64,000 bases of DNA from Brachybacterium vulturis (GTDB taxonomy: Bacteria; Actinomycetota; Actinomycetes; Actinomycetales; Dermabacteraceae), in assembly GCF_002407185.1 (NCBI RefSeq), contig NZ_CP023563.1, positions 682,001-746,000 of the forward strand, read 5' to 3'. Below are positions 1-64,000 of the stretch, one piece after another. The notes below the pieces were generated by a model. It saw only the letters and a list, made by a program, of their open reading frames with translations. It ran no database searches and was not told the DNA's origin. Both the position numbers and the translations under genes were made by a program. Position 1 is the first letter of the stretch. Each line of letters opens with the position of its first letter.

Positions 1-38
1 CTCTCCCGGATACGGTGAGCCCAGCACATCGTCGTGTC

Positions 39-58
39 CCCGGTGCCCCGTCACCGGG
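39..58 (+). promoter_or_regulatory. Leader hairpin of the ppsR-like gene
   Basis: CCCGGTG (39-45) and CACCGGG (52-58) are perfect 7-bp inverted arms with a 6-base loop. They lie upstream of the preferred GTG start at 79, so they would fold in the 5' leader. A weak -10-like TACGGT is seen at 11-16. Both are suggestive only; in such GC-rich DNA short hairpins arise by chance. Confidence 0.25.
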
Positions 59-78
59 CCCAGAGCAAGGGGCGCACA

Positions 79-1002
79 GTGAACGCAGATCTTCCGATCC
101 CGCCACCGCTGCCCTCCGCCGCGAGGAACTCCGCCCCCGCGGTGTCCACGGGTCCCACCGGTGCCGTCGGTCCCACCTCACCCCCGGCCGTCCCGGTCTT
201 CTTCATCTCCGATTCCACCGGCATCAGCGCCGAGACCATGGGCAACGCCCTGCTGCTGCAGTTCCCCACGATCCCCTTCGAGCGACGGCTGATGCCCTTC
301 GTGCGCACCGTCGAGGAGGCGCGCGAGGTGCGCAGGGACCTCGATGCGGCGATGGACGGCGCCGTCGCCCCGTTGGTGTTCCTCACCGTGGTCGACGAGG
401 CGGTGCGCGAGGAGCTGCGGGCCACGAAGGCGCCGGTGATCGATTTCGTCAGCGGACACCTGGCCCAGCTGGAGGACAGGCTCGGGGTCACCGGTGACCA
501 CGCTCCCGCGCGGCTGCACGGGGTGGGGGACTCCCGCCGCTACAACCGCCGCATGCAGGCGGTCGAGTTCGCGATCGAGCATGACGACGGCCAGTCCGTG
601 CGGGCGATCGAGAAGGCCGATGTGGTGCTGATCGCGCCGTCCCGCTGCGGCAAGACCCCCACCAGCATGTACCTCGCGCTGCTGCACGGGATCTTCGTGG
701 CGAACTACCCCTTGGTGGACGAGGACCTCAACGGTGAGGTGCTGCCCGCGTCGATCGCGGGCGTCGCCGACCGCTGCTTCGGTCTGCTCATCTCACCGCA
801 GCGGCTCTCGGCGGTGCGCAGCGAGCGCATGCCCGGTTCGCGCTACGCCTCCCTCGAGCAGGCCCGCTGGGAGCTGTCCCGGGCCCGCCGCGTCTATGAC
901 GTGCACGGGGTCCCCTTCGTCGACTCCTCGAGCAAATCCGTCGAGGAGATGTCCACCCTGATCCTCCAATCGCTCGCCCGCCGCGGGACCACCCCGCTCT
1001 GA
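79..1002 (+). CDS. ppsR: Phosphoenolpyruvate synthase regulatory protein (DUF299 kinase/pyrophosphorylase)
   Basis: This is a member of the DUF299/PSRP family, cytoplasmic bifunctional enzymes that inactivate PEP synthase or PPDK by ADP-dependent phosphorylation of a threonine near the catalytic histidine, and reactivate it by phosphorolysis. The family opening block is present ([19 protein letters not shown]), as is the nucleotide-binding stretch [15 protein letters not shown] followed by ANYPLVDED, and the [10 protein letters not shown] block. I prefer GTG 79 (307 aa) over ATG 34 because AAGGGG at 66-71 is well spaced from it, and the 15 extra residues from ATG 34 look like leader. It lies 25 bp upstream of the PEP synthase gene on the same strand, so target and regulator are almost certainly co-transcribed. 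That pairing makes PEP synthase rather than PPDK the likely target. Confidence 0.9.
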
Positions 1003-1027
1003 GCACCCACCACTGAAGGAGCACGAA

Positions 1028-3418
1028 ATGACGCAGAGCATCCGCCCGTTCTCCGAGCTCGGCATGTCGGACCTCGAGCAGGTGGGGGGCAAGAACGCCT
1101 CCCTCGGCGAGATGGTCTCGAACCTGACCCGGCTCGGGGTCCAGGTCCCCGACGGCTTCGCCACCACCGCGGAGGCCTATCGCGAGTTCCTCGGCGCGAC
1201 CGGACTCGCCCAGCGGATCGAGGAGCGGCTGCAGGGTCTGGACACCGAGGACACGATCGCGCTGGCCGAGACCGGCAAGGAGATCCGGGAGCTGGTCGTC
1301 GCCCAGCCCTTCCCCGCCCGGCTCGAGGCGGACATCCGCGCCGCCTACGAGCAGCTCGCCGCCGGCAGCGGGGAGGCGGCCTCCTTCGCGGTGCGCTCCT
1401 CGGCCACCGCGGAGGACCTGCCCGATGCCTCCTTCGCCGGGCAGCAGGAGACGTTCCTGAACGTGCGCGGCATCGACTCGGTGCTCACCGCGATCCGCGA
1501 GGTGTTCGCCTCCCTGTACAACGACCGGGCGATCGCCTACCGCGTCCACCACGACTTCGAGCACGCCGCGGTGGCGCTCTCGGCCGGGGTCCAGAAGATG
1601 GTCCGCTCCGATCTGGGCTCCAGCGGGGTCATGTTCACCATGGACACCGAGTCCGGCTTCGACCAGGCCGTGTTCATCACCTCCGCCTACGGCCTCGGCG
1701 AGGGCGTGGTCCAGGGTGCGGTCAACCCCGACGAGTTCTACGTGTTTAAGCCCGGCCTGCGCGAGGACCGTCCCGCGATCCTCAAGCGCGCCGTCGGCGA
1801 GAAGGCCACCAAGATGGTCTACACCCAGGACACCGCCGTCGGCCGCACCACCGAGTTCATCCCGGTCGACCCCGCCGAGCGCACCCGCCTGTCCCTCACG
1901 GACCAGCAGGTGACCGACCTCGCTCGCCAGGCGCTGATCATCGAGGAGCACTACGGGCGGCCGATGGACATCGAATGGGGTCTCGACGGCGCCGATGGCG
2001 GGCTGTACATCCTCCAGGCCCGCCCCGAGACCGTGCAGTCCCGCGCCGGCAACACCGTGGAGAAGTACCTCCTGTCCTCCCGCGGACCGGTCCGCGCCGA
2101 GGGCCGGGCGATCGGTGCCCGGATCGGTGCCGGGGCCGTGCGGGTGCTGGACACGATCGAGCGGATGCACGAGTTCCGGCCCGGGGAGGTGCTGGTCGCG
2201 GACATGACCGATCCCGACTGGGAGCCGATCATGAAGCGGGCGAGCGCGATCGTCACCAACCGGGGCGGTCGCACCTGCCACGCCGCGATCATCGCCCGCG
2301 AGCTGGGGATCCCCGCCGTGGTCGGCACCGGCACCGCCACCGCGGAACTGGCCGACGGCGACGAGGTCACCGTCTCGGCCGCCGAGGGCGACACCGGATA
2401 CGTCTACGAGGGGTTGCTGGACTTCACCGTCTCCTCCTCCGAGGTCGACTCGATGCCGCCGCTGCGCACGAAGATCATGATGAACGTGGGCAACCCCGAG
2501 CAGGCCTTCGGCTTCTCCCGGCTGCCGCACGCCGGAGTGGGCCTGGCCCGCCTGGAGTTCATCGTGAACCGCCAGATCGGCATCCACCCCCGGGCCCTGC
2601 TGGAGCTGGACCGGCTGGAGCACGAGCACCCGGAGATCGCGCAGCAGGTGAACGAGAAGATCGCCGCCTACGCCTCCCCGCGCGAGTACTTCGTCCAGCG
2701 CGTCGCCGAGGGCGTCGCCACCATCGCCGCGGCCTTCGCCCCGGAGCCGGTGATCGTGCGGATGAGCGACTTCAAGTCCAACGAGTACGCGAACCTGCTG
2801 GCCGGGCCGCTGTTCGAGCCCGAGGAGGAGAACCCGATGATCGGGTACCGCGGCGCGTCCCGCTACCTCTCGGAGGACTTCGCGGACTGTTTCGCGATGG
2901 AGTGCGAGGCGCTGCGCTTTGTGCGCGAGGACATGGGCCTGACCAACGTGAAGCTCATGATCCCCTTCGTGCGCACCCCCGCCGAGGGCAAGGGCGTCAT
3001 CGAGCTGATGGCCACCCACGGCCTGGTCCGCGGCGAGAAGGACCTGCAGGTCATCATGATGTGCGAGATCCCCTCCAACGCCGCCACCCCGGAGCTGTTC
3101 CTCGAGCACTTCGACGGCTTCTCGATCGGCTCGAACGACATGACCCAGCTGACCCTGGGCCTGGACCGGGACTCGGCGCTGGTCGCGGACGCCTTCGACG
3201 AACGGGACCCGGCGGTGAAGTTCATGCTCTCCCGCGCGATCGAGGCCTGCCGCGCGGCCGGGAAGTACGTGGGCATCTGCGGGCAGGGCCCCTCCGACCA
3301 CCCCGACCTCGCCCAGTGGCTGCTGGACCAGGGCATCGCCTCGATGTCCCTGAACCCGGACACCGTCGTGGACACCTGGCTGCGACTCGCGAGCCAGGGC
3401 GGGGGAGAGGTCAGCTGA
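1028..3418 (+). CDS. ppsA: Phosphoenolpyruvate synthase (pyruvate, water dikinase)
   Basis: The enzyme converts pyruvate, ATP and water to PEP, AMP and phosphate for gluconeogenesis. The 796-aa length matches the family. It has an N-terminal ATP-binding PPDK_N domain (about 15-340, with [20 protein letters not shown]), a swivelling phosphohistidine domain with [20 protein letters not shown], in which H418 is the phosphorylated histidine, and a C-terminal PEP-binding barrel (about 475-790) ending in [12 protein letters not shown] with the catalytic-type cysteine. The start ATG is preceded by GAAGGAGCACGAA, a clear ribosome binding site. It follows its regulator by 25 bp and abuts a convergent cupin gene 6 bp downstream with no room for a separate terminator. 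Confidence 0.95.
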
Positions 3419-3424
3419 GCGGGC

Positions 3425-3811
3425 TCACTCGTCCTCGCGCACCCGCAGCAGCTCGCTGGTGTGGGTGCCGGGGGCGCTGTGGCTCTCTGCACCCGGGACG
3501 CTGGTGACCGTGGTCAGCAGGAACACGGAGTCGTCGAGCGCCTCGACCGAGTGGCGATGATGGGTCAGCGCCTCGATGGTGCCGGTCTCGAGGGTCACGG
3601 TCTCCTCGCCGGTGACCGTCACCCGGCCGCGGATCATCTGGATGGAGGCGGCGGGCGGGGAGTTGTGCTCGGACATGCGCATGCCCTGCAGGAGCGCGAT
3701 GACCGTCTGCCGCAGGGGCCCGTCGTGGACCAGCAGCTCGGCGTGCCGGCCGTGGTCGGACCTGCGGGCCCGGTCCAGGGTCGTGGTGATCGCATCGAAC
3801 AGGGCAGCCAT
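3425..3811 (-). CDS. Small cupin-domain protein
   Basis: This 128-aa single-domain protein has the cupin signature: RMSEHNSPPAASIQMIRGRVTVTG followed by the second motif around LTHHRHSVEALDDSVFLLTTV. That indicates a small beta-barrel that may bind a metal or a small ligand. The histidine set is incomplete (SEHNS, then HHRHS), so metal binding is uncertain. GGAGG sits five bases before the start ATG. It lies between the convergent ppsA and larC, 42 bp downstream of the larC start side of the next gene's stop. Substrate and role are unknown. Confidence 0.7.
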   Translation of the reverse strand: MAALFDAITTTLDRARRSDHGRHAELLVHDGPLRQTVIALLQGMRMSEHNSPPAASIQMIRGRVTVTGEETVTLETGTIEALTHHRHSVEALDDSVFLLTTVTSVPGAESHSAPGTHTSELLRVREDE

Positions 3812-3853
3812 GGGAACCTCCAGATGAGCAGTGATGTCCCTGTCCAGTATCCG

Positions 3854-5278
3854 TCAGTCGCCCGGTTCCGTCAGGTGGGTCGCGGATTCCTGCGCGAGGT
3901 CCAGCATCGCCCGCTCGCTGATGCCGAGCACCCGGGCGGCCGCGGCGACGTCCCGGAACTCCGGTGCCCGGCGCACCACGGCGCCGTCCGCATCGCGCGC
4001 GATCTTCACCGCGATCCGCTGTCCCCGCACGTCGATCTCGGCGAACTCCCGGGTGCGGATGAGGCGCTCCACCCGGTGCCTCCGCACCCCGAGGGTGCCG
4101 GTGCGGTCCATGATGAGCGCCGAGATCTCCTGCTCCGCCCCGTCCCTGACCAGGGCGTGGAGGGTGATCGCGGGCCGACCGCGCTTCATCGTGATCGGGG
4201 TGTGCCAGGCGTCCAGCGCGCCCTGCTCGAGCAGCTCGTCGATGAGGCGCGGCCACAGCCGCGGGTCGAGGTCGTCGACGTTGGCCTCGAGCTGGATCGC
4301 GGCGTCGGGGGTGTCGTGGGCGTCGGACGCCGGTGCGGTGTCCGGGCGGCCGACGGGGTGGCCCACCAGCACCCGCACCACGTTGGGACGGCCGGGGGTG
4401 TCCTTGGTGCCGGCGCCGATGCCGAGCGCCTCGGTGACCAGCATCGGCTGCGGTCCGTGGGAGGCGGCCAGCCCGCGCATCAGGGCCACGCCGGTGGGGG
4501 TGGCGAGCTCGCCGATGCCGGGGGCGACCCCGGCGGGGACCCGACGGCCGCCATGCTCATGGGGGCCACCTCGAGCGTGAGCGGGCAGAGCATGAGCGGG
4601 CAGGGCGGCATCGGAGTCGGGGACCTCGACGAGGTGACCCTCCTGGGGGTGCGGATGGTCGTGGCTGTGCCCGCGCGGCGGCAGCAGCTCACCGGCCACC
4701 GTCGGCCACCCGAGCGCGAGGCGAGCCACCGCCGGGACCGGCACCGGGATGTCGCCGTGGGCGGCGCGGATCCGGCCCGAACCCACCGCGATCACGCTGC
4801 CCGTGCTCTCGGTGATGCCCAGCTGGCGCCAGGCCTCGCACGCCCCGATCACGTCGGCCAGGGAGTCCAGCGCTCCCACCTCGTGGAAATGGACGTCGTC
4901 GGCCGGGACGCCGTGGGTCGCGCCCTCCGCGTCGGCGAGGAGACCGAACACCGCCAGGGCCAGGTCGATCGTGCGGTCCGGGACGGCCGCGTCGCCCCGG
5001 GCCTGCTCGAGCAGCGCCCGGATCGAGGCCCAGGTGCGGTGCGGCGGGTCCTCGACCAGCACCTCCACGTCGATCTTCACCGCTCGCTGCCCGCCGCGGT
5101 CCACGTCGCTGCGCACGAGGCGCACCGAGCCGGGCACCAGCGCGTCCAGCACCCGCTGGACGCGCCCGAGATCGGCCCCGGCGTCGATCAGGGCGGCCAG
5201 CAGCATGTCGCCGGCGATCCCCGCGGTCGCGTCGATATAGGCGAGGCGGACGGGAGCGGGGGAGGAGGTCGAGGTCAT
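3854..5278 (-). CDS. larC: Nickel-pincer cofactor biosynthesis protein LarC
   Basis: LarC is a CTP-dependent cyclometallase that inserts nickel into the bis-thiocarboxylated pyridinium mononucleotide, completing the cofactor of LarA-type racemases and epimerases. The diagnostic N-terminus DATAGIAGDMLLAALIDAGAD is present, with DDVHFHEVGALDSLADVIGA and the C-terminal LEANVDDLDPRLWPRLIDEL block. A His-rich linker (GHSHDHPHPQ) in the middle is typical of nickel-handling LarC proteins. The protein is one uninterrupted 474-aa frame, unlike the frameshift-fused larC1/larC2 of Lactobacillus plantarum. I chose the ATG at 5278 because the family motif begins about 12 residues later and upstream residues look untranslated. 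It lies about 17 kb from larA-larE-larB in this window and on the opposite strand, so cofactor synthesis is encoded at two loci. Confidence 0.92.
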   Translation of the reverse strand: MTSTSSPAPVRLAYIDATAGIAGDMLLAALIDAGADLGRVQRVLDALVPGSVRLVRSDVDRGGQRAVKIDVEVLVEDPPHRTWASIRALLEQARGDAAVPDRTIDLALAVFGLLADAEGATHGVPADDVHFHEVGALDSLADVIGACEAWRQLGITESTGSVIAVGSGRIRAAHGDIPVPVPAVARLALGWPTVAGELLPPRGHSHDHPHPQEGHLVEVPDSDAALPAHALPAHARGGPHEHGGRRVPAGVAPGIGELATPTGVALMRGLAASHGPQPMLVTEALGIGAGTKDTPGRPNVVRVLVGHPVGRPDTAPASDAHDTPDAAIQLEANVDDLDPRLWPRLIDELLEQGALDAWHTPITMKRGRPAITLHALVRDGAEQEISALIMDRTGTLGVRRHRVERLIRTREFAEIDVRGQRIAVKIARDADGAVVRRAPEFRDVAAAARVLGISERAMLDLAQESATHLTEPGD

Positions 5279-5424
5279 GGTCTCGATCGTAGGCCGCGAG
5301 GGAGCGGTCGGCGCCGTGGTGAGCGGGTGTTGCCGCCCTCCCGACGCTCTGCTCTCAGGGATGATGCCCTCATCCCCGTTCGCCGTCCCGCCCCGCACCG
5401 CCTGGATCCTCGGAGCCGCCCCTC

Positions 5425-7221
5425 ATGACCGTCCCCGCCCCCGTCGCCCGCTTCGATGACGTCGCCGCCGGCCGCAGCCTGCAGTTCGCGCGGGCCCAGC
5501 GCGTGATCCGGGCCGACCGCCCCGCGCAGGTGCGGCCGGCGCTCGCCGAGGTCGAGGAGGCGGTGGCCGGCGGCGCCTGGGCCTTCGGGATGATCGCCTA
5601 CGAGGCCGCCGCGGGTCTCGATGCGGCCGCTCGCGTCCACGCTCCGCAGGAGGGCCTGCCGCTGGTGTGGTTCGGGATCGCGGAGGGGCCCGACGAGGTC
5701 GCGCCGCCGCTGACGACGGGGGAGGGGTACCAGCTCGGGCCGTGGGTGCCGGACTGGACCAGCGCGCAGCATGCCTCCCGCGTCGCGGCGGTGCGGGCCG
5801 CGATCGCCGAGGGCGACACCTACCAGTGCAACCTCACCACCCGGCTGCGCTCGACGTTCGCCGGTGATGCCTTCGGGCTGTACGGCGAGCTCGCGCATCG
5901 TCAGCGCGGCGCCCATCACGCCTACGTGGACCTGGGCCGGCACACCGTGGTCAGCGCCAGCCCCGAATCGTTCCTCCGCTGGGAGCACGGCCTGCTGCGC
6001 ACCGCCCCGATGAAGGGGACCGCCGCGCGGGGGCGGAGCCCGCAGGAGGACCGCGCCGCCCGGGACGCGCTGCTGGCCAGCGAGAAGGACCGCGCCGAGA
6101 ACGTGATGATCGTGGACCTGCTGCGCAACGACCTCGCGCGGGTGTGCGAACCCGGCAGCGTGCAGGTCACCGACCTGCTGCGGGTCGAGGACTATCCGAC
6201 GCTGTGGCAGCTGACCTCCTCGGTCCAGGGCCGGCCGCGCTCCGGGACCGGCCTGGTGCCGATGCTCGAGGCGCTGTTCCCCTGCGGCTCGATCACCGGT
6301 GCCCCCAAGCTGTCCACCATGGCTCTCATCGCCGAGCTCGAGGACTCCCCGCGCGGTGCGTACTGCGGGGCGCTGGGCTTTCTCGCCCCCGGCCCGCAGC
6401 CGCGCGCCCGCTTCAACGTCGCGATCCGCACCGTCGTGATCGACGGGGCCGACGGCTCCGCGGTCTACGGCGCCGGCGGTGGCGTCACCTGGGCCTCGAC
6501 CGCCCCGGACGAGTACGAGGAGCTGCTGGTCAAGGCCGCGGTGCTGCCGGTGGGGACCCGGGACCCCTTCGCCCTGCTGGAGACCTTCGCGGTCGTGGGC
6601 GGCATCGCCCAGCATCTCGACGAGCACCTGGATCGGCTGTGCGCCTCGGCGGCGCACTTCGGGATATCGGCGCAGCGGGAGGCGATCGAGGCCGCTGCGC
6701 TGCAGGCCGCTGCCGAGGCCGGGCCCGACGCCGTGCTGCTGCGGGTCGCGCTGCGGCGGGGCGGGTGCGTGGACGTCACCTCCCGCCCGCTGGCCGCGAC
6801 GCCCGGACCGGTGCGGCTCGTGGTCGACACCGTGCCCACCGCCTTCCCGACCGGGCTCAGCGGCCACAAGACCACGGTGCGAGGCCACTTCCTCGCGGCC
6901 CGGGAGCGTCACCCCGACGCCTCTGACGTGGTGCTGCTCGGCGAGCACGGCCGTGCCGTCGAGACGACGATCTCGAGCCTCGCCGCCCGGATCGACGGCA
7001 CCTGGTGCACCCCGCCGCTCGCTGACGGATGCCTGGCCGGGGTGGGGCGGCGCCTCTCACTGGAGCGCGGTGAACTTCAGGAGCGTCCGTTGACGGTCCA
7101 GGCGCTGCGCGGCGCGGAGGAGCTGGCCGTGCTCAGCTCCGCCCGGGGGTGGCGTCCGGCGGTGCTGGTGGAGGGGCCGACTCCGCCGCACGACACCGCC
7201 GGCGTGCCTCGCGAGCACTGA
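5425..7221 (+). CDS. pabBC: Aminodeoxychorismate synthase component I fused to aminodeoxychorismate lyase
   Basis: This 598-aa fusion makes p-aminobenzoate for folate. The first ~370 residues are the chorismate-binding (PabB) domain, with TAPMKGTAARG, NVMIVDLLRNDLARVCE and the GSITGAPK active-site blocks. The last ~220 residues are a PLP-fold lyase (PabC) domain beginning near DPFALLETFAVVGGI and including SGHKTTVRGHFLAARE. Such fusions are known in actinobacteria. No glutamine amidotransferase (PabA) is encoded nearby, so the glutaminase partner must be elsewhere or ammonia is used. It is divergent from larC across 146 bp, and the coding end faces an amidohydrolase gene across a hairpin. Confidence 0.9.
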   Translation: MTVPAPVARFDDVAAGRSLQFARAQRVIRADRPAQVRPALAEVEEAVAGGAWAFGMIAYEAAAGLDAAARVHAPQEGLPLVWFGIAEGPDEVAPPLTTGEGYQLGPWVPDWTSAQHASRVAAVRAAIAEGDTYQCNLTTRLRSTFAGDAFGLYGELAHRQRGAHHAYVDLGRHTVVSASPESFLRWEHGLLRTAPMKGTAARGRSPQEDRAARDALLASEKDRAENVMIVDLLRNDLARVCEPGSVQVTDLLRVEDYPTLWQLTSSVQGRPRSGTGLVPMLEALFPCGSITGAPKLSTMALIAELEDSPRGAYCGALGFLAPGPQPRARFNVAIRTVVIDGADGSAVYGAGGGVTWASTAPDEYEELLVKAAVLPVGTRDPFALLETFAVVGGIAQHLDEHLDRLCASAAHFGISAQREAIEAAALQAAAEAGPDAVLLRVALRRGGCVDVTSRPLAATPGPVRLVVDTVPTAFPTGLSGHKTTVRGHFLAARERHPDASDVVLLGEHGRAVETTISSLAARIDGTWCTPPLADGCLAGVGRRLSLERGELQERPLTVQALRGAEELAVLSSARGWRPAVLVEGPTPPHDTAGVPREH

Positions 7222-7229
7222 CCCCGGTG

Positions 7230-7262
7230 GGGGACCACGATCGGTCGCTGCTGGTGGTCCCC
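7230..7262. terminator. Bidirectional hairpin between pabBC and amidohydrolase
   Basis: GGGGACCAC (7230-7238) and GTGGTCCCC (7254-7262) form a perfect 9-bp stem with a 15-base loop, between two convergent genes whose stops are at 7221 and 7270. There is no T-tract, as is usual in high-G+C actinobacteria. The position makes transcription termination the likeliest role. Confidence 0.6.
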
Positions 7263-7269
7263 AGGAGGC

Positions 7270-8466
7270 TCAGAGCGTCAGCTCGCCGCCCTCGACGACG
7301 ACCCGGCCGCCGGCCAGGACCAGCTCGCGCCGCGGGGTGCGCAGCAGCGCATCCTGCACGTTCTCGGCCTCCAGCAGCACCACGTCGGCCCGGGAGCCGG
7401 GAGCGAGCTCATGCTGGTCGCGATGCACGAAGGGGGCGGAGTCCGTGGTGGTCAGCTGGACGGCCGCAGCCAGCTCCGCGTCGTGGCGGAGACCGTGCAC
7501 CCGTGCGAAGCCGAGGGCGATGCGCAGCATGTCGCCGTCGCCGTAGGGGGACCAGAGGTCACGGATCCCGTCGGTGCCCAGCCCGAGCCGGACCCCGTGC
7601 TCGCGCATCGACGCCCACGGCAGCCGGCCCCGCCCGGGCGGCGCCACGGAGGTCCAGGAGATCCCCGCCTCGCCGAGCGCGGCGACCAGCTCCTCCTGAC
7701 GAGCGCCCTGCACGTCGCCGAGCGCGAAGCCGTGGGAGACGTTCACCCGGCCCTGCAGCTCGGCCTGCACCGTGCGCTCGATGAGCAGCTCGATCTGGAA
7801 GATCCCCAGGTCGTTGCCGTCGTGGAGGTGGATGTCCAGCTCCACGCCGCGGTCCACGGCGATCTGGACCAGGCCGTCCAGCTGGGCGACGGGATCGCGG
7901 TCGATGCCGGCCGGGTCCAGGCCGCCGATGCTGGTCGCCCCCTCCTGGGCGGCGCGGTCCAGCAGCTCGAGCACTCCCGGTCGCCGCATCACGCCGTCCT
8001 GTGGGAACGCCACGATCTCCACCTCGAGCGCGCCGCCCAACCGTTCCGCAGCGGCCCGCACCGAGGCGATGCCGTCCAGCCCCACCCCGAGGTCCACATC
8101 CACATGGGTGCGGGTGGCGGTGGTGCCGTGGCGCAGGAACTCCTTCATGACCAGTTCCGTCGAGTCGGTGCTGGGGATCCCCAGCGCGGACCGCTCCGTG
8201 CGCTCGTGGGCGATGCGGCCCTGCGTGGTGGCCTCGCCGCCGTAGGACACCCAGGGCTTGCCCCACCAGCTCTTGTCGACATGGGCGTGGGAGTTGATCA
8301 GACCCGGCAGCGCCAGCAGGCCGCCGCCGTCGAGCACCTCGGTGCCCCCGGGGACCGCACTGCCCGGGCGGTGCGGGGCGAGGCCGGTGACGAGACCGTC
8401 CTCGATGCTCAGATCGACGCTCTCGGCGCCCCACGGACGGATGTTCTGCAGCACTGTGGTGGTCAT
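7270..8466 (-). CDS. Amidohydrolase, cytosine deaminase-like
   Basis: This 398-aa metal-dependent hydrolase belongs to the CodA-like branch of the amidohydrolase superfamily. The metal-binding series is intact: INSHAHVDKSW (HxHxDK), THVDVD, LDIHLHDGNDL, NVSHGFALG and the aspartate in LGTDGIRDLW. HxHxDK is characteristic of cytosine deaminases and relatives acting on N-heterocycles, but the substrate cannot be fixed from sequence. It ends facing pabBC, and the next gene upstream on the same strand, carbonic anhydrase, is 46 bp away, so the two could share a transcript. No pyrimidine transporter is adjacent. Confidence 0.8.
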   Translation of the reverse strand: MTTTVLQNIRPWGAESVDLSIEDGLVTGLAPHRPGSAVPGGTEVLDGGGLLALPGLINSHAHVDKSWWGKPWVSYGGEATTQGRIAHERTERSALGIPSTDSTELVMKEFLRHGTTATRTHVDVDLGVGLDGIASVRAAAERLGGALEVEIVAFPQDGVMRRPGVLELLDRAAQEGATSIGGLDPAGIDRDPVAQLDGLVQIAVDRGVELDIHLHDGNDLGIFQIELLIERTVQAELQGRVNVSHGFALGDVQGARQEELVAALGEAGISWTSVAPPGRGRLPWASMREHGVRLGLGTDGIRDLWSPYGDGDMLRIALGFARVHGLRHDAELAAAVQLTTTDSAPFVHRDQHELAPGSRADVVLLEAENVQDALLRTPRRELVLAGGRVVVEGGELTL

Positions 8467-8512
8467 GGCGACACGATATGCCAGGCGGGGCCGGCGGATC
8501 TCCCGCCGCGCG

Positions 8513-9175
8513 TCAGCGGGCGACGTCCAGGCGGCCCACCCACGAGATCGGGGAGACCCGGCCCTCCTCCAGCTGGTACTGGCAGCCCACGATGCCCAGC
8601 TCGCCGGCGGCGACCGCGTCGGAGATGACCGTCGACTGCCGCATCAGGGCGTTGACGGTCTCGTCGAGGTGACGGCGACCCACCGCGTCCGCCTCGATCA
8701 GGGCCGGATCCACATAGGGGCTGACCTGCTGGGAGGCGAACCACTCCAGCTGCACGGACGGCTGGATCGCCTCGAGCTCCTTGCGGATCGCGGGGGTGAC
8801 CTCGCTGGGGGTGGCGGTGGTCTGGTCGATCGCGGCCTTCACCGCGCCGCAGGAGGCGTGGGCGAGCACCACGATCACCGCGACGCCCAGCTCGGCCACG
8901 GCGAACTCCATGGTCGCGACCGTGTTCTCGTTCGCGATCTGGCCGATGTTGCGCACCACGAACAGGTCCCCGAGACCGCAGTCGAAGAGGATCTCGGCCG
9001 CGACGCGGGAGTCCGAGCAGCCCAGGAAGGCCGCGTTCGGGGCCTGGCTGCCGCGCAGCTCGCTGCGTCGGGCCGCATTCTGCTGGGGGTGGTGCAGGTC
9101 TCCGGCCATGAACCGTTCGTTGCCTTCGACGAGTGCATCCCAGGCCTGCTGGACGGTCACGCGGGGAGAGGTCAT
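8513..9175 (-). CDS. Beta-class carbonic anhydrase
   Basis: The enzyme interconverts CO2 and bicarbonate in the cytoplasm. The zinc ligands and catalytic dyad of the beta class are present: C53 and D55-S-R57 in LGCSDSR, and H106 with C109 in AHASC. The length (220 aa) is normal. AAGGA eleven bases before the ATG supports this start. The carboxylating biochemistry of the neighbours does not point to a specific partner; it probably supplies bicarbonate in general. No signal peptide is seen. Confidence 0.93.
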   Translation of the reverse strand: MTSPRVTVQQAWDALVEGNERFMAGDLHHPQQNAARRSELRGSQAPNAAFLGCSDSRVAAEILFDCGLGDLFVVRNIGQIANENTVATMEFAVAELGVAVIVVLAHASCGAVKAAIDQTTATPSEVTPAIRKELEAIQPSVQLEWFASQQVSPYVDPALIEADAVGRRHLDETVNALMRQSTVISDAVAAGELGIVGCQYQLEEGRVSPISWVGRLDVAR

Positions 9176-9244
9176 GGCGAGGATTCCTTCGGGAGAGCCG
9201 GTGGGGCCGGCGGTCGCCGACCCCGCCGCAGAATACTCCTGCCC

Positions 9245-9670
9245 TCAGCCCGCCTCGGGGGAGGAGATGTTCACCTGCCACACGATCCCGAAGCGATCGG
9301 TGAACGTGCCGTAGACGTCGCCCCACATCTGCTTCTCCAGCGGCATCTCGATGCTGCCGCCCTCGGAGAGCTTCTGGAAGGCGCTGCGCAGCAGGGTCTC
9401 GTCGTCGCCCATCAGCGAGAGCGTCACATTGGTGCCCCGGACGTAGGGCGCCATGCCCTCGACGACGTCGGAGACGTAGAGCTTGATCAGGTCGGAGACC
9501 TCGAGCGAGCCGTGCATGATCTTGTCGGCGTGCGGGTCGTCGGCCGGGAGCGCACCGAACTCGCCGAACGTGGCGAACTGCGGGACCGCCCCGAGCGCGC
9601 GCCCGTAGAACTCGAAGGCCTCGCGGGCGTCGCCGTCGAAGTTGAGATAGGGATGGAGTCCTGCGGGCAT
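9245..9670 (-). CDS. VOC/glyoxalase-fold protein of the PhnB type
   Basis: This is a 141-aa protein of the vicinal-oxygen-chelate fold, PhnB/DUF1338-like branch. It shows the FDGDAREAFEFYGRALG opening, IMHGSLEVSD, and the closing FTDRFGIVWQVN that is typical of PhnB proteins. Its chemistry is unknown; many relatives are misnamed as 3-demethylubiquinone methyltransferases. GGAGG five bases upstream fixes the ATG at 9670. It is divergent from the copper ATPase gene, and the 215-bp gap between them holds the copper operator. Confidence 0.8.
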   Translation of the reverse strand: MPAGLHPYLNFDGDAREAFEFYGRALGAVPQFATFGEFGALPADDPHADKIMHGSLEVSDLIKLYVSDVVEGMAPYVRGTNVTLSLMGDDETLLRSAFQKLSEGGSIEMPLEKQMWGDVYGTFTDRFGIVWQVNISSPEAG

Positions 9671-9826
9671 GGTGTCCTCCTCGACGCCGACCCGGCGCCT
9701 TGCCGGGTGCTGGCTGCGAGCGTAGACCGTGGGGCCGACGAGCGGAACGGGCCGCTGCTGCGGAGGCGCACCGGGCCCGGCCGGGGGATACCAGCGGAGG
9801 ACGAGCGCGCCACACCCATGGAGAAG

Positions 9827-9841
9827 TACCCCTAGGGGGTA
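9827..9841 (+). promoter_or_regulatory. CsoR/CopY-like copper operator
   Basis: TACCCC-TAG-GGGGTA is a perfect 6+6 palindrome with a 3-base spacer, 44 bp before the start of the copper ATPase gene. Similar TACCCC/GGGGTA palindromes are bound by CsoR-family copper sensors in actinobacteria and other bacteria (established for the family). A TATAGG hexamer (9840-9845) overlapping its right edge could be the -10 element, so a bound repressor would block the promoter. No csoR gene is in the window. Confidence 0.65.
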
Positions 9842-9885
9842 TAGGGTCACAGTGTTCCATCACGCGCGCGGAGGAGACAGCAGGC

Positions 9886-11961
9886 ATGAGGCACGAGCAG
9901 ACCGTCGACGTACAGCATGGCCACGACGCGACCGAAGGCGGCCATGACCACTCCGAACACTCCGGGCACGGCGATCATGTCGCGCAGTTCCGTCAGCTGT
10001 TCTGGATCATGCTCGTGCTGGCGATCCCGGTCGTCGCCCTGAACCCGATGATCGCGGGGCTCATCGGCCTCCAGGTGCCGGAGACCGGATGGATTCCCTG
10101 GATCGCCCCGGTGCTCGGCACCGTCCTGTACGTCTGGGGCGGCAGACCCTTCCTCACCGGCGGCGTCGCGGAGATCCGCTCCCGACAGCCCGGGATGATG
10201 CTGCTGATCGGGCTCGCGATCACGGTCGCGTTCCTCGCTTCCTGGGGCTCCACCCTCGGGGTGCTCGATCCGCAGCTGAACTTCTGGTGGGAGCTCGCGC
10301 TCCTGATCGTGATCATGCTGCTGGGCCACTGGATCGAGATGCGCTCGCTGGCGCAGACGAGCTCGGCCCTGGACTCGCTCGCCGCGCTGCTGCCCGATGA
10401 GGCGGAGAAGCTGGAGGGCGACGAGGTCGTCACCGTCTCGCCGTCCGAGCTCGCCGTGGGCGACACCGTCCGCGTGCGCCCCGGCGCCTCCGTCCCGGCC
10501 GACGGGAGGATCGTCGACGGTGCCGCCAGCATGGACGAATCCATGATCACCGGGGAGTCCTCGACCGTGCACCGGGAGGTGGGGGACGAGGTCGTCGCCG
10601 GCACCGTCGCCACGGACTCCGGGCTGCGCCTCGAGGTGACCGCCATCGGGGAGGACACCGCGCTCGCCGGGATCCGGAAGCTCGTCTCCGACGCCCAGGG
10701 GTCCAGCTCCCGTGCCCAGCGCCTCGCCGACACCGCCGCGGGCTGGCTGTTCTGGTTCGCACTCGGCGCCGCGATCCTCACCACCGTCATGTGGATGCTG
10801 CTCGGCAGTCCGGACCAGGCAGTGATCAGGGCGATCACCGTGCTGGTCATCGCCTGCCCCCACGCCCTGGGCCTCGCGATCCCGCTGGTCGTCTCGATCG
10901 CGACCGAGCGCGCCGCGCGCGGCGGAGTGCTGGTCAAGGACCGCCTGGCGCTCGAGCAGATGCGCACCGTGGACACCGTCCTGTTCGACAAGACCGGCAC
11001 CCTCACCAAGGGTGAACCGGCGGTGACCGGGATCGAGCCCGGCGCTGGTCGCACCGAGCAGGAGCTGCTCTCCCTCGCCGCCGCCGCAGAGGCTCCCAGC
11101 GAGCACCCGCTGGCCCGTGCCATCGTGCGCGCCGCCGAGGAGCGAGATATCAGCCACCGCGCCGGAGAGGACTTCACCTCCTCCCCGGCGGTCGGGGTGC
11201 GCGCTGTCGTGGACGGTGCCGTCGTCGAAGTGGGTGGGCCGCACCTGCTCGAGCGCCATGAGGCCGCGGAGCTGCCCGGTGCGGAGACGTGGCACGGGCA
11301 GGGCGCCACCATCCTCCATGTCCTCGCGGACGGCGAGGTCGTCGGCGCGCTGCGGCTCGTCGACGAGATCCGGCCCGAATCCCGCGACGCCGTGGACGCG
11401 CTGCACGCCCAGGACATGCAGGTCGTGATGATCACCGGGGATGCGCAGGCGGTGGCCGAGTCCGTCGCGGAGGAGCTCGGGATCGACCGGGTGTTCGCCG
11501 GCGTGCGCCCGGAGGACAAGGCCGGGACGGTCGCCGAGCTCCAGCAGGAGGGGCGCACGGTCGCGATGGTCGGCGACGGCGTCAACGACGCCCCGGCGCT
11601 CGCCCAAGCCGACGTCGGCCTCGCGATCGGCGCCGGGACCGATGTCGCCATCGGCTCCGCCGGAGTGGTGCTGGCCTCCTCGGACCCTCGCTCGGTGCTC
11701 TCCGTGCTCGAGCTCTCTCGCGCCGCCTACCGCAAGATGCGCCAGAACCTCTGGTGGGCCGCCGGGTACAACCTGTTGGCCGTGCCGCTCGCGGCGGGGG
11801 TGCTCGCTCCGATCGGCTTCGTGCTCCCGGTGAGCGTGGGGGCGCTGCTGATGTCCCTGTCGACGATCGTGGTGGCGCTGAACGCGCAGCTGCTGCGCCG
11901 ACTGGATCTGCGGCCGCAGGCCAGCGGCGCGCGCATGCTCGGGCGGACGACGACGGACTGA
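9886..11961 (+). CDS. copB: Copper-exporting P-type ATPase, CPH (P1B-3/CopB) type
   Basis: This 691-aa P1B ATPase pumps copper out of the cytoplasm. The phosphorylated aspartate is D368 in DKTGTLTKGEP. The membrane metal site is C324-P-H326 in IACPHALGLAIP, the CPH form that distinguishes CopB-type pumps from CPC-type CopA. The N-terminus has no CxxC domain but is rich in histidine (HGHDATEGGHDHSEHSGHGDH region, residues 11-31), as in CopB. The actuator TGES, the SEHPLA block that pairs with ATP, and GDGVNDAPALAQADVG are all present. GGAGGA upstream supports ATG 9886. It lies behind a copper-type palindrome and faces cueP, which argues for copper over silver or other ions. Confidence 0.92.
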   Translation: MRHEQTVDVQHGHDATEGGHDHSEHSGHGDHVAQFRQLFWIMLVLAIPVVALNPMIAGLIGLQVPETGWIPWIAPVLGTVLYVWGGRPFLTGGVAEIRSRQPGMMLLIGLAITVAFLASWGSTLGVLDPQLNFWWELALLIVIMLLGHWIEMRSLAQTSSALDSLAALLPDEAEKLEGDEVVTVSPSELAVGDTVRVRPGASVPADGRIVDGAASMDESMITGESSTVHREVGDEVVAGTVATDSGLRLEVTAIGEDTALAGIRKLVSDAQGSSSRAQRLADTAAGWLFWFALGAAILTTVMWMLLGSPDQAVIRAITVLVIACPHALGLAIPLVVSIATERAARGGVLVKDRLALEQMRTVDTVLFDKTGTLTKGEPAVTGIEPGAGRTEQELLSLAAAAEAPSEHPLARAIVRAAEERDISHRAGEDFTSSPAVGVRAVVDGAVVEVGGPHLLERHEAAELPGAETWHGQGATILHVLADGEVVGALRLVDEIRPESRDAVDALHAQDMQVVMITGDAQAVAESVAEELGIDRVFAGVRPEDKAGTVAELQQEGRTVAMVGDGVNDAPALAQADVGLAIGAGTDVAIGSAGVVLASSDPRSVLSVLELSRAAYRKMRQNLWWAAGYNLLAVPLAAGVLAPIGFVLPVSVGALLMSLSTIVVALNAQLLRRLDLRPQASGARMLGRTTTD

Positions 11962-11987
11962 GCCCGCGCCGTGCCTCGGTGGGCTGC

Positions 11988-12593
11988 TCAGGCCCCCAGC
12001 TGCATCGTGGTGAGGCAGGTGGGGGCCTCGGAGTCGGTGGCCAGCGGTGTCGAGGCGCTCGCGCCGTCGTGCGTGAGGGTCAGCGTGAACTGCTGGTCTC
12101 GGGGGAGCCAGAGGCCGAGGAAGCCGTTCGGCGCCGTGGTGAGCGACTGATCGAGCAGCACCTCCCCGTCGGTCGTGGTCAGGTGGACCTCGAGGCTCTG
12201 CTGCTGCAGCTCGCCCAGGCACGTGGTGAGGCTGTGGAAGAAGCACTCGTGCGTGGCGTCCACGAACGGGGCGACCGAGACGTAGGCCTCTCCCTCCGGG
12301 AGGGGGATCGAGGCCTCCCGGCCTGCGGCATCGGAGAGATCCACGCGGTCCGGCATCACCGAGGCGAGGAGGTCCGTCGGCCGCTCCTCGAGGGGCAGCG
12401 CCTCGAGCAGATCGATGATCTCCCGCGACGTGCGGCCGGCGAGGCCGTGCGCGCTCAGCAGATCCTGCGCGGGAGCTGCCGGTGCAGCCGGCTCGCGGTC
12501 GGCGCCGCAGCCCGCGACGGCCAGGGTGGACAGCACGAGACCACCGAACAGGGCGCGGCGCGGAACGGCGGGGGCGGGGTGGGGGATGAGCAC
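11988..12593 (-). CDS. cueP: CueP-family copper-binding lipoprotein
   Basis: The protein resembles CueP, the periplasmic copper-binding protein of Salmonella. It carries the diagnostic CFFHSLTTC block. Counting from the GTG start, C117, C125 and C193 are spaced exactly 8 and 68 residues apart, the same as the three copper-binding cysteines reported for Salmonella CueP (C96, C104, C172). A signal sequence with RR at 12-13 ends in the lipobox LAVAGC (C29), so it should be a membrane-anchored lipoprotein outside the cell. I prefer GTG 12593 to ATG 12644 because GGAGG lies eight bases before it. It is convergent with copB, 26 bp apart, making a two-gene copper defence block. Confidence 0.88.
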   Translation of the reverse strand: MLIPHPAPAVPRRALFGGLVLSTLAVAGCGADREPAAPAAPAQDLLSAHGLAGRTSREIIDLLEALPLEERPTDLLASVMPDRVDLSDAAGREASIPLPEGEAYVSVAPFVDATHECFFHSLTTCLGELQQQSLEVHLTTTDGEVLLDQSLTTAPNGFLGLWLPRDQQFTLTLTHDGASASTPLATDSEAPTCLTTMQLGA

Positions 12594-12701
12594 GGCAGGG
12601 TCCTCCAGGCGTGGTGGCGGGTCGGTCTCGACGGTATCGGGCATGGATGTGCGCGGACCGTGAGGCCCCTGCCGGCGACCGTCACCCCGGTGCCGCCGCG
12701 C

Positions 12702-13643
12702 TCACCAGGCGTAGGCCTCCGGGGCCGGGCCGCCGGGGCCGGGGAAGATCTCGTCGAGCGCGGCGAGATCGTCCTCGCTCAGAGAGATGTCCACCGCGCC
12801 GATCGCCGAGTCCAGCTGGTCGCTCGTGCGGGGGCCAATGATGGGGCCGAGCACGCCGGGGCGGTGCAGCAGCCAGGCCAGCGCCACCTGGCCGGGGGCG
12901 AGGTCCCGCTGCGCGCAGAAGGCCTCCCAGCGGTCCAGCTGGGCGGTGGGCGCGACGTCCCCGCGCCGCACGCCCTGCTCGGAACGGCCACCGAGGCGGC
13001 CGCCCGCGAGCGGCGACCAGGCGATGACGCCCAGGCCGTAGTGCTCGGCGGCGGGCAGCACCTCCAGCTCGATATCGCGGGTCAGCAGGTTGTACAGCGA
13101 CTGCTCGGAGACCGGCCCCAGGCTGTGCCGGGCGCGGGCGGCCTCACTGGCCTGCGCGAGATGCCAGCCGGCGAAGTTCGAGGAGCCGACATAGCTGATC
13201 TTCCCCTGCGCGACCAGCAGATCCATCGCCTGCCAGATCTCCTCCCAGGGCGCGGAGCGGTCCACGTGGTGCATCTGATAGAGGTCGATGTGGTCGGTCT
13301 GCAGGCGGCGCAGCGAGGCATCGACGGCGCGGCGGATGTTCAGTGCCGAGAGCCCCCGGTCGTTCCTGCCGGGCCCCATCTCGCCGAAGACCTTGGTGGC
13401 GAGCACGATCTCCTCCCGCCGGCCCCGGGAGGCGAGCCAGCGGCCGATGATCTCCTCGGTCCAGCCGCGGCGGTCCGTGCCGCCGTAGCCGTTGGCGGTG
13501 TCGAAGAAGGTCACGCCCGCATCCAGGGCCCGATCCATGATCGCGAAGGCATCCTCCTCGGCGGTGTGCGGACCGAAGTTCATGGTCCCGAGCACGAGCC
13601 GGGAGACGGTCGCACCGGTGCGCCCGAGCTGGGAGTACTGCAT
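12702..13643 (-). CDS. Aldo/keto reductase
   Basis: This 313-aa NADPH-dependent AKR has the TIM-barrel signatures: GTMNFGPHTAEEDAFAIMDRAL, the catalytic aspartate/tyrosine in FFDTANGYGG, VLATKVFGEMG, and DHIDLYQMHHVD. The C-terminal cofactor region PIIGPRTSDQLDSAIGA is complete. The physiological substrate is not evident. GAGGAG eight bases before the ATG supports the start. It lies 58 bp upstream of cueP's possible ATG on the same strand, so read-through into cueP is possible. Confidence 0.9.
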   Translation of the reverse strand: MQYSQLGRTGATVSRLVLGTMNFGPHTAEEDAFAIMDRALDAGVTFFDTANGYGGTDRRGWTEEIIGRWLASRGRREEIVLATKVFGEMGPGRNDRGLSALNIRRAVDASLRRLQTDHIDLYQMHHVDRSAPWEEIWQAMDLLVAQGKISYVGSSNFAGWHLAQASEAARARHSLGPVSEQSLYNLLTRDIELEVLPAAEHYGLGVIAWSPLAGGRLGGRSEQGVRRGDVAPTAQLDRWEAFCAQRDLAPGQVALAWLLHRPGVLGPIIGPRTSDQLDSAIGAVDISLSEDDLAALDEIFPGPGGPAPEAYAW

Positions 13644-13739
13644 CGTGGTTCACTCCTCAAGGTCGGCGGCCTCGCCGGAGGGCGAGCGGGAACCACCGCG
13701 GAGAAGCCTATTCCCGGGGACGGGGGGCGCACCAGGGGA

Positions 13740-14708
13740 CTACACCCGGATCAGCGCGTCGACCGCCGTCGTCCACCGGCCGTCGTCCTGCGGCGGGATC
13801 GCCGCGATCCCCATCCACAGCGAGAGCGTCTCGAACCAGCGCGACCCCAGGGGGCCCAGCGGCCGCACCGTCTCGTAGCCGGCGCGCAGCGCGGCCCGAG
13901 CCGGGAGGGGCGTCGGGCCCCAACCACGGAATCGTGTCGCCAGGTAGGTGCCGGCCTGCGCGAGGTCGGCGATCCGGTGGTCGAGGCGGACGTCGTCGAA
14001 GTCCAGCACCGCCGCGATCCCGCTGTCCCGCACCAGCAGGTTCGCGGCGCGGAAATCGCCGTGGATCAGCTGCGGGGCATCCTCCGGGGCAGGCAGCCCG
14101 GTCAGCAGCTCCGCGAGGCGGTCGGAGGCGGCGGGGACACGGCCCGGGTCACGGTCGGAGAGCCATCCCCAGAGGCGGTCGGGCAGGGGGCGCGGAGCAT
14201 GGTCGGGGAGGCCCTGTGTCCTGATGTCCCCGAGGGCGTCATGCAGGGTGGCGAGGCAGGCGCCGGCAGCATGCACGGCAGGCAGGTCGGAGACGTCGAG
14301 CCAGTCTCCCGGGATCTCCGGCAGCACGGCGAGGGAGAGCGGTCCGGAGGGGCCGTCGACCTCGAGGCGCACCGGCCCGTCGCGCGAGGGCAGAGGAGCG
14401 GGGACCGGGATCCCCCGGGTGGAGAGCTCGGTGAGCAGGCGCGTGGAGGCGGCGAGCTGTGCGAACCGGTCCTGCGCGCTCGAGACCTTCACGACCAGCG
14501 GCCCGTGATCGCTGCTCACCCAGGCGATCGCGTTGTGGTCGCTGAGCGTCAGTCGCGGGAGGACCTGGACGGAGAGCCCCCAGTGCTCGGCGAGCACCGC
14601 CGTGAGCAGGCGGGTGGCATCGGCCCGTCCCCCCAGGCCGAAGCGTTCACGCAGCGCCCGCTCCGCATCGACCGTCTCCCACAGCATCGACAGTCCCGGG
14701 CTCAGCAT
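13740..14708 (-). CDS. Aminoglycoside-phosphotransferase-like kinase
   Basis: This 322-aa protein has the APH/choline-kinase fold. The catalytic loop is LIHGDFRAANLLV and the metal-binding aspartate follows in AVLDFDDVRLDH; an ATP-site lysine is likely in PLVVKVSSAQ. Family members phosphorylate aminoglycosides, homoserine, choline or other small alcohols; nothing here points to an antibiotic. An alternative ATG is seven codons downstream. It stands alone between an AKR gene and a divergent SDR gene. Confidence 0.75.
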   Translation of the reverse strand: MLSPGLSMLWETVDAERALRERFGLGGRADATRLLTAVLAEHWGLSVQVLPRLTLSDHNAIAWVSSDHGPLVVKVSSAQDRFAQLAASTRLLTELSTRGIPVPAPLPSRDGPVRLEVDGPSGPLSLAVLPEIPGDWLDVSDLPAVHAAGACLATLHDALGDIRTQGLPDHAPRPLPDRLWGWLSDRDPGRVPAASDRLAELLTGLPAPEDAPQLIHGDFRAANLLVRDSGIAAVLDFDDVRLDHRIADLAQAGTYLATRFRGWGPTPLPARAALRAGYETVRPLGPLGSRWFETLSLWMGIAAIPPQDDGRWTTAVDALIRV

Positions 14709-14878
14709 GGGCTCACGATACTGCCGCGGGATCCGGGATCCGGGAGCGGTACGTGCGTAGGGCCGCTCCCGCAGCGGGACCTCCTGCCCGGAGGGTCCGA
14801 GAACCCGGACGTACGCTGGAGCAACAGCAGCGTCCTGCAGGCAGTGGATGCTCTCGCCATCATCGAAGGGAACACCTC

Positions 14879-15670
14879 ATGGCACGCACCATCGTCGTCA
14901 CCGGAGCCGCCTCAGGGATCGGGAAGGCCACCGCCGAACTCCTGGAAGCCGGGGGTGACCGGGTGCTCCGCATCGACCTGCGGGAGGGCGATGTGATCGG
15001 TGACCTCTCCGATCCGGCGCAGATCGATCGGGTCGCCGCGGAGATCGCCGAGCGCACCGGCGGGGTGCTGGACGGCCTGGTCGCCAATGCCGGGGTCTCC
15101 GCCAACTCCGAGCTGTCCGTGAAGATCAACTACCTCGGCACCGTCCAGCTGATCGAGGCGCTGCGTCCGCAGCTCGCCGCGGCCGCGGCCCCGCGGGTGA
15201 GCGTGACCACCTCCGCCGCCACCCTGCAGGGCAACGACCCGCAGCTGGTGGACCTGCTCCTGGAGGGCGACGCCGAGGCGGCGCTCGCCCGGGGCGCCGC
15301 GCTCGCCGCGCAGGGTCCGGAGGCCGGGTACGCGAACTACTCCAGCTCCAAGCGGGCGATCTCCCGCTGGATCCGACGCGCGGCCCCGACCCCCGAGTAC
15401 GCAGGCGCCGGGATCGGCCTGAACGGCGTGGGCCCCGGCCAGGTGCGCACCGGGATGACCACGGAGCTCTTCGCGAGCGAGGCGGGCCGCAAGATGGCCG
15501 ACGACGCGATGCCCGCGCCCTACAACGGGGTCGCCGAGGCAGCACACATCGGAGCCGTCCACGCCTTCCTGGTCTCGGCCGCGAACGCCCGCATGACCGG
15601 GCAGGTGCTCTTCGTCGACGGCGGCTTCGACGCGCTGCGCCGCGGGGACGACATCTGGCAGAGCGTCTGA
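14879..15670 (+). CDS. Short-chain dehydrogenase/reductase
   Basis: This 263-aa SDR has the Rossmann motif TGAASGIGKATAE at residues 8-20 and the catalytic YxxxK in YSSSKRAISRWI (Y154-K158 region). The N-A-G motif appears as VANAGVSANSE. An unusual point is the short distance between the NAG motif and the following strand, typical of the 3-alpha-hydroxysteroid-dehydrogenase-like SDRs with a large insert before the active site. The C-terminus has the usual GQVLFVDGGFDA. AAGGGAAC precedes the ATG. The coding end faces SulP across a large hairpin. Confidence 0.85.
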   Translation: MARTIVVTGAASGIGKATAELLEAGGDRVLRIDLREGDVIGDLSDPAQIDRVAAEIAERTGGVLDGLVANAGVSANSELSVKINYLGTVQLIEALRPQLAAAAAPRVSVTTSAATLQGNDPQLVDLLLEGDAEAALARGAALAAQGPEAGYANYSSSKRAISRWIRRAAPTPEYAGAGIGLNGVGPGQVRTGMTTELFASEAGRKMADDAMPAPYNGVAEAAHIGAVHAFLVSAANARMTGQVLFVDGGFDALRRGDDIWQSV

Positions 15671-15704
15671 GCGGAGCCTGATCAGCCGCCGGATGCCGGC
15701 CGGC

Positions 15705-15784
15705 ACCACCGGAGAACTGACCTCTTCGAGCTGATGAACGCCCTACGGGCGCTCAAACCTCACAGAGGTCAGTCTTCTGGTGGC
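15705..15784. terminator. Two-storey hairpin between SDR and SulP genes
   Basis: The outer arms, 15705-15725 and 15764-15784, pair over about 20 positions with two G-U wobbles and one A-C mismatch. The inner ten pairs, ACTGACCTCT/AGAGGTCAGT, are perfect. The 38-base loop carries a second stem, CGCCC-TAC-GGGCG (15739-15751). It fills the gap between two convergent genes, so bidirectional termination is the simplest reading. The size and the internal stem are more elaborate than a simple terminator. Confidence 0.6.
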
Positions 15785-15805
15785 GGGGACGGCGGGCGCC
15801 GCGGC

Positions 15806-17356
15806 TCAGTGACCCTCGCCGAGATTCCCCGAGAGGCGCTCGAGCCGCTGGAGGCTGGCGCCGTCGAGGCCGATGATGCGCACCTCCTTGCCGCGGGCCG
15901 CGTACTTGGACTGCACGGCGTCGAGGGTGGCGACGGTGGAGGCGTCCCAGACGTCGGCGGCCGTGAGGTCGATGATCACGGTCCCGGGATCGCCGGCGTA
16001 GTCGAACTGGTAGACGAGGTCGTTGCTCGAGGCCCAGAAGAGCTGGCCCGTCACGGCGTAGCGACGGATGTCGATGGCGCCGTCGCCGTCGACGTCGGTC
16101 TCCCAGACCTTCTCGATGCCGACCAGGTGCGCGACCCGCCGGGCGAACAGGACCATCGCGGTGAGGACGCCGAGCACCACGCCGATGGCGAGGTTGTGGG
16201 TGATCACGGTCGCCACGACGGTGACCAGCATGACGGCGGTCTCGGACCAGGGCATCAGGCGCAGGGTGGAGGGGCGGATGCTGTGCCAGTCGAAGGTGCC
16301 GACGGAGACCATGATCATCACCGCGACCAGCGCCGCCATCGGGATCAGGCCCACGATGTCACCGAGGGCGACGACCAGGATGAGCAGGAAGACGCCGGCC
16401 AAGAAGGTGGACAGGCGGGTGCGGGCCCCGGACTGCTTCACGTTGATCATGGTCTGGCCGATCATGGCGCAGCCGCCCATGCCGCCGAAGAACCCGGTGA
16501 CCAGGTTCGCGACGCCCTGGCCCCAGGTCTCCCGGGTCTTGTCCGAGTGGGTGTCGGTGATGTCGTCGACCAGCTTGGCCGTCATCAGCGACTCCATGAT
16601 CCCCACCAGCGCCATCGCCAGCGCGTAGGGGGCGATGATCTGCAGCGTCTCGAGCGTCAGCGGGACGTTGGGGAAGAACAGCTCCGGCAGCGAGTCGGGC
16701 AGCTCGCCCTGGTCGGAGACGTTCGGCATCGTCCAGCCGGCGGCGAGCACGGCGAGAGTGATCAGGATGATCGCGATCAGCGGCGCCGGCACCACGGTGG
16801 TCAGGCGCGGCAGCAGCACCATGGTCGCGATGCCCGCGGCCACCAGGGGGTAGACGATGACGGGGATGTCCTCGCCGATGAGGTGGGGGAGCTGGGCGGT
16901 GAAGATGAGGATCGCCAGGGCGTTGACGAAGCCGGTCATCACGCTGCGGGGGATGAACCGCATCAGCTTCGCGACCCCCAGCAGCGAGAGCACGATCTGC
17001 AGCAGTCCCGCGAGGATCACGGTGGCCACGAGGTGGTCCATCCCGTGCTCGCGGGCCACCGGGGCGATGACCAGGGCGACGGCCCCGGTCGCGGCGGAGA
17101 TCATCGCGGGGCGGCCGCCGACCACCGCGATCGTCACCGCCATGGTGAAGGAGGCGAACAGGCCCACCTGCGGCGGGACCCCGGCGATGATCGAGAAGGA
17201 GATCGCCTCGGGGATCAGGGCGAGGGCGACCACCAGGCCGCCGAGGATCTCGGTCTTCAGCCGGCGGGGGCTGCGCAGGGCGGCGCGCACGGTGGCTGGC
17301 CGCTGCTGGGAGTGCTGGGGCGCGGTGTCGACGGGCGCCGGTGCGGAGGAGGTCAT
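15806..17356 (-). CDS. SulP-family anion transporter with STAS domain
   Basis: This is a 516-aa inner-membrane transporter. The N-terminal ~400 residues carry the SulP fold with about 12-14 membrane segments, beginning at LKTEILGGLVVALALIPEAISF, the conserved SulP first-helix motif. The C-terminal ~110 residues form a STAS domain (PGTVIIDLTAADVWDASTVATLD). The substrate could be sulfate, bicarbonate or a dicarboxylate; a carbonic anhydrase is in the window but not adjacent, so bicarbonate is only a guess. I prefer ATG 17356, which has AGGA upstream, over ATG 17416. The MerR gene upstream on the same strand is a likely regulator. Confidence 0.88.
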   Translation of the reverse strand: MTSSAPAPVDTAPQHSQQRPATVRAALRSPRRLKTEILGGLVVALALIPEAISFSIIAGVPPQVGLFASFTMAVTIAVVGGRPAMISAATGAVALVIAPVAREHGMDHLVATVILAGLLQIVLSLLGVAKLMRFIPRSVMTGFVNALAILIFTAQLPHLIGEDIPVIVYPLVAAGIATMVLLPRLTTVVPAPLIAIILITLAVLAAGWTMPNVSDQGELPDSLPELFFPNVPLTLETLQIIAPYALAMALVGIMESLMTAKLVDDITDTHSDKTRETWGQGVANLVTGFFGGMGGCAMIGQTMINVKQSGARTRLSTFLAGVFLLILVVALGDIVGLIPMAALVAVMIMVSVGTFDWHSIRPSTLRLMPWSETAVMLVTVVATVITHNLAIGVVLGVLTAMVLFARRVAHLVGIEKVWETDVDGDGAIDIRRYAVTGQLFWASSNDLVYQFDYAGDPGTVIIDLTAADVWDASTVATLDAVQSKYAARGKEVRIIGLDGASLQRLERLSGNLGEGH

Positions 17357-17422
17357 CAGGGTCCTAGGGGAGGGATGGAGCCCCGGAGGCACGGAACGTC
17401 TCCGTGAGGGGCTCATGGCCGA

Positions 17423-17439
17423 CCCTGACGTTACGGGAG
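17423..17439 (-). promoter_or_regulatory. Possible MerR-type operator upstream of SulP gene
   Basis: The 17-base stretch CCCTGACGTTACGGGAG lies in the 139-bp gap between the MerR and SulP genes. It is an imperfect dyad around ACGT, the kind of site MerR regulators bind between widely spaced -35 and -10 elements. I could not pick out a convincing 19-bp-spaced promoter, so this is a suggestion only. Confidence 0.25.
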
Positions 17440-17495
17440 AGTTGGCTCCGCCGATACGAGCGGTCCGTCACAGGTGCCGCCCGGGGCGGATCCGG

Positions 17496-17891
17496 TCACG
17501 CCTCGGCCGACAGCTCCCGCAGGCGCGAGAGGAACTCGTCGGCCATCGCGACCTTCCGTTCCAGCGCCGCGCGGCGCTGGATCGCGGTCTCCTCGAACTC
17601 CCGCAGCGTCCGCCGGACCTCGGCGGGGGCATCCGGCCGGGTGGCGGCCTCGGTGACCTCGAGCAGCTCGCGCATCTGCTCGAGCGTGAAGTCCAGCGGC
17701 TTCATCCGGCGGATCAGCAGGATCCGCTCCACGTCCGCCTCCGAGTACAGCCGGAACCCGCCGGAGGAGCGCTCCGAGGGGGTGATCAGGCCGATCTCGT
17801 CGTAGTGGCGCAGGGTGCGCAGGCTGAGCCCCGTGCGCTCCGCGACCGCACCGATGTGCAGCAGCGCCTGCGGATCGTCCTTCTCGCTCAT
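17496..17891 (-). CDS. MerR-family transcriptional regulator
   Basis: This 131-aa regulator has the MerR winged helix at its N-terminus: HIGAVAERTGLSLRTLRHYDEIGLI, then FRLYSEADVERILLIRRMKPLDFTLEQM. A C-terminal coiled coil (about 75-125) serves dimerisation. There is no cysteine in the effector region, so it is not a metal or redox sensor of the usual MerR kind, and the ligand is unknown. Its stop is 139 bp upstream of SulP on the same strand, making SulP a likely target. Confidence 0.88.
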   Translation of the reverse strand: MSEKDDPQALLHIGAVAERTGLSLRTLRHYDEIGLITPSERSSGGFRLYSEADVERILLIRRMKPLDFTLEQMRELLEVTEAATRPDAPAEVRRTLREFEETAIQRRAALERKVAMADEFLSRLRELSAEA

Positions 17892-17998
17892 GACGTCAGT
17901 GTGCCCCACCCGGGACCCGCGGCGAGGGCGCGGCGGGCGAAGGCGTGGTCCACGACGACGCCCTGGCCCTCACCGCGCCGGACCGCGATGATGCCGGT

Positions 17999-18574
17999 AT
18001 GACCGCCGCACCGGAAGACCCCGACCGAGCTCGCCCGGCAGCATCGCGCCATCGCAGCCTCCCGCCGCCCGTGGTGGCCGGTGCCGCCGCCGTGGTGCAG
18101 GGGGTCCTCGCGCGGGGCGCCGGCAGCACCTCCTCGTCCCGGGCCGCTGCAGGTGGGCTGGTCGTCGGCGCGCTGATGCTGATGGGAGCCTCGGCGGCGA
18201 CGCTCCACCGCGAACGCACGACGATCAGCCCGCACGATCTGTCCGGGGCGACGACCCTGGTGCGCGCCGGGCCCTTCGGCCGCTCCCGGAACCCGATCTA
18301 CCTCGGGATCGCCGGCCTGCTGCTCGCCCGCGCCGTCGACCGGCGGTCGTGGGCGGCCCTGCTGCCGGTGGGGCTCTTCGTGCTCGTCATGGACCGTACC
18401 CAGATCCCTGCCGAGGAGGAGGCGCTCCGGTCCCGGTTCGGCGCCGAGTACGAGGAGTACCTCCGCGCAGTGCCGAGATGGTGGGGCCGGGGGTGGAGAA
18501 CGCGGCGCGGCGGTCAGGGCCGGCCGGTCTCCTGCCCGTCGTCCGCAGCGGCGGCCGCGAAGAAGACGTCGTAG
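17999..18574 (+). CDS. Isoprenylcysteine/phospholipid methyltransferase-like membrane protein
   Basis: This 191-aa protein of the ICMT/PEMT family has several short membrane segments and the SAM-binding region LVRAGPFGRSRNPIYLGI with the closing EEEALRSRFGAEYEEYLRAVPRWW. In this family the RNP-Y and EE...F...Y motifs contact S-adenosylmethionine. The methyl acceptor is unknown. The last ~30 residues after RWWGRG look unstructured, and their coding sequence overlaps the convergent regulator gene by 61 bp. A related C-terminal fragment occurs at 20475-20735. Confidence 0.75.
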   Translation: MTAAPEDPDRARPAASRHRSLPPPVVAGAAAVVQGVLARGAGSTSSSRAAAGGLVVGALMLMGASAATLHRERTTISPHDLSGATTLVRAGPFGRSRNPIYLGIAGLLLARAVDRRSWAALLPVGLFVLVMDRTQIPAEEEALRSRFGAEYEEYLRAVPRWWGRGWRTRRGGQGRPVSCPSSAAAAAKKTS

Positions 18575-19104
18575 CGGTAGGCGGGCTCTCCGGCCTCGTC
18601 CCCGCGCTCCGCACGGGCGTTCCCGGCCTCCTCGGCCTCCGTGATCACCGCGCTGATCCGGGCGTGCAGCGCCTTCGACTCGGCCCGGGTCATCCGCACC
18701 CGGCGGTGGGCGAAGTTCGCCGGCCAGGGCCGGGGGTCGCCATCGGGCGGGGGCGGGGTGGCCAGCGCGCGGGCGATGTCCGCGGCGAAGTTCTGCATCA
18801 TCATCCCGCCGAGCGACTCGTCCGGCTGACCGGTCATGTTCAGCCCGTCGGTGCTCGCGCGCCAGGGACGCTCGCGCCCATCGGCCGAGGCGGACTGCTC
18901 GACCAGCCCCAGCGCCGCCAGGCGCCGCAGGTGATAGCTCATCGCCGACGGGCTCAAACCCGCCAGTTCCGCCGCGTCCGTGCTGGTCAGCGTGCTCCCG
19001 TTCCAGAGTTCCTGCAGCACCCGCCAGCGGGCCGGGTGGCTGACCGCGCGCATGCGGTCGTGATCGTCCAGCAGCGGTGGGGGATCGAGGGCCATGGTCG
19101 CCAT
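18514..19104 (-). CDS. ArsR-like winged-helix regulator
   Basis: This ~196-aa regulator has an N-terminal ArsR/HTH_20 domain: MRAVSHPARWRVLQELWNGSTLTSTDAAELAGLSPSAMSYHLRRLAALGLV, quoted here only as positions ~12-60. The C-terminal half is helical with no recognised metal-site cysteines, so it probably senses an organic ligand. Start choice is uncertain: ATG 19104, ATG 19095 or GTG 19155; I take 19104 because the downstream-most operator copies would otherwise lie within the gene. It is divergent from an MFS exporter over two matched palindromes, an arrangement typical of a local repressor controlling itself and the exporter. Confidence 0.82.
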   Translation of the reverse strand: MATMALDPPPLLDDHDRMRAVSHPARWRVLQELWNGSTLTSTDAAELAGLSPSAMSYHLRRLAALGLVEQSASADGRERPWRASTDGLNMTGQPDESLGGMMMQNFAADIARALATPPPPDGDPRPWPANFAHRRVRMTRAESKALHARISAVITEAEEAGNARAERGDEAGEPAYRYDVFFAAAAADDGQETGRP

Positions 19105-19138
19105 CGTAGGCCGCCGGAGGCTCTTGTCCCGGAAAGCG

Positions 19139-19176
19139 TGAAGCATTACCTTCACGGTTATGAAATATCTGCTTCA
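19139..19176. promoter_or_regulatory. Twin palindromic operators between regulator and MFS exporter
   Basis: Two sites share the form TGAA-N8-TTCA. The first (19139-19154) is embedded in a longer perfect repeat, CGTGAAG-N6-CTTCACG (19137-19156). The second (19161-19176) reads ATGAA-N8-TTCAT with flanks. Their centres are 22 bp apart, two helical turns, so two dimers would bind on the same face. They sit in the gap between divergent genes, so the ArsR-like protein is the expected ligand. Confidence 0.7.
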
Positions 19177-19191
19177 TGAATCGGGGCCGCC

Positions 19192-20478
19192 GTGGAGGCG
19201 ATGATCCCGCCGCTGCGGCGCAACGCCCGGTTCCAGTTCCTGTGGGCGGGCTCGGCCTGCACCACGCTGGGGACGGAGATCAACCGCATCGCCCTGCCTC
19301 TGACGTTGCTGGCGCTGACCGGCAGCGCCGCCCGCGCCGGGCTGGTCGCCGCGGTGCTCACGGCGTCGATGCTGCTCGCGCAGATGCCCGCCGGGATCTG
19401 GGTGGACCGGCACGACCGCCGACGCATCCTGCTGATCGCCCAGGCCGTCCAGGTGCTCAACGCCGTGGCGCTGCTTGCAGGGCTCGTCGCCGGATACGCG
19501 GGCCTGCCCGGATTCCTGGTCTTCGCCGCCGTCGACGGGCTCTGCCAGGCCTTCCTCGGCCCGGCGCGGCAGGTCTCGATCCGCGCAGTGGTCCCGTCCT
19601 CCCAGCTGCGCGGCGCCTTCGCACAGGAGGAGGCCCGTTCCCACGCGGGCCGCGTGGCAGGTCCAGCGATCGGAGGCGTCCTCACCGGGGTGGGGCTCCT
19701 GGCGCCCTATCTCGCGATGGCCGTGAGCGTGGCGGCGGCGTGGGTGTTCGCGATGCTCGCGAAGGTGCCACGGCGTCCGGAGGAGGACGAGGAGGCGGAC
19801 ACTGGGAGCGCATCCGCCACCGACGAGGAGGCGGACACGCCGGAGGACGGTGCGACCAGGACGTCCCGACCCGGCATGCTCGCGGAGACCCGGGACGCAT
19901 TGCGGTGGCTGCTGGCCCGGCGAGGCCTGCGGGAGATGACGCTGGTGCTCATGGCGATGAACCTCTGCGGTGGCGCCGTCACGCTCTCGCTCATCGTGCA
20001 TATCCGCTCCCTCGGAGGGACGGCGACGCTCACCGGCTTCGTGCTCACCGGCATCGGCATCGGTGGCCTCCTCGGCGCCCTCGTCTCGGGGTGGGTGACC
20101 GGGAAGGTGGCCATCGGGCGCCTGGCCGTCGGGGTGCCGGCCGTGCTGGGCCTGTGCCTGATCCTCGCTGCTCTGCCGTGGACGCCCTGGTGGCCGTTCT
20201 TCCCGATCCTGGCCTTCAGCCTGGTCACCCCGGCGCTCAACGTCGCCGCCGGGGCGGTGATCTCGCAGCTGGTGCCGGCCGGCATGCTCGGCCGCATCGG
20301 CGCGCTGCTGGGGATGGCGAGCATGGCGCTGTCCCCGCTCGGGCCGCTGATCGGCGGCCTGCTCGCGGGGCGTCTCGGCGGTGGTTGGGCGCTGGTCGTG
20401 GCGGGGGCCGGATTCCTGCTGACCGCTCTCGCCGGGGCGCTGAGCCCTACCCTGCGACGGTTCACGGCATCGTCATGA
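19192..20478 (+). CDS. MFS exporter (EntS/MFS_3-like)
   Basis: This 428-aa major-facilitator protein has about 12 membrane segments. The first-half loop motif is VDRHDRRRILLIAQ, and the protein resembles MFS_3 exporters of the enterobactin-exporter/macrolide-efflux type. A charged, acidic linker (about residues 195-230, EEDEEADTGSASATDEEAD) sits in the central cytoplasmic loop. The start is GTG 19192 or ATG 19201. The divergent ArsR-like gene and twin operators suggest substrate-induced export. Its last four bases (ATGA) overlap the start of the methyltransferase remnant. Confidence 0.85.
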   Translation: MEAMIPPLRRNARFQFLWAGSACTTLGTEINRIALPLTLLALTGSAARAGLVAAVLTASMLLAQMPAGIWVDRHDRRRILLIAQAVQVLNAVALLAGLVAGYAGLPGFLVFAAVDGLCQAFLGPARQVSIRAVVPSSQLRGAFAQEEARSHAGRVAGPAIGGVLTGVGLLAPYLAMAVSVAAAWVFAMLAKVPRRPEEDEEADTGSASATDEEADTPEDGATRTSRPGMLAETRDALRWLLARRGLREMTLVLMAMNLCGGAVTLSLIVHIRSLGGTATLTGFVLTGIGIGGLLGALVSGWVTGKVAIGRLAVGVPAVLGLCLILAALPWTPWWPFFPILAFSLVTPALNVAAGAVISQLVPAGMLGRIGALLGMASMALSPLGPLIGGLLAGRLGGGWALVVAGAGFLLTALAGALSPTLRRFTASS

Positions 20479-20735
20479 GCAGGCGACCGACGCAACTGTC
20501 CCGGTCGGCCTCTAGGATTCCTCTCGCCACCGAGGTCGCCCAGGCGGCGGTGGCCGCCGCGCGGGAGGCGCGCCCGGAGCTGCCGGTGGTCGCCTACCTG
20601 CTTGAGCACAATCGGGCCTCCGCCGCCGTGGCCGAGGAGGAGGCGCTGCGTGACCTGTTCGGCGCCGAGTACGAGGACTACCTCCGCGAGGTGGCGAGGT
20701 GGTGGGGCGTCCCGCGGCGCGGGGCCCGCCGCACC
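20475..20735 (+). pseudogene. Remnant of an ICMT-like methyltransferase C-terminus
   Basis: Translation from ATG 20475, which overlaps the MFS stop as ATGA, gives a non-membrane N-terminus. Residues 54-79 then read EEEALRDLFGAEYEDYLREV and ARWWG. That is the SAM-proximal C-terminal signature of the methyltransferase at 17999-18574 (EEEALRSRFGAEYEEYLRAV, then PRWWG). The membrane core and the RNP-Y motif are missing. The frame continues into the antisense of the next gene without meaning. I read it as the broken 3' end of a duplicated or replaced gene; a short functional protein cannot be excluded. Confidence 0.5.
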
Positions 20736-22457
20736 TCAGCGTCGCGGCGGCAGGAGGTATTTCCTGTTGCGGCTCTGCGGTGGCGCTGTCGCGACGACCA
20801 GCTCCTGCTCGACCAGGTCGCGCAGCAGCGGGCGGAGCGCCGACCGGGTCTTGCCCGTCGCCTCGGAGATCTCGGCGATGGACTTCGGGAGGCTGCCGTC
20901 GAGGAGGGAGAGGATCTGCCACCGTGCGCCGGAGACGGAATCGGTCATCTGCAGATCGGTCAGCACATACGGGCCGTCGTTCATCCCGACGAGAAGTCCG
21001 TCCGCGACGAGCTGTGCGAGAGCCGCCCGGCAGTCGTCCGAGTCCAGCCCGAGGTTGTTGCGCAGGTCCACCACGGACACATGGCCGTTGAGCTTCGCCA
21101 GAGCCAGAGCTGCATCATGTGCCCGCTCGCGCTGCTCCCGATCCGGCAATCCGTCGAGCCATGCCTCCATGTCAGGCTCGATGAGCCCGAAGCGGGCCAG
21201 CCGTACGACGACGTGGTCGATCGTCGAGGTGCTGTAGTCGGGAGCGGGCAGTCCTTGCTGTCGCATGGCTGTCACCATGAGAGGGACCCCTGAGCCCTGA
21301 TTCTCCGCGACGGTGGAACGGCCGTCCGGCATGGGCACGACGGTGAGCAGCCGGACGAGATTCTCGTTCCGTGCAGTCGAGTAGCCCTCCGCGACGTTCT
21401 CCTTCGTCCGGTCGCCCCAGAAGCCCCCGGGACTCTTCACCTCGACGCGGTCCGCGAAGATGTCCACCGCGACCTGTTGTCCACGGGCGAACGCGGAATA
21501 GTCGCGATGCATGACCCCGTTCGTGATCGCTTCCCGGAGCACCTCGGCAGGGATCTCAGGAACATCGATGCCGGTTGCTCCGTCGACGACCCGACGGGAT
21601 CGCAGGTTCCTCAGAGTCGCGCGCACCGCATCGTCGACGGCCTGGGGCAACGGTCCGTCGCAGCTCTGCCGATCGAGAAAGCGCACCGTGGGATCCCGGG
21701 ACTTCTCCGTACCCGGATGCACAGCGACATCGATGACGAGATGAGGGAACTCCTGTTGCGGATACACGCCGATTGCCAGGTATCCGGCAAGGGTCGGTAC
21801 GCCGGCGGAGCTCACGGCATTGACCCGGAGCAGTCCTCCGAGGGAGTCTCCCGCGTCGATCCCGGTGAGCGCCCGACTGCGGTGGCGGAGTCCGTCGAGC
21901 GTGCGGCCGACCAGTTCTGAGGAGAGATCGGCCGGCGTCGTACCCGTGACCTCCTCGCGGTCGGTGCGGTCAGGGCTCCGCCGCGAGCGCAGGAGGTGGG
22001 TCTCGTAGGGACTCAGGTGCTTGTCGGCATCGCCGACCCTCTTGTAGCTCCCTCGCTCGATTCCCTGTGCACTCACGAAGCAGGGCATCACAGCTCCAGG
22101 GACCTCGTGCAGCGCGCCGACGCGGAGCGTGACCACAGGCGCCCCGTCGACGTCGGCGTGCCGGGGATCGTGAGGGGGGATCGGCAGGACCTTCGGGTCC
22201 GCGCTGTGTGAATCGTCCAGGCCCGAGTGGAGTGCGTCGAGGATCCTCTGGGGATCAAAGCCCTCGACAGGACCGAAGTCGGTCTGTTCGTCGAGCCCGA
22301 GGATGATGAGCCCGCCGTCGGTGTTGGCGAAGGCTGAGATCGTCTGCCAGACACTCTTCGGTACGCCGCCGCCCGCCGCTGTGGCCTCGACGAGAGCGTC
22401 ATCCCTGCCCTGCCTCCGCAGGCGGATGACGTGCTCGCGGAGTTCCTGATCCCTCAT
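20736..22457 (-). CDS. AlbA_2/HATPase protein with C-terminal winged helix
   Basis: The 573-aa protein has three recognisable parts. An N-terminal Schlafen AlbA_2-type nucleic-acid-binding domain spans about 15-150 (ISAFANTDGGLIILGLDE at 40-57). A GHKL/HATPase_c_4 domain lies around 300-400, with the N-box EAITNGVMHRDY (E309, N313) and the glycine box NQGSGVPL (387-394). A winged helix at about 515-573 contains SIAEISEATGKTRSALRPLL. This is the architecture of COG2865-type predicted regulators; the family's mechanism is poorly known. The gene looks less GC-rich than its neighbours and sits beside a gene remnant, so transfer is possible. A six-copy 21-bp repeat array runs right up to its ATG. 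No ribosome binding site is visible, and TACAGT six bases before the ATG suggests a leaderless mRNA. Confidence 0.78.
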   Translation of the reverse strand: MRDQELREHVIRLRRQGRDDALVEATAAGGGVPKSVWQTISAFANTDGGLIILGLDEQTDFGPVEGFDPQRILDALHSGLDDSHSADPKVLPIPPHDPRHADVDGAPVVTLRVGALHEVPGAVMPCFVSAQGIERGSYKRVGDADKHLSPYETHLLRSRRSPDRTDREEVTGTTPADLSSELVGRTLDGLRHRSRALTGIDAGDSLGGLLRVNAVSSAGVPTLAGYLAIGVYPQQEFPHLVIDVAVHPGTEKSRDPTVRFLDRQSCDGPLPQAVDDAVRATLRNLRSRRVVDGATGIDVPEIPAEVLREAITNGVMHRDYSAFARGQQVAVDIFADRVEVKSPGGFWGDRTKENVAEGYSTARNENLVRLLTVVPMPDGRSTVAENQGSGVPLMVTAMRQQGLPAPDYSTSTIDHVVVRLARFGLIEPDMEAWLDGLPDREQRERAHDAALALAKLNGHVSVVDLRNNLGLDSDDCRAALAQLVADGLLVGMNDGPYVLTDLQMTDSVSGARWQILSLLDGSLPKSIAEISEATGKTRSALRPLLRDLVEQELVVATAPPQSRNRKYLLPPRR

Positions 22458-22583
22458 GCTGTCACTGTAGTGACTGAGGTGCTCAGTGCATAGAGTGAGA
22501 GCGTCACTATGTAGAGTGAGGCCAGCTCGCTATAGAGTGACGTGGTCATTGCGTAGAGTGATGCCCCACAGTTCATCGAGTGA
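22458..22583 (-). repeat. 21-bp iteron array upstream of the AlbA_2 gene
   Basis: Read on the minus strand, six units begin TCACTC or a close variant at 22583, 22561, 22540, 22519, 22498 and 22477. Four consecutive copies of TCACTCTA are spaced exactly 21 bp apart; the first unit is 22 bp and the last 20 bp and degenerate (TCAGTCAC). Within units an internal dyad is visible, perfect in the fourth unit (TCACT-CTACAT-AGTGA) and weaker elsewhere. The array ends at the base before the ATG. A 21-bp period is two helical turns, so protein dimers would line one face of the DNA. Binding by the gene's own winged helix is an inference. Confidence 0.85.
22464..22469 (-). promoter_or_regulatory. -10 element of a leaderless promoter for the AlbA_2 gene
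   Basis: TACAGT on the minus strand is followed by six bases and then the ATG at 22457, placing the likely transcription start at the A of ATG. No Shine-Dalgarno is present. No good -35 is seen; the position is occupied by iteron sequence. The same hexamer-6-ATG geometry is seen at larA (22743-22755) and the LLM gene (52360-52372). Confidence 0.5.
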
Positions 22584-22718
22584 GGAAGAGTCCTCTGTGG
22601 AGGTGCCGGGGTGAGCCCTGCTCTCGAGGGCGAGGAGGTACAGGAGAGCGGCTCGGGACCGGCGACTGCCACGTCGAGCGACCCATCGGGCCTCGCGATG
22701 GCAACAACCGGGCGATCC

Positions 22719-22748
22719 TTGTCCTGGTCAGGCCCGACGGCGCATAGT
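22719..22748 (+). promoter_or_regulatory. Likely promoter of the lar operon
   Basis: TTGTCC (22719-22724) and CATAGT (22743-22748) are separated by 18 bp. The start would fall at the A of the larA ATG (22755), giving a leaderless transcript. The GGAG at 22749-22752 is too close to the ATG to be an ordinary ribosome binding site, which fits. Confidence 0.45.
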
Positions 22749-22754
22749 GGAGCG

Positions 22755-24095
22755 ATGAGCCAGACGCAGATGCAGACTCCGGGTCCCCTGATCCACCCGA
22801 TCCCCGAGGGCCTCGCCGAACGCGCCGCCCTCCTCGGCGGTCCGGAGGGTGTGCTCACCGACGAGCAGATCGCCGGTTTCGTCGCCGAGCAGCTCGCCGG
22901 TGCGGACCTGGACGGCAAGAGCGTCTGCCTGATCATCCCCGACGGCACCCGCTCGGTGCCGCTGCCCCTGGTGCTGCCTGCGATCCACGAGGCGCTCGCC
23001 GGGAGGGCCTCCTCCGTCACGGTGCTGATCGCGCTGGGCACCCACGCGGCGATGAGCGAGAGCGCGATCGACACCCTGCTCGGCGCCACCGAGCACGGTG
23101 CCGCGGCGACCTACCCCGAGTGGACCGTCCTCAACCACGCCTGGGACGATCCCGCCCAGATCGCCGACCTCGGCGAGATCTCCGCCGAGCGGATCGCCGA
23201 GCTCACCGGTGGGCTGCTCACCGACATCCCCATGCGCGTGCAGATCAACAAGCTCGTCGTCGAGAGCGATGTGGATCTGATCGTCGGCCCCGTCTTCCCC
23301 CACGAGGTCGTCGGCTTCTCCGGCGGCAACAAGTACTTCTTCCCCGGCTGCTCGGTGCACGACGTCATCGACGTCTCCCACTGGGTGGGCGCGCTGATCA
23401 CCGCCAGCCGCATCATCGGCACCCCCGGCATCACCCCCGTGCGTCAGCTGATCGACGCCGCCAGCGAGCTCATCGACTCCGAGAAGCTCGCCATCACCAT
23501 GGACGTCGTCTCCGGAGGTCAGGAGCTGAACGCGATCGCCGTCGGCGACCCGCAGGCAGCCTGGGCCGCGATGGCGAAGATCTCCGCGCAGACCCACATC
23601 ACCTACGTTCAGAAGCCGTACCGGCGGATCGTCGCCCTGGTGCCGGAGATGTACGACGACATGTGGACCGGTGCCAAGGGCTTCTACAAGTCCGAGCCCG
23701 TCTGCGCCGACGGCGGCGACGTGATCATCTATGCCCCGCACATCACCGAGGTCGCCGCGATGCACCCCGGGATCCGCGACATCGGCTACCACAACATCGA
23801 GTACTTCACCAAGCAGTGGGAGAGGTTCAAGGACCATCCCTGGGGCGAGCTCGCCCATTCCACGCACGTCACGGGCCTGGGCACCTTTGACCCCGAGACG
23901 GGGGTGGAGGAGCAACGGGTGAATCGCTTTTTCGCCACCTCGATCTCGCAGGAGGAGTGCGAGGCCCACAACGTCCTGTACCTGGATCCCGCCTCCCTCG
24001 ATATCGACGCCCTGCGCAGCGATCCGGACACCCTCGTCATCGACCATGCCGGCGAGGTGCTCTTCCGCCTCGCCGCGGAGCGGAGTTCCCTGTGA
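22755..24095 (+). CDS. larA: LarA-family nickel-pincer racemase/epimerase
   Basis: LarA enzymes invert the C2 hydroxyl of 2-hydroxy acids with a nickel-pincer nucleotide cofactor; lactate racemase is the founding member and other members act on different hydroxy acids, including sugar acids. Active-site landmarks are present: H97 in LGTHAAM, and H183 with the cofactor-binding lysine K193 in FPHEVVGFSGGNKYFFPG. The 446-aa length is normal. It is the first gene of a coupled operon with larE and larB, which make the cofactor. The true substrate may not be lactate, because the operon runs into glucuronate catabolism. Confidence 0.88.
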   Translation: MSQTQMQTPGPLIHPIPEGLAERAALLGGPEGVLTDEQIAGFVAEQLAGADLDGKSVCLIIPDGTRSVPLPLVLPAIHEALAGRASSVTVLIALGTHAAMSESAIDTLLGATEHGAAATYPEWTVLNHAWDDPAQIADLGEISAERIAELTGGLLTDIPMRVQINKLVVESDVDLIVGPVFPHEVVGFSGGNKYFFPGCSVHDVIDVSHWVGALITASRIIGTPGITPVRQLIDAASELIDSEKLAITMDVVSGGQELNAIAVGDPQAAWAAMAKISAQTHITYVQKPYRRIVALVPEMYDDMWTGAKGFYKSEPVCADGGDVIIYAPHITEVAAMHPGIRDIGYHNIEYFTKQWERFKDHPWGELAHSTHVTGLGTFDPETGVEEQRVNRFFATSISQEECEAHNVLYLDPASLDIDALRSDPDTLVIDHAGEVLFRLAAERSSL

Positions 24096-25057
24096 CCACC
24101 ACCGATCGCCGCCCCATCCCGCTGCGACCCGGCGCCGAGCCGTCGGCCCCGACGTCGCTGTTCTCGCCCGGCCACCCCGGTTTCACCGTCACCGAGATGA
24201 CCCCGGAGGCGCTCGCGGGCGAGACGCTCGAGCTCGCCGACGCCGTCTCCGCCCAGCTCGAGGGCGTGGGCCGGCTCGGCGTCGCCTTCTCCGGCGGCGT
24301 CGACTCCGCGACCCTGCTCGCACTCGCGGTGCGGGCCCTCGGCGCCGCGGAGGTCGTCGCCCTGCTCGGCGTCTCCCCGTCCCTCGCCCGGCGGGAGCGG
24401 CGCCTCGCGCACCAGGTCGCCGCCGTGATCGGCGTGGACGTGGTCGAGGTGCCCACCCACGAGGGCGAGAACCCCGAGTACCAGAGGAATGACGCTGCCC
24501 GCTGCTTCCATTGCAAGGACGAGCTGTTCACCCGCATCGGCGACGACGTCGTCGGTGCCCAGCGGCTGGACGCGGTCGCCTACGGCGAGAACGCCGACGA
24601 CGCCATCCGCCACGACCGCCCCGGTGCCGGCGCCGCGACCCGCCACCGGGTGCTGCGCCCGCTGTCCGCGGTCGGCATGACGAAGCCCCAGGTGCGCGCC
24701 GTCGCCCGGGACCTCTCGCTGCCGGTGGCGGACAAGCCCGCCGCCCCCTGCCTCGCCTCCCGGGTCCCCTTCGGCCAGGAGGTCACGCCCGAGAAGCTGC
24801 GCCAGATCGACGACCTCGAGGACGCCGTCTACGCGCAGGGATTCAGCGACTGCCGGGTGCGCCACCACGGCGCCGTCGGCCGCATCGAGCTGCCCACCGA
24901 CGAACTGGCCCGCGCCATGGAGCCCGAGATCCGCGCCGCCCTCGTCGCCGCCGGCACGGAGACCGGGTTCCAGCACGTCACGATCGACCTCGACGGCATC
25001 CGCTCGGGACTGTTCTCCCTGCAGATCGTGGGCAAGGGCGCCGGGGCGCATGGCTGA
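24092..25057 (+). CDS. larE: ATP-dependent sulfur transferase LarE
   Basis: LarE adenylates the cofactor precursor's carboxylates and transfers sulfur to them. The PP-loop ATP site is AFSGGVDSATLL (65-76). Three cysteines stand out: C138 and C141 in RCFHCKDELF and C220 in APCLASRVPF. In the L. plantarum enzyme a single cysteine is consumed as sulfur donor, whereas LarE proteins with three such cysteines can carry a [4Fe-4S] cluster; this one fits the latter pattern. The GTG start at 24092 overlaps the larA stop (GTGA), indicating translational coupling. Length is 321 aa, with an N-terminal extension of about 35 residues that looks disordered. Confidence 0.9.
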   Translation: MTTTDRRPIPLRPGAEPSAPTSLFSPGHPGFTVTEMTPEALAGETLELADAVSAQLEGVGRLGVAFSGGVDSATLLALAVRALGAAEVVALLGVSPSLARRERRLAHQVAAVIGVDVVEVPTHEGENPEYQRNDAARCFHCKDELFTRIGDDVVGAQRLDAVAYGENADDAIRHDRPGAGAATRHRVLRPLSAVGMTKPQVRAVARDLSLPVADKPAAPCLASRVPFGQEVTPEKLRQIDDLEDAVYAQGFSDCRVRHHGAVGRIELPTDELARAMEPEIRAALVAAGTETGFQHVTIDLDGIRSGLFSLQIVGKGAGAHG

Positions 25058-25778
25058 GACACGCGGGCCGGCCGACGGGGCAGCCGACGGGAAGATCGAC
25101 GGCTTCCTCGATCTGGACCTGGATCGCGCCCGCCGCCGCGGCGCCCCCGAGGCGGTGCTCTGCGACGCCAAGAGCGTCGAGCAGGTCGGCGCGATCGCCG
25201 CGGAGTACGCGCGGCTGCGCACCGAGGGCCGGGGCGACCTCGGCCCGGTGCTGTTCACCCGGGCCGACGCGGCTCGTGCCGACGCGGTGCTGACCGCCCT
25301 GCCCGAGGCGCTCCACGACGCCGACGCCCGCCTGCTCGCTTGGCCCCCCGCGCCCCCGGAGCCGACCGGAGGCCTGGTCGTCGTCGCCTGTGCAGGGACC
25401 AGCGACCTCCCGGCGGCCCGCGAGGCGGAGCTCACCGCCCGCTATCTCGGACGGCCCGTCCGGCTGATCGCGGACATCGGCATCGCCGGCCTGCATCGCC
25501 TCCAGTCCCGCCTGCCCGAGCTGCGGGAGGCCGCCTGCGTGGTGGTCGCCGCCGGGATGGACGGAGCACTGCCCACCGTCGTCGCGGGACAGATCAGCGC
25601 GCCCGTGGTCGCGCTGCCCACCTCCGTCGGCTACGGGGTCGCGGCGGGCGGCGTCACCGCGGCGCTCACCATGCTCTCCGCCTGCGCGCCCGGCATCGGC
25701 GTGGTCAACATCGACAACGGCTACGGCGCCGGCCATCTCGCCGCGCAGATCGCCCGCTGGGCCCCGGGGGCCCGGTGA
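25050..25778 (+). CDS. larB: Pyridinium-3,5-biscarboxylic acid mononucleotide synthase LarB
   Basis: LarB carboxylates and hydrolyses nicotinic acid adenine dinucleotide as the first step of nickel-pincer cofactor synthesis. This 242-aa protein has the PurE/AIR-carboxylase-like C-terminal domain: VVVACAGTSDLPAAREAE, VVVAAGMDGALPTVVAG and ALPTSVGYGVAAGGVTAAL. The N-terminal part contains the conserved LDLDRARRRGAPEAVLCDAKS block. It overlaps larE by 8 bp and is followed by an overlapping SMR gene, so the whole set is one operon. LarC, needed for nickel insertion, is encoded at 3854-5278. Confidence 0.92.
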   Translation: MAETRGPADGAADGKIDGFLDLDLDRARRRGAPEAVLCDAKSVEQVGAIAAEYARLRTEGRGDLGPVLFTRADAARADAVLTALPEALHDADARLLAWPPAPPEPTGGLVVVACAGTSDLPAAREAELTARYLGRPVRLIADIGIAGLHRLQSRLPELREAACVVVAAGMDGALPTVVAGQISAPVVALPTSVGYGVAAGGVTAALTMLSACAPGIGVVNIDNGYGAGHLAAQIARWAPGAR

Positions 25779-26113
25779 CCGCCTGGCTGCTGCTGCTCGG
25801 CGCGATCCTCAGCGAGGTCACCGCCACCCTGTCACTGCGCGGCGCCCTGGATCGGCCCGCGCTCTACGCAGTGGTCGCCGGCGGCTATGCCCTCTCCTAC
25901 GGCCTGCTCGTCCTGGTCCTCAAGCGCGGCATGGGGCTCGGCGTCGCCTACGGCATCTGGGGCGCCTGCGGGGTGGTCCTCACCGCCCTGCTCTCCGCCG
26001 TGCTGTTCGGCGAGGCGTTCACGACCCTGAAGACCTCCGGGATCGTGCTGGTGGCCGCCGGCGTGGTGGTCGTCGAGCTCGGGTCCCGGCAGACCCGACG
26101 GGAGGCGGCATGA
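25775..26113 (+). CDS. Small multidrug resistance (SMR) family subunit, first of a pair
   Basis: This is a 112-aa four-helix membrane protein of the EmrE family. The conserved helix-1 glutamate is in LLLGAILSEVTATLSLRGAL, and the helix-2/3 region has KRGMGLGVAYGIWGACGVVLTALLSA, the typical G-V/A-Y-x-x-W motif. It starts with GTG overlapping the larB stop and overlaps the second SMR gene by 4 bp. Paired SMR genes usually encode heterodimers such as EbrAB or MdtIJ. Its fusion to a lar operon suggests export or exchange of a hydroxy-acid-related or cationic compound, but the substrate is unknown. Confidence 0.85.
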   Translation: MTAWLLLLGAILSEVTATLSLRGALDRPALYAVVAGGYALSYGLLVLVLKRGMGLGVAYGIWGACGVVLTALLSAVLFGEAFTTLKTSGIVLVAAGVVVVELGSRQTRREAA

Positions 26114-26433
26114 TGGGCTGGTCGCTGCTGGGCGGAGCGATCCTCGCCGAGGTGATCGGCACCCTGTCCCTGCGCGTCGCCGCCGGCGGCCGTCGCCCCT
26201 GGTACCTGCTGGTCGCCGTCGCGTACCTGCTGGCCTTCGCGCTGCTGTCCGGGACGCTCGCGGCCGGGATGCCGCTCGGGGTCGCCTACGGCATGTGGGC
26301 CGCGGTGGGCATCGTGCTCACCGCCCTCGCCTCCCGCGTGCTGTTCCGCGAGGCGCTGACCCCGGTGATGCTCGCCGGGATGGGGATGATCGCGGTCGGG
26401 GTGCTGCTGATCGAGCTCGGAGGCGCGGGCTGA
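26110..26433 (+). CDS. Small multidrug resistance (SMR) family subunit, second of a pair
   Basis: The second SMR protein (107 aa) also has four helices, with the helix-1 glutamate in LLGGAILAEVIGTLSLRVAAG and AAGMPLGVAYGMWAAVGIVLTALASR in helix 3. It is clearly related to its neighbour but not identical, as expected for the two halves of an antiparallel heterodimer. A 4-bp ATGA overlap with the first subunit indicates coupled synthesis in equal amounts. It is the last gene of the larA-larE-larB-SMR-SMR operon; the 233 bp that follow hold the LacI promoter region, including two copies of GCCGGTTGCC (26535-26554). Confidence 0.85.
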   Translation: MMGWSLLGGAILAEVIGTLSLRVAAGGRRPWYLLVAVAYLLAFALLSGTLAAGMPLGVAYGMWAAVGIVLTALASRVLFREALTPVMLAGMGMIAVGVLLIELGGAG

Positions 26434-26666
26434 GCCCCCTCGGCGGAGCCGTCCGTCGGCCGGACCGCTCCCCGCGGGCCCACCCGTCGTGCACGGACGA
26501 TCGGCTGCCAGCTGGACGGCTGCCGACGGCTATCGCCGGTTGCCGCCGGTTGCCCGGCGGCGTTGTAGGATGCCGAGTCGAGGCCCGGACGCATCCCGCC
26601 CTGCCTTCCCCCGGCTGGCGGACGCCCCGGAGACGACGCCGACATCGGCGAGGACGGAGCCGCAGG

Positions 26667-27671
26667 ATGGCCGAGAAGCGCGTGACGATCTACGACGTCG
26701 CCAAGGCCGCCGGGGTCGCCCCGTCGACCGTGTCCCGCGCCTTCTCCCGGCCCGGACGGGTCAGCGCCGCGACGCACGCCACGGTGATGGACGCCGCCAA
26801 GGCGCTGGACTACCGCACCGTCGCCCCCGCCGCCCAGGAGCGCGGGGAGCGCCACCACCGCCTCGGGATCGAGGTCCCCGACCTCACCAACCCCTATTTC
26901 GCCGAACTCGTCTCCGGCATGCAGGAAGCCGCGCACGAGCAGGGCTTCCTGCTGCTCCTGCTGGACACCGTCGAGGATGAGACCCGCGAGCGCTCGAGCC
27001 TGGAGAGCGCCATCAACGTGGTCGACGGGATCGTGCTGGCCGGCACCCGCCTCTCCGACGCCACGCTGAACCATCTCACCAAGCGCATCCCGGTGGTGGT
27101 GCTGAACCGGCGCGTCGCCGGCCTGGACTCGGTGACCCCCGATTTCTCGAACGGGATGGGGCAGGCGCTCGAGCACCTCGCCGAGAACGGGATCCGCACC
27201 GTCACCTACGTCTCCGGCCCGGTCAACTCGTGGTCCGACGGGGAGCGCTGGCGCGCGGCCCGCGTCGCCGCCCGGCAGCACGATCTGCAGATCCAGCGCC
27301 ACGGCCCCTTCGCTCCCACCACCGCGGGCGGCGAACAGGCCTTCGAGGAGCTGCGTGACTCCCTCCCGCACGCCGTGGTCTGCTACAACGACCTGGTCGC
27401 CTTCGGCTTCCTGATCTCCGCGCTGCGTGCCGGGATCCGGGTGCCGGGGGAGCTGTCGGTGATGGGGCACGACGACATCCAGCTCTCCCGGCTGGTCGGC
27501 GGCGGGCTCACCACCGTGGTCAGCCCCAAGCGGGCCCAGGGCCGGGCCGCCGTCGAGCGCCTGGTGCGCCGGATCGAGAACCCTTCGGCGCACCGCACTC
27601 CGGTCGAGGGTTCCCTGCCGGTGCGGCTGGTGCCGCGCGGCACCACCGGGCCCCGCGAACCCGGCCGCTGA
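26667..27671 (+). CDS. LacI-family transcriptional regulator
   Basis: This 334-aa repressor has the LacI helix-turn-helix at its N-terminus, VTIYDVAKAAGVAPSTVSRAF, with the hinge near residue 45-60. The effector-binding core has LGIEVPDLTNPYFAELVSGM and, near the C-terminus, VMGHDDIQLSRLVGGGLTTV. The residues that distinguish sugar classes cannot be read reliably. It lies 82 bp upstream of uxaC on the same strand and is best read as the local hexuronate regulator. CG-centred dyads upstream of uxaC and of the FGGY kinase are candidate targets. A TAGGAT hexamer at 26566-26571 may be its own -10. Confidence 0.9.
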   Translation: MAEKRVTIYDVAKAAGVAPSTVSRAFSRPGRVSAATHATVMDAAKALDYRTVAPAAQERGERHHRLGIEVPDLTNPYFAELVSGMQEAAHEQGFLLLLLDTVEDETRERSSLESAINVVDGIVLAGTRLSDATLNHLTKRIPVVVLNRRVAGLDSVTPDFSNGMGQALEHLAENGIRTVTYVSGPVNSWSDGERWRAARVAARQHDLQIQRHGPFAPTTAGGEQAFEELRDSLPHAVVCYNDLVAFGFLISALRAGIRVPGELSVMGHDDIQLSRLVGGGLTTVVSPKRAQGRAAVERLVRRIENPSAHRTPVEGSLPVRLVPRGTTGPREPGR

Positions 27672-27708
27672 CCCGGTGGCAGCCCGGACCACCCGCATCG
27701 GCAACCCG

Positions 27709-27722
27709 TGACAACGTCCAGC
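27709..27722 (+). promoter_or_regulatory. Possible LacI-type half-operator before uxaC
   Basis: TGACAACG at 27709-27716 matches one half of the TGACAACGTTGTCA-like operators used by many actinobacterial LacI proteins; the other half (TCCAGC) is degenerate. It is 38 bp before the uxaC start, where a repressor would act. Weak evidence. Confidence 0.3.
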
Positions 27723-27753
27723 AGGACCTGCACCGCCTTGCGAGGATGACGCC

Positions 27754-29190
27754 ATGAGCAACGACGCCTTCGTGCCGCACCCGGACAGACTCCTTCCCGC
27801 CGATCCCGCCGTGCGCGAGATCGCCCGCGGGCTCTACGAGCTCGAGAAGGACCAGCCGATCGTCTCGCCCCACGGGCATGTCGACCCCCGGCTGCTGCTC
27901 GAGGACGAGCCCTTCCGCGACCCGACCTCGCTGTTCATCACCCCGGACCACTACGTCAACCGCCTGATGCACGCCCGCGGCGTGGACCTCGCGGATCTGG
28001 GCGTGGGCCAGGGGCCGTTGGACGAGAAGGCCTCCCGCCGGGCCTGGCACCTGCTGGCCGAGCACTGGCACGCCTACGCCGGCACCCCGTCCCGCTACTG
28101 GATGGAGCACGAGTTCTTCGAGGTCTTCGGCCTCGAGACCGTGCTGAACCCCCGCACCGCCGACGCGATGTACGACGCGCTCTGCGCGAAGCTCGCCCAG
28201 CCCGAGTTCCGCCCCCGCGCGCTGTTCGACCAGTTCCAGATCTCCGTCCTGGCGACCACCGACGACCCCGTCGACGACCTGGCCCCGCATGCCGCGCTCG
28301 CCGCGGATCCGTCCTTCACCGGGCGGGTCCTCCCCACCTTCCGCCCGGACAGGTACCTCGAGCCCGCCCGCGCGGACTTCCGCGCGCTGACCGACGCCCT
28401 CGGCGAGGCCGCCGGGGTCGAGGCCGGCAGCTACGACGGCCACCTCGAGGCGATGCGCGCCCGCCGCCTGTACTTCCGCGACCACGGCGCCGTCTCCTCC
28501 GATCACTCGCACATCGACCCGGGCACCGCCCGGCTGAGCATCGAGGACGCCCGCCGCCTCTATTCCGCCGCCCGCGACGGGGCGATCGGGGCCGACGAGG
28601 CGGTGGCTCTGCGCCGTCACCTGCTCGCCGATCAGGCCCGGCTGGCCGCCGAGGACGGCCTGGTCATGACCCTCCACCCGGGCGTCTCCCGCAACCACTC
28701 CGAGGCGATGTCCGAGAGGTTCGGCGCCGATGTCGGCTTCGACATCCCGGTCGCGGTCGACTACGTCCACCACCTGCGGCCGATGCTCAACGACGTGGGT
28801 CACTCCCCGAACTTCCGCACCGTGCTGTTCACGATCGACGAGACCGTGCTCTCGCGCGAGATCGCGCCGCTGGCCGGCGTGTACCCCTCGGTCTTCGCCG
28901 GGGCACCCTGGTGGTTCATCGACGCCCCCGATGCGATCCTGCGCTACCGCCGGGCGGTCTCCGAGACCATCGGTTTCAGCCGGACCAGCGGTTTCATCGA
29001 CGACACCCGCGCCTTCTGCTCCATCCCGGCGCGTCACGACATGTCCCGACGCCTGGACGCCTCGCACCTCGCCGGACTGGTCGCCGAGCACCGGATCCGT
29101 CTCGAGGACGCCCAGGAGCTCGTGGTCACCCTGCCCGCTCAGCAGCCGCGCGAGGTCTTCCGCCTCGGCGCCGCAGGAGAGGAGAACTGA
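27754..29190 (+). CDS. uxaC: Glucuronate (uronate) isomerase
   Basis: UxaC isomerises D-glucuronate to D-fructuronate and D-galacturonate to D-tagaturonate, the first step of hexuronate catabolism. The 478-aa length and motifs fit: SPHGHVDPRLLLEDEPF near the N-terminus (metal-site HGHxD), RYWMEHEFFEVFG, FRPDRYLEP, and FAGAPWWFIDAPDAILRYR near the C-terminus. GAGG eight bases before the ATG supports the start. The following reductase gene overlaps its stop by one base (TGATG), so isomerase and reductase are made together. The next enzymes, mannonate dehydratase and KDG kinase/aldolase, are not in the window. Confidence 0.94.
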   Translation: MSNDAFVPHPDRLLPADPAVREIARGLYELEKDQPIVSPHGHVDPRLLLEDEPFRDPTSLFITPDHYVNRLMHARGVDLADLGVGQGPLDEKASRRAWHLLAEHWHAYAGTPSRYWMEHEFFEVFGLETVLNPRTADAMYDALCAKLAQPEFRPRALFDQFQISVLATTDDPVDDLAPHAALAADPSFTGRVLPTFRPDRYLEPARADFRALTDALGEAAGVEAGSYDGHLEAMRARRLYFRDHGAVSSDHSHIDPGTARLSIEDARRLYSAARDGAIGADEAVALRRHLLADQARLAAEDGLVMTLHPGVSRNHSEAMSERFGADVGFDIPVAVDYVHHLRPMLNDVGHSPNFRTVLFTIDETVLSREIAPLAGVYPSVFAGAPWWFIDAPDAILRYRRAVSETIGFSRTSGFIDDTRAFCSIPARHDMSRRLDASHLAGLVAEHRIRLEDAQELVVTLPAQQPREVFRLGAAGEEN

Positions 29191-30461
29191 TGCACACCCC
29201 CAGCCCCTCCGACGTGGGCCGTCTGGTCCACCTCGGCATCGGCAACTTCGCCCGCGCCCACACCCTGCACCACACCGAGGTGGCCGGCGGCTGGTCCGTG
29301 GTGGCCTTCACCGGCCGCTCCGCCGAGATGGCCGATGCCCTGAACGCGCAGGGAGGCCGGTACGGCCTGGTCGTCCGGGGCCGGGAGCAGGACGAGGTCA
29401 GCCTCGTCGAGGTCATCGACGAGGTGTTCCCCGCCTCCGACGTCGACGCCCTGGTGCGCCTGCTCGCGGACCCCTTCACCGCGGTGGTCACGCTGACCAT
29501 CACCGAGAAGGGCTACGCGGCCGGCAGCGATCCTGCCCTCTCCGCCCCCGCCCGCCTCGCGCTGGGTCTGAAGGCCCGCCGCGAGGCCGGGGTCACCGAG
29601 CCGATCGCCCTGGTCTCCTGCGACAACCTCACCGGCAACGGGGAGGTGCTGCGCACGGCCGTCCTCGCCGAGCTCGACGAGGAGACGGCCGCCTGGTTCG
29701 CGGATCATGTGGACGTGGTCTCCTCCATGGTCGACCGGATCACGCCCTCGGCCGACGAGCAGGCCGCGGACATCGTCCTGGCGCGGACCGGGCTCGCCGA
29801 CAGCGTCCCGGTGGTCACCGAGCCCTTCTCCGAGTGGGTCCTGGAGGACAGCTTCCGCGGCCGCCGTCCCGAGTGGGAGAAGGCCGGAGCACAGCTGACC
29901 GACGACCTCGAAGTGCACGAGCTGCGCAAGCTGCGCCTGCTCAACGGCGCCCACACCCTGATGGCCTATGCCGGCCAGATCGCCGGCCTCCAGCGCGTGG
30001 ACGAGGCGATCGGCCACCGCGAGGTGCGGGCCCTGGTCGAGCAGCTGTGGTCCGAGGCCCGCGCCACGCTGCCGCTGCCCGCCGCCGAGCTGGACGCCTA
30101 CACGGCGGCCCTCGAGGAGCGCTTCCGCAACCCGCGCCTGGCCGACAACCTGATCCGCATCGCCGCCGACGGCTCCGTGAAGCTGCCGGTGCGCGCCCTG
30201 CCCGTGATCGCCGAGAGCGGCGGGCCGGCGCAGGCGCCCGGCGAGGTCGCGGCCGTGGCCGCCTGGACCGCCTGGGTCACCGAGCGCGTGCGCGGCGGTC
30301 ACGAGGTGCAGGACCCGAAGGCCGAGCAGATCGCCGCGGCCGCCGCGCTGCCGGGAGACACCGAGCGTGTCACCGCGCTGCTCGCCCTGCTCGACGTGGC
30401 CGCCGAGGACCCGCTGGTCATCGCCGTCGCCACCGAGGAGAAGCGCCTCCCCCGCCCCTGA
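29190..30461 (+). CDS. Fructuronate/tagaturonate reductase (mannitol dehydrogenase family)
   Basis: This 423-aa NAD-dependent enzyme belongs to the mannitol dehydrogenase family, which includes UxuB and UxaB. The N-terminal Rossmann stretch is LVHLGIGNFARAHTLHHTE and the family block VTLTITEKGYAAG is present. The catalytic lysine region is ELRKLRLLNGAHTLMAYAG, with the N-G-x-H motif. Placed one base after uxaC, it most likely reduces fructuronate to mannonate or tagaturonate to altronate. Which of the two cannot be told from sequence. Immediately after its stop codon begin three 29-bp tandem repeats. Confidence 0.85.
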   Translation: MHTPSPSDVGRLVHLGIGNFARAHTLHHTEVAGGWSVVAFTGRSAEMADALNAQGGRYGLVVRGREQDEVSLVEVIDEVFPASDVDALVRLLADPFTAVVTLTITEKGYAAGSDPALSAPARLALGLKARREAGVTEPIALVSCDNLTGNGEVLRTAVLAELDEETAAWFADHVDVVSSMVDRITPSADEQAADIVLARTGLADSVPVVTEPFSEWVLEDSFRGRRPEWEKAGAQLTDDLEVHELRKLRLLNGAHTLMAYAGQIAGLQRVDEAIGHREVRALVEQLWSEARATLPLPAAELDAYTAALEERFRNPRLADNLIRIAADGSVKLPVRALPVIAESGGPAQAPGEVAAVAAWTAWVTERVRGGHEVQDPKAEQIAAAAALPGDTERVTALLALLDVAAEDPLVIAVATEEKRLPRP

Positions 30462-30548
30462 GGAGCGCTCGGCGCGGCCGGGCCCGGCCCGGAGCCGTTC
30501 GCGGAGCCGGGCCCGGCCCGGAGCCGTTCGCGGCGCCGGGTCGGGCAT
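30462..30548 (+). repeat. 29-bp tandem repeat, three copies
   Basis: Units start at 30462, 30491 and 30520, each beginning GGAGC and containing GCCGGGCCCGGCCC or a variant. The array begins with the first base after the reductase stop codon. The 336-bp gap 30462-30797 contains no gene; it holds this array, a 25-bp repeat and an 18-bp repeat. Confidence 0.75.
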
Positions 30549-30605
30549 GGTCCTCGGGCTTGGTTTCGGGCATGGCCCTCGGGTTTGGTCTCGGGCATGG
30601 TCGGG
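30542..30605 (+). repeat. 25-bp tandem repeat, about 2.5 copies
   Basis: CGGGCATGG recurs at 30542, 30567 and 30592, a 25-bp period, with CTCGGGYTTGGT in between. The array partly overlaps the last 29-bp unit. Confidence 0.75.
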
Positions 30606-30671
30606 GACCGGCGTCACCGCGCTCTCTGCGGAGATATCGGCATACGGAGCGCTCCACGTCCAGTACGCGAC

Positions 30672-30721
30672 CACGCCTCGCGGCACCCACGCCTCGGGGC
30701 CCCCACGCCTCGCGGCACCCA
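30672..30721 (+). repeat. 18-bp direct repeat pair
   Basis: CACGCCTCGCGGCACCCA occurs at 30672-30689 and again at 30704-30721, 32 bp apart, with a partial third copy (CCACGCCTC / CACGGGG) around. It lies in the same intergenic block, downstream of two convergent genes. Confidence 0.7.
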
Positions 30722-30797
30722 GGCCACGGGGCCCTACGCCCGGGCAGCCACGTCCGGGCCGGAGCGCCGGGCGGGCTGGTGAACTGCCCGGCGGGTC

Positions 30798-32288
30798 TCA
30801 GGCCAGGTCGGCGAGCTTCTCGAAGCGCTCGAGGCGCTCGCGGTAGTAGTCCTGATGGGCCGCGACGGGCTCCACGTGGGTCAGCACCGGCGCCTCGGCG
30901 ACGGACGTTCCGGGCGCGGCCTGCTCGAGGGCCAGCACAGCGGCGCCGCGCATCGTCGAACGGGAGACCGCGACATGGTCGATGGGCATGCCGAGCGCGT
31001 CCGAGAGCAGATGCAGCCAGCCCGGGATCGCCCCTGTCATGCCACCGGAGAGCACGATCCGCTCCGGCTCGCCGCCGGCCTCGCGCATCTGATCGGCGAT
31101 CCGCAGGAACGACAGGGCCACACCCTCCATCGCCCCGCGCAGCATGTCCTCCCAGGTGGTGGACGCACCGATGTTCGCGAACAGGGCCCGTGAGCTGCCC
31201 CGCCACTTGGTGCCCCGCTCCCCGGAGAAGAAGGGGACCACCAGCGGCGTCCCGGCGGAGACCGGGGCGGAGAACAGGGCGGTGGTGTCCGTCTTGGCGA
31301 CGTCGGAGGGCATCTGCAGCTCGTGGCGGCACCAGTCCAGCACGCGGCCGCAGTCGCTCATGGCGGAGCCGACGAGGGTGCGCTGCTGATCCACGCGATA
31401 GGCCCACAGCCCGCTGGGCAGCGAGGGGATCTCGGTGGAGAGCAGCTGGCGGATCGCTCCGGAGGTGGCGGTGGAGATGCCCCAGGTGCCCTCGCCGAGC
31501 GCACCGATGCCGAGGTTCGCGGCGAGGCCGTCACCGATCACCGGCAGCCACACGGCATCCTTCAGCTGCGGGAACTCCGCAGCCAGCGGGGTGCCGTCGA
31601 CCGGCAGCGCGTCGGAGGGGTCCAGTGCCGGGCCCAGCGCGGAGACGTCCACCCCCACGGCCTCGAGCAGCTCGGGCACGTACTGCCCGGTGCGGCGGTC
31701 GATCATGCCGGACCAGGCGGCCGAGGCGGTACCCAGCGCCGCGGTGCCCAGCAGCTGGGAGGCCACGTACTCGCCGAGGGCCATGAAGCGCTCGGTGCGG
31801 TCGAAGACGTCGGGCCGGGTCTCGCGCAGCCACGCCAGGCGCGGCGCGGTGTAGGAGGAGTGCAGGCGTGCGCCGGTGCGCTCGTGGAGGCCGTCCACGT
31901 CGAGGCTCGCCGCGAGGCGCTCCACCTGAGCAAGGCAGCGGGTGTCCGCATAGGTGATGCAGGGGGTCAGCGCCGCGCCCTCCGCGTCGACCGCGACCAG
32001 CGAGGAGGCGAAGGTGTCGACGCCGATCGCACGCACCTGCCCGGGCAGCGGGGCGGCGGTGAGCACCGCGGCCAGCGAGGTGCGGATCTCCTCGACGACC
32101 TGATCGGCGTCGAGGGTGCTGGTGCCGTCGTCGCCGACGGTGAACGCGTGGGTCTCCTTGTGGTGGAGCGCGCCGACCTCGCGACCGGAGACGTCGTAGA
32201 CCGCGGTGCGGGTGCCGCCGGAGCCGATGTCGATCCCGACCACGAGCGGTCCCTGGGCATCCTCGGCCGGGACGTGGAATCGGGGCAT
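30798..32288 (-). CDS. FGGY-family carbohydrate kinase
   Basis: This 496-aa sugar kinase has the two ASKHA-fold phosphate motifs: VVGIDIGSGGTRTAVYD near the N-terminus and IVLSGGMTGAIPGWLHLLSDAL near the C-terminus. The central GDGLAANLG region and the SGxTR-like GERGTKW follow the xylulokinase/gluconokinase pattern. Substrate could be gluconate, xylulose or a related acid or ketose; a gluconokinase would fit the hexuronate and possible sugar-acid epimerase context. GGAGACCTCCC precedes the ATG. It is convergent with the uxaC operon and has its own promoter. Confidence 0.85.
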   Translation of the reverse strand: MPRFHVPAEDAQGPLVVGIDIGSGGTRTAVYDVSGREVGALHHKETHAFTVGDDGTSTLDADQVVEEIRTSLAAVLTAAPLPGQVRAIGVDTFASSLVAVDAEGAALTPCITYADTRCLAQVERLAASLDVDGLHERTGARLHSSYTAPRLAWLRETRPDVFDRTERFMALGEYVASQLLGTAALGTASAAWSGMIDRRTGQYVPELLEAVGVDVSALGPALDPSDALPVDGTPLAAEFPQLKDAVWLPVIGDGLAANLGIGALGEGTWGISTATSGAIRQLLSTEIPSLPSGLWAYRVDQQRTLVGSAMSDCGRVLDWCRHELQMPSDVAKTDTTALFSAPVSAGTPLVVPFFSGERGTKWRGSSRALFANIGASTTWEDMLRGAMEGVALSFLRIADQMREAGGEPERIVLSGGMTGAIPGWLHLLSDALGMPIDHVAVSRSTMRGAAVLALEQAAPGTSVAEAPVLTHVEPVAAHQDYYRERLERFEKLADLA

Positions 32289-32329
32289 GGGAGGTCTCCT
32301 GCACTGGTCGGGCACTCTGCGCCGGCATG

Positions 32330-32381
32330 GCGTCGACGCAGGTCTTCCGGCCAGCATACGAGGCGGGCAGATCGCCGTCAG
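32330..32381 (-). promoter_or_regulatory. Promoter and CG-centred palindrome of the FGGY kinase gene
   Basis: On the minus strand, CTGACG (32381-32376) and TATGCT (32358-32353) are 17 bp apart, a good vegetative promoter. The start would be near 32346. Just downstream, GCGTCGACGC (32330-32339) is a perfect 10-bp palindrome with a central CG, the form of a LacI-family operator. A repressor bound there would block elongation, linking the kinase to the hexuronate regulator. Confidence 0.5.
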
Positions 32382-32482
32382 GCGCCTCGCCACGGGTTGC
32401 CACGGGCACGGGACGGGAGCCGTCCCGCCCCGCGCCCCAGGACGGGGCCGCGACGGGACGACGCCCGGTCAGCTCATGCGCC

Positions 32483-33727
32483 TCACCGCAGCACCGACTC
32501 CCCGATGTGCTCGCCCTCCGCGCAGCCGGGCGGTATCGCGAACACCGCCGAGCCGATCGGAGTGGTCCACTGGTTCAGCAGATCCAGCGTGTCCAGCCGC
32601 TGCTGGATCGGCAGGAACTGGCCCCGCAGATCGGCCTGGAAGGACACGAAGACCTGCCCGGACTCGGAGAGCGAACCGCTGCCCGGCGGCGGCGCGAGGT
32701 CAAAGTTGTACGGCCGACGGAAGATCTCCTGATGCTCGCCCTCGTCGACGCCGCGGGCCCGCCGCAGATGGGAGAACTCCCCGATCACCGGGAACCCGTT
32801 CGCGGAGACCTGCTCGAAGTCGGGGTCGGAGGTCTCCGTGCCGCCGCTCAGCGGTGCGCCGTCGTCGAGCCGGGTGCCGATGGACTGCTCCCGCGCGCTG
32901 CGGTCCACCTCGTCCCACCCGTCCAGGTCCATCCGGATCCGACGGATCACCATCGAGGTGCCGCCGGCGAAGGGACCCTCCTCGATCCACACCACGCGGG
33001 AGAAGTGAGGAGTCCCGGTGGTGGGGTTCGCGCTGCCGTCGAGCTGCCCGAAGAGGTTCCGCATGGTGGCGCCGGGCGCGACCGTCCCCGGTGAGCGTCG
33101 GAATCCCGGCTGCACCCAGCGCACCCGGGTGAAGGCCCGGGCGTCCTTGAGCAGCATCCGCACCGCATGGGAGACGGTGACCGGGTCCTCCGCCGCGACC
33201 TGCAGCAGGAGGTCGCCGCCGGTGAACTCCTCCCGGAGCTCGTCGATCCCGAAGGCCGGCAGCGGCTCCAGCCACGACGGGGCCGCCCGCTCGGCACGCT
33301 CCATGAGACCGCGCCCGAAGCCGACGGTCACGGTGAGCGCGGCCGGAGCCATCGCCAGCTCCGGCTCCGTGTCCGCGAGCGCCGGCTCGCCGCGGGTGAG
33401 GCGGGCGGCGTCGTCGGTGAGCAGCCGCAGCAGTCGCAGCACCCCCTCACGGTCCACCTCCTCCCGCAGGTCCAGGCCCACGAACGTGGCATCCGCCGGG
33501 GCGGGGGTCTCGATCCCCGCCTGGTGCTCGCCGTGGAACGGGACGGTCTCGCCTCCGTGCAGCGGTGGCGCGGTCGAGGGGGGAGCCGCGGCCGCGCCGC
33601 GACCACCCCATGTGCGGTCCAGGCCGATGGACGCGGCGCTCACGCCGAGGGCGCCCGCACCGAGGGATCCGGCCCGCAGCAGCTGGCGCCGGCCGGGTCT
33701 GGGGGCGGAGGAGTCCGAGGCGGTCAT
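32483..33727 (-). CDS. Dye-decolourising (DyP) heme peroxidase, Tat-exported
   Basis: This 414-aa heme peroxidase begins with a Tat signal (PGRRQLLRAGSLGAGALG, twin arginine at 13-14). The DyP GxxDG motif is GQLDG with D230, and the proximal heme ligand is H320 in GEFSHLRRARG. It would act outside the membrane on peroxide and an unknown reductant. The ATG overlaps the stop of the PCu(A)C gene by 4 bp. Actinobacterial DyP genes linked to copper chaperones are known (the Streptomyces dtpA locus), so a copper-dependent or copper-protecting role is plausible. Confidence 0.92.
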   Translation of the reverse strand: MTASDSSAPRPGRRQLLRAGSLGAGALGVSAASIGLDRTWGGRGAAAAPPSTAPPLHGGETVPFHGEHQAGIETPAPADATFVGLDLREEVDREGVLRLLRLLTDDAARLTRGEPALADTEPELAMAPAALTVTVGFGRGLMERAERAAPSWLEPLPAFGIDELREEFTGGDLLLQVAAEDPVTVSHAVRMLLKDARAFTRVRWVQPGFRRSPGTVAPGATMRNLFGQLDGSANPTTGTPHFSRVVWIEEGPFAGGTSMVIRRIRMDLDGWDEVDRSAREQSIGTRLDDGAPLSGGTETSDPDFEQVSANGFPVIGEFSHLRRARGVDEGEHQEIFRRPYNFDLAPPPGSGSLSESGQVFVSFQADLRGQFLPIQQRLDTLDLLNQWTTPIGSAVFAIPPGCAEGEHIGESVLR

Positions 33728-34404
33728 TCGTCGTCCTCGTGCTCGGCCGCGTGCTCGCCGCCGCCGTCGGAGGCACCTGTTCCCGTCGAGCCCTCGGGCT
33801 CGTAGTGCTCCTGCGCACCCGCGAAGTCCTTCACGGTGGCCGTGAACGGATGCTCGGTGCCGTCCTCGAACTCCAGGATCAGCTCCACCTCGTCCCCGGG
33901 GAGCAGGGGCGCGGCGATCTCCATGAGCATGAGGTGGTTCCCCCCGGGTTCGAGGATCAGCTCCTCACCGGCGGGCAGCGGGAAGCCACCCTCCTTCTCC
34001 TGCATGCTCATGCCGCCCGAGCCGTCGGAGGCGGTCTCGTGGAGCTCCACCCGGGCGCTGGCATCGGTGCGCGCCCCACGCAGCACGAGGTCCGTGTCGG
34101 TGTCGTTGCGGAGGATGCCGAAGGCGGAGGTCATGTGCTCCTCGGCGGCCTTGACCCAGGCTTCGGCGACCGTGACGGCGTCCTCCTCGGCGGCACTGTC
34201 GGCGCCGGGGGCGGGAGCGTCCGCCGCGGACCCGGCACCGGTGGCCGGCTCCGGCTCCGCGGCGCAGGCGGTCAGGGGGAGCAGCAGCGCCGCGAGCGCA
34301 GCACGCCGAGGGAGACGGGCACCGACCAGCGGCGGGGCGGCGGAGGCGGAGGGCTGGACCTCCGCGGGTGAGGGGGCGGGGTGCAGAGGGGTCGTGCGGG
34401 GCAT
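33724..34404 (-). CDS. PCu(A)C-type copper chaperone lipoprotein
   Basis: PCu(A)C proteins bind Cu(I) outside the membrane and deliver it to cuproenzymes. The H-x10-M-x21-H-x-M type site is visible as H122, M132/M134 and H157-x-M159, in the block from ELHETASDGSGGMSM to EPGGNHLMLME. A signal sequence with RR ends in LTAC (C47), indicating a lipoprotein. The C-terminal tail is rich in His, Glu and Asp (GGGEHAAEHEDDE). AAGGA six bases upstream supports the ATG at 34404. It is coupled to the DyP gene by a 4-bp overlap. Confidence 0.9.
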   Translation of the reverse strand: MPRTTPLHPAPSPAEVQPSASAAPPLVGARLPRRAALAALLLPLTACAAEPEPATGAGSAADAPAPGADSAAEEDAVTVAEAWVKAAEEHMTSAFGILRNDTDTDLVLRGARTDASARVELHETASDGSGGMSMQEKEGGFPLPAGEELILEPGGNHLMLMEIAAPLLPGDEVELILEFEDGTEHPFTATVKDFAGAQEHYEPEGSTGTGASDGGGEHAAEHEDDE

Positions 34405-34537
34405 GCGTGGTCCTTTCGGAGACGCTCCGCCGGCCGGCGGCGAGGTGCGCGTCCGGCGGCGGGCGTGAGGGAGTGCCGCACGGCGGGGCCGGGCGGAGAT
34501 CATCCGAAGAGCTGCCTGGGCAGGCGGAGGGGCCGTG

Positions 34538-34560
34538 CCGCCGACGCGGGGCGTCGGCGG
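34538..34560 (-). terminator. Hairpin after the His-rich membrane protein gene
   Basis: CCGCCGACGC (34538-34547) and GCGTCGGCGG (34551-34560) make a perfect 10-bp stem with a GGG loop, 3 bp past the stop at 34564. It may terminate or attenuate transcription before the PCu(A)C gene. Confidence 0.6.
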
Positions 34561-34563
34561 TGC

Positions 34564-35253
34564 TCAGGCGGCCAGGTCCACGGACGGGCCGCGCCGCAGC
34601 TGGGGAGCGAGCACCGCGCGGCGGAGGTGGTGCAGCGTGGCGCGGTGCGGCACCGGTCGGGACGCTCTGGGCAGCACGAGCGTCGGGAGCGTCAGGGGGT
34701 GCGGCGGCCGGGAGAGCACGTCGAGCACCGCGACCACCAGGCCGGTGCAGCGCAGCAGGACGCTCTCCCCGCGATGCAGCACCAAGGTGGTGACCAGCCC
34801 GGCCATGAGGTGCCACAGCAGCATCTGCGGATCGGTGTGGCTGCCGTGCAGGGCGTGCTCCGCGGCCGCGGCCACCTCATCGGATCCGTGGCCGGAGTGC
34901 ACCGCGCCGGTCAGGGCCTCTTCCGCTCCGTGCGTGCCGTGGCCCAGGTGGGAGCCCGGGGGCGCGACCAGGGCGATGCTCGGGTCCCCCGGCGTGCCGG
35001 CGACGAACAGGCCGTGGAAGAGGGCCTGGCTGCTGAGCACAGCGACCCCCATCCGCGGCAGCGAGAAGCGAGCCCCTGCCAGCACCGTGCAGGCGGTCAC
35101 CGACAGCCACCAGGGCAGCGCCACCCCGAACCACGACGGCACGGCACCGCCGCCGATCAGGTGCCCGCCCAGGGCGACCAGGGTCACCAGCGTCGCGGCG
35201 GTGACGCCGCGCAGCAGGCGCAGCGGCGAGCGACTCGAGGGCATGTCTCCCAT
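34564..35253 (-). CDS. His-rich membrane protein linked to copper/DyP genes
   Basis: I do not recognise the family by name. The 229-aa protein has about four membrane segments (for instance GVTAATLVTLVALGGHLIGG and LLWHLMAGLVTTLVLHRG). A central loop is rich in histidine and glycine (SHLGHGTHGAEEALTGAVHSGHG, residues about 100-122), ideal for binding copper or zinc outside the membrane. Its place upstream of PCu(A)C and DyP suggests copper uptake or handling. AGGAGCACA before ATG 35253 fixes the start. A hairpin separates it from the PCu(A)C gene. Confidence 0.7.
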   Translation of the reverse strand: MGDMPSSRSPLRLLRGVTAATLVTLVALGGHLIGGGAVPSWFGVALPWWLSVTACTVLAGARFSLPRMGVAVLSSQALFHGLFVAGTPGDPSIALVAPPGSHLGHGTHGAEEALTGAVHSGHGSDEVAAAAEHALHGSHTDPQMLLWHLMAGLVTTLVLHRGESVLLRCTGLVVAVLDVLSRPPHPLTLPTLVLPRASRPVPHRATLHHLRRAVLAPQLRRGPSVDLAA

Positions 35254-35282
35254 TGTGCTCCTGACGGCGGGCCGGGCGGGGA

Positions 35283-36266
35283 TCAGACCCCGGTCTCCGC
35301 GCCCCGCGGCGGGACCACCATCACCGGGCCCTCGGCGCGCTGGAGCACGGCCTGGGAGACCGAGCCCAGCAGGGTGCTGGCCAACCGGCCGTGTCCCCGC
35401 GTCCCGAGCACCGTGAGCTGGGCGCCCGCGGTCTGCTCGAGCAGGGCGGCGACCGGCTCGGCCAGCACCGCCTGGCTGGTGATCGCGAGGTCCGGGTGCT
35501 CGGTCCGCAGCGCCGCCGCATCAGCCTCGAGCTGTTCGCCGAGCTCGCTCCGGTGACGCTCCAGCAGCTCCGGGTCGGGCAGCCAGGCCATGGAGGCACC
35601 GCCCCAGTCCTCGAGCGAGGACATCACCATCAGCAGGTGCAGCGGCGCGTTCCGGGTGCGGGCGGCGACGACGGCGTGGCGCACGGTGAGGCGGCTGGTG
35701 GCCGAGCCGTCCACGCCGACCACCACCGGGGTGCGCTCGTCCCGCGGGGTGAAGCGTGCGACTCCTGACTCCGTGCCCACCTCGTACTGGCGCGGGACGA
35801 CGATGGTGGGGCAGTGCGCGTGCGCCGGCAGCGCCGAGGAGACGGAGCCGAGCAGACGGCCGAAGAAGCCTCCGCGGCCGCGCGCTCCGACCACTGCGAG
35901 CCGGGCCCGTGCGGACATCTCCACCAGCACGCCGGCGGCGTCGCCCTGTGCGGTGCGCAGGTCGACCTCGCCGGGGAATCCGCGCAGGTGCTCGCGAGCT
36001 TCCTCGAGCTGCTCCTGGGCGGCGGCCAGGCGGGCGACCTCCACGGGGACGGCGGGGGTCAGCGAGGCATCGGCGTAGGCGAGGCTCGGCACCGTGAAGG
36101 CGGTGACGACGGTGAGCGGGCTGCCGAGCCGACGTGCGGCGCGCGCCGCGTAGAACAGCGCCCGGACGGACTGGTCCGAGCCGTCGAAGCCGACCAGCAC
36201 GCCGAGCGGTCGGGCGCCCGGGTCCGCGGGGACCGGGGACTGAGGGGTGGAGCCGTCGTCGTGCAT
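35283..36266 (-). CDS. Tandem universal stress protein
   Basis: This 327-aa protein has two UspA domains, about 22-165 and 183-325. The ATP-binding glycine motif is present in both: VVGARGRGGFFGRLLGSVS and VLGTRGHGRLASTLLGSVS. Tandem Usp proteins are common in actinobacteria and respond to stationary phase, hypoxia or stress. GGAGG five bases before ATG 36266 is a strong ribosome binding site and excludes the longer in-frame start. It lies downstream of nothing obvious and 29 bp before the membrane protein start. Confidence 0.92.
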   Translation of the reverse strand: MHDDGSTPQSPVPADPGARPLGVLVGFDGSDQSVRALFYAARAARRLGSPLTVVTAFTVPSLAYADASLTPAVPVEVARLAAAQEQLEEAREHLRGFPGEVDLRTAQGDAAGVLVEMSARARLAVVGARGRGGFFGRLLGSVSSALPAHAHCPTIVVPRQYEVGTESGVARFTPRDERTPVVVGVDGSATSRLTVRHAVVAARTRNAPLHLLMVMSSLEDWGGASMAWLPDPELLERHRSELGEQLEADAAALRTEHPDLAITSQAVLAEPVAALLEQTAGAQLTVLGTRGHGRLASTLLGSVSQAVLQRAEGPVMVVPPRGAETGV

Positions 36267-36445
36267 CTCGACCTCCTGCATCGGGGGCGCTGCGGGGCCG
36301 ACGACGCCGCCCCGGTCGATCCTGTCGTCGGTGCACCCATCGTAGGCCGGACCCGTCCCGGTGCAGGGACCGTTCGTCCTCCTCGTCCGGCCCCGGACTC
36401 GGGACATCACGGATGGACCGTCCCGCGCGGGTCTACGCTCGGAGC

Positions 36446-36736
36446 ATGGACCTGTCCTTCAGCGCGACCACCGTGGAGTGGCGCGGGCCGGCGCCCTTCG
36501 TCTTCGCCCCCGTGCCCGAGGAGGAGGCCGACGCGATCGCGGCGATCGCTCCCGCGGCCACCTACGGCTGGGGCTGCATCCCGGCAGCCGTCCGCATCGG
36601 GGACACGGATTTCACCACCTCTCTCTTCCCCCGTGACGGCGGGTACCTGGTGCCGGTGAAGGTCGCGGTCCAGCGTGCCGAGCAGATCGGGGTGGGGGAC
36701 CGGGTGGCGGTGTCGCTGCACATCGAGGCGCGCTGA
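36446..36736 (+). CDS. DUF1905-domain protein
   Basis: This 96-aa single-domain protein matches the DUF1905 family, small beta-barrels of unknown biochemical role. It has WRGPAPFVFAPVPEEEADAI and the closing GYLVPVKVAVQRAEQIGVGDRVAVSL. It is divergent from the Usp gene and convergent with the SRPBCC gene, so it is a single-gene unit. Confidence 0.8.
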   Translation: MDLSFSATTVEWRGPAPFVFAPVPEEEADAIAAIAPAATYGWGCIPAAVRIGDTDFTTSLFPRDGGYLVPVKVAVQRAEQIGVGDRVAVSLHIEAR

Positions 36737-36758
36737 GGGAGCCGCGCCCGCCCTGCTC

Positions 36759-37310
36759 TCACACCTCGGGCTGATCCGGCAGGTCGAGCTCGTGCGCATA
36801 CCGGTCGCGCAGCTCGCGCCAGCCGTGCTCCAGGGCGTCGCGCCCCACGATCCGTTCCTGGTCCAGGCCCTCGAGGCGGGCGTCGAGCACACCGAGGCAC
36901 ACCTGCCAGCCGGCCAGCGTGGTGGGTGCCTGCTGCGGATCCGACAGCCTCATCAGCAGGGTCAGCCGCGCCTCGTCGATCAGCCATTCCAGGATGTCGT
37001 CGCCGAAGCGGTGCGACAGGGCATGATCCCCCGCGGTGGCCAGCACGTCGACGGCCACCGGGTCCGCCTCCGGGGTCTCCCGGGACAGGACGGGACCGGG
37101 CTCGGTCAGCGGCCGCTCAGGGACGATCGGCGACCAGGTCGCCAGCAGCTCCGGAGAGGTGAGGTGCTCCCAGATCTGCGCGCCGGTGCCGGAGAGGTCC
37201 ACCTCGAGGATCACGGCGTCCTCGGTGATATCGACGGCGACGGGGAGGTCGGCGATGCGCTGATCGATCGCTGAGCGGTTCCTGGCTGAGTCGTTCCCGG
37301 ACGTGTTCAC
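36759..37310 (-). CDS. SRPBCC (Bet v1-like) domain protein
   Basis: This 183-aa protein has an AHSA1/SRPBCC fold: a hydrophobic ligand-binding cavity is suggested by VDLSGTGAQIWEHLTSPELLATWSPIV and the C-terminal helix ending the domain. I chose GTG 37310 because GGAGG lies six bases before it. Family members bind lipids, antibiotics or regulators; nothing local specifies the ligand. Confidence 0.75.
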   Translation of the reverse strand: MNTSGNDSARNRSAIDQRIADLPVAVDITEDAVILEVDLSGTGAQIWEHLTSPELLATWSPIVPERPLTEPGPVLSRETPEADPVAVDVLATAGDHALSHRFGDDILEWLIDEARLTLLMRLSDPQQAPTTLAGWQVCLGVLDARLEGLDQERIVGRDALEHGWRELRDRYAHELDLPDQPEV

Positions 37311-37431
37311 GTGGCTCCTCCCCTGCGCCGCCCTGTGCGGCACTGACATCTCCTGCCATTGTCCACCCGGGCCCTGCGCCAGGGCCGGGACCGTCGGCCC
37401 GACCGTCGCGGCGCGGACGGTCGTGGCCGAA

Positions 37432-37480
37432 TGTCAGGATCCGCACCAGAATCTGCTCGAAAATGGTTCGGATCCTGACA
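37432..37480. terminator. Perfect 12-bp inverted repeat downstream of the tricorn gene
   Basis: TGTCAGGATCCG (37432-37443) and CGGATCCTGACA (37469-37480) pair perfectly; inside, ACC and GGT add three more pairs after one mismatch. Read on the minus strand it lies 65 bp past the tricorn protease stop and before the SRPBCC gene. Likely a terminator, although the length of the arms would also suit a protein-binding palindrome. Confidence 0.5.
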
Positions 37481-37483
37481 ATC

Positions 37484-37532
37484 CTGGCCGTTGGCCGTTG
37501 GCCGTTGGCCGTTGGCCGTTGGCCGTTGGCCG
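37484..37532. repeat. Heptanucleotide repeat (TTGGCCG), seven copies
   Basis: CTGGCCG at 37484-37490 is followed by six perfect TTGGCCG units to 37532, then a decayed unit. It begins 12 bp past the stop codon of the tricorn protease gene (minus strand), between that stop and the inverted repeat. Such perfect short tandem arrays are prone to slippage. Confidence 0.9.
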
Positions 37533-37544
37533 CTGGGCGGTGGC

Positions 37545-40500
37545 TCAGCGCGTCGCGGGACCGAAGCGCGGCGCCGGCAGCGGGGGCGCCACCGCGGCGG
37601 GCTGCTGCTCCAGCAGCGCGAGCGCCTCGGTGACCCCGCGCGTCAGCTGCGGGTCCTCGCCCGCGACCCAGGCGTTCGGCGGCAGCGGCACCTCGATGTC
37701 CGGCTCCACGCCGTAGTTCTCGATCGCCCAGTCCTCGCCCTCGAACCAGCTGGCGTACTTCGGCTGGGTGACGCCGGTGCCGTCGACCAGGTCGTAGCGA
37801 CCGTCGATGCCGATCACGCCGCCCCAGGTGCGGGTGCCGATGATCGGCCCGATCTCCAGGGCGCGGGAGACGGCGTTGACGATGTCGCCGTCGGAGCCCG
37901 CCTCCTGGTTGGTCACCAGCACCACCGCACCGCGAGGGGCGAAGGACGGGTAGGTGCCGGGGCGCTCATGGCGCGGGTAGCCCCAGGAGAGCACCCGGCG
38001 GGCGATCCGGTCGGTGACCAGCTGCGAGGTGTGGCCGCCGCTGTTGTAGCGCACGTCCACCACCAGTCCTTCCTTCGTGGAGGCCTCGCGCAGGTCACGG
38101 TGCATCTGCGCCCAGCCGGAGGAGACCATGTCGGGGATGTGCAGGTAGCCGAGGCGACCGCCCGAGAGATCCTCCACCAGCGCGCGTCGGGCGGCGACCC
38201 AGGCCTGGTAGCGCAGAGCGGAGTCGTCGGCGAGCGGGGTGACCGCCACCCGGTGCTCGGCCCCGTCGCGCAGCAGCACCAGCTCGGTGGCCTTGTCCGC
38301 GGCGCCGACCAGCGCGGCCTCGATGCCCTCGCGGGGCACCGGCCGCCCGTCGACGCGGAGCACCGCATCGCCCACCTGCGCCCCCACCCCGGGGGCGAGC
38401 AGCGGCGAGCGGGCATCGGGATCGGAGGAGTCGCCGGGCAGGATCCGGGTGATCACCCAGCGCCCGTCGCGGAGCTCGAGGTCGGCCCCCAGATGGGCGG
38501 GGAGCATCGGCGGATCGGCGTGGTAGACCGGGCCCTGCACGTAGGCGTGCGAGGTGCCCAGCTCGCCCTGGACCTCCCACATCATGTCCTGGAAGTCGTC
38601 CTCGGTGACCAGGCGCTCGACGACCGGGTCGTACCAGGAGGTCATCGCGTGCCAGTCCATGCCGTCCATGTCCGCGCGCCAGTACTGCTGGGCCATGATC
38701 CGGTAGTTGTCCCAGAGCATGCCGCGACGCTCCTGGACCGGGTCGACGCTCAGCCGCATCCGGGAGGTGTCGATGACGATCCGCGCCGGATCCTCGTCCT
38801 CGACCTTGCGGGTCGCCGGCACCTGCACCCACTTCTCACCCTGCCGGATCACCAGCGACTGCCCGTCACCGGAGGCGGAGAGGTCGCTGACGCCCTCGGC
38901 GAGCACGGTGAGCGTGCGGTCCGCGAGCTTCCAGTGCTCGAGGGTCGGCGTCGGGGCCTCACCCTCCACCCCGGCGCGGGCGCTGCCCAGCACGCCCTGC
39001 TGCGGGTGACGCAGCCAGACGAAGCCGTCGCTGACTGCGGTGAGGTGCGAGTAGTAGCCCGAGACCACCGGGAAGGGCACCAGGCGCGACTCCACCGTCT
39101 CGAGATCGATGCGGGTGAGGGGCGGGCGGTCCGCCTCGTCGGCGCCGGCGACGCTGTGCGAGGAGGCCGGCTGCGTCGAGGCCGCGGTCGCCGCCTCCGC
39201 GGTGCCGGTGGCGGTGTCGGTCGCGCCGGCTCCGCCGGTGGCTGCGGCGTCCTTCCCGCCCGGACCGCCGGCGCCCTCGGCATCCTTGCTCGTCGCGTCG
39301 GCACCCCAGCCGTCGGGGTGCGGGCCGAAGGGGTCGGGGGTGGTGCGCTCCAGCGGCAGCAGGAACGGGCGCTCGGCGTTGACGAAGCCGAGGTCGAAGA
39401 CCATGTCGTCGTACACCGTCTCGAAGGTGCGCAGGCTCAGCAGGGCCAGATGCTTGCCGTCGGCGCTGAAGGCCGGGGCGGAGTCCTGATACTTCCCGGT
39501 GGTCAGCGCGCGGCCGGTGGGCTCGGGGTCCTCGGTGTCCGAGATCATCAGGCGGCTGAGCTGCCAGGAGTTGGGCTCGGCCCAGACCAGCCAGCGACCG
39601 TCCGGCGACCAGGCGAGGTCCCGCACCTCGCCGCCGGTGGAGCGGCCCACCTCGCGCACGTGGTCGAGGCGCGGCGCGGGGACCGCGTGCTCGGCGTCCT
39701 GCTCCCAGGCGGAGGCGGCGGTCTCCTTCGCCGACCGGTGGTGGGAGGACCTCGCAGGATCCTCGAGGCCGCGCAGGGTCACCAGGCGCACCACGTTGTC
39801 GTGGGTGGAGATCGCGACCCTGGAGCCGTCGGGGGAGGGGATCGCATGCAGGATCCGTCCCACCTCACCGAGGTCGAGCCGGATCTCCTCGCCGCCGCCG
39901 TCCAGCCGCGCCAGCGCCAGCACGTCGGAGCCGACGCCGCCGGACTCGCGGTCGCCGAGCGCCTCCGCATCGGTGACGAACAGGGCGAAGTCGGAGCGGC
40001 CCAGCGGATGCGCCTCCCGCAGCCGCAGCCCGCAGGCCCCGGCGAGCAGACGGGAGGGCCCGCCGCGATGGGTGAGGGCATGGACGCTGCCCCGCCATTC
40101 GACGACGCTCGCCCGGGCGTCATGGAGCGGGCGCATGGCCAGCACGTTCTTGGTCGCCGGTGCGGGGCGCGGCAGCCGGGAGGCGCCGACGCCGGAGACC
40201 AGGATCTCGACCTCGCGCGGGCTCGCCTCCAGGGAGTCCATCGCGAACAGGCGGCCGCGGGAGCTGAAGACGACGGTGGAGCCGTCGGTCGCCGGCTCGC
40301 GCAGGTAGCCCTGCGCGGAGGTCAGCGAGGTGTGCGCGCGCAGGTCCGAGCCGTCCCGCGCCACCGACCAGAGGTTCGCGGAGGCGCGATCGTTCCGGGC
40401 CGCGTCGGGGCCGGGGGTGTCCGAGGCGAACAGCAGCCGGTCCCCGTACCAGGCGATCCGCAGCTTCGAGGCGAGGATCTCGTCCAGCAGCGGCTCCCAG

Positions 40501-41081
40501 GAGCGCTCGGCATGAGCCTCGGCAGGGGAATCCAGCGGTACGTCCTGGCGGGAGATCCAGAGCTTCACCGCGGTGCCGCCCTGGTAATGCTTCCACCCGG
40601 CCTGGTCCCGGCGCCACGGGGTGGAGACCACGGTGGTGCCCGAGGGGTGGATCGCCACCTCGCCGCTGCGCCCCAGCGGCAGCAGCTCGGCGGTGCCCTC
40701 GAGGTCGATCGCCCACAGCTGTGCGTCCCGCGCGATCGGTGCGCCGAAGCTGCTGGTGGCGAGGATCCGGCCGTCCGGCAGCCAGCCGGCGACCTTCGTG
40801 GAGGGGCGGCCCCAGAAGGTGAGCCGGCGCGGGGCGGTATCGCCCTCGGTGGGGATCACCCACACCTCGGGACCGCCGGAGGTGCGGGAGGTGTACGCGA
40901 CGTGGGTGCCGTCGGGGGAGAAGCGCGGGTAGGCGACGGGGGCGCCCTCATCGGTCAGCCGCCAGGCGCGCCCGCCGGCCAGCGGGGCCAGCCAGACATC
41001 GTTCGCGGCGGTGAAGGTCAGGAGGTCTCCGCGGACATCGGGATGGCGGAGATATGCGGCATGTGCAGGCGTCATCGGCAT
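37545..41081 (-). CDS. tri: Tricorn-type protease (S41 family)
   Basis: At about 1178 aa this is a full-length tricorn-core protease. The N-terminal third is a WD40/TolB-like beta-propeller (repeated SPDGxxVA/LxxS patterns), followed by a second propeller. Then come a PDZ-like domain (VGDAVLRVDGRPVPREGIEAA) and the C-terminal serine peptidase lobe with DVRYNSGGHTSQLV and the nucleophile S1063 in QEAGSDGDIVNAV. Tricorn degrades short peptides from the proteasome or Lon in actinobacteria and archaea. A low-complexity insert of about 60 residues (around 585-655, rich in Gly, Ala, Thr and Glu) breaks the second propeller. I prefer ATG 41081, which has GGTGGA close upstream. Confidence 0.9.
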   Translation of the reverse strand: MPMTPAHAAYLRHPDVRGDLLTFTAANDVWLAPLAGGRAWRLTDEGAPVAYPRFSPDGTHVAYTSRTSGGPEVWVIPTEGDTAPRRLTFWGRPSTKVAGWLPDGRILATSSFGAPIARDAQLWAIDLEGTAELLPLGRSGEVAIHPSGTTVVSTPWRRDQAGWKHYQGGTAVKLWISRQDVPLDSPAEAHAERSWEPLLDEILASKLRIAWYGDRLLFASDTPGPDAARNDRASANLWSVARDGSDLRAHTSLTSAQGYLREPATDGSTVVFSSRGRLFAMDSLEASPREVEILVSGVGASRLPRPAPATKNVLAMRPLHDARASVVEWRGSVHALTHRGGPSRLLAGACGLRLREAHPLGRSDFALFVTDAEALGDRESGGVGSDVLALARLDGGGEEIRLDLGEVGRILHAIPSPDGSRVAISTHDNVVRLVTLRGLEDPARSSHHRSAKETAASAWEQDAEHAVPAPRLDHVREVGRSTGGEVRDLAWSPDGRWLVWAEPNSWQLSRLMISDTEDPEPTGRALTTGKYQDSAPAFSADGKHLALLSLRTFETVYDDMVFDLGFVNAERPFLLPLERTTPDPFGPHPDGWGADATSKDAEGAGGPGGKDAAATGGAGATDTATGTAEAATAASTQPASSHSVAGADEADRPPLTRIDLETVESRLVPFPVVSGYYSHLTAVSDGFVWLRHPQQGVLGSARAGVEGEAPTPTLEHWKLADRTLTVLAEGVSDLSASGDGQSLVIRQGEKWVQVPATRKVEDEDPARIVIDTSRMRLSVDPVQERRGMLWDNYRIMAQQYWRADMDGMDWHAMTSWYDPVVERLVTEDDFQDMMWEVQGELGTSHAYVQGPVYHADPPMLPAHLGADLELRDGRWVITRILPGDSSDPDARSPLLAPGVGAQVGDAVLRVDGRPVPREGIEAALVGAADKATELVLLRDGAEHRVAVTPLADDSALRYQAWVAARRALVEDLSGGRLGYLHIPDMVSSGWAQMHRDLREASTKEGLVVDVRYNSGGHTSQLVTDRIARRVLSWGYPRHERPGTYPSFAPRGAVVLVTNQEAGSDGDIVNAVSRALEIGPIIGTRTWGGVIGIDGRYDLVDGTGVTQPKYASWFEGEDWAIENYGVEPDIEVPLPPNAWVAGEDPQLTRGVTEALALLEQQPAAVAPPLPAPRFGPATR

Positions 41082-41141
41082 GCGTTCCACCCTACGCGCG
41101 GCGAGGGACGGCTCACACCGATTTCTCGGGCCTGCGGCAGG

Positions 41142-41921
41142 TCAGCCGAGCGCGTCGGTGATGATCGAGTTCGCCCGGTGCAGGGAGACGGCCAGGTCCG
41201 CGCGGGTGACGGCGGAGCCCGGGCCCTCGGACCGGAGCGGCGCGACCTCGGTCGAGGCGTCCCAGGTGGCGCCGACCCCGGCCAGGGCAGGACGCAGCAG
41301 CGCCGTGAGCATCATCGCCGTGCAGTCCTGGGTGGCGGGCTCGTCCGGACGCACCCGCAGCTCGGCGTCCCCCCACAGCGCACCGCGACCGTGCAGCCAC
41401 AGCACGGCGGTGATCCGGGCAGGATCCGCACCGAGATCCGTGAACAGGACGGGGACGCTCCGGAGGTCCACGGCCGGGGCGCCCGCCAGGCGGTGCAGCG
41501 CGACGGCCGCGTCACCGCGGGTCACTTCCTCCTGCGGGCAGTAGCCGGCGGGGGAGAGGGTCGGCTGCACGCCGGTCTCGTCCGCCCAGCGCATCGCCTC
41601 GGCACCGGGGTCGTCCGCGGCGACGTCCGCGAAGGGGGCGGTCACGCCCCCGCCGCCGGGCGCCGCATCCCGGGAGGAGGCGGCCGACGGGGCGGCGGGA
41701 CCACCGGCGCGCAGCAGGGCTCCGGCGCCGACGGCACCGCCGACGGCCGCCGCGGCGCCGACCAGCAGCACCGCTCGACGGCCGGTGCGCTGCGGGGACG
41801 ACTGCCGCGGGGTCGTCGAGCCGGTCGCGTCCTGCGACGAGGGGGCGACGGCGGTCCCGGGCGCCGGGGCCGGGGCGCCGGGACGGCCGGAGCGCAGATG
41901 CGGGGCGGCAGGTCGTCTCAC
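41142..41921 (-). CDS. Membrane-anchored protein with SLH-like repeats
   Basis: This 259-aa protein has a short cytoplasmic N-terminus, one membrane segment (AVLLVGAAAAVGGAVGAGALL) and an outside region with two or three S-layer-homology-like repeats: TAPFADVAADDPGAEAMRW...VTRGDAAVALHRL and later VTRADLAVSLHRANS. SLH modules bind cell-wall polymers. The GTG start overlaps the SGNH hydrolase stop (GTGA), so the two are made together. Role unknown; wall attachment of the partner enzyme's product is one possibility. Confidence 0.7.
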   Translation of the reverse strand: MRRPAAPHLRSGRPGAPAPAPGTAVAPSSQDATGSTTPRQSSPQRTGRRAVLLVGAAAAVGGAVGAGALLRAGGPAAPSAASSRDAAPGGGGVTAPFADVAADDPGAEAMRWADETGVQPTLSPAGYCPQEEVTRGDAAVALHRLAGAPAVDLRSVPVLFTDLGADPARITAVLWLHGRGALWGDAELRVRPDEPATQDCTAMMLTALLRPALAGVGATWDASTEVAPLRSEGPGSAVTRADLAVSLHRANSIITDALG

Positions 41922-42883
41922 AGCCACCTCAGCTCCCGCATCCGATTCACGATCGCCCAGCTCACGGCCAGGTTCCCCCAGCCGTTGAGGTGGATCTCGT
42001 CCGGCGCCCGCAGGCCGTCCGGCACGATCTGCTGGGCGAGCGCCTCGTAGGTGGTGGCCTGCTCGAGCAGGCGCAGCGGCGCCAGCGGTGGGCAGCGGAG
42101 CCCGTCCTCGGAGGTGAGCAGACCGCCCAGGTCCAGGAAATGGTCCCCGTAACGGCGCTGCTGCTCCTCGTTGACGGCGCGGACCGCGTCCGCGGTGGCA
42201 GAGCCGACGGGGTCGTACGGGGTGGGCCACTGCCCGAGCACCAGTGTGTCCCGCGCGGGATCCGCGGTGGCGTCCCACATCCGCTGCGTGTCCTCGAGCA
42301 CCCCGGACACGTCCAGGATGTTGTTCTTGCCCATCCACAGCACCTGACGAGACCCCTCCGCGACCCGGGCGAGCGCGGACCGGAAACGACCGGCCGCGAG
42401 CGGGCGCGCGGCGTCGTCGGGGACGAACATCCAGCTCTCGCCGCTGCCGTCGAGCACGCCGAGCACTCCCGCCAGGTCGCCGGGGATCCGGAGGGGCCCG
42501 GCGGGGGAGAGCCCGGAGTCGAGAGCGACCGGCACCGCCCCGGACCCGGGGGCGGGATCGCCGAGCACCCGCAGCTCGGGGGTGTCCAGGCCGCGCATCA
42601 GCAGGGTGTGCCGGGAACGGGTGGCGCCGACGCCGTAGCCGTGCACCACGGCGGGGGCGGCCGCCAGGGCGAGGTGCTCGTGGATCCGCACCGCCACCGG
42701 GGTCGCAGCGGCGCCGCCCTCGGAACTCATCGAGGAGGAGCCCCACAGGGTCAGCGGGCGGGCGTCGCGCCGGGGGGCGAGCAGGCGGCGGGAGGCCTCG
42801 GTGCCGGGGGCGGAGGGGGTCCCTCCCGCAGGAAGGGGTACGGCAGGCGCGGCCGGGGCGGCGGCGGGCTGCGGCGCGGGCAT
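41918..42883 (-). CDS. SGNH/GDSL-type hydrolase-like protein
   Basis: The 321-aa protein has SGNH landmarks: LTLWGSSSMSSEGG (nucleophile serine region), MGKNNILDV (block III asparagine) and DEIHLNGWGNLAVS (DxxH catalytic pair). The GDS glycine is replaced by a GSSS loop. It has a Pro/Ala-rich N-terminus of about 45 residues and no clear signal peptide. Activity as an esterase or O-acetyl hydrolase is likely but untested; related proteins modify wall polymers. It is coupled to the SLH-like gene by a GTGA overlap. Confidence 0.7.
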   Translation of the reverse strand: MPAPQPAAAPAAPAVPLPAGGTPSAPGTEASRRLLAPRRDARPLTLWGSSSMSSEGGAAATPVAVRIHEHLALAAAPAVVHGYGVGATRSRHTLLMRGLDTPELRVLGDPAPGSGAVPVALDSGLSPAGPLRIPGDLAGVLGVLDGSGESWMFVPDDAARPLAAGRFRSALARVAEGSRQVLWMGKNNILDVSGVLEDTQRMWDATADPARDTLVLGQWPTPYDPVGSATADAVRAVNEEQQRRYGDHFLDLGGLLTSEDGLRCPPLAPLRLLEQATTYEALAQQIVPDGLRAPDEIHLNGWGNLAVSWAIVNRMRELRWL

Positions 42884-43282
42884 CGTGGTCCTTCACGGTG
42901 GTGCTGAACGAGCGCATCGTCCGGCGCCCACGACTGGCTACTCTACGGGAACCTGGGGGTGCGGACCAGGGGTCACGGCGTGATCTGCGGGGGAGCTCGC
43001 ATCGCGGGGGCACCGGCCCATGGTGCTGCCCGGAGAGATCGGAGGGGCAGCGCGACTCCCGTCCGCTCACCTCGCACCGGTGCCTTCCTGCACGATTTTG
43101 GTGACCCTCGCAATACGCACTGCAGGAAAGTATCGGTTCCTGGGCGTATTCAGGCTGGATCTGCGACGAGCACCGCTGGGATTCTGGCTCGGGCCGGACA
43201 TCCCGTTCGGTCTCGTCGGCGGCGCTGAGCTGCCGTCCACTCGATCCGCCGGGCGAGATCACGGCGAGCACGAAGGAGTGCA
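42884..43282. other. Intergenic region between SGNH hydrolase and polyol MFS gene
   Basis: This 399-bp stretch holds no gene I can support. It must contain divergent promoters for the SGNH hydrolase (minus) and the polyol transporter (plus). The only clear structure is the nested inverted repeat at 43112-43150. The ribosome binding site of the transporter (GAAGGAG) lies at its right end. Confidence 0.6.
43112..43150 (+). promoter_or_regulatory. Nested inverted repeat upstream of the polyol MFS gene
   Basis: AATACGC (43112-43118) pairs with GCGTATT (43144-43150), and inside it CAGGAA (43123-43128) pairs with TTCCTG (43137-43142) around an 8-base loop. The two stems are offset by a 3-base asymmetry. 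It is 130 bp before the transporter start, so it could be an operator or a leader structure. Confidence 0.45.
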
Positions 43283-44635
43283 ATGGTTCTGGGAATGCCG
43301 CGAAAGCTGGTCTTCGGCTACATCGCGCTCGCCATCTTCATGGCCGGCGACGGCTTCGAGCTCACCTTCCTCTCTCGGTATCTCGTGACCGAGCACGGGT
43401 TCACCCCGCAGCAGGCCGGGCTGTGCTTCACGGTCTACGGTCTCGTGGTCGCGATCTCCGCCTGGACCACCGGGGTGCTGGCCGAGACCTTCGGCCCCAA
43501 GCGGCTGATGCTGCTGGGCGGCGTCCTCTGGATCGCCCTACACACCCTGTTCCTCTCCGTCGGGATCGCCGACCCCGTTCTCGCCGTCGCCACCTACGGC
43601 CTCCGGGGCATTGCCTATCCGCTGTTCATGTACTCGTTCGTGGTGCTCATCGCCGAATCGACCGAGCCCGCTCGGCTGGCGAGTGCGATGGGATGGTTCT
43701 GGGCCGCCTTCTCCGTGGGGCTGGGCACGCTCGGGGCCTTCATCCCGTCGGTGACGATCCCCGCGATCGGCGAGCTCGCGACGTTGTGGATGGCGCCCGC
43801 ATTCGTCGGCACCGGAACCCTCATCTGCCTGTTCCTCGTGCCCGGCGCCCCGAAGGGCGCCCTGTCCGAGCAGGTGCTCACCCGGCAGGAGAAGACGCGC
43901 GAGCTGCTGCGCGGCGTGACGATCCTCGCGGAGAAGCCGCAGATCTCGCTCGCCGTCGTGATCCGGGTGTTGTGCAACCTCACCCTGTACGGGTTCCCGC
44001 TGATGATGCCGCTCTACCTGACCGGCGTGTACCCCGACTCCCAGGAGTGGTTCACCCAGGCCGAGTGGATCCGTCTGTGGGCGGTCATCTCCGCGATCCA
44101 GATCCTCACGAACATCCTCTGGGGCCGGCTCGGCGATCGCTACGGCTGGATGCGCCAGATGCGCTGGTTCGGCTTCGTGGGGATGGCGGCAGCGACCCTC
44201 GGCTTCGGCTACTTCCCCCACCTCTTCGGCAGCAACCTGGTGATGATGTACGTCGCCGGAGTGCTCTTCTCGATCTCCGTGACGGCCTTCGTGCCGATGG
44301 GCGCAATCTTCCCGGCCCTGGCTCCCGAGCACCGCGGGGCAGCGATCTCCGCGCACAATTTGGCGTCGGGGCTGACCACCTTCCTCGGCCCGGCGATCGT
44401 CACCGTCTTCCAGCCGCTGATCGGGTCGCTCGGCGTGATCTGGGTGTACGCGGTGCTCATGCTCCTGGGCACGGTGACCACCGTTGTCATCCGGCCCCCG
44501 CAGCCCGGCATCACCGATGCCGCCGGCCGCCCGCTGAGTCGCGCGGAGAAGGCACGTGCTCGCGCCGAGGCCGCTGCCTGCGCCGGGTCCGGTACCGGTG
44601 CGGACGAGGAGCCCCGGCTCGTTCCCGCGTCCTGA
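43283..44635 (+). CDS. MFS transporter, polyol permease (RbtT/DalT/CsbX) type
   Basis: This 450-aa permease has about 12 membrane segments and the opening FMAGDGFELTFLSRYLVTEHGF, which resembles the RbtT/DalT/CsbX family of ribitol and arabitol transporters. Further family features are FMYSFVVLIAESTEPARLASAMGWFWAAF and the central NLTLYGFPLMMPLYLTGVYP. It is followed by a polyol-type dehydrogenase and an AraC regulator on the same strand, forming a compact uptake-and-oxidation locus. GAAGGAGTGCA precedes the ATG. Confidence 0.82.
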   Translation: MVLGMPRKLVFGYIALAIFMAGDGFELTFLSRYLVTEHGFTPQQAGLCFTVYGLVVAISAWTTGVLAETFGPKRLMLLGGVLWIALHTLFLSVGIADPVLAVATYGLRGIAYPLFMYSFVVLIAESTEPARLASAMGWFWAAFSVGLGTLGAFIPSVTIPAIGELATLWMAPAFVGTGTLICLFLVPGAPKGALSEQVLTRQEKTRELLRGVTILAEKPQISLAVVIRVLCNLTLYGFPLMMPLYLTGVYPDSQEWFTQAEWIRLWAVISAIQILTNILWGRLGDRYGWMRQMRWFGFVGMAAATLGFGYFPHLFGSNLVMMYVAGVLFSISVTAFVPMGAIFPALAPEHRGAAISAHNLASGLTTFLGPAIVTVFQPLIGSLGVIWVYAVLMLLGTVTTVVIRPPQPGITDAAGRPLSRAEKARARAEAAACAGSGTGADEEPRLVPAS

Positions 44636-44705
44636 CCCCCGTGCTCTGACCTTCTCCACGCCCAGCCAGTACCTCCCTGCCCCGCCCCGACGAAAGGTGC
44701 ATCCC

Positions 44706-45836
44706 ATGACCGACGCGACCCAGACCACCGCCCCGAGCCCCGCCGCGGAGCGCTCCGGAGCGGACCCGGCGAGTACGAATGGCACCATGCGGGCCGTTGT
44801 CCTGCAGGAGCCGGGCCGTATAACGATCGAGGACGTCCCGCGACCGGGGAAGCCAGGGTCCGGTGAGGTGCGCATCGCCATGCACACCGTCGGCATCTGC
44901 GGCTCCGACGTGCATTACTTCACCCACGGGGCGATCGGTGACTTCGTCCTCGAGGCGCCGATGGTCCTCGGCCACGAAGGCTCCGGCACCGTCATCTCCG
45001 TCGGCGAGGGGGTCGAGCACCTCGCCCCCGGGGACCGCGTGTGCATGGAGCCGGGCATCCCGGACGCCCGCTCCCGCGCCGCCCGCGAGGGCATGTACAA
45101 CGTCGATCCCGCGGTCCGGTTCTGGGCCACCCCGCCGTACGACGGCTGCCTCGCCGAGGAGGTCGTCCACCCGGCCGAGTACACCTACGCCCTGCCCGAC
45201 TCCCTCTCCTTCGCGGAGGGCGCGCTCATCGAACCGTTCGCGGTCGGCATGCAGGCGGCGACCAAAGCCCGTCTGCGACCCGGCGACATCGCCGCCGTGG
45301 TGGGCTGCGGAACGATCGGCATCATGACCGCGATCGCCGCGCTGAACGGCGGCGCGTCCCGGGTCTACGTCTCCGATCTCGCCCCCGAGAAGCTTGCACT
45401 GATCGACGGCATCTCCGGGCTGATCCCGGTCAACGCCTCTCGGGAGGATCTGGGCGAGCGCGTCCGGCAGGACACCGGGGGCTGGGGCCCGCAGGCCGTC
45501 TTCGAGGCCTCGGGAGCGGCCGGCTCCTACGAGTCGATCTGGGACGTGCCCGCTCCGGGCGGCGTGCTCGTCGTGGTCGGCATGCCCGCGCGTCCGGTCA
45601 GCTTCGACACCACCAAGGCGCAGGTGCGCGAGCTGCGCATCGAGACGGTGTTCCGCTACGCGAACGTCTACCAGAAGGCCGTCGACCTCGCCGCCGGAGA
45701 GGGTGTGGACCTGGGACGCTTCGTCACGCAGACATTCCCGGTCTCGGATGCGGTCGCGGTGTTCGAGCGAGGTGCGCAGGGGCGGCCGACGGACATCAAG
45801 CTCCAGCTCACCTTCGCGGACGTCGCCGCCGGCTGA
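44706..45836 (+). CDS. Zinc-dependent polyol dehydrogenase (sorbitol/xylitol type)
   Basis: This 376-aa medium-chain dehydrogenase should oxidise a polyol to a ketose with NAD. Catalytic zinc ligands are C65 (GICGSDVHY), H90 and E91 (LGHEGSG); the Rossmann motif is [12 protein letters not shown]. The family's structural-zinc loop, usually four cysteines before YNLCP, here reads [18 protein letters not shown] with none. That loss is known in some sorbitol dehydrogenases. A 27-residue N-terminal extension precedes the usual start. It is between the polyol permease and the AraC regulator. Confidence 0.88.
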
Positions 45837-45913
45837 GGTCGCGCCCCACCGGCGGCGTCCCGGGAGCGGACTACAGTGGTCCTGTCCGCGTGACACCTCC
45901 CGGAGGAGGGCAG

Positions 45914-46801
45914 ATGGCCGCCTCGGCAGATCTCGTGGAGTCCGTCCGAGAGCTCGTCGTGATGGACTCGGCGAGCGCCCTGCGCTGGTTCCAGCACGAC
46001 TACCCTCATCCGCTCGCGCGCTGGCACCACCATCCCGAGATCGAGATCCACCTCATCACCGGCTCGTCCGGAACGGCGCAGATCGGCAGCGCGGCCCGGG
46101 CCTTCGGTCCCGGCGCCCTGTACCTGATCGGCTCCGAGCTGCCGCACAACTGGGTCTCCTCGGTCGAGGAGGGCGAGATGGTCCGCGGACGTGACCTGCT
46201 GATCCAGGCCGATCCCGAGCTGCTCATCCGGCTCGCGGACCTGGTGCCGGACCTGAACCGGATCCCGCCCCTGCTCGCCACGGCGCGGTACGGGATCCAG
46301 TACACGGGGGCCACCCGAGAACGCGCGGTGCAGGTCCTCGAGGACATCCGCGACCGGCGCGGGGCGATGCGGTTCGCGGGCCTGCTCGAGCTGTTGGACC
46401 TGCTGGCCGGAGCCGCGACCCACGAGCGCGAGGTGCTCTCGGAACAGATCATCGACGCACCGCTGGGCACCGACGACTCCGAGATCTTCCACCGCGCGGT
46501 GACCTACCTCCACGAGCATCTGGCCGAGCGCGTCCAGCTGGCCGACATCGCCCACGAGATCCGGATGAGCGAGACCCACGTCTCGCGCCTCTTCTCGCGA
46601 GCGACGGGGGTGGGGTTCGCCCGCACCGTGATCCGGCTGCGGGTCTCCGAGGCCTGCCGCCTCCTGCTGCGCACCGACCTGCCGGTGGCAGACGTCTGCT
46701 TCCGCGCGGGGTTCACCAACCTGTCGAACTTCAACCGTCGCTTCCGGGAGGAGACGGGCACGACGCCGCGGGCGTACCGGGCCGCGCAGATGACCGAGTA
46801 G
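45914..46801 (+). CDS. AraC-family transcriptional regulator
   Basis: This 295-aa regulator has an N-terminal cupin-like sensor (LARWHHHPEIEIHLITGSSG, about 30-100) and two C-terminal helix-turn-helix motifs of AraC type, from LADIAHEIRMSETHVSRLFSRATG to VADVCFRAGFTNLSNFNRRFREETG. GGAGGAGGG precedes the ATG. As the third gene of the polyol locus it probably activates the transporter and dehydrogenase in response to their substrate. Confidence 0.88.
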   Translation: MAASADLVESVRELVVMDSASALRWFQHDYPHPLARWHHHPEIEIHLITGSSGTAQIGSAARAFGPGALYLIGSELPHNWVSSVEEGEMVRGRDLLIQADPELLIRLADLVPDLNRIPPLLATARYGIQYTGATRERAVQVLEDIRDRRGAMRFAGLLELLDLLAGAATHEREVLSEQIIDAPLGTDDSEIFHRAVTYLHEHLAERVQLADIAHEIRMSETHVSRLFSRATGVGFARTVIRLRVSEACRLLLRTDLPVADVCFRAGFTNLSNFNRRFREETGTTPRAYRAAQMTE

Positions 46802-46846
46802 CCGACCCGGCCCCGACCCCCAGAAGCCCAGCGCCGCACTGCACCC

Positions 46847-47776
46847 TCAGCGCCAGTCGTAGTCGACCACCACCGGGGAGTGGTCCGAGAGCCGGGTGCC
46901 GTGATGCTCCCGATCCACGGCGACCCGGAGCGCGGTGCGCGCCAGACGGGGCGTGGCCAGGTGGTAGTCGAGGCGCCAGCCGGCATCGTTGGCGAACGAC
47001 TGCCCCAGCCAGGACCACCAGGAGTACGGGCCGTCGCGGTCGGGGTGCAGGTGCCGCACCACGTCGACGAGCGTGCGCGGCGACAGCTGCTGTCCCAGCC
47101 ACTCGCGCTCCTCGGGGAGGAACCCGTCGTTGTTCTGGTTCCGACGCCAGGCGGCGACGTCCTGCCGAGTGTGGGCGATGTTCAGGTCGCCCATCAGCAG
47201 GAACTCCCGGCCCGCTGCCGCGGCGGCGCGACGGGTGCGGGTGAGATAGCGGGAGAACGCCGCCATGAACCCCATCTTCCGCGCGTACCTGGCACCGCCG
47301 TCGGGGGCCTCCCGCATCCGCTCCGCCCGCTGCAGGTGTGCGGGCAGACCGCCCTTGGGCAGGTAGAGGCACGCGATCGTGAGCGGTACGTCGACGAGGT
47401 CGACCTCGAGATAGCGGCCCTCGGCGGCGAAGCGGCCCAGACCGCGGGAGAGCGGGACCTGATCGGGGGCGACAGCGCCCCTCGTCGTCGGCCCCGGGGC
47501 GAGAGCGGGCCCGCCCACGAGAGCGGTTCCGCTCCAGGTGCGGACCGCCGCCGGCGGGTGCCGGGTGAGCACCGCGACGCCGTTGCGACCGGGCAGGGTG
47601 CCGAGGTCGAGCGCGACATGATGGTCGCCGAAGGCACCGTCGGGGAGCTTGTCCTGCTGGGCCCGGATCTCCTGGAGGGCGATCACGTCGGCGTCCCGCT
47701 CGGCGAGCCAGCCGCCGAACCCCCGCCGGTGCGCAGCACGGATCCCGTTGATGTTGGCGGTGGCGATGCGGAGCAT
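46847..47776 (-). CDS. xth: Exodeoxyribonuclease III (AP endonuclease)
   Basis: ExoIII repairs abasic sites and 3' blocks in DNA. The 309-aa protein has the exonuclease-endonuclease-phosphatase fold: RIATANINGIRAA, catalytic E in DVIALQEIRA, Y/D in ACLYLPKGG, DLNIAH and the closing RLSDHSPVVVDY. All metal-binding residues are present. It is convergent with the AraC gene and stands apart from its neighbours. Confidence 0.93.
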   Translation of the reverse strand: MLRIATANINGIRAAHRRGFGGWLAERDADVIALQEIRAQQDKLPDGAFGDHHVALDLGTLPGRNGVAVLTRHPPAAVRTWSGTALVGGPALAPGPTTRGAVAPDQVPLSRGLGRFAAEGRYLEVDLVDVPLTIACLYLPKGGLPAHLQRAERMREAPDGGARYARKMGFMAAFSRYLTRTRRAAAAAGREFLLMGDLNIAHTRQDVAAWRRNQNNDGFLPEEREWLGQQLSPRTLVDVVRHLHPDRDGPYSWWSWLGQSFANDAGWRLDYHLATPRLARTALRVAVDREHHGTRLSDHSPVVVDYDWR

Positions 47777-47836
47777 GGCCTGAGGTTACGTGTCCCGACC
47801 TCTTCGTCCTCCCGCTGACGCTGCGGGGGTGGCGGC

Positions 47837-49483
47837 TCAGGTCACGTTCAGCTGGCGGCGGCGCAGTCCGAGCAGCCCGATCGCCGCCGCGGCCACGGCG
47901 ACCGCGGTGACCACGAGGAACGGGGTCAGGGCGAACTCCTCGACCGGCACTGCGGCGAGGTGGTGGAGCGGCGAGAGGCTCCGGAGCCCGTCCGGCAGGT
48001 CCAGCAGCGCGGCGAACAGCTCCACGACGCCCAGCACCGCCACGGCGACCCAGCCCAGCGCCGCCATCAGGCGCGGCAGCCAGCCGAACAGGGCCGTGCA
48101 CAGTCCGAGCACGCACAGCGCGGCCGGCACCACGGCCAGGTGGGCGAGCAGGACCTCGCCCACCAGGTCCCCGTCGCCGGTCACCAGCGCCGCGGCGAGT
48201 CCGGTCCCCAGCCCGGTGACCGTCGCGAGCAGCAGGATCCTCGCCGCGATGACCAGCACGTGCGAGGCGCTCCAGACGACGCGGCTCACCGGGGTGGCCA
48301 GCACGGCGTCAGCGCGACCGGAGCCCTCCTCGGCGCGGAGGGTCTGCATCGCGTACACGGCGTAGGCGGCGGCGAAGATGACCACGAACGAGCCGAGGAA
48401 GGCCGTGTAGCCCTGCACCAGCGCCTCGGTGCCGAAGATGGCGCTGAGCTCGTCGGGCATCCCGTCGCCGGCATCGATCATCGCCTGGGTGAAGGCGCCG
48501 TCGATGATGCCGAGCAGGAGGATCGCGGTCCCCCAGCCCAGGAGCCCTCCGCGCTGCAAGCGGGCGGCGAGGCCCGTCGCACTGCCCAGCCAGGGGTGTG
48601 CGTGGGCCCTCCCGGGACGGGTGGCGACGAAGCTGGCGCTGAAGTCGCGGCGTCGCTGCAGCCCGAACGCGAGGGCCACGGCGGCCAGGGCCAGGGCTGC
48701 GGACAGCAGCAGCGGGGCCCACCGGTCGTGGACGTACGGAGCGGTCTGCGCCGCCCAGCCCAGCGGTGAGACCCACGACAGCGCGCTCCCGCCCACCGCG
48801 ACCATGTCGCCCAGGGCGCGCAGCAGGAAGGCGGCTCCGAGCACCGCCCCGGCCATCCCGGACGCGGCGCGGGAGAACTCGCTGAGCTGCGAGGTCACCG
48901 CAGCCACGCCGGCGAAGACCATCCCGGTCAGGCCGGTGGCGAGACCGGCCAGGAGCGAACCCGTCACCGCATATCCGACGCCGACGGCGAGGACCGCCAC
49001 CACGGCGGCCACCACGGCGTTCGCGAGCAGGGCGACGACGAGCGCCGCGGTGAGGGCGGTGTGCCGACCGGTGACGTTCGCGCGGATCAGCTCGGCGCGC
49101 CCGGACTGCTCCTCACCGCGGGTGTGCCGAGTGATCAGGAAGATGTTCATCAGGGCGGACAGGAGGAACAGGTACGGCATGTAGCCGGCGGCGAAGAACC
49201 GCGCATAGGTGGGGGCGTCCAGCCCGAAGGCCGGGCCGGTGAACATCCGACCCACCGGCTGCGCGAGCATCACGGTGAGATTCCCCAGGTCCGCCTGCTG
49301 CGGCGCGAGCTGCGGCAGGGCGGCACCGATGTAGACCACCAGCAGGCCGTGGCCCGCGATCCAGGCGGGCAGGCGGATCCGGTCCCGGCGCAGCACCAGC
49401 CGGATCAGGGTGCGCAGGCCGGAGAGCGAGGAGGCGGTGCCGTCGCCGGTGCTCGAGGTGGCGAGGTGCGTGTGGGTGGTCAT
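47837..49483 (-). CDS. ABC exporter permease with two membrane halves
   Basis: The 548-aa protein has about 12 membrane segments in two similar halves; each begins with a helix after a short cytoplasmic stretch, and [20 protein letters not shown] in the first half echoes [20 protein letters not shown] in the second. This is the layout of actinobacterial antibiotic-type exporters (tetronasin/SkfF-like). It overlaps the ATPase gene by 4 bp and lies downstream of a TetR gene, so it is regulated with them. Substrate unknown. Confidence 0.82.
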
Positions 49484-50472
49484 CGGGTCGCCTCCTGGTG
49501 GGGAGCCCTCTGGTCGCCGTGCCCCGCGGAGTCCTCCACCGGCTGGCCGTCGGTCGCTCTGCCGTGCGCGTCCCCGCCGTCCCTGCCGTCCCCGTAGTGC
49601 CGCATCAGCAGCTGCTCGAGCGTCGGCGGGTGCGCCACCAGTGACCGCACCCCGAGCGGGGCCAGTGCCCGGACCACGCCGTCGACCCGGTCGCCGTCGA
49701 CCTGGAAGGAGACGCTGCCGTCCTTCGTGGTGAGGTCATGGATCCCCTCGAGCCGCTCCAGTGCGGCCGCCGACTGCTCCAGCTCGGCGACGAAGGTGGT
49801 GCGGGTCATGTGGCGCAGCTGCGAGAGGGAGCCCGTCTCGACGATCTGTCCCTGGCGGACGATGGAGAGCCGGTCGGCCAGCGCCTCCACCTGCGCGAGG
49901 ATGTGGCTGGAGAGCAGCACCGTCCGCCCGGCGTCCTTCACCTCGCGGATCGCCTGCTGGAAGACCACCTCCATCAGCGGATCCAGTCCGGCCGTCGGCT
50001 CGTCCAGCAGGAGCAGCTCCACCTCGGAGGTGAGTGCCGAGATCAGCGCCACCTTCTGCCGGTTGCCCTTGGAGTAGGTGCGAGCCTTCTTGGAAGGATC
50101 CAGGTCGAAGCGCTCGCACAGCTCGTCGCGCCTGCGCCGGTCCACGCGGCCGCGCAGGCGCGCCAGCAGGTCGATCGCCTCACCTCCGGTGAGGTTGGGC
50201 CACAGCTCCACATCGCCGGGGACGTAGGCCAGCCGGCGGTGCAGGGTGACCGCGTCGCGCCACGGGTCACCGCCCAGCAGGCGGACCGTGCCGCCGTCGG
50301 CGTGCAGCAGGCCCAGCAGCACGCGCATGGTGGTGGACTTGCCGGACCCGTTCGGGCCCAGGAAGCCGTGCACCTCGCCGGGGGCGACCTCGAGGTCGAG
50401 GCCGTCCAGGGCGCGGGTGCGGCCGAAGGTCTTGATCAACCCGTGTGCGGAGATCACGGAACTCGTGCTCAT
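49480..50472 (-). CDS. ABC transporter ATP-binding protein
   Basis: This 330-aa ATPase powers the downstream permease. Walker A is GPNGSGKST, Walker B is [13 protein letters not shown], and the signature is the degenerate YSKGNRQKV instead of LSGGQ, which is common in this exporter group. The C-terminal domain after residue 220 contains the [14 protein letters not shown] block and a charged tail ([12 protein letters not shown] and following) that extends to the overlap with the permease. Confidence 0.88.
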
Positions 50473-50477
50473 GGCGG

Positions 50478-51155
50478 TCAGTGCTCCTCGTCAGAGGTGG
50501 GACGGGCTGCGGGGGGATCGTCCGGCAGAGCGGCGAGCAGCTCGTCGGCGCTCTGCGTGGTGAGCAGGCCCTGCGAGTAGAGCTCGAGGACCGGCCGGAA
50601 GTAGCGGCTGAGCGACTCCGGGGAGCCGCCGCCGGAGAGGAAGTCGACGCCGAGCAGTCGCGAGACGTGCTCGTGCAGGGTCAGGGCGCCGAGGGACCAC
50701 AGCAGCAGCACCGCGGCGCGATCACGGCGGTACTGGCTGGGCAGGATCATTCCGGCGCGCTCGCCGCTGTCCATGTACTCGAGGGCGTCCTCGAGCATGT
50801 CGTCGATCAGCTCCGCGGTGTGCTCGCCGCCCTCGGTCAGGGCACGGGTGAGATAGCGCAGCAGCCGCGGCGCGTCCTGCAACTGGTGCATGATGGCCAA
50901 GGGGCCGCCGCCCGGTGTGCCGCCGATCGTCTCGCTCTTGCGTGAGCGGACCTGGTCCGTGACGTGCTGATCGCAGGCGGTGCGGAGGACCTGCTTGCTC
51001 CCGTAGTGATGGATGATCAGCGCCTGGGACACCCCGGCCTCGGCCGCGATGGACTTCAGCGACGTCGCACGGAACCCGTGCTCGCCGAACAGCCCGATCG
51101 CCGCGTCCCGGATCCGCTCGATGCTGCTGTGCTCCTGGTCCTCGTCACGTCCCAC
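50478..51155 (-). CDS. TetR-family repressor of the ABC exporter
   Basis: The 225-aa protein has an N-terminal TetR helix-turn-helix ([40 protein letters not shown]) — that block spans residues 14-53 — and a helical ligand domain. It begins with GTG and is the first gene of the transcript with the ATPase 6 bp on. Two perfect TGACTGA/TCAGTCA palindromes overlap its promoter, so autorepression and control of the exporter are very likely. The inducer is probably the exported compound. Confidence 0.9.
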
Positions 51156-51171
51156 GGCACACCCTATCGTC

Positions 51172-51219
51172 GCTGACTGAATACTCAGTCAGCGTAGGGC
51201 TGACTGAGTGTTCAGTCAA
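51172..51219 (-). promoter_or_regulatory. Promoter with two TetR operators
   Basis: On the minus strand TTGACT (51219-51214) and TACGCT (51196-51191) are 17 bp apart. Two palindromes overlap them: GCTGACTGA-ATAC-TCAGTCAGC (51172-51193, perfect 9-bp arms) and TGACTGA-GTGT-TCAGTCA (51201-51218). Their centres are 27 bp apart. The first covers the start site and the second the -35, a complete block by repressor. Nothing else of note lies between 51220 and 51292. Confidence 0.82.
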
Positions 51220-51292
51220 GGGGGTTCTCGGGGGTGTTCTGGGTCGGCAGGAAGGAGGGTCGGGGTGGCCCGTGGCGTGGCCTGCGGTGCGC

Positions 51293-52360
51293 TCAGGCCA
51301 CCGGGTCGCCCTGTACGGGGCCTTCGGTGTTGGGCTTCCAGCCCAGTGCCGGGGCGACGTGCTCCGCGAAGGTCTCCAGGATGTGCAGGTTCAGCTCGAC
51401 CCCGGCCTGCGAGGGGATGGTGAGCATGAGGGTGTCGGCGGCCTGGACCGCGGCGTCGGCCTGCAGCTGCTCGATGAGCTGGTCGGGCTCGCCGGTGTAG
51501 GTGCGACCGAAGGTGGAGCGGTGCCCATCGATGATGCCGATCTGGTCCGCGCCGTCACCGGGGCGCAGGCCGAACAGCATCCGGTCCTGCTCGGTGACGA
51601 TCGGGAACACGCTGCGGGAGACCGACACCCGCGGGGCGTGGGTGTGCCCGGCCTCGCGCCAGGCGCTGCGATAGCGCTCGATCTGCTCGGCCTGGAGGTC
51701 GCCGAAGGAGGCACCGGTCGCCTCGGTGAGCAGGGTCGAGCTCATGAGGTTCAGGCCCTGACGACCGGTCTGCTCGGCCGTCTCTCGAGAGCCCGCGCCC
51801 CACCAGATCCGGCGGATCAGCTCGGGGGAGTGGGGCTCGATGCGCAGATCGGAGCCCGGCGCGGCGTGGGACATGTCGGGCTGCTTTGCCGCGCGGGCCA
51901 TGCCCTCTCCCTGGATGGCTCGCAGGAAGACCTCGAACTTCTCTCGGGCGATGTCCGCACCGCGGGGGTCGGTCGAGCCGGTATAGCCGAAGGCCTCCCA
52001 GCCGCGGTCCGCGGGTTCGGGGCTGCCGCGGGAGACGCCGAGCGCCACCCGACCGTCGGCGATGAGGTCCAGCGCTGCGGCCTCCTCGGCGAAGTACAGC
52101 GGGTTCTCGTAGCGCATGTCGATCACGCCGGTGCCCACCTCGATCCGCTGCGTGCGCGCGGCGACCGCCGAGAGCAGCGGCATCGGGGAGGCGGACTGCT
52201 GGGCGAAGTGGTGGACCCGGAAGCAGGCGCCGTTCACGCCCAGCTCGTCGGCGCCGACGGAGATGTCGATCGCGTCGTGAAGCATCTGCCGGGCACTGAG
52301 CCCGCCCTGGGCGGGGCTGCCGCCGTAGTGGCCGAAGCTGAGGAATCCGAAGGCACGCAT
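51293..52360 (-). CDS. LLM-class flavin-dependent monooxygenase-like protein
   Basis: This ~355-aa protein has the luciferase-like TIM barrel: FGFLSFGHYGG, GVNGACFRVHHFAQQSASPMPLL and the IEVGTGVIDMRYENPLYFAEEAAALDLIADGRVALGVSRGSP region (spread over about residues 45-115). It would use FMN or F420; which cannot be told here. ATG 52360 is six bases after TACGGT, suggesting a leaderless mRNA; GTG 52366 is an alternative. An imperfect palindrome lies in the promoter. Confidence 0.82.
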   Translation of the reverse strand: MRAFGFLSFGHYGGSPAQGGLSARQMLHDAIDISVGADELGVNGACFRVHHFAQQSASPMPLLSAVAARTQRIEVGTGVIDMRYENPLYFAEEAAALDLIADGRVALGVSRGSPEPADRGWEAFGYTGSTDPRGADIAREKFEVFLRAIQGEGMARAAKQPDMSHAAPGSDLRIEPHSPELIRRIWWGAGSRETAEQTGRQGLNLMSSTLLTEATGASFGDLQAEQIERYRSAWREAGHTHAPRVSVSRSVFPIVTEQDRMLFGLRPGDGADQIGIIDGHRSTFGRTYTGEPDQLIEQLQADAAVQAADTLMLTIPSQAGVELNLHILETFAEHVAPALGWKPNTEGPVQGDPVA

Positions 52361-52366
52361 GGCCAC

Positions 52367-52394
52367 ACCGTACTTGGTGGTTGAGAATTGAACC
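52367..52394 (-). promoter_or_regulatory. Leaderless promoter and palindrome of the LLM gene
   Basis: TACGGT (52372-52367, minus strand) is six bases before ATG 52360. Upstream, GGTT-N8-AACC (52379-52394) is an imperfect 16-bp palindrome lying where a repressor would block the promoter. No adjacent regulator gene exists. The remaining bases up to 52596 show no other clear feature. Confidence 0.4.
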
Positions 52395-52596
52395 AGAGTG
52401 GGGGTGCGCCCGGAGGAGACCTGCGCCCCACTCTCCCTCCGGAGGCAGGAGTCGGGCCCGTCGGCCGCGTACTGTGGAGCGCTCCGCGAGCGGGCCCTGT
52501 CCCCGCCGCCTCGTGCCTCCCCTGTCGTGACGCCGCCCCTGCGCCGTCCCCCGAGGGTGACGCCGCCCCCTCCGCCCCCGATGAACGGACCGCGCC

Positions 52597-54216
52597 ATGA
52601 CGCAGGACTCCGCCGCCCCGCCGCGCCCCCAGGGCACCACCGACCCTCCCGGGTCGCGCCGCGCTCGCCGGGAGGCCGACCGCTTCCCCGAGGACCCTCA
52701 CCTGCCGGGCCGTTCCCTGAACAGCGTCTTCCTGACCTCCGTGGCGGCGATCCTCGCCCTCCTCGCCGTCGCCGGGCTCTTCCCCGCCCCGCTGAGCTCC
52801 GCCGCCGGCGCGGCGATGCGCTGGATCACCGCCACCAGCGGCTGGTCCCTGCTGGTGATCCCGCTGGGTCTCCTCGGACTGCTGCTCGTGCTGGCCCTCA
52901 CCCGGGTCGGGGAGATCCGCCTGGGGCCCGACGGTTCGCGGCCGGAGTACTCCACCCTCGCCTGGATCGCGATGCTGCTGGGAGCGGTGATGGGCATCGG
53001 GATGATCACCTACGGAGTCGCCGAACCGGTCTCCCACCTGGTCGATCCGCCGCACGGCCTCGCCGCGCCCGGCAGCCAGGAGGCGGTCGTCGACGCGCTG
53101 CGCTTCACCTTCCTGGACTGGGGCCTGCACGCCTGGGCCGTGTTCGCGACCTTCGGCCTCGCCATCGGGTACTCCACCCACCGCCTGGGCAACAAGGGCC
53201 TGGTCTCGCCGATCCTGCGCCCGCTGATCGGCCGTCACGCCGACGGCGCGCTCGGCAAGGCGATCGATGTCCTGGTGATCCTCTCCACGCTCTTCGGCAC
53301 CACCACCTCCCTCGGGCTGGGGGCCGCGCAGATCAGCCAGGGCCTGAGCCTGCTCACCGGGAGGGAGCTGTCGACCACCGGGGTGCAGATACTGGTCATC
53401 GCACTGGTCACCGTTCTGTTCACCGCATCGGCGATGAGCGGGATCGGCCGGGGCATCCGCACCCTGAGCCAGACCACGATGGTGATCGCCGCGGCCCTGC
53501 TGCTCTTCGTGCTGGTCACCGGCCCCACCAGCTGGTTGATCAGCCTCTTCCTGCGCTCGCTGGGCGGGTATGTCGGCGATTTCGTCGAGATCAGTCTCCT
53601 GCTGCCCGCCGGCGGCGAGGAGCTGGCCTGGATGCAGGGATGGACCTACTTCATGATGGCCTGGTGGATCTCCTGGGGCGCCTTCGTCGGGATCTTCCTC
53701 GCCCGCATCTCCAGAGGTCGCACGGTTCGGCAGTTCGTCCTGGTCGTCCTGGGCGTGCCGAGCCTCATCTTCTCCGCCTGGTTCACCGTGTTCGGCGGCG
53801 CGGCGATGTGGATGGACCTCGAGCGGGACGCCGGGATCGGCGCGGCCGCCGCGGAGAACGTCAACACCGCCTTCTTCGGCCTGCTCGACCAGCTGCCGCT
53901 GACCGGCGTCACCTCCGTGGTCGCGATCGCCCTGGTGGTGCTCTACTTCATCACCGGCGCGGACTCGAACACCTACGTGCTCTCGGTCATCTCCTCGGAC
54001 GGCCGCATGGACCCCGCCCGTTCGGTGATGTGCATGTGGGGTCTGCTCACCGGGGCCACGGCCGCCGTGCTGCTCTACGCCGGCGGCCTCGAGGCGCTGC
54101 AGGCCGCCGTGATGCTCACCGCCGCCCCGTTCATCCTGGTCATCCTCGCGCTGGCCGTCTCGCTGGTGATGCTGCTGCGCCGCGATGCGCTGCTGCGCCG
54201 ACGCCCCCGCTCATGA
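52597..54216 (+). CDS. BCCT-family betaine/carnitine/choline transporter
   Basis: The 539-aa transporter has about 12 membrane segments. The family motif GIGMITYGVAEPVSHL is present, as are HAWAVFATFGLAIGYSTH and WTYFMMAWWISWGAFVGIFLARISRGRT, the conserved BCCT tryptophan block. It probably takes up glycine betaine or a related compatible solute with sodium. Its very hydrophilic N-terminus (45 residues) and short C-terminus do not resemble the osmosensing C-terminal domain of BetP. Two hairpins terminate it. Confidence 0.92.
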   Translation: MTQDSAAPPRPQGTTDPPGSRRARREADRFPEDPHLPGRSLNSVFLTSVAAILALLAVAGLFPAPLSSAAGAAMRWITATSGWSLLVIPLGLLGLLLVLALTRVGEIRLGPDGSRPEYSTLAWIAMLLGAVMGIGMITYGVAEPVSHLVDPPHGLAAPGSQEAVVDALRFTFLDWGLHAWAVFATFGLAIGYSTHRLGNKGLVSPILRPLIGRHADGALGKAIDVLVILSTLFGTTTSLGLGAAQISQGLSLLTGRELSTTGVQILVIALVTVLFTASAMSGIGRGIRTLSQTTMVIAAALLLFVLVTGPTSWLISLFLRSLGGYVGDFVEISLLLPAGGEELAWMQGWTYFMMAWWISWGAFVGIFLARISRGRTVRQFVLVVLGVPSLIFSAWFTVFGGAAMWMDLERDAGIGAAAAENVNTAFFGLLDQLPLTGVTSVVAIALVVLYFITGADSNTYVLSVISSDGRMDPARSVMCMWGLLTGATAAVLLYAGGLEALQAAVMLTAAPFILVILALAVSLVMLLRRDALLRRRPRS

Positions 54217-54218
54217 GG

Positions 54219-54252
54219 ACAGCGCCCTGAGCGGTCATGCTCAGGGCGCTGT
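54219..54252. terminator. Bidirectional terminator hairpin between BCCT and ferritin genes
   Basis: ACAGCGCCCTGAGC (54219-54232) and GCTCAGGGCGCTGT (54239-54252) form a perfect 14-bp stem with the loop GGTCAT, starting 3 bp after the BCCT stop. Confidence 0.85.
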
Positions 54253-54262
54253 CGTCGTCGCT

Positions 54263-54286
54263 CTCCGGGGTCGGCCGACCCCGGAG
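54263..54286. terminator. Second terminator hairpin: perfect 24-bp palindrome
   Basis: CTCCGGGGTCGG (54263-54274) is followed at once by its exact complement CCGACCCCGGAG (54275-54286), ending 4 bp before the ferritin stop at 54291. Read toward the left it would end ferritin transcription; with the neighbouring hairpin it separates the convergent genes. Confidence 0.75.
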
Positions 54287-54290
54287 GGGA

Positions 54291-54812
54291 TCACTCGCCG
54301 TCGGCCTCGGTGGTGCCGGCCGGGCGGGTGCCCAGCTGGGCATCCAGACGCAGCAGACCCGAGCCGTCCTCGCCCACCAGCTTCACGCGACCGATGATCT
54401 CGGAGACGGTGGCCTCCTCCTCGAGCTGCTCGTCCACGAACCAGTTCAGCAGCGGGCGGGAGTCGTAGTCGCCCTCCTTGTCGGCGCTACGGTACAGCTC
54501 GCGGATCGACTCGGAGACCTTCTCCTCATGCGCGAGCGCCGCCTCGAAGATCTCCAGCACCGAGAGGCCGGGCTTCACGCCGGGAGCCTCGATGGCGCCG
54601 ATCGCGGCATGGTTGCCGCGGTCCGAGACGTGCTGGATGAACTTGTTGGCGTGGACGATCTCCTCGTCCGCCTGGTGCCGGAGCCACTCGGCGATCCCGG
54701 GGAGATCCTTCTCGTCGGCCTCGATGGCCAGCTGGCGGTAGGTGATCGACGCGGCGAACTCGAGCGTGATCTGCTCCTGGAACTTCTTCTCTAGGTCATT
54801 GCTCATCTTCAT
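54291..54812 (-). CDS. ftn: Ferritin (bacterial, Ftn-like)
   Basis: Ferritin oxidises and stores iron in a 24-subunit shell. The 173-aa protein has the ferroxidase-site residues in EFAASITYRQLAIEAD, HQADEEIVHANKFIQHV and FVDEQLEEEATVSEII. No heme ligand Met at the bacterioferritin position is visible, so it is ftn-like rather than bfr. Start is ATG 54812 or 54806; no strong ribosome binding site is seen. Two DtxR/IdeR-type boxes lie 38-90 bp upstream. In mycobacteria IdeR activates the ferritin genes from such tandem sites when iron is plentiful. Confidence 0.93.
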   Translation of the reverse strand: MKMSNDLEKKFQEQITLEFAASITYRQLAIEADEKDLPGIAEWLRHQADEEIVHANKFIQHVSDRGNHAAIGAIEAPGVKPGLSVLEIFEAALAHEEKVSESIRELYRSADKEGDYDSRPLLNWFVDEQLEEEATVSEIIGRVKLVGEDGSGLLRLDAQLGTRPAGTTEADGE

Positions 54813-54849
54813 GGTCTTGACGGTAGTCCTCTCGAGCGCCCTTGTCACG

Positions 54850-54902
54850 TATGGAAAGGCTCGCCTGACCAGCGATGATGGGGTTCGGGCAGGCTTACCT
54901 GA
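54850..54902 (-). promoter_or_regulatory. Two DtxR/IdeR-type iron boxes upstream of ferritin
   Basis: Against the consensus TTAGGTTAGCCTAACCTAA, minus-strand TCAGGTAAGCCTGCCCGAA (54902-54884) matches 14 of 19 and TCAGGCGAGCCTTTCCATA (54868-54850) matches 12 of 19. Their centres are 34 bp apart. The pair upstream of a ferritin gene is the arrangement used by IdeR for activation in mycobacteria. Confidence 0.7.
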
Positions 54903-54950
54903 CCGGTGCGGGGAGCGGCTGTGGCAGGGGCTCATCGAAGGGCGGCGTCC

Positions 54951-55577
54951 TCACCCGGCGTTCTCGACCTCGATCTCGAGCCCGGCATCCGCCGGGCCGA
55001 CGGTGACGGCCCAGGGGTGCTCGACCCCTTCATCGGCGTAGGCGGTGCACTCGGCTGCATAGTCTTCGGCGCCGGTGTCGACGCCGTCGGCGCATTCGAC
55101 GTCCAGGCTCATCTCCTCGGGCCCGCGGGACTCGGCCTCCGCCTCGAGCAGGTCGGCGAGCTCCTCGGCGCTGAGCACCTTCGTGTCGTGGCCGAGTCCC
55201 CAGGTGCCCTCGAAGAGGTTCTCGTCCCCTGCCCTGCCCTCGGCGGTGTCGTCGCCGGCGTCGGCGGGGGCGCTGCTCTCGGCGGGCTCCTCCGGCGCGG
55301 ACGTCTCCGCGCCGTCGTCGGTCACGGCGCTCTGCTCGGCCTGTTCCGTGCCGGTGCCGGGTTCCTGGTCGGGCTCCTCGGTGTCGGCGGCACCGCACCC
55401 GGCGAGGAGCGTCGTGGCGAGGGCGGCGACCGCCAGGGCGGGGAGCAGCCGTCGGCCCTTGCGGGCGCGCGCCCCGTGGTGATGGGGTGCGAGGTCACCG
55501 TCCCCCGGTGCTCGCGGCCCGGCTCCTGGCCCGCTGCTCGGCGTGAGCGAGCTGCTGTCCCTGCGGTTCGAGGTCAT
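54951..55577 (-). CDS. Lipoprotein with DUF4333-like C-terminus
   Basis: The 208-aa protein has a long hydrophilic N-terminus of ~40 residues, a signal segment (LLPALAVAALATTLLAGC with the lipobox LLAGC), an acidic Ala/Glu/Ser/Thr linker and a C-terminal ~75-residue domain. That domain has two cysteines about 16 apart and ends in AVTVGPADAGLEIEVENAG, like DUF4333 of actinobacterial surface lipoproteins. Function unknown. AAGGGG before ATG 55577 supports the start. It is divergent from the GDPD gene. Confidence 0.72.
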   Translation of the reverse strand: MTSNRRDSSSLTPSSGPGAGPRAPGDGDLAPHHHGARARKGRRLLPALAVAALATTLLAGCGAADTEEPDQEPGTGTEQAEQSAVTDDGAETSAPEEPAESSAPADAGDDTAEGRAGDENLFEGTWGLGHDTKVLSAEELADLLEAEAESRGPEEMSLDVECADGVDTGAEDYAAECTAYADEGVEHPWAVTVGPADAGLEIEVENAG

Positions 55578-55775
55578 CGAGATCCCCTTCCCGGACGCTG
55601 GGCCCGGCCCCCGCCGCCCCTGGGGGCGACGCCGCCTCCGATGGAGGAGGCCAGACGCCCAGTGTGGTGTGGATCACCTCTGCGGTCCAGGGGGCCCCCG
55701 ACGCCCGCCGCTCCGATCCCCGGTCCGGTTGACTGGGTCCCGTCGGCGTCATCCACCCCAGCCCCGAGGAGAGCC

Positions 55776-56516
55776 ATGACCCAGCAGCACTGCCCGTCCG
55801 CTCCGCAGCGCCCCGCCATCGTCGGCCACCGCGGCGCCTCCGCCCATGCACCGGAGAACACGCTCGGCGCCTTCCGCCGGGCCCTCGAGGACGGGGCGCA
55901 GCTGCTGGAGTGCGATGTGCACCTGAGCGCCGACGGCGAGGTGGTGGTGATGCATGACGAGACCATCGATCGCACCGCCGCGGAGGACTCCCCGCTGCGC
56001 ACCGGGGCGATCGGCGACCTCACCCGGGCCGAGCTCGACACCGTGCTGCTGGCGGACGGCGAGCGTGTCCCCTCCCTCGCCGAGCTGTTCGAGATGACCA
56101 CGGCCCCGGTGTTCATCGAGGTCAAGGTCGCCGCCGCCGCGAGGGCCGTCGCCGAGCTGCTGCGGGGACTGCCTGCCGGCACCCCGGCCGCCGACTCCAC
56201 GGTCATCTCCTTCCACGCCGATGCGCTCGCCGAGATCCGCCGTGCCACCGACACCCCGGTCTCCTACCTGGTCGAGCAGGTCGACGAGCAGGCGATCGCC
56301 ACCGCCGGCGAGCTCGGGGCGGCGGGGATGGGTCCCTCGATCAACGGGCTCAGCCTGCGTGCCGCCGCAGCCGTGCACGAGGCCGGGATGACGGTGAATC
56401 CCTGGACGGTCAACACCGCCGCACAGCTCGAGGTGGCCCTCGCCTGCGGCGTGGACACGCTCACCACCGACGACCCGGCCTGGCTGCAGCGCGAGCTGGA
56501 CGTGCGTCGGGGGTGA
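55776..56516 (+). CDS. Glycerophosphodiester phosphodiesterase
   Basis: GDPD hydrolyses deacylated phospholipids to glycerol-3-phosphate and an alcohol. The 246-aa protein has VGHRGASAHAPENTLGAF, the metal-binding LECDVHLSADGEVVVMHD, and later FIEVKV. All catalytic histidines and glutamates are present. There is no signal peptide, so it acts inside the cell. GAGGAGAGCC precedes ATG 55776. It stands alone with no transporter near. Confidence 0.92.
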   Translation: MTQQHCPSAPQRPAIVGHRGASAHAPENTLGAFRRALEDGAQLLECDVHLSADGEVVVMHDETIDRTAAEDSPLRTGAIGDLTRAELDTVLLADGERVPSLAELFEMTTAPVFIEVKVAAAARAVAELLRGLPAGTPAADSTVISFHADALAEIRRATDTPVSYLVEQVDEQAIATAGELGAAGMGPSINGLSLRAAAAVHEAGMTVNPWTVNTAAQLEVALACGVDTLTTDDPAWLQRELDVRRG

Positions 56517-56652
56517 GGGGCGAGGACCGTCCTCTGGGCGTGCCCGCACCCTTCCGCCATCGCGTCCCAGAGAGTCTCAGCCCGTGGAATCGAGCGATCA
56601 GAGGCGGGCGGGCCTCTAGGATGCTCTGATCCCCTCTCCCAGGAGTGATCCC

Positions 56653-57909
56653 CTGACCGCCGACATCGTCCTCACCAACGCCCGCTATCTGGACGTCGAC
56701 ATCGGTGCCTGGCACACAGTCGACCTCGAGGTTCGCGACGGCCGATTCACGCGACGCCGTGGCCTCGCCGATTCCTCACGGGCTGGGTCCGACGGCGATG
56801 CCGCAGCTCCCGCGACCCCGACCTTCGACCTCGAGGGGCGGTATGTGCTCCCCGGCCTGATCGACTGCCACGTGCACGTCTATGCGATGACAGCGAACCT
56901 CGGCGAGCTCGAGACCACGGCGCCGTCCTACGCCACGATGCACGCCGCGCGGCTGATGGGCGACATGCTCGATCGCGGCTTCACCACCGTGCGCGACACC
57001 GGCGGTGGCGACCACGGCCTGGCCATGGCTCAGGCCGAAGGCCTGCTGCGCGGCCCCCGACTCTTCTTCGGTGGCAAGTCGCTCTCACAGACCGGCGGCC
57101 ACGGCGACACCCGGGTCCCCGGTCAGCAGCGCTCCCATGCCTCGAACTGCTGCGCGGGCCTCGGAGTCATCGCCGACGGGCCGGACGCCGTGCGCCGCGC
57201 CGCCCGCGACCAGCTCCGCACCGGGGCGCACCACCTGAAGATCATGGCCGGCGGCGGCGTCGCCTCCCCGACCGATCGCGTCGACTCGATCCAGTACTCG
57301 CTCGCCGAGATGCGCGCCGCGGTCGAGGAGGCGCAGGACGCGAACCGCTACGTCGCCGCTCATGCCTATACCCCCGCTGCCATCCGCCGTGCCCTCGACG
57401 CGGGGGTTCGTTCGATCGAGCACGCGAACCTGCTCGATCACGCCGCTGCCGAGGCCATCGGCGAGGCCGGGGCCTTCGTGACCATGAACCTGGTGACCTA
57501 CTGGGCGCTCAAGGAGTTCGGCGTCGAGATGGGCCTGCCCGCAGCGAGCCGGGCCAAAGTGGACGACGTGCTCAGCGCTGGCGAGAACGCTTTGCGCATC
57601 GCTGACGAGATGGGTCTGGACCTCTGCTTCGGCACCGACCTGCTCGGCGGCATGCAGGTGCACCAGTCCGAGGAGTTCGCGATCCGCGCCCGGCATCAGG
57701 ACCCACTGTCCGTGATCCGCTCCGCCACCACCACCGCCGCCCGGCTCCTCGAGCGCGAGGGCGAGCTCGGCGTGATCCGGGAGGGCGCCCACGCGGACCT
57801 GATCGTCCTGGATCGTGACCCGCTCGAGGATCTCACCGTGCTCTCCGAGCCCGATCCCGTGCTCGTGCTCCAGGGCGGCGCAGTCGTCTACGAGAGAGCG
57901 CCCCGCTGA
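56653..57909 (+). CDS. Imidazolonepropionase/prolidase-like amidohydrolase with CTG start
   Basis: The 418-aa metal-dependent hydrolase has DCHVHVYAM (HxH), the likely carboxylated lysine in HHLKIMAGGG, AAHAYTP, SIEHANLLD and FGTDLLGG. That is the COG1228 set of amidohydrolases, which includes Xaa-Pro dipeptidases and enamidases. No ATG, GTG or TTG lies in frame between the upstream stop at 56617 and GTG 56845. GTG 56845 would delete the N-terminal strand (ADIVLTNARYLDVDIGAW) that the fold needs. AGGAG at 56641-56645 is 7 bases before CTG 56653, so CTG is the probable start. A sodium symporter gene follows and may import the substrate. Confidence 0.8.
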   Translation: MTADIVLTNARYLDVDIGAWHTVDLEVRDGRFTRRRGLADSSRAGSDGDAAAPATPTFDLEGRYVLPGLIDCHVHVYAMTANLGELETTAPSYATMHAARLMGDMLDRGFTTVRDTGGGDHGLAMAQAEGLLRGPRLFFGGKSLSQTGGHGDTRVPGQQRSHASNCCAGLGVIADGPDAVRRAARDQLRTGAHHLKIMAGGGVASPTDRVDSIQYSLAEMRAAVEEAQDANRYVAAHAYTPAAIRRALDAGVRSIEHANLLDHAAAEAIGEAGAFVTMNLVTYWALKEFGVEMGLPAASRAKVDDVLSAGENALRIADEMGLDLCFGTDLLGGMQVHQSEEFAIRARHQDPLSVIRSATTTAARLLEREGELGVIREGAHADLIVLDRDPLEDLTVLSEPDPVLVLQGGAVVYERAPR

Positions 57910-57994
57910 GCGACCGTCGACCGACGGGCGTCAGTCATGAACCGTCCACGCCACGCGACCCCCTGCCCCTCCTGAGCGACCCGAGAGGTTCCTC

Positions 57995-59386
57995 GTGAAC
58001 GTCACCCATATCGCCGTCCTCGTCGGCTACATCGTGCTGATGCTGGCCGTCGGCGCCTGGTTCGGCCGCGCAAAGGCGACGTCCTCCGGTGAGGATTTCG
58101 TGCTGGCCGGACGCTCGCTGCCGGCACCAGTGCTGGGCGGCACCATGCTCGCGACCTTCGTGGGCTCCGGCTCCATCATCGGCGCCGCGAACTTCGCCTA
58201 CACCTACGGCCTCCTGCCCGGATTCCTGTTCTTCTCCGGGACGATCACCGGCACGATCCTGCTGGTGGTCTTCGCCCGTCGGGTGCGCGGGCTGGCCGGT
58301 CATACCGTGCCGGAGATCTTCGACGCCCGCTACGGCAAGGCGGTGCGCGTGGTGGCGACGGTGATGATCCTCTTCGCCTTCATCGGCATCGCGGCCTATC
58401 AGTTCACCGGCGCGGGCTACATCCTCAGCCTGATCACCCCGCTCGAGGAGCGGACGGGGTCGATCATCGCCGCCGTGCTGATCACCTTCCTCGCGCTGTC
58501 GGGCGGGCTGAAGTCGGTGGCCTGGACCGACTTCATCTCGGCGCTCGGCATCGTCCTCGCGCTGTGGGTCAGCCTGTTCATCGTGGTCGGCACCGACGTG
58601 GGCGGCCTGGCCCCGTTGACCGGCGTCAACGCGGAGGCCGGGACCCTGGGCGGCCTCACGGCCCTCCAGATGATCGGCTTCATCCTGCCGGTGCTGGTGC
58701 TGCTGCTGGGAGACCAGAACATGTACCAGCGACTGGCCGCGGCCCGCAGCGATCGCGCCGCACTCGGCGGAGCGATGATCTTCTGCCTCGGTTCCATCAT
58801 CATGATCATCCCGATCGTCCTGCTCGCTGTCGCGAGCGCCGTGCTGCAGCCCGGGATCGAGGCCGACATGGCGATCCTCTCGCTGGCGGGCTCCTCCTTC
58901 ACCCCGGCCGTGATCGGTGGCGCTCTGCTCGCGGGCGCCTTCGCCCTCATCATCACCACCGGGTCCTCCTACCTCCTCACCTCCTCCTCGAACGTGGTTC
59001 ACGACCTGGTGGGGCAGCTGCGTCGGGAGAAGCCCTCGGACCGGCAGAACCTCTGGATCGGCCGTGTCGCCGTGCTCGGCGTCGCGATCCTGGGCTTCGT
59101 GATGGTCAGCTTCTTCCCCAGTGTCCTCGCGCTGCAGATGTACGCGTACACGATGTACGGCGTGACGATTACCCCCGTGCTCATCGCGGGGATCTTCTGG
59201 AAGCGCGCGAACGGGGCCGGGGCACTTGCGGCTATGGTCGTCGGCGCCGTCCTCACCCTCTTCTGGGAGGTCACGGGACGCGCAGAGGCGCTCAACTCGG
59301 TGGTCATCGCCCTGCCGGCTTCGGTGCTCGCCCTGGTTCTGGTCTCGCTGCTGACCCCGTCGCGGACGACGAGTGTGACGGCTTAG
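57995..59386 (+). CDS. Sodium:solute symporter (SSS family)
   Basis: The 463-aa transporter has 13 or so membrane segments with the family motifs FVLAGRSLPAPVLGGTMLATFVGSG and the sodium-site helix KSVAWTDFISALG. DQNMYQRLAAARS is also typical of the family. The start is GTG 57995 after GAGAGG. It lies 85 bp behind the amidohydrolase and probably imports its substrate, which might be a dipeptide or an imidazole or proline-like compound; SSS proteins also carry amino acids and sugars. Confidence 0.85.
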   Translation: MNVTHIAVLVGYIVLMLAVGAWFGRAKATSSGEDFVLAGRSLPAPVLGGTMLATFVGSGSIIGAANFAYTYGLLPGFLFFSGTITGTILLVVFARRVRGLAGHTVPEIFDARYGKAVRVVATVMILFAFIGIAAYQFTGAGYILSLITPLEERTGSIIAAVLITFLALSGGLKSVAWTDFISALGIVLALWVSLFIVVGTDVGGLAPLTGVNAEAGTLGGLTALQMIGFILPVLVLLLGDQNMYQRLAAARSDRAALGGAMIFCLGSIIMIIPIVLLAVASAVLQPGIEADMAILSLAGSSFTPAVIGGALLAGAFALIITTGSSYLLTSSSNVVHDLVGQLRREKPSDRQNLWIGRVAVLGVAILGFVMVSFFPSVLALQMYAYTMYGVTITPVLIAGIFWKRANGAGALAAMVVGAVLTLFWEVTGRAEALNSVVIALPASVLALVLVSLLTPSRTTSVTA

Positions 59387-61105
<1,719 letters not shown>

Positions 61106-61140
61106 GCCGACGGCTTCGCGCCGGCGACGACCGGTGCGTG

Positions 61141-61203
61141 CACGAGGGCCCTTCCGGGGCGCTGTTCCGCCCGCCGGGCGAGGATGGTCCGGAGGGGCCC
61201 TCG
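61141..61203 (+). terminator. Two-storey hairpin downstream of gdhA
   Basis: ACGAGGGCCCTTCCGG (61141-61156) pairs with CCGGAGGGGCCCTCGT (61188-61203) over 16 positions with one T-G wobble. The 31-base loop contains CGCCC-GCC-GGGCG (61167-61179). It lies 36 bp after the gdhA stop and is the likely terminator. Its architecture matches the element at 15705-15784. Confidence 0.65.
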
Positions 61204-61224
61204 TCGTGCGCACCCACCCCTTGG

Positions 61225-61284
61225 CGAGAAGAGTTCTCAACAACTGGTAGTCTCTCCGCATGCATCTAATGAGAACGATTGTCA
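61225..61284 (+). promoter_or_regulatory. Two Zur-type zinc boxes upstream of aztD
   Basis: Against TGAAAATGATTTTCA, TGAGAACGATTGTCA (61270-61284) matches 12 of 15, and CGAGAAGAGTTCTCA (61225-61239) keeps the GA-N-AA-N3-TT-N-TCA frame. The downstream box overlaps the ATG at 61284. This strongly suggests repression by Zur under zinc sufficiency. Confidence 0.68.
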
Positions 61285-62606
61285 TGAAGCGGCGCGCCGC
61301 CGTGCTCCTCGGTGCGGGTCTGCTCGCGCTCTCGGGCTGCGGCGGTTCGACGGGCGGCGCCGCCGGCGACTCCTCGGACGGCGGCGAGGCCGCCCCGACC
61401 TCCGATCGCACCGAGGTCGGCGCGCTGACGCCGCGGATCGTGCTCGCCCACGAGGGCGGGGTGACCACCCTCGATTCCGCCGACGGGGCGACCCTCGGCA
61501 GCGCCGAGCTCGAGGGGTACGTGCGCCTGAATCCCGCGGGCGACGGCCGGCACATCGCCGTCAGTGCGGCCGACGCGATCACCATGTACGACACCGGGCT
61601 GCTCGCCCAGGGCCACGGCGACCATTTCCACTACTACGTGCAGGCCCCCGTCCTCACCGACCTCTCCGTCCCCGCCCCGCACCCCGGGCACGTGGTCCCC
61701 CACGGCGGCCGCACCGCGCTGTTCGCCGACGGCACCGGCGCGATCACGGTCATCGACCCCGCGACCCTCGGCGAGGGCGAGCTCGAGGTGCTCGAGGAGA
61801 CGGCCACGGATGCCCCGCACCACGGGGTGGCGGTGCCGCTCACCGAGGGCGGGCTGCTGCTGACCCAGGGCACCGAGGAGGCCCGCAGCACCGTCCAGGT
61901 GCGCGACGCCGAGGGGAACGTCACCGCCGAGACCACCGACTGCCCGGGCGTGCACGGCGAGGCCGCCGCCCGGCCCACCGAGACCGGGGACGTGATCAGC
62001 CTGGGCTGCGAGAACGGTCCCGTGATCTACCGCGACGGCGAGTTCCACAAGGTCCAGGTCGAGGGCGACTACCAGCGCTCCGGAAACCAGCAGGGGCATG
62101 AGGACTCACCGATCGTGCTCGCGGACCACAAGGTCCAGGCCGATCCCGCCGACGGGAAGGAGCGGCCCACCGAGATCGCGCTGATCGACACCCGCGATGA
62201 CTCGATGCAGATCGTCGACCTGGGCTCGGAGTACTGGTTCCGCTCCCTGGACCGCGGCCCGGACGGCGAGGCCCTGGTGCTGACCACGGACGGCGAGCTG
62301 AACATCCTGGACCCCGAGACCGGCGGGATGCTCCACGAGGTCCCGGTGACGGGGGAGTGGACCGAACCCGAGCAGTGGCAGAGCCCCGCCCCGATGATGG
62401 CCGTCGCCGACGGCACCGCCTTCGTCGTCGACCCGCAGGCGAAGGCCCTCTCCATGGTCGACATCGCCAGTGGCGAGATCTACCGCGAGCTCGAGCTGCC
62501 CGTCGTCCCGCACGAGATCCAGGTGACCACCGGGACGGCGTCCGGTGAGTACGAGATCACGCCCGGCGACCACGACGACGACGACCACGAGGGCCACGAC
62601 CACTGA
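61284..62606 (+). CDS. aztD: Zinc metallochaperone AztD-like lipoprotein
   Basis: AztD proteins bind zinc outside the membrane and pass it to the AztC solute-binding protein of an ABC zinc importer. The 440-aa protein has a signal sequence with lipobox LSGC (C19), then a beta-propeller with the zinc-binding HGDHFHYYVQAP, NPAGDGRHIAVS and CPGVHGEAAA. A His/Asp tail closes it (DHDDDDHEGHDH). An in-frame ATG at 61260 precedes this, but the Zur box covers 61270-61284, so ATG 61284 is the start and the transcript has almost no leader. No aztABC genes are in the window. Confidence 0.88.
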   Translation: MKRRAAVLLGAGLLALSGCGGSTGGAAGDSSDGGEAAPTSDRTEVGALTPRIVLAHEGGVTTLDSADGATLGSAELEGYVRLNPAGDGRHIAVSAADAITMYDTGLLAQGHGDHFHYYVQAPVLTDLSVPAPHPGHVVPHGGRTALFADGTGAITVIDPATLGEGELEVLEETATDAPHHGVAVPLTEGGLLLTQGTEEARSTVQVRDAEGNVTAETTDCPGVHGEAAARPTETGDVISLGCENGPVIYRDGEFHKVQVEGDYQRSGNQQGHEDSPIVLADHKVQADPADGKERPTEIALIDTRDDSMQIVDLGSEYWFRSLDRGPDGEALVLTTDGELNILDPETGGMLHEVPVTGEWTEPEQWQSPAPMMAVADGTAFVVDPQAKALSMVDIASGEIYRELELPVVPHEIQVTTGTASGEYEITPGDHDDDDHEGHDH

Positions 62607-62617
62607 ACCGGCACCCC

Positions 62618-64000
62618 TCAGCCCGCTGACCCCGGGTCCGTCTCCCACGGACCCACCTCGATCACGGCCCCGCCCTCCACCCCGGCCTTCAGGTCGAAGG
62701 GGGCGGGGCCGGGATCATGCCCGGACGGTGTCGGGGCGAACGCGACGGGTGATGCCCCCTCGGACGCGCCGATCCGCACCGTCAGCTGCTGAGGGGTCCG
62801 CTGATCGGCGGCGGTGCGGTAGCCCGGCCAATACAGGCGCGAGCGGGCGGTGTCCCCCGGGGCCAGTCCGATCCCGTCGGCCGCCCGCACCGCGGGGGCG
62901 AGGTGGGCGAGCGGCTCGGGTCGCAGCGCGATCTCCTCGCCGCCCTGGTCCAGCGTCAGGCGCGGCGCGCCCTGCAGGGCGCAGGGGACGGTGCCGATAT
63001 TGGTCGCCCGCAGCGTGACCGCCGAGTCGCCGCTCACGCTGTCCCAGCCGGCGGCGACGAGCCGCAGCGACTCCGGCGAGCAGCTCGGCAGTCCTGCGGC
63101 CTCGAGGACGGGGGCAGCCGGGGCGGTGTCCTCCTCGGACGGTGGCACGGCGCCGCCCGTCCGGCCGGAACCGGCCTCCGGCGCCGGAGCCGCCGATGTG
63201 CGCTCCGGGGCCGTGGCGTCGGCCCCCGTGCCGACGCCCTCGGCGGTGTCGGTGTACAGCCAGGCATCGGCGGGCGGAGCCGGGACCGGACGAGCGATCA
63301 CCACAGCGAGCACCGTGATGACCATGACGGCGGCGATGGTCATGGGGCGGCTCGCCCGCCGAGGCGCGGGTCCGTTCTCGACGGCGTCGTCGCCGGTGAC
63401 GCGTGCCGGGACCGCGGGTGGAACCGCTGCGGGAACGGCGTGGCCCGGCTCTCCGATGCGGGGGAGGAGCCGGCCCATCAGCGCGGTCCCACCCAGGAGC
63501 ACCCCGGCGATCGCCGGCACCCCCAGCAGCGGCGAGCCGATCAGCAGCACCGTGCCCAGCAGCACCACCGGATTCGTCAGCATCAGGGCACCCACGGCCA
63601 CCGGAGCCATGGTCCCCACCGCCGCGACCCAGCAGGCCCCGCGGTCGCTCTCCGCACCGGGCCGCAGCCACCGCCACGCCGCGAACACCGCGAGCAGCAG
63701 CGCTGCCAGGGCCACTGCCAGAGCGGACGGGCGGGAGAGTGCGAGAGCCGCCCAGCCCGCGACCCACAGCAGCGCGGCGGCCAGGAGCATCAGGGCGACC
63801 AGGCGCAGGAGCGCCGGGGACGCTGCCTGAGCCCGGCGGGCGAGGGGTGCTCCCGGACCGGGAGTGCTCCGTCGCGGCACGGGTGACCGCGGCACTGCCA
63901 GGGAGCCGAGCACGGCACCGAGCAGCACCACGATTCCCGCGAGGACCGTGACCCCCAGATAGCGGCGTCGCGCCTCAGCCCATAGGTCGATGCAGGTCGT
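62618..64000 (-). CDS. Membrane protein with DUF4232-like domain, truncated by window edge
   Basis: The reading frame stays open to the window end, so the start lies beyond 64000; GTG 63931 is only the first internal candidate. The visible ~460 residues have four to six membrane segments in the N-terminal part (for example LLRLVALMLLAAALLWVAGW) and a linker rich in Ala, Pro and Glu. The extracytoplasmic C-terminal domain is of DUF4232 type, with a Cys pair about 40 residues apart (LPSCSPESLRL and VPCALQGAPRLTL). Function unknown. It is convergent with aztD. Confidence 0.72.
   Translation of the reverse strand, partial: TTCIDLWAEARRRYLGVTVLAGIVVLLGAVLGSLAVPRSPVPRRSTPGPGAPLARRAQAASPALLRLVALMLLAAALLWVAGWAALALSRPSALAVALAALLLAVFAAWRWLRPGAESDRGACWVAAVGTMAPVAVGALMLTNPVVLLGTVLLIGSPLLGVPAIAGVLLGGTALMGRLLPRIGEPGHAVPAAVPPAVPARVTGDDAVENGPAPRRASRPMTIAAVMVITVLAVVIARPVPAPPADAWLYTDTAEGVGTGADATAPERTSAAPAPEAGSGRTGGAVPPSEEDTAPAAPVLEAAGLPSCSPESLRLVAAGWDSVSGDSAVTLRATNIGTVPCALQGAPRLTLDQGGEEIALRPEPLAHLAPAVRAADGIGLAPGDTARSRLYWPGYRTAADQRTPQQLTVRIGASEGASPVAFAPTPSGHDPGPAPFDLKAGVEGGAVIEVGPWETDPGSAG

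Follow-up and report, generated by a model that had tools for sequence, protein, structure and literature searches.

The repeat array and its gene

The window, by which we mean the whole 64-kb stretch of DNA analysed, carries on its minus strand a gene (P0001, 20736-22457) for a 573-aa protein with Schlafen (AlbA_2), GHKL and winged-helix domains. Directly adjoining its ATG (22457) is an array of six repeat units on the same strand, running from 22583 to 22458 with spacings of 22, 21, 21, 21 and 21 bp. Unit 1 (22562-22583) is degenerate and lies 22 bp from unit 2 (22541-22561; TCACTCTACGCAATGA plus 5 nt), which is followed by unit 3 (22520-22540; TCACTCTATAGCGAGC plus 5), unit 4 (22499-22519; TCACTCTACATAGTGA plus 5), unit 5 (22478-22498; TCACTCTATGCACTGA plus 5) and unit 6 (22458-22477; TCAGTCACTACAGTGACAGC), which adjoins the start codon. 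The word TCACTCTA occurs on the minus strand at 22491, 22512, 22533 and 22554, in steps of exactly 21 bp; these are all of its copies in the window, where 0.16 would be expected, and four copies were reached in 0 of 100 shuffles. A perfect TCACT-N6-AGTGA dyad is found in unit 4 only, at least one arm being degenerate in every other unit; in unit 5 TCACT faces ACTGA, and the arms vary independently. A preliminary description of this DNA, made from the letters alone, was thus correct in reporting four copies at exact 21-bp spacing, and its six units with degenerate ends are present, except that the outermost spacing is 22 rather than 21; the dyad that it ascribed to the units in general is perfect only in the fourth.

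Nowhere else in the window do at least three exact 8-mers follow each other at 20-22 bp, and the six near-copies in the array were reached in 0 of 2000 dinucleotide shuffles of its 130 bp (maximum 5). A loose count of six near-copies is also found in 12 of 983 window tiles, none of them the array tile since the tiling cuts the array. The case for the array therefore rests on its exact words and their phase, because the loose count is reached elsewhere in this GC-rich window. Tandem Repeats Finder, at a minimum score of 30, did not report the array. A replication origin, as the earlier label of "iteron" might imply, was rejected: a Rep domain was present in 0 of 5 nearby proteins scanned and the locus lies on a single 3.8-Mb contig.

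Within the protein, whose domain coordinates are all on the minus strand, residues 1-160 (21978-22457) form the SLFN_AlbA_2 domain, in which D19, E24 and E57 are candidate RNase carboxylates, and residues 233-423 (21189-21761) form a GHKL fold with Pfam HATPase_c_4 at 326-418. Winged helix 1 spans residues 440-505 (20943-21140) and winged helix 2, which is MarR/ArsR/IclR-like and our proposed reader of the array, residues 506-573 (20739-20942); in the latter, LRPLLR (residues 541-546; 20820-20837) lies in the predicted recognition helix. The AlphaFold model is confident (mean pLDDT 93.7, pTM 0.81) and contains the AlbA_2 domain, the GHKL fold and both winged helices. Moreover, SLFN_AlbA_2 and HATPase_c_4 both score above their curated cut-offs in the window protein and both match 77/77 aligned proteins. 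The C-terminal winged helix that marks bacterial Schlafen-GHKL-wHTH proteins is likewise present, and the combination of AlbA_2, a GHKL ATPase-type domain and a winged helix proposed at the outset is confirmed by the curated matches and the model.

Positions 19, 24 and 57 are acidic in 77/77 aligned proteins, and E309, N313, G344 and G390 of the GHKL domain are invariant in the same 77. The family profile matches the SLFN13 (2.9e-6) and SLFN12 (5e-5) chains, with E24 and E57 aligning with SLFN13 acids and D19 with a SLFN12 acid; by residue count, E24, E57 and D19 correspond to E210, D248 and E205 of SLFN13 as given in PMC5862951. The match to the SLFN13 and SLFN12 RNase cores covers a short aligned stretch, and residue conservation points to a putative three-carboxylate Schlafen RNase active site in what we regard as a putative RNase. 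The window protein has T26 (22380-22382), a position that is K in 76/77 aligned proteins, as it is in the relative from genome G032 with 98% identity. The window copy may be altered in its Schlafen core.

Divergent from this gene on the plus strand is a LarA-like gene (22755-24095, with ATG 22755 being our choice of start), and larE and larB come after it. Among these lar genes (22755-25778), the LarA homologue scores best in NCBIfam against a model for a nickel-dependent putative hexonate epimerase, far short of the cut-off.

We searched the window's own genome (G000) with the pattern TCACTNTANNNAGTGA and found 24 matches with up to two mismatches, while the reversed control gave 21. Of the matches with 0-1 mismatch, the one at 6603 is the sole case outside the array. 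This pattern search found no second array in G000, and a wider regulon was rejected on these counts. Two more AlbA_2/HATPase genes are present in the genome, with other upstream words, namely ACTCTAAA/TTTAGAGT at L002 and CATACTTT/AAAGTATG at L003. Therefore, these paralogues may be addressed separately.

Start-codon arrays among homologues

Homologues were sought in genomes of the same genus (a match at E<=0.001 in 16/38) and family (20/47), and more widely in the order (73/396, E<=1e-30) and the class (33/394, E<=1e-30). A locus was retained if its tblastn match reached E<=1e-20 and began no later than residue 45, and if it had 200 bp of upstream sequence along with a usable start codon. The 124 loci that passed included re-fetches of one place and were collapsed at 90% identity over 200 residues to 94. 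For each of these, the best 8-mer, allowing one mismatch on both strands of the 130 bp upstream, was compared with 100 shuffles; 130 control ORFs from the same loci were treated in the same way, these being longest ORFs (120 aa or more) and not annotated genes. Significant repeats at the start codon (p<=0.01) were found in 40/94 homologues compared with 1/130 controls, and at p<=0.05 in 51/94 compared with 5/130. Upstream of the other 43/94 homologues p<=0.05 was not reached, and some of these have visible short palindromes. Hence the comparison of upstream regions suggested in the preliminary description did recover repeats, and it is not the case that homologues lack them altogether, though 43 have none that is significant.

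Arrays of TCACT/TCAGT half-sites lie at or close before the start codons of homologues sharing 98, 73, 64, 60, 50 and 42% identity with the window protein, and the repeat words differ among subfamilies. Same-strand spacings in homologues peak at 11-12, 21-24, 32, 42 and 63 bp. Their phasing on a 10.5-bp period gives a resultant of 0.60 (n=333), compared with 0.17 (n=98) in 28 control windows that have at least four near-copies. Among the 11 large loci compared, the neighbours of the window gene are common only to the near-identical G032, and in the other 10 none of nine neighbour proteins was shared at E<=1e-15. Between G000 and G032, differences fall at 1/30 positions of the left half-sites, 1/18 of CTA and 4/30 of the right half-sites, against 10/48 at other array positions and 13/74 in the flank, which is suggestive, on small numbers, of constraint on the left arms.

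The last unit of the array contains TACAGT (22469-22464, minus strand), a probable -10 element of the form TANNNT that ends 6 nt before the start codon, and in this the array both adjoins the ATG and covers the element as originally described. A TANNNT ending exactly 6 nt before the start was found in 26/94 homologues, the window gene included, against 5/130 control ORFs, and one ending 4-9 nt before it in 38/94 against 9/130. Leaderless genes are common in actinobacteria. This placing of TANNNT is what a leaderless promoter would show if its -10 lay within the operator, which is compatible with the leaderless start that had been proposed from the window alone. No sigma-70-type hexamer pair passed the promoter scan, and therefore the -35 would be weak or absent. 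Taken together, these data make it very likely that the array is an operator of its own gene.

Ten distant relatives were collected from plasmid and phage records, and L172 was left out as it has no usable start; a significant upstream repeat was found in one of the nine tested (L170). L170 is a distant homologue on a fecal "bacteriophage" contig in which repeats resembling TTTTAGTGTTGAT recur at steps of about 21 bp upstream of 1501 (p 0.010). Therefore, the 21-bp habit may reach beyond the Actinomycetes.

The proposed reader of the array, and arrays without the gene

The motif LRPxLR in winged helix 2 is present in 12/94 homologues, and 12/12 of these have at least six TCAST half-sites within 135 bp. 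Among homologues without it, at least six half-sites were found in 1/82, namely L015, which has LRPLLK (Fisher p 2.7e-14, a value that is only descriptive because the threshold was post hoc and descent is uncorrected: the association between helix and word was noticed before the test, the threshold was set afterwards, and the members, 35-73% identical, are confounded by descent). In three homologues of about 500 aa (L057, L039 and L062) winged helix 1 is not aligned and the same array is kept. We therefore consider it likely, from the comparison of sequences, that the array is read by winged helix 2 of the gene's own product.

The preliminary description had instead assigned DNA binding to the AlbA_2 domain, with ATP binding by the GHKL domain switching autorepression. 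A survey of pAgo proteins describes AlbA_2 as DNA-binding (PMC6299218), and the four invariant GHKL residues would suit the ATP part of this proposal. However, the family profile matches Schlafen cores together with their three conserved acids, and in G036 an array lies before an ORF (from a candidate start) that has only the winged-helix part. In a regression on upstream similarity the weight of winged helix 2 (0.128) also exceeded that of AlbA_2 (0.057), all weights being weak. Protein identity by domain correlates with upstream k-mer similarity at a Spearman coefficient of 0.08-0.17, which is weak everywhere and decides little. We judge this alternative unlikely. AlbA_2 is probably not the DNA binder, given its match to the mammalian Schlafen cores and an operator word that tracks the C-terminal winged helix.

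Arrays can also be found apart from an intact gene. A protein-independent two-unit pattern was found in 11/396 genomes of the order, at 13 places, with 0 in the reversed control. Seven of the 13 are at an intact homologue (G000, G009, G035, G038, G041, G095 and G385), one is at the C-terminal remnant in G036, and five lack such a gene beside them (G037:C29, G037:C105, G009:C1:237206, G004:C6 and G334:C1). The match in G334 consists of two units only and is perhaps due to chance. In G037 the tail of an orphan array resembles the gene's last codons by eye, and the nucleotide match is not significant. The place in G009 (L195, 5707) is an orphan three-unit array that ends at an ATG with no Schlafen gene beside it, and the other strand of this region resembles, by eye, a fragment of a P-loop kinase.

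At G385:C45, near 32285 (L062), a second array lies downstream of the Schlafen gene in a 233-bp direct repeat that is 88% identical to the upstream array, and it is this downstream copy that the two-unit pattern matched in G385. Recombination between such direct repeats would remove the gene, leaving an array behind. The array could be mainly the end, or the recombination substrate, of a mobile cassette with regulation being secondary, a reading also favoured by the differing neighbourhoods of the loci and by the arrays that stand without the gene in G037, G009 and phage regions. Against this, a downstream copy was found in only 1/15 loci checked, the other 14 having none in the stretches examined, the geometry of -10 and start is recurrent, and the word follows the recognition helix. 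A primarily mobile function is thus quite improbable.

TCAST arrays were also found in three high-GC phage-like regions: L196 at 5510-5660 (the G004:C6 place above), L201 at about 5740-5860 and L203 at about 870-980. Within 130 bp these have 11 (background maximum 2), 8 (maximum 1) and 8 (maximum 1) half-sites respectively, and endolysin, tail or integrase genes are found no more than about 2 kb from each. L201 and L203 are the only ones to stand out among the IMG/VR motif loci, which were collected as sets of 7 and 6 with four shared. No protein with LRPxLR or LRPxLK was found near the phage-region arrays in the stretches examined. These arrays may be scars, decoys or triggers.

A candidate self-regulated defence effector

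Our hypothesis is that a single-gene bacterial Schlafen defence effector represses itself through the array, which would serve as its autoregulatory operator and be read by its C-terminal winged helix; we regard this reading as a whole as probable. Autoregulation is supported because the array accompanies the gene in neighbourhoods that are otherwise unrelated and because the word tracks the recognition helix. Of the autorepression proposed in the preliminary description, an operator at the gene's own promoter stands, given that the array recurs with the gene in different genomes and settings, that a probable -10 lies in the last unit in a leaderless geometry and that no second array was found in its own genome; AlbA_2 as the binder does not. 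Under our model, winged helix 2 with its LRPxLR recognition helix would bind the TCACT/TCAGT half-sites, two per 21-bp unit, and the bound dimers would line up on one face of the DNA, each unit spanning two helical turns. Since the presumed leaderless -10 lies under unit 6, occupancy of that unit would block RNA polymerase and so hold down the amount of an N-terminal RNase that may be toxic. A signal, for which the GHKL domain is the probable sensor, perhaps with ATP taking part, would then change the protein such that the operator is released, the RNase is freed, or both. That the gene product is a Schlafen RNase defence effector seems to us somewhat better than an even guess, and the overall reading is weakened by the 43/94 homologues that lack a significant repeat, by the orphan arrays and by T26 in the window copy.

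The net effect of the array is, in our estimate, fairly likely to be repression. An activator site, or a site for another regulator such as one of the divergent lar genes, is a distinctly unlikely alternative: the array is about 170 bp from larA if that gene starts at ATG 22755, but unit 6 overlaps the probable -10, as a repressor's site would, and the lar neighbours are absent from 10 of the 11 large loci whereas elsewhere the array stays with the Schlafen gene. Least probable, and only barely credible, is that the array gives rise to a repeat RNA acting as antidote to the RNase, in the manner of ToxI in type III toxin-antitoxin pairs, since its location directly upstream of a putative RNase gene and a mild folding excess (z -1.83) are countered by the lack of a terminator-like site between array and gene (simple scan, 22400-22800), the lack of an Rfam match up to E=1, the independent variation of the arms as in unit 5, and the 10.5-bp phasing and mixed orientation in relatives, which suit DNA binding.

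An autorepressed effector of this kind would be similar in its logic to BrxR-type separate repressors of defence operons, by which a harmful effector is kept silent. CapW is a further separate repressor of defence operons. The window protein differs from the BrxR type in that effector, sensor-like and repressor-like domains would be combined in one polypeptide acting on its own gene. Schlafen-kinase-like-wHTH proteins have been reported in BREX defence loci (PMC12839542), and their domain order is the same as that of the window protein; unlike them, the window gene is solitary and not part of a BREX operon. Neither "autoregul" nor "operator" occurs in the main text of that report, and our full-text literature searches recognised no operator for the Schlafen-GHKL-wHTH family. 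TrlG of Photorhabdus combines AlbA_2 with HATPase_c_4 as the window protein does, and is described as effector-like, restricting growth at higher temperature (PMC7554251); in contrast to the window gene, it belongs to an operon of three genes, one of which, trlR, is a separate regulator-like gene (PMC7554251). DIP2311 of Corynebacterium diphtheriae (PDB 3lmm, the entry title of which gives no function) shares 21% identity with the window protein and has its domains placed differently (rmsd 16.2). SspH (PMC9137472) was set aside as an unrelated single-domain HATPase.

A distant relative (27.7% identity over 65%) lies between brxC and pglX. Counting against the proposed reading, defence neighbours are few among the PADLOC families listed (the first 25 of 204): type I specificity models matched 4/100 scanned neighbour ORFs by PADLOC and 2/100 by Pfam Methylase_S. 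A role in defence has only recently been reported for bacterial Schlafens, and start-codon arrays bear on how such an RNase could be kept silent. The link between helix and word makes this regulation testable and offers a sequence-based prediction of which Schlafen binds which DNA.

The TCAST arrays in phage-like regions offer a possible trigger. The array might also be a sensor, whereby a Schlafen held silent on its operator is titrated off by phage TCAST arrays, raising expression and freeing the RNase, or phages might keep such arrays as decoys; we consider this extension improbable. If true, gene and array would form a self-contained immune cassette in which the recognition-helix code serves as both repressor site and phage detector.

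Lastly, a second repeat in the window, the heptanucleotide TGGCCGT in 8.6 copies (37485-37544), adjoins the 3′ end of a 1181-aa ORF on the minus strand and is a possible variable tract.
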